Shown here: in pieces, positions 1 to 7,645 of the stretch
How positions within the stretch are numbered: position 1 is the first letter of the stretch
Layout of the letters: each line of letters begins with the position of its first letter
NCBI GenBank assembly: GCA_043817485.1
Contig: JBDRGX010000116.1
Coordinates: 1 to 7,645, forward strand
Reading direction: 5' to 3'
Origin: JBDRGX01 sp043817485 [NCBI: bacterium]
Lineage (GTDB): Bacteria > JBDRGX01
DNA length: 7,645 nucleotides
The notes under the pieces: model-generated
What the model was told of the DNA's origin: nothing
What the model saw: only the letters and a program-made list of their open reading frames with translations
Databases searched by the model: none
Position numbers and translations under genes: made by a program

Positions 1-83
1 AAATTTCTATTTTAAAATTGTTAATTTTACTAAATATGAAAATATTAAATTTTGTTTATTTTTTAAAAAAATCTCCTGAAAAA

Positions 84-284
84 TTAAATAAATTTCCTGT
101 TTTTTTTATCATATTCTTTCATATTATTTTTGACAATACCAGGAATATCCCCTTCAATCATATTCAAGGTTTCAATTTCAAAAACTCCGTTGTATTCTCC
201 ATAAATGGCATGAAAGTGGGGAATTCCATGTTCTTTAAAGTACATTTTAATAAGAATACCGTAAAATTTTGCTATTATCGGCAT
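84..284 (-). CDS. DUF4160 domain protein, short or frameshifted at its C-terminus
   Basis: The 66-residue product begins MPIIAKFYGILIKMYF and carries the HGIPHFH motif at residues 19-25 followed by YGEYNGVFEIET, which together are the hallmark of DUF4160, a family of roughly 80-90 residues often found next to DUF2442 genes in presumed toxin-antitoxin-like pairs. Its biochemical function is unknown. The start is well supported: an AAGGAG box (292-297) sits 7 bases before the ATG. A possible promoter lies upstream (TTGAAT at 352-357, 16 bases, TATTTT at 330-335). The C-terminus is odd: after IEGDIP the protein does not follow the family well and stops early. A run of eight A on the coding strand (100-107) is a likely slip site; a one-base shift there would give a somewhat longer tail ending near GDFFKK. 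No DUF2442 partner is visible in the 83 bases downstream. It is either a short functional copy or a recent pseudogene; family assignment is fairly sure, activity is not. Confidence 0.6.
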   Translation of the reverse strand: MPIIAKFYGILIKMYFKEHGIPHFHAIYGEYNGVFEIETLNMIEGDIPGIVKNNMKEYDKKNRKFI

Positions 285-329
285 TTGATTTCTCCTTGTT
301 TATCATCTAAAATTGTTGTCATTTACTAA

Positions 330-357
330 AAAATATGTGATAAAAACCAGAATTCAA
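330..357 (-). promoter_or_regulatory. Possible promoter of the DUF4160 gene
   Basis: On the minus strand TTGAAT (352-357) and TATTTT (330-335) are separated by 16 bases, each matching four of six bases of the sigma-70 consensus, about 45 bases upstream of a well-placed ribosome binding site. In DNA this AT-rich such matches arise often by chance, so this is only a candidate. The -35 lies inside a perfect inverted repeat (AGAATTCAAG at 350-359, its complement at 402-411). Confidence 0.25.
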
Positions 358-418
358 GTGCTTAAAAATTCAAAAAAAAATCATTTATTTTCATTGTCCT
401 CTTGAATTCTTTTTTCTA

Positions 419-593
419 ACTTCTTAATTGAATTTTAGATTTTGGTTTTCTTCTCAATCTAAAATCTGCAATTTAAAATATTTCTTTATAGAATTTCTTT
501 TTTTTTGCTTTATTTATAAAATCATTTTCTAAAATTAATTTTTTATTTCCACTTTTCTATTTCTTCTCGTGTTTGTTTTTTATTGTTTCCCAT
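419..593 (-). pseudogene. Decayed start of an unidentified gene, possibly an IS transposase N-terminus
   Basis: An ATG at 591-593 opens MGNNKKQTREEIEKWK and then hits TAA. Skipping one base at 545 restores a plausible reading: KKLILENDFINKA, a lysine run, then KKFYKEIF, a TAA at 473-475, then IADFRLRRKPKSKIQLRS and a TAG at 416-418. The amphipathic, Lys/Arg-rich character, and the fact that all three segments read as sensible protein once one indel and one stop are ignored, argue for a decayed coding sequence. It begins 8 bases inside the 601-647 repeat, the layout expected of a transposase that starts just within an IS end. I do not recognise the family with certainty, and no catalytic domain survives. 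The stretch 285-786 holds no intact gene. Confidence 0.4.
432..465. repeat. Perfect 10-bp inverted repeat (ATTTTAGATT / AATCTAAAAT)
   Basis: ATTTTAGATT at 432-441 is the exact reverse complement of 456-465, with a 14-base loop between. It lies within the decayed reading frame and overlaps codons for RLRRKPK, so it may be a chance product of AT-rich Arg/Lys coding. No T-run follows on either strand, so it is not a convincing terminator. Confidence 0.4.
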
Positions 594-600
594 TTTCTTT

Positions 601-647
601 GTCAAGTTTTTATTTTTATTTGTGTGGTTACTAAATCAAAATGTTAA
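601..647. repeat. Copy 1 of the long direct repeat; probable IS-end remnant
   Basis: This 47-base stretch ends in TTACTAAATCAAAATGTTAA (628-647) and matches 7570-7614 apart from a few changes in the T-rich middle; both begin GTCAAG and contain TTTTTATTTG. The two copies have the same orientation and flank the whole gene cluster. Just inside copy 1, on the minus strand, begins a decayed reading frame (ATG at 593), which is why an insertion-sequence end is the favoured reading. Unlike the right-hand copy, no second 20-mer follows at a 26-base period. Confidence 0.6.
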
Positions 648-729
648 TTCCATATAAAAGAAAGTTATTATAAATGAAATACTATGAAAAATATAAAAAA
701 ATATGAAGTATTCAAGGAGGCGATAGAGA

Positions 730-768
730 ATGATGAACATTGAAAAAAAGGCGGTATTTTTTGATTAA
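730..768 (+). pseudogene. 5' remnant of a HAD-superfamily hydrolase gene
   Basis: On the plus strand, opposite to every other gene, an excellent ribosome binding site AAGGAGG (714-720) precedes ATG at 730, which encodes MMNIEKKAVFFD and then TAA. The motif KKAVFFD is how HAD-family phosphatases of the HisB/GmhB type typically begin: the first beta strand followed by the nucleophile Asp of FFDxDGT. Everything after the first Asp is missing, and the sequence runs into the tRNA-Ser(GGA) gene 18 bases later. The combination of a strong ribosome binding site with a recognisable start suggests a truncated gene end left by a deletion or rearrangement beside the tRNA. With only 12 codons, chance cannot be excluded. 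Confidence 0.35.
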
Positions 769-786
769 AATTTTAACTGGAAAAAA

Positions 787-875
787 TGGCGGAGAGAGTG
801 GGATTCGAACCCACGTGAAGTTTCCCCCAACTCGCTCTCCAGGCGAGCCCGTTACAGCCACTTCGGTATCTCTCC
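787..875 (-). tRNA. tRNA-Ser(GGA)
   Basis: The minus strand folds as a class II tRNA of 89 bases including an encoded CCA. The acceptor stem is GGAGAGA with TCTCTCC, discriminator G. The anticodon stem CTCGC/GCGAG encloses loop CTGGAGA, so the anticodon is GGA, reading UCC and UCU. A long variable arm precedes the T arm GTGGG-TTCGAAT-CCCAC. It is the last gene of the second block, 29 bases after tRNA-Ser(CGA), and is followed by six T on the coding strand. Confidence 0.97.
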
Positions 876-904
876 ATTTAAAATTATTTTTTTTGAAAAT
901 TAAC

Positions 905-995
905 TGGCGGAGAGAGAGGGATTTGAACCCCCGTTTCCAATAAAGGAAATCACGATTTCGAGTCGTGCGCTTTCAGCCAGCTCAGCCATCTCTCC
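905..995 (-). tRNA. tRNA-Ser(CGA)
   Basis: This class II tRNA has 91 bases including an encoded CCA, acceptor GGAGAGA/TCTCTCC, discriminator G, anticodon stem CACGA/TCGTG with loop CTCGAAA (anticodon CGA, codon UCG), and a variable arm with stem TTTCC/GGAAA. Its 5' end lies only 2 bases after the stop codon of the SPFH gene, so RNase P processing must cut right behind that reading frame if they are cotranscribed. Confidence 0.97.
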
Positions 996-997
996 AA

Positions 998-1948
998 TTA
1001 TTTTTCTTTTATTAATCCTTTTAAATCCATAATTGTAGATTGATCGCTTACGATAACAGAAATTTTATCACTTAATTTTTCTACATAAAGATATTTAATA
1101 TAATTTGGATTGTTTCTTAATGCTTCATTAATAATATTAATTGATTTTTTTTTTCCTTCTGCTTCAATTACTTTTCTTTCAGCTTCTTTTCTCTCTTTTT
1201 CTATTAAAAAATCCATTTTTTTAGCTTCTTGTTGAGCTACTTGTTTTTCTTCAATTGATTTAGCAAAATCAGCTGTAAACAAAACATCTCTTAAAATAAC
1301 ATCATCAACAATAAAGCCATTTTTTTCTAATTTAATTTTTATTCTTTTATTTATTTCATCTTGAACATTGCTTCTTTTTTCTGAATAAATATCCATTACT
1401 TCATATTCAGAAATTACTAATCTTACAATTGATCTAATAGTTGGTCTAATAATTTTTTCTTCAAAATCAGGACCAATTTCATTATGAATTTTTGTTATTT
1501 TTTTCGGATTTAATCTATACCAACAAGTTAAATCAATTCCTATTTGTAAGCCCTCTTTAGTTGGAGACCATAAACTATCATCCCAATTTGTTTTTTTTCC
1601 TTCTCCTATTTTTCCACTCATTGTATATTCTTGCATTCTCACATCATACATTTTTGTAACTATTACTCCTGGCATTACAAAATTTATTCCTTGTCCTACA
1701 CTAAAAATATTTTTAGTAATATTATTAAATACCACTAATCTATGACCTACGGGAATAATTCTAATGCTCGAAAGAAAAAAAATAATTATAAAAACAATTA
1801 TTGCAATAAAAACTATTTTCATTTTAGATAAATTTGAAGAAATATCAATAACTTTTCCAAATTTGTCTGATTTTTTTAATAAACTTATTTTTTGAATATA
1901 ATAAATTATTAAACTTACAACAACTAAAAATAATATAAATTTTTCCAT
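998..1948 (-). CDS. SPFH/Band 7 (prohibitin-like) membrane protein
   Basis: This 316-residue protein resembles prohibitins and the HflC/HflK family, which form membrane-anchored oligomeric scaffolds that modulate proteases such as FtsH and organise membrane microdomains. Two hydrophobic segments (about residues 4-18 and 44-60) precede the Band 7 domain, which begins near IRIIPVGHRLVVF (62-74) and runs to about residue 235 with GQGINFVMPG and the typical DVLFTADFAKSIEEKQVAQQEA transition. A charged coiled coil spans about 230-285 (rich in KERKEAERKVIEAEG), and the tail YLYVEKLSDKISVIV (287-301) is prohibitin-like. Most relatives have a single N-terminal membrane anchor; the extra first segment with a Lys-rich loop is slightly unusual. 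The start is set by an AGGAG box 8 bases before the ATG, inside the 3' end of tadA; the gap to tadA is 2 bases, so the two are surely cotranscribed. No ftsH or nfeD is visible nearby. The specific role is unknown. Confidence 0.88.
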   Translation of the reverse strand: MEKFILFLVVVSLIIYYIQKISLLKKSDKFGKVIDISSNLSKMKIVFIAIIVFIIIFFLSSIRIIPVGHRLVVFNNITKNIFSVGQGINFVMPGVIVTKMYDVRMQEYTMSGKIGEGKKTNWDDSLWSPTKEGLQIGIDLTCWYRLNPKKITKIHNEIGPDFEEKIIRPTIRSIVRLVISEYEVMDIYSEKRSNVQDEINKRIKIKLEKNGFIVDDVILRDVLFTADFAKSIEEKQVAQQEAKKMDFLIEKERKEAERKVIEAEGKKKSINIINEALRNNPNYIKYLYVEKLSDKISVIVSDQSTIMDLKGLIKEK

Positions 1949-1950
1949 AC

Positions 1951-2412
1951 TTATTTCTCCTTTTTCCTTTGTTTCAGAAAAAATTGCTTTAATAATTTTT
2001 GAGAATCTTCTTTTAAAATACCTTTAATGATTTTCAAAGAAGCACTTTTAATATGATAATCTACTTCATAAGTACCTTTTTTTTCATTATTTGTTCCATA
2101 AACAAGAATTGGAATACGAGATAAAAATAATGCTCCTAAACACATAAGACAGGGCTCAACAGTTGTATAAAGAATAGTATTATTTAATCGCCAATTTTTT
2201 AAATAAGATGCAGCACTTGTAATAGCAATCATTTCTGCGTGGGCTGTTGAATCTTGCAAATTTTCTACTTGATTATATCCTCTTCCAATTATTTTATTTT
2301 CTTGAACTACTACAGCACCTATTGGAACTTCATTTTTTTCATAAGCTTTATAAGCTTCTTTTAAAGCTTCATACATAAATTTTTCATATTCATACACAAA
2401 ATTATACCTCAT
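1951..2412 (-). CDS. tadA: tRNA adenosine(34) deaminase TadA (CMP/dCMP deaminase fold)
   Basis: TadA converts wobble adenosine 34 to inosine, in bacteria chiefly in tRNA-Arg(ACG). The 153-residue protein has the complete zinc and catalytic signature: HAE at residues 58-60 (His ligand and proton-shuttling Glu) and PCLMC at 87-91 (two Cys ligands). EVPIGAVVV (28-36), the N at 47 and DSTAHAE (54-60) are typical of TadA rather than of cytidine or guanine deaminases. Family length is about 150, so it is full size. The ATG lies 9 bases after the CCA end of tRNA-Ser(GCU), with no ribosome binding site between; a GAGG inside codons 1-2 would suit an in-frame GTG at codon 6, so the true start may be there, still keeping the whole domain. 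It overlaps nothing and is followed 2 bases later by the SPFH gene. Related deaminases acting on nucleosides are the alternative, but the motif context favours TadA. Confidence 0.9.
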   Translation of the reverse strand: MRYNFVYEYEKFMYEALKEAYKAYEKNEVPIGAVVVQENKIIGRGYNQVENLQDSTAHAEMIAITSAASYLKNWRLNNTILYTTVEPCLMCLGALFLSRIPILVYGTNNEKKGTYEVDYHIKSASLKIIKGILKEDSQKLLKQFFLKQRKKEK

Positions 2413-2421
2413 TTTAATAAA

Positions 2422-2513
2422 TGGCGGAGAGACTGGGATTTGAACCCAGGGAGAGAAATTAATCCCTCAACTGCTTAGCAGGCAGCTGCCTTAAGCCACT
2501 CGGCCATCTCTCC
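2422..2513 (-). tRNA. tRNA-Ser(GCU)
   Basis: This class II tRNA has 92 bases including an encoded CCA, acceptor GGAGAGA/TCTCTCC, discriminator G, anticodon stem GCTGC/GCAGT with loop CTGCTAA (anticodon GCU, reading AGC and AGU), a long variable arm and T arm CTGGG-TTCAAAT-CCCAG. It stands 9 bases upstream of the tadA start codon and 69 bases downstream of tRNA-Ser(UGA). Confidence 0.97.
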
Positions 2514-2521
2514 ATTTAAAA

Positions 2522-2575
2522 TCAATTTTTAATTGAAATTTTTATTTCTTGCTTATCCATATCTATAAAAATTGA
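2522..2575. repeat. AT-only-biased inverted repeat between two tRNA-Ser genes
   Basis: TCAATTTTTA at 2522-2531 is the exact reverse complement of 2566-2575, with a 34-base loop. It fills most of the 69-base spacer between tRNA-Ser(UGA) and tRNA-Ser(GCU). The stem has only two G-C pairs and no following U-run, so it may be a processing spacer structure or chance. Confidence 0.35.
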
Positions 2576-2582
2576 AAAAAAC

Positions 2583-2668
2583 TGGCGGAGAGCGAGGGAC
2601 TTGAACCCCCAAGCCCTTTAGGGGCGCCTGATTTCAAGTCAGGTTCCTTACCATTAGGATAGCTCTCC
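2583..2668 (-). tRNA. tRNA-Ser(UGA)
   Basis: This class II tRNA has 86 bases including an encoded CCA. The acceptor stem is GGAGAGC/GCTCTCC, discriminator G; the anticodon stem CCTGA/TCAGG carries loop CTTGAAA (anticodon UGA, which reads UCA and by wobble other UCN codons). The variable arm GCCC-CTAAA-GGGC is clear. It is first in the second transcription block. The 7th acceptor pair is C-G instead of the A-T found in the other three serine tRNAs here. Confidence 0.97.
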
Positions 2669-2678
2669 CTTATGTCCT

Positions 2679-2684
2679 ATAATA
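2679..2684 (-). promoter_or_regulatory. Possible -10 box for the tRNA-Ser/tadA block
   Basis: TATTAT on the minus strand ends 10 bases before the first base of tRNA-Ser(UGA), so transcription would begin very close to the mature 5' end. No good -35 box is found 16-18 bases upstream; the sequence there is part of the TTCGAA repeat patch. The position directly behind a likely terminator makes a promoter here plausible. Confidence 0.35.
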
Positions 2685-2693
2685 AAGAAAAAA

Positions 2694-2726
2694 CGAATAT
2701 CGAAATTCGAAACAAATTCGAATGAC
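2694..2726. repeat. TTCGAA-rich intergenic repeat patch
   Basis: Two TTCGAA palindromes lie 11 bases apart (2706-2711 and 2717-2722), preceded by CGAATATCGAAA. Short degenerate reiterations of this type, with GAATTT and TTCGAA units, are common in intergenic DNA of some low-G+C Patescibacteria; that comparison is from general knowledge. The patch sits upstream of the tRNA-Ser(UGA) start. Confidence 0.5.
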
Positions 2727-2760
2727 AGAAATACATTGTAAATGGAAGTCAGAATAAAAA

Positions 2761-2868
2761 AAACTACCTAAATACATAAAAAAAAATCGAAATCCAAATG
2801 ATCAAAATTCTAAATTCAAAACAACATAATAAAAACATTTGATATTTGTATTTTAATTTTGGTAGTTT
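2761..2868 (-). terminator. 108-bp palindromic element with T-run; probable operon terminator or small repeat element
   Basis: Three nested complementary pairs fold the element into one long imperfect hairpin: AAACTACC (2761-2768) with GGTAGTTT (2861-2868), AAATACA (2770-2776) with TGTATTT (2847-2853), and ATCCAAATG (2792-2800) with CATTTGAT (2836-2843, one bulged base). On the minus strand the closing arm GGTAG runs into eight T (2756-2763). It lies 38 bases after tRNA-Val, so it could end the grpE-dnaK-rpoD-tRNA transcript. The stem is long and interrupted, unlike a compact intrinsic terminator, so a MITE- or REP-like palindromic repeat is an equally good description. Confidence 0.45.
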
Positions 2869-2905
2869 GCAATATTTTATTTTAATTGCAACTTGGAATC
2901 AACAC

Positions 2906-2981
2906 TGGTGGGCGATACTGGATTTGAACCAATGACTTCCACCTTGTGAAGATGGCACTCTAACCACTGAGTTAATCGCCC
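2906..2981 (-). tRNA. tRNA-Val(CAC)
   Basis: This class I tRNA has 76 bases including an encoded CCA, acceptor GGGCGAT/ATCGCCC, discriminator A, D stem ACTC/GAGT, anticodon stem CCATC/GGTGG with loop TTCACAA (anticodon CAC, codon GUG) and T arm ATTGG-TTCAAAT-CCAGT. It follows the CAU tRNA after 11 bases. A CAC isoacceptor reads GUG only and is dispensable where a UAC tRNA exists, so its retention in such an AT-rich genome is a minor point of interest. Confidence 0.96.
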
Positions 2982-2992
2982 AATAAAAAAAT

Positions 2993-3068
2993 TGGTGGGC
3001 CCACCTGGATTCGAACCAGGGACCGACCGGTTATGAGCCGGTGGCTCTGCCAACTGAGCTATAGGCCC
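2993..3068 (-). tRNA. tRNA with CAU anticodon, elongator type (Met, or Ile2 if lysidine-modified)
   Basis: This class I tRNA has 76 bases including an encoded CCA, acceptor GGGCCTA/TGGGCCC, discriminator A, D stem GCTC/GAGC, anticodon stem ACCGG/CCGGT with loop CTCATAA (anticodon CAU) and T arm CCTGG-TTCGAAT-CCAGG. It is not the initiator: position 1 pairs with 72 and the three stacked G-C pairs in the anticodon stem are absent. Elongator Met and Ile2 (substrate of TilS) cannot be separated with confidence; the consecutive C4-G69 and C5-G68 pairs are features reported to favour TilS in E. coli. Its 5' end is 4 bases after the rpoD stop codon. Confidence 0.93.
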
Positions 3069-3072
3069 TAAA

Positions 3073-4857
3073 TTATTCTAAAAAACATTTTAATCTTTCG
3101 TTTCTTGATGGATGCGAAAGTTTTGTAAAAGCTTTAGATTCAATTTGTCTAATTCTTTCTCTTGTTACATTAAACATATATCCAATTTCTTCAAGCGTTC
3201 GAGGTAATCCATCTTCAATTCCAAATCTTAATTTAATTATCTTCTCTTCTTTGTTACTTAAAGTACTTATAACTTTCAACAACTCTTGCCTAAATAATTT
3301 AGAAGTAGTTTCTTTAACTGGTGAAAAAGCAGATTTATCTTCAATAAAATCACCTAAATGAGATTCATTATCTTCTCCAATAGGAACTTCTAAAGAAATT
3401 GCTAATTGAGAAACTTCTAAAATAGAAATTACTTTTTCTACGGGAATAGACAATTCTTTAGATATTTCTTCTACTTTTGGTTCATAACCAAATTTTTGCA
3501 AAAGTTTTCTTGAAGTTCTTATAATTTTATTTATTAATTCATTCATATGAACTGGAATTCTAATTATTCTTGATTGCTCACCAATTGCTCTTGCAATTGA
3601 TTGTCTAATCCACCATGTAGCATAAGTACTAAATTTATAACCCCTTTTATATTCAAATTTATCAGATGCTTTTATTAAACCAATATTCCCTTCTTGAATT
3701 AAATCCAAAAATTCTAAACCCCTATTCATATATTTTTTGGAAAGACTGATTACTAATCGCATATTAGATTTTACTAATTTCATTTTTAATTCATGTATTT
3801 TTTCCTCTGCTTGCTTTATTTCTTTTACAATATCTACAATTTCTAAAGCACTAAGTTTCATTTTTTTTTCCATTTCTTTTATACTATGGATATTACTTTT
3901 TATAGATTTATTTATTTTTTTAAATTTCTCTGAATCAATATTAAAATTATTTTTAGATGATTTTTTTTTTTCTTCATAAAGTATTTTTATTATTTCATCA
4001 ATATCTTTTTCTTCAATTTTTTCTTTTTGTAAAATTAATTTATTTTCTTCTTGAAGTTCTTCTATTTTTTTTCCTGTTTCTTTAAATATATCAACTATTT
4101 TTTTAATTTCATAATTATTCAAATTTAATTTCAAAAAAATATTAATAATTTTTTCTTTTTTAAAATTAATAGTTTCTAATAACTTTTCATTTTCTTTTTC
4201 ATTTATTTGACTATAATTTACTTTTTTACACAATTTATCAAGTTTTTCTTGTTCTAAAATTATTTTGTGTAATGTATTTTTTACTTTCTTTTTTAAAAAA
4301 TTTTTTTCTTCACCAGTCCATATTCCTTCATAATCTAAATGTATAATATTTTCCACTTTTGTATTTTTTTGTTTTATTATATCAGTTAAAAATTCTATTT
4401 CTTTTAAGGATATAACTGTTCCAAAAATCATTTTTTTTATTTTATTTTTATAATCATCAATTTTTTTTGCTATTTCAGTTTCAATTTCTTTTTCTAATGG
4501 CTTTAAGTTACTCATTTCTTTAAAATACATTTTAGAAAAATTATCAAATTCAACTTTTTTTTCTAATCTATCTTTTAAATCTTTTTCAATTTCTTCATTT
4601 TCATTATTGTTTAAAACATTATTTTCTTTTTCAATTTCTTTATTTTTGTTTTCATTTTTATTTTCAAAATCACCAACTTTAATACCCAATTTATCAAAAT
4701 AAATAAAAATTTTATCCATTTCTTCGGCAGAAAATACTTCTTTTCCAACAAATTTATATATTTTTTGATAATCAATAAAACCTTTTTCTTTTCCAAGATT
4801 AATTAAAGGTTTTAATTTTCTTAAATCAATTTTATTTTCTATTTTTTCTTTAGACAT
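3073..4857 (-). CDS. rpoD: RNA polymerase primary sigma factor (sigma-70/RpoD)
   Basis: This is the housekeeping sigma subunit that directs RNA polymerase to -10/-35 promoters. The 594 residues contain all the classical parts in order: region 1.1 (about 10-63, [13 protein letters not shown] and FSAEEMDKI), an acidic Asn/Lys/Glu linker (64-100), region 1.2 (about 104-135), a non-conserved region (about 136-345), region 2 (about 355-425, with [24 protein letters not shown] and the -10 recognition segment [19 protein letters not shown]), region 3 (426-500, IRIPVHMNE) and region 4 (about 520-590, with helix-turn-helix [20 protein letters not shown] for the -35). Region 1.1 and the large NCR mark it as a primary, not alternative, sigma; E. 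coli RpoD is 613 residues. The NCR is unusually rich in Lys, Ile, Asn and Glu. The start shows only a weak purine-rich ribosome binding site, but region 1.1 begins normally. It follows dnaK by 83 bases and precedes a tRNA by 4. Confidence 0.97.
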
Positions 4858-4895
4858 ATTTCTTTCAATTATTAATTTTTTACAAAAAACTTAAT

Positions 4896-4923
4896 TTTAT
4901 AAAAATAACAATTTATTTAACAA
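4896..4923 (-). promoter_or_regulatory. Possible promoter between dnaK and rpoD
   Basis: On the minus strand TTGTTA (4918-4923) is followed after 16 bases by TATAAA (4896-4901), placing a start about 30 bases upstream of the rpoD ATG. The 83-base gap between dnaK and rpoD has no clear G+C-containing terminator hairpin, so rpoD may be expressed both from here and by read-through from the chaperone genes. The base composition makes chance matches likely. Confidence 0.35.
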
Positions 4924-4940
4924 AAAAAATTTTTATAAAT

Positions 4941-6860
4941 TTATTCTTTTACTTCTTTATAATCTGCATCTATTACATCATCATTATTTTTTTTTGATTC
5001 ATCCTTTTTATCTTCATTTTCATTAGAATTTTGAGATTCTGTTTGTTCAGAAGTTTGTTGTTGGGTTTTTGAATATATTGCTTCAGCCAATTTATGAGAT
5101 ACTTGTGTAAGTTTTTCCAATCCTTTTTGAATTTTTTCTATTTCATTAGTTTCCATATCTTTTTTTAAATCATTCATTGCTTCTTCAATATTTTTTCTTT
5201 CTACTTCATCTACCTTATCTCCATATTCTTTTAAGCCCTTTTCCATAGAATAAACTAAAGCATCTGCTTGATTTTTAATATCAATTAATTCTCTTTTCTT
5301 TTTATCTTCTTCAGAATGAGATTCTGCTTCTTTTACTAATTTTTCAACTTCTTCTTTATTTAAACCACCAGAAGGTTGAATTCTAATTTTTTGTTCTTTT
5401 CCTGTACCTAAATCTTTAGCAGATACATGAACAATTCCATTTGCATCAATATCAAATGTTACTTCTATTTGAGGAATACCTCTTGGAGCTGGAAGAATGC
5501 CTATTAAATCAAATCTTCCTAATGTTCTATTATCCATAGCCATTTCTCTTTCTCCTTGAAGTACATGAATAGTAACTGCAGTTTGACTATCTGCTGCTGT
5601 AGAAAAAACTTGAGATTTTTTAGTAGGAATAGTAGTATTTCTTTCAATTAATTTAGTGAATACTGATCCCAATGTTTCAATTCCTAAAGAAAGAGGAGTT
5701 ACATCTAACAAAAGTACATCTTTAACAGTACCAGATAAAACACCACCCTGAATAGCAGCACCAATAGCAACTACTTCATCTGGATTAACTCCTTTATGAG
5801 GTTCTTTTTCAAACAAGTCTTTAACTATTTGTTGAACTTTTGGCATTCGAGTCATTCCACCAACTAATACAACTTCATCTATTTCTTTTGCTGTTAATCC
5901 AGCATCTTTTAATGCTTTTTTACAAGGTTCTATAGTTCTTTCTACAAGATGATTAGTAATTTGTTCTAATTTAGCACGAGTTAAAGTAATATTAAGATGT
6001 TTTGGACCTTCTTGTGTTGCAGTAATAAAAGGTAAATTGATTTCAGTTTGTCCAGTTGTAGAAAGTTCACATTTAGATTTTTCTGCTGCTTCTATTAATC
6101 TTTGTAAAGACATTTTATCTTTTTTTAAATCTATTCCTTCTTGTTTTTTAAATTCATCTACTATCCAATTCATAATTACTTGATCAAAATCATCTCCACC
6201 TAAATGAGTATCTCCATTAGTAGATTTTACTTCAAAAACTCCATCACCTATTTCTAAAATAGAAATATCAAAAGTTCCTCCACCAAGATCATATACAGCA
6301 ATTTTTTCATTTTTTTTCTTATCAAGTCCATAAGCCAATGCTGCTGCTGTTGGTTCATTTATTATTCGAAGCACTTCTAATCCAGCAATAGTTCCAGCAT
6401 CTTTAGTTGCTTGTCTTTGACTATCATTAAAATATGCAGGTGTTGTAATTACAGCTTGTGTAACTTTTTCTCCCAAATAATCTTCAGCAGTTTGTTTTAA
6501 TTTTTGTAATATCATTGCTGAAATTTCTGGAGGAGTATATTCTTTATCTTGTATTTTTACTTTAATTTCACCAGCAGATCCTTTTATTATTTTATAAGGA
6601 ATTATTTTCATTTCTTCTGTCACTTCATCATAATGTCTACCCATAAATCTTTTTATAGAAAATATTGTATTTTCTGAATTAGTAATAGATTGTCTTTTTG
6701 CTATTTGTCCAACTAATCTTTCATTTTTTTTAGTATAAGCAACTATAGATGGAGTTAATCGAGACCCTTCGGCATTAGCAATTACTACTGGTTCTCCACC
6801 CTCCATAATAGATACTACTGAATTAGTAGTTCCTAAATCAATACCAATTACTTTTGACAT
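4941..6860 (-). CDS. dnaK: Hsp70 chaperone DnaK
   Basis: DnaK is the ATP-driven Hsp70 that binds exposed hydrophobic segments of unfolded proteins in the cytoplasm, working with GrpE (nucleotide exchange) and DnaJ. At 639 residues it is full length. The nucleotide-binding domain (1-375) shows phosphate loop [10 protein letters not shown] (5-14), [20 protein letters not shown] (137-156), [13 protein letters not shown] (166-178), DLGGGTFD (191-198) and LVGGMTRMP (332-340). The linker [13 protein letters not shown] (381-393) leads to the substrate-binding domain (to about 500) and helical lid (to about 600), then a Gln/Ser/Asn-rich tail ending [11 protein letters not shown], the usual DnaK C-terminus. 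The ATG overlaps the TAA of grpE by one base (TAATG), and an AAGGAG box (6869-6874) lies 8 bases upstream inside grpE, so translation is coupled. No dnaJ follows; rpoD does. Confidence 0.99.
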
Positions 6861-7408
6861 TACATATTCTCCTTTCTATTTTTAACTACTTTTACTAAAG
6901 ATGGTTTTATTACAATTTCATTTAAAATATAACCTTTTTGAATTTCTTCTATAATTTCTTCATCTTCATATTCTGTAGTTTCTTCCATTAAAATAGCATG
7001 ATGTAAATGAGGATCAAATTTTTTACCCATAGCTTCAATTTTTTTTACACCATTTTTTTCTAAAAATAAACAAAGATCATTTAAAATATTTTTTACACCA
7101 GAAGATAAAGATTCAAAATCATTTTTTTTTTCTATAGATTCATAAGCTCTTTCAAAATTATCAATTATTGGAAAAATTTCTTTTAACAAAGATGTATTAC
7201 TAAATTTAAACCACTCTGCTTTTTCTTTAATTGTTCTTTTTTTAAAATTATCAAATTCTGCTAATAATCTTAAATATTTATCATTTACTTCTTCTAATTG
7301 ATGTATATTTTCTTGTATTTTTTCATATTCTTTTAAGGATAAAGTAATTTCTTTTTCTTCTTCTTTCTCTTCTACATCTTCTTTTTCAATTACTTCTTTT
7401 TCTTCCAT
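6860..7408 (-). CDS. grpE: Nucleotide exchange factor GrpE
   Basis: GrpE is the homodimeric exchange factor that releases ADP from DnaK. The 182-residue product begins with an acidic, low-complexity Glu/Lys segment (1-22), then a long dimerising coiled coil (about 25-70) with [14 protein letters not shown] (45-58), the helical part with [14 protein letters not shown] (77-90), and the beta-wing domain with FDPHLHHAI (131-139) and [21 protein letters not shown] (156-176), all strongly conserved in GrpE. Length is normal (E. coli 197). AGGAG at 7418-7422 lies 9 bases before the ATG and fixes the start. It is the first gene of the operon seen here; an hrcA gene, often located upstream in other bacteria, is not present in the 237 bases before the window ends. 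Its stop codon overlaps the dnaK start. Confidence 0.97.
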
Positions 7409-7473
7409 TTTTAAAATCTCCTAATTAATTTCATACTTTTTAATTTTTTATACCAAGTTGTATTCAAATGCTA

Positions 7474-7501
7474 ATTATATTAGATTTGTTATCATTTTGA
7501 A
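7474..7501 (-). promoter_or_regulatory. Candidate grpE-dnaK promoter
   Basis: On the minus strand a perfect -10 TATAAT (7474-7479) lies 16 bases after TTCAAA (7496-7501, four of six matches to TTGACA). Transcription would start near 7467, giving a leader of about 60 bases before grpE. It is the only consensus -10 in the 237-base region upstream of grpE that I find, and directly overlaps an imperfect CIRCE-like sequence (7448-7474). Confidence 0.45.
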
Positions 7502-7544
7502 TATTACTTAATTTTCATACTATCTAATTTTTTGATAAAGTGTA

Positions 7545-7574
7545 AAATAAAACAAAACAAATTTAAAAAGTCAA
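7545..7574 (-). promoter_or_regulatory. Second candidate promoter upstream of grpE, -35 in the repeat end
   Basis: TTGACT (7569-7574, five of six matches to the -35 consensus) overlaps the inner GTCAAG edge of the long repeat and is followed after 18 bases by TTATTT (7545-7550), a weaker -10. If used, the repeat remnant contributes half of a promoter for the chaperone operon. The -10 is poor, so this remains a suggestion. Confidence 0.25.
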
Positions 7575-7640
7575 GTTTTTTTTATTTGTTGTGATTACTA
7601 AATCAAAATGTTAACGATAATTACTAAATAGAAATGTTAA
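7570..7640. repeat. Copy 2 of the long direct repeat, with two tandem 20-mers
   Basis: TTACTAAATCAAAATGTTAA at 7595-7614 is identical to 628-647, and the flank down to GTCAAG at 7570 also matches copy 1. A second, diverged 20-mer TTACTAAATAGAAATGTTAA follows at 7621-7640, a period of 26 bases, and the array may continue past the window. Tandem degenerate 20-mers at a fixed spacing look like repeated protein-binding sites, as at the ends of some insertion sequences. No transposase lies next to this copy, so it would be a solo end. Confidence 0.6.
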
Positions 7641-7645
7641 TTTTT

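What the first reader, a model, noticed from the sequence alone, without database searches (positions are those of the whole stretch)
601..7640. Same-orientation 45-47 bp repeats bracket the entire cluster, one with tandem 26-bp-period sites
The 20-mer TTACTAAATCAAAATGTTAA occurs identically at 628-647 and 7595-7614 with matching T-rich flanks back to GTCAAG, and a variant lies at 7621-7640. A weaker look-alike (TTACTAAAT then AAAAT and TTAA) is at 27-48. This is far beyond chance even in AT-rich DNA. They may be solo ends of an insertion sequence whose transposase uses repeated sites, or a dispersed binding site. Recombination between the two copies would excise or duplicate about 7 kb containing dnaK and rpoD.
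Basis: partly seen in the sequence, partly recalled or inferred. Interest (0 to 1): 0.6.

Follow-up and report, generated by a model that had tools for sequence, protein, structure and literature searches.

The report
Transposon ends parked beside gene promoters
The matching repeats are the ends of a small jumping gene that landed just in front of two gene switches (promoters), and many relatives in other bacteria land at that same spot with near single-base precision, a target rule I did not find in print.

Summary
In an Omnitrophota relative (G005, isolate AUK068) the same 20-mer, with one and two mismatches, stands at the two ends of an intact 1384-bp IS. It encodes a 405-aa ISNCY_2/IS1202-family transposase. 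The tandem 26-bp sites are the paired transposase sites of this family. Window 681-728 is a remnant of the transposase start.

The flanking GTCAAG is not part of the repeat. On the minus strand it reads CTTGAC, a -35 box. GTCAA occurs only twice in the window, 17 and 15 nt outside the two IS ends. Relatives show the same rule. Of 35 elements with long target duplications (TSDs), 19 have a 5/6 or better TTGACA match exactly at the TSD edge; every other offset tested has at most 2 (p about 7e-31). A -10 box follows 16-18 nt later, and one empty site was found.

Harmer et al. 2023 found no target for the long-TSD members. I conclude that this branch targets sigma-70 promoters. Recruitment by RNA polymerase is inferred, not shown.

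The parts
601..605 (-). TTGAC of a CTTGACA -35 box, target of copy 1; promoter reads to the left
   Evidence: GTCAA occurs only at 601 and 7570 in the window; 17 nt from the IS end. The -10 (TAAAAA at 17 nt) is weak, by eye
606..622 (.). 17-nt interval between -35 and IS end, the place of the target duplication in relatives
   Evidence: distance; TSDs of 15-18 bp in 33 of 35 relatives
623..745 (+). Copy 1: left end and start of a decayed IS1202-family element (right limit approximate), site at 628-647
   Evidence: TGTGGTTAC end as in relatives; site matrix; one site only
681..728 (+). Remnant of the transposase start, TMKNIKKYEVFKEAIE; a stop codon follows 4 codons later
   Evidence: score 54 against G005 transposase, 0 of 300 shuffles as high, maximum 46
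7570..7574 (-). TTGAC of a CTTGAC -35 box upstream of grpE-dnaK, target of copy 2
   Evidence: -10 weak, by eye
7575..7589 (.). 15-nt interval between -35 and IS end
7590..7645 (+). Copy 2: IS left end with two sites (7595-7614, 7621-7640), running out of the window
   Evidence: matches left ends of G210 (65) and G005 (57) better than four right ends (36-50); shuffle maxima 42 and 34 for the two left ends
4941..7408 (-). grpE (6860-7408) and dnaK (4941-6860), the genes behind the promoter next to copy 2
   Evidence: ORFs, Pfam
27..48 (+). Possible third, decayed IS end (undecided)

Best explanation
The repeats are ends (copy 2 clearly, copy 1 by its transposase remnant, left ends) of two copies of an IS1202-family insertion sequence from its long-duplication (ISTde1-like) branch. 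Each inserted 15-17 bp upstream of the -35 box of a promoter that reads away from the IS. In this branch the transposase recognises sigma-70 promoters: one strand cut falls at the upstream edge of TTGACA, the other about 16-17 bp further upstream. The duplicated segment and the whole core promoter stay with the host gene, so the IS sits in front of it without breaking it. Shown by sequence: family, ends, duplications, position relative to the promoter. Inferred: that the transposase is guided by RNA polymerase or sigma bound at the promoter rather than by naked promoter DNA.
For: Intact IS with inverted ends, two sites per end and ISNCY_2 transposase in G005. Transposase remnant in the window. 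G005 duplications of 17 and 18 bp run straight into TTGACA. 19 of 35 long-TSD elements have a 5/6 or better TTGACA match at the TSD edge, at most 2 at any other offset from -14 to +45 (p 7e-31). -10 matches 4.79 of 6 on average against 2.46 for 174 other TTGAC sites in the same flanks (p 5e-11). In one genome 12 of 18 copies with known ends have TTGAC 12-20 nt outside an end (13 sites, 0.31 expected). Empty site in G315. The 14 elements without a strong -35 at the edge still have better -10 matches there (4.14) than further out (2.57-3.29 at offsets 3-24).
Against: 16 of 35 elements lack a 5/6 match at the edge; two of these have one 1-2 nt away (L113, L221), four show dif-like flanks, and L149, L164, L176, L216 and L219 show nothing convincing. 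The closest near-full-length transposase, L168 (57%), shows no TTGAC at its left end. 80 of 116 loci gave no long TSD and say nothing. ORFs are not clearly commoner on the promoter side (14 of 19 against 11 of 17). The window -10 boxes are weak by eye, and the window shows only one end of each copy, so its TSDs cannot be tested.
Confidence: 0.85

Rival explanations
1. Same IS and same position, but the transposase reads the DNA word TTGACA itself, as a mimic of its own end, and RNA polymerase plays no part.
For: Several right ends finish in TTGACA, for example L106, L110, L115, L116, L146 and the G571 element; one G571 copy (L247) has inserted beside the TTGACA end of another copy.
Against: A -10 box at 16-18 nt is far better than at other TTGAC sites, and elements with a weak -35 still have a -10. 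The G005-type ends do not finish in TTGACA. Selection against insertion in genes could produce part of the -10 signal.
Confidence: 0.3
2. Insertions are random and only those in front of promoters survive.
For: Sites lie mostly between genes, by my reading of the loci.
Against: Survival alone does not explain a single-base position: 19 at offset 0 and at most 2 at any other offset.
Confidence: 0.05
3. The motif is a dispersed binding site of a host regulator, such as a heat-shock repressor, upstream of promoters.
For: Both window copies lie upstream of a -35 box in the same orientation, one before grpE-dnaK.
Against: Transposase remnant beside copy 1; the motif forms paired inverted ends of an IS elsewhere; exact duplications flank that IS.
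Confidence: 0.04

Closest known systems
IS1202 family, long-TSD group (ISTde1, ISCARN62, ISCARN63, ISHahy13, IS1202; Harmer et al. 2023, PMC10132070, abstract and sections 17-20 read)
   Same: Transposase kind, TGT..ACA ends, an extra site inside each end, length 1.3-1.75 kb, TSD of 16-17 bp. The G460 element has the length (1327 bp) and TSD (17) listed there for ISTde1.
   Different: The paper reports no conserved target for this group; here the target is the upstream edge of the -35 box. The 24-29 bp TSD members (IS1202, ISSeq2) were not sampled here.
IS1202 family, ISAjo2/ISAba32 group (dif hunters)
   Same: Same family; targeted insertion at a fixed distance from a host landmark.
   Different: TSD 3-5 bp and a dif site as target. 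In the tree my dif-labelled rows form one branch apart from the promoter elements.
TnsB of Tn7-like and CAST elements
   Same: A profile of 17 of these transposases matches TnsB chains in the PDB (E 7e-9, profile positions 27-159); TGT ends and repeated end sites (PMC10132070 abstract).
   Different: One-gene elements; no TnsC, TnsD or guide RNA partner is encoded inside the 1384-bp IS.

Membership tests
IS1202 family | Transposase of the ISNCY_2/IS1202 kind | tested here: met
   G005: NF033594 E 5e-102; 17 of 17 aligned relatives match it. In the window only a 16-residue remnant
IS1202 family | DDE residues with Q seven after E | tested here: met
   D142, D203, E253 and Q260 invariant in 17 aligned transposases; not testable in the window
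IS1202 family | Ends 5'-TGT .. ACA-3' with an extra transposase site inside each end | tested here: met
   G005 both ends; window copy 2 has both sites, copy 1 one
IS1202 family | IS length about 1.3-1.75 kb | tested here: met
   G005 1384 bp; not testable for the window copies
IS1202 family, long-TSD group | TSD of 15-18 bp | tested here: inconclusive
   G005 17 and 18 bp; relatives 15-18 bp in 33 of 35; in the window only one end of each copy is present
ISAjo2/ISAba32 (dif hunter) group | Insertion 5 bp from a dif-like XerC site, TSD 3-5 bp | tested here: not met
   G005 TSDs are 17 and 18 bp beside TTGACA; no dif-like flank seen by eye at the window copies

The most novel reading that the evidence does not exclude
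A whole branch of the IS1202 family consists of promoter hunters. Its TnsB-like transposase docks on RNA polymerase-sigma70 at promoters and inserts at one fixed position, the upstream edge of the -35 box, and so finds safe places in front of essential genes. The dif-hunting branch would then be a switch to XerC as docking partner (the tree is unrooted, so the direction is a guess).
Probability: 0.5. Interest if true: 0.8.

Novelty: new variant of a known kind. Interest (0 to 1): 0.66.

Why it matters
A group of insertion sequences for which the held literature reports no target gets a precise, testable one: sigma-70 promoters, with the duplication edge on the first base of the -35 box. It would be a one-protein bacterial parallel to elements that aim at transcription complexes (Ty1 and Ty3 in yeast, recalled). 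Each insertion would also mark a real promoter, which could help to map promoters in uncultured bacteria, and TnsB-type transposases would have a second kind of host landmark besides dif.

Tried and rejected
Rejected: regulatory repeat, survival of random insertions, 7-kb excision. A palindrome or CIRCE-like operator was considered by eye and dropped. The window's own genome is not held. The exact 20-mer is absent from the viral contigs. The Band_7 protein gave no relative in genome contigs. Four stretches fetched were not analysed further.

Against or outside the rule: L168 (57% identical transposase) has no TTGAC by its left end and no long TSD found. L149, L164, L176, L216 and L219 show no convincing promoter at the edge; L100 and L156 only a loose one. 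L122, a short element with two ends and no transposase, shows no matching duplication by eye. Dropped before the count: 80 of 116 loci without a TSD of 13 bp or more, and one duplicate. In G571, ends of 2 of 20 copies were not found, and one of the 12 counted copies (L247) lies beside another copy's end; three G571 sites (L149, L156, L163) are also among the 35. ORF presence did not separate the sides. A single-sequence PDB search found nothing.

Papers: searches listed no report of promoter targeting by this family; others returned no paper, and of the others I saw the listings (capped). Passages only: PMC10045372, PMC12907356, PMC13141974, PMC9231711, PMC7943001. Siguier et al. 2023 (Plasmid 127:102696) is not held; I saw its title in a reference list and recall from its abstract three subgroups by TSD length, one of which targets Xer sites. 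It could contain what I call new.
Full report
OBSERVATION. The 20-mer is at 628-647 and 7595-7614, with a variant at 7621-7640 (3 hits against 0.01 expected). Scoring with sites of other genomes gives the same three places and no other. The window is 25.5% G+C. On the minus strand it encodes grpE, dnaK, a sigma-70 factor, a TadA-like deaminase, a Band_7 protein, a DUF4160 protein and six tRNAs.

WHAT IT IS. The window's own genome is not held. Of 11 genomes tried first, one, G005 (L008, Ca. Omnitrophota AUK068), had the motif: 6 places with up to 2 mismatches, none for the reversed control. On its contig C52 two copies, with one and two mismatches, face each other around a 405-aa ORF. The ORF is an ISNCY_2 transposase (E 5e-102). 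Harmer et al. place the IS1202 group of ISNCY in a new IS1202 family (PMC10132070, abstract and sections 17-20). The IS is 1384 bp, its ends are TGT..ACA, and each end holds two copies of the site, as that paper describes for the family. In 285 Omnitrophota genomes the motif (two free positions, up to 1 mismatch) was found in 7, 13 places in all, with 1 control hit. G210 has a truncated left end with a transposase start, G190 a right end, G246 a short element with two ends and no transposase. The other four places outside G005 (L125-L128) look like chance to me.

THE WINDOW COPIES. Copy 1 starts at 623, keeps one site, and has a decayed transposase start: TMKNIKKYEVFKEAIE at 681-728 against TMKDIKKYEILRQLID in G005, score 54, 0 of 300 shuffles as high. 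It ends before tRNA-Ser at 787. In gapped alignment to whole ends copy 1 scores only 30-35, near the shuffle maxima of 32-42, having one site; copy 2 scores 65 and 57 with the two left ends and 36-50 with the four right ends. Copy 2 starts at 7590, has both sites and runs out of the window. The look-alike at 27-48 stays undecided.

THE TARGET IN CLOSE RELATIVES. G005 contigs break inside the IS, but the flanks pair up: TGGGAAGTTTAACAGGG (17 bp) on C52 and C42, CCAATTTCAATAGGGTGC (18 bp) on C88 and C41. Both run straight into TTGACA; C112 has TTGACC after 15 nt. By my reading a -10 box follows at 17 nt (TAAAGT, TATAAT, TATACT). The genes behind match NusA, IspF (YgbB) and an LPG_synthase_TM protein. 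Outside the window 6 of 7 left ends with a readable flank that I looked at have TTGAC at 15-18 nt (C41, C42, C112, L122, L124, L169); L168 has none. The window ends have it at 17 and 15 nt. GTCAA occurs nowhere else in the window, while TTGAC on the plus strand occurs 5 times. From base composition alone the chance of both being at 15-18 nt is about 7e-6.

IS IT A FAMILY RULE. I searched the G005 transposase in 285 Omnitrophota (47 with a match at 1e-20), 296 Spirochaetota (11), 297 Desulfobacterota (26) and 297 Acidobacteriota (12) genomes, the last three at 1e-25; phyla are named from the record titles of the centre genomes. I also searched plasmids (4800 records with a match; 12 regions fetched). 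A finder blind to TTGACA (TG..CA ends, inverted-end similarity of at least 9 of 26, exact duplication of 13 bp or more, one mismatch allowed from 16 bp) found 35 different elements in 116 loci; 80 loci gave none. TSDs: 16 bp in 19, 17 in 8, 15 in 4, 18 in 2, 24 in 2. Exactly at the TSD edge 19 of 35 elements have at least 5 of 6 letters of TTGACA (15 beyond the right end, 4 beyond the left); at every other offset from -14 to +45 at most 2 do. Against the rate at other offsets (13 of 3807) p is 7e-31, taking sites as independent; the 19 include three sites of one IS in G460. Hits come from all four phyla and one Paenibacillus plasmid (L204). The consensus shows a C before TTGACA and T-A-x-A-x-T 17 nt later; -10 matches average 4.79 of 6 against 2.46 for 174 other TTGAC sites in the same flanks (p 5e-11). 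The 14 elements (TSD up to 18 bp) without a strong -35 at the edge have better -10 matches at offset 0 (4.14) than at offsets 3-24 (2.57-3.29); this set includes L113 and L221, whose -35 lies 1-2 nt away. That favours recognition of promoters over the word TTGACA alone, though selection may contribute.

ONE GENOME AND AN EMPTY SITE. G571 holds 20 copies of one 1436-bp IS. Ends were found in 18; 12 of these have TTGAC 12-20 nt outside an end, 13 sites, 0.31 expected from the rest of the flanks. Six of the 18 still have a TSD of 14-16 bp; recombination between copies may explain the rest (inference). In G460 an IS with the length (1327 bp) and TSD (17) listed for ISTde1 sits before a ribosomal S21 gene. 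Its joined flanks match G315 without interruption over 350 of 350 bases at 98%, where one copy of the 17-mer runs straight into TTGACA..TATAAT. Other genes behind such promoters match ketoacyl synthase, DHBP synthase, PGK and aminotransferase; one of six tested pieces (L103) had no Pfam match.

AGAINST. L149, L164, L176, L216 and L219 show no convincing promoter at the edge; L100 and L156 a loose one. L198, L199, L202 and L223 have dif-like flanks instead, by my reading against Table 8 of PMC10132070; with L206 and L207 (labelled by me, not tested) they form one branch of a 38-row tree (100/100). The end that faces the promoter is not fixed across the family. ORFs are not clearly commoner on the promoter side (14 of 19 against 11 of 17). 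The window -10 boxes are weak by eye.

HOW IT WORKS. Shown by sequence: IS family, end structure, TSD length, fixed position relative to the promoter. Inferred: the transposase docks on a promoter, perhaps on RNA polymerase there, and makes staggered cuts at the -35 edge and 16-17 bp upstream, where the alpha C-terminal domains bind (recalled). The core promoter stays intact, which would let the IS settle before essential operons such as grpE-dnaK. A profile of 17 transposases matches TnsB in the PDB over positions 27-159 (E 7e-9), in line with the TnsB-based modelling in the abstract of PMC10132070.

WHAT IS KNOWN. [quoted passage not shown] PMC10045372 (passages) lists three TSD classes. Siguier et al. 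2023 is not held. Searches showed no report of promoter targeting, as far as their listings go. The window feature is thus a remnant of a known IS family; its target rule appears to be new.

Noticed in passing
window 787-2668: Four tRNA-Ser genes (anticodons GGA, CGA, GCT, TGA) lie close together, mixed with a Band_7 gene and a TadA-like deaminase gene.
   Followed up: no
window 3073-4857: The sigma-70 factor has a long low-complexity stretch between region 1.1 (13-88) and region 2 (361-430); matches in five genomes of the order of G005 cover only its C-terminal half, 39-54% identity.
   Followed up: partly
L122 (minus strand, about 765-875): A short element in G246 with both IS ends and no transposase, 17 nt upstream of TTGACA: it looks like a miniature (MITE-type) derivative.
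   Followed up: partly
L247: A G571 copy of the IS lies 16 nt from the TTGACA that ends another copy, so the IS end itself may act as a target.
   Followed up: no
L202 and L223: Elements with dif-like flanks gave 24-bp direct repeats (L223 with one mismatch) and weak inverted ends (9 of 26), unlike the 5-bp TSD expected for dif hunters; the ends may be misplaced.
   Followed up: no
window 84-284: A DUF4160 gene on the minus strand is the first annotated gene behind the promoter next to copy 1, more than 300 bp away, with AT-rich non-coding sequence between.
   Followed up: no
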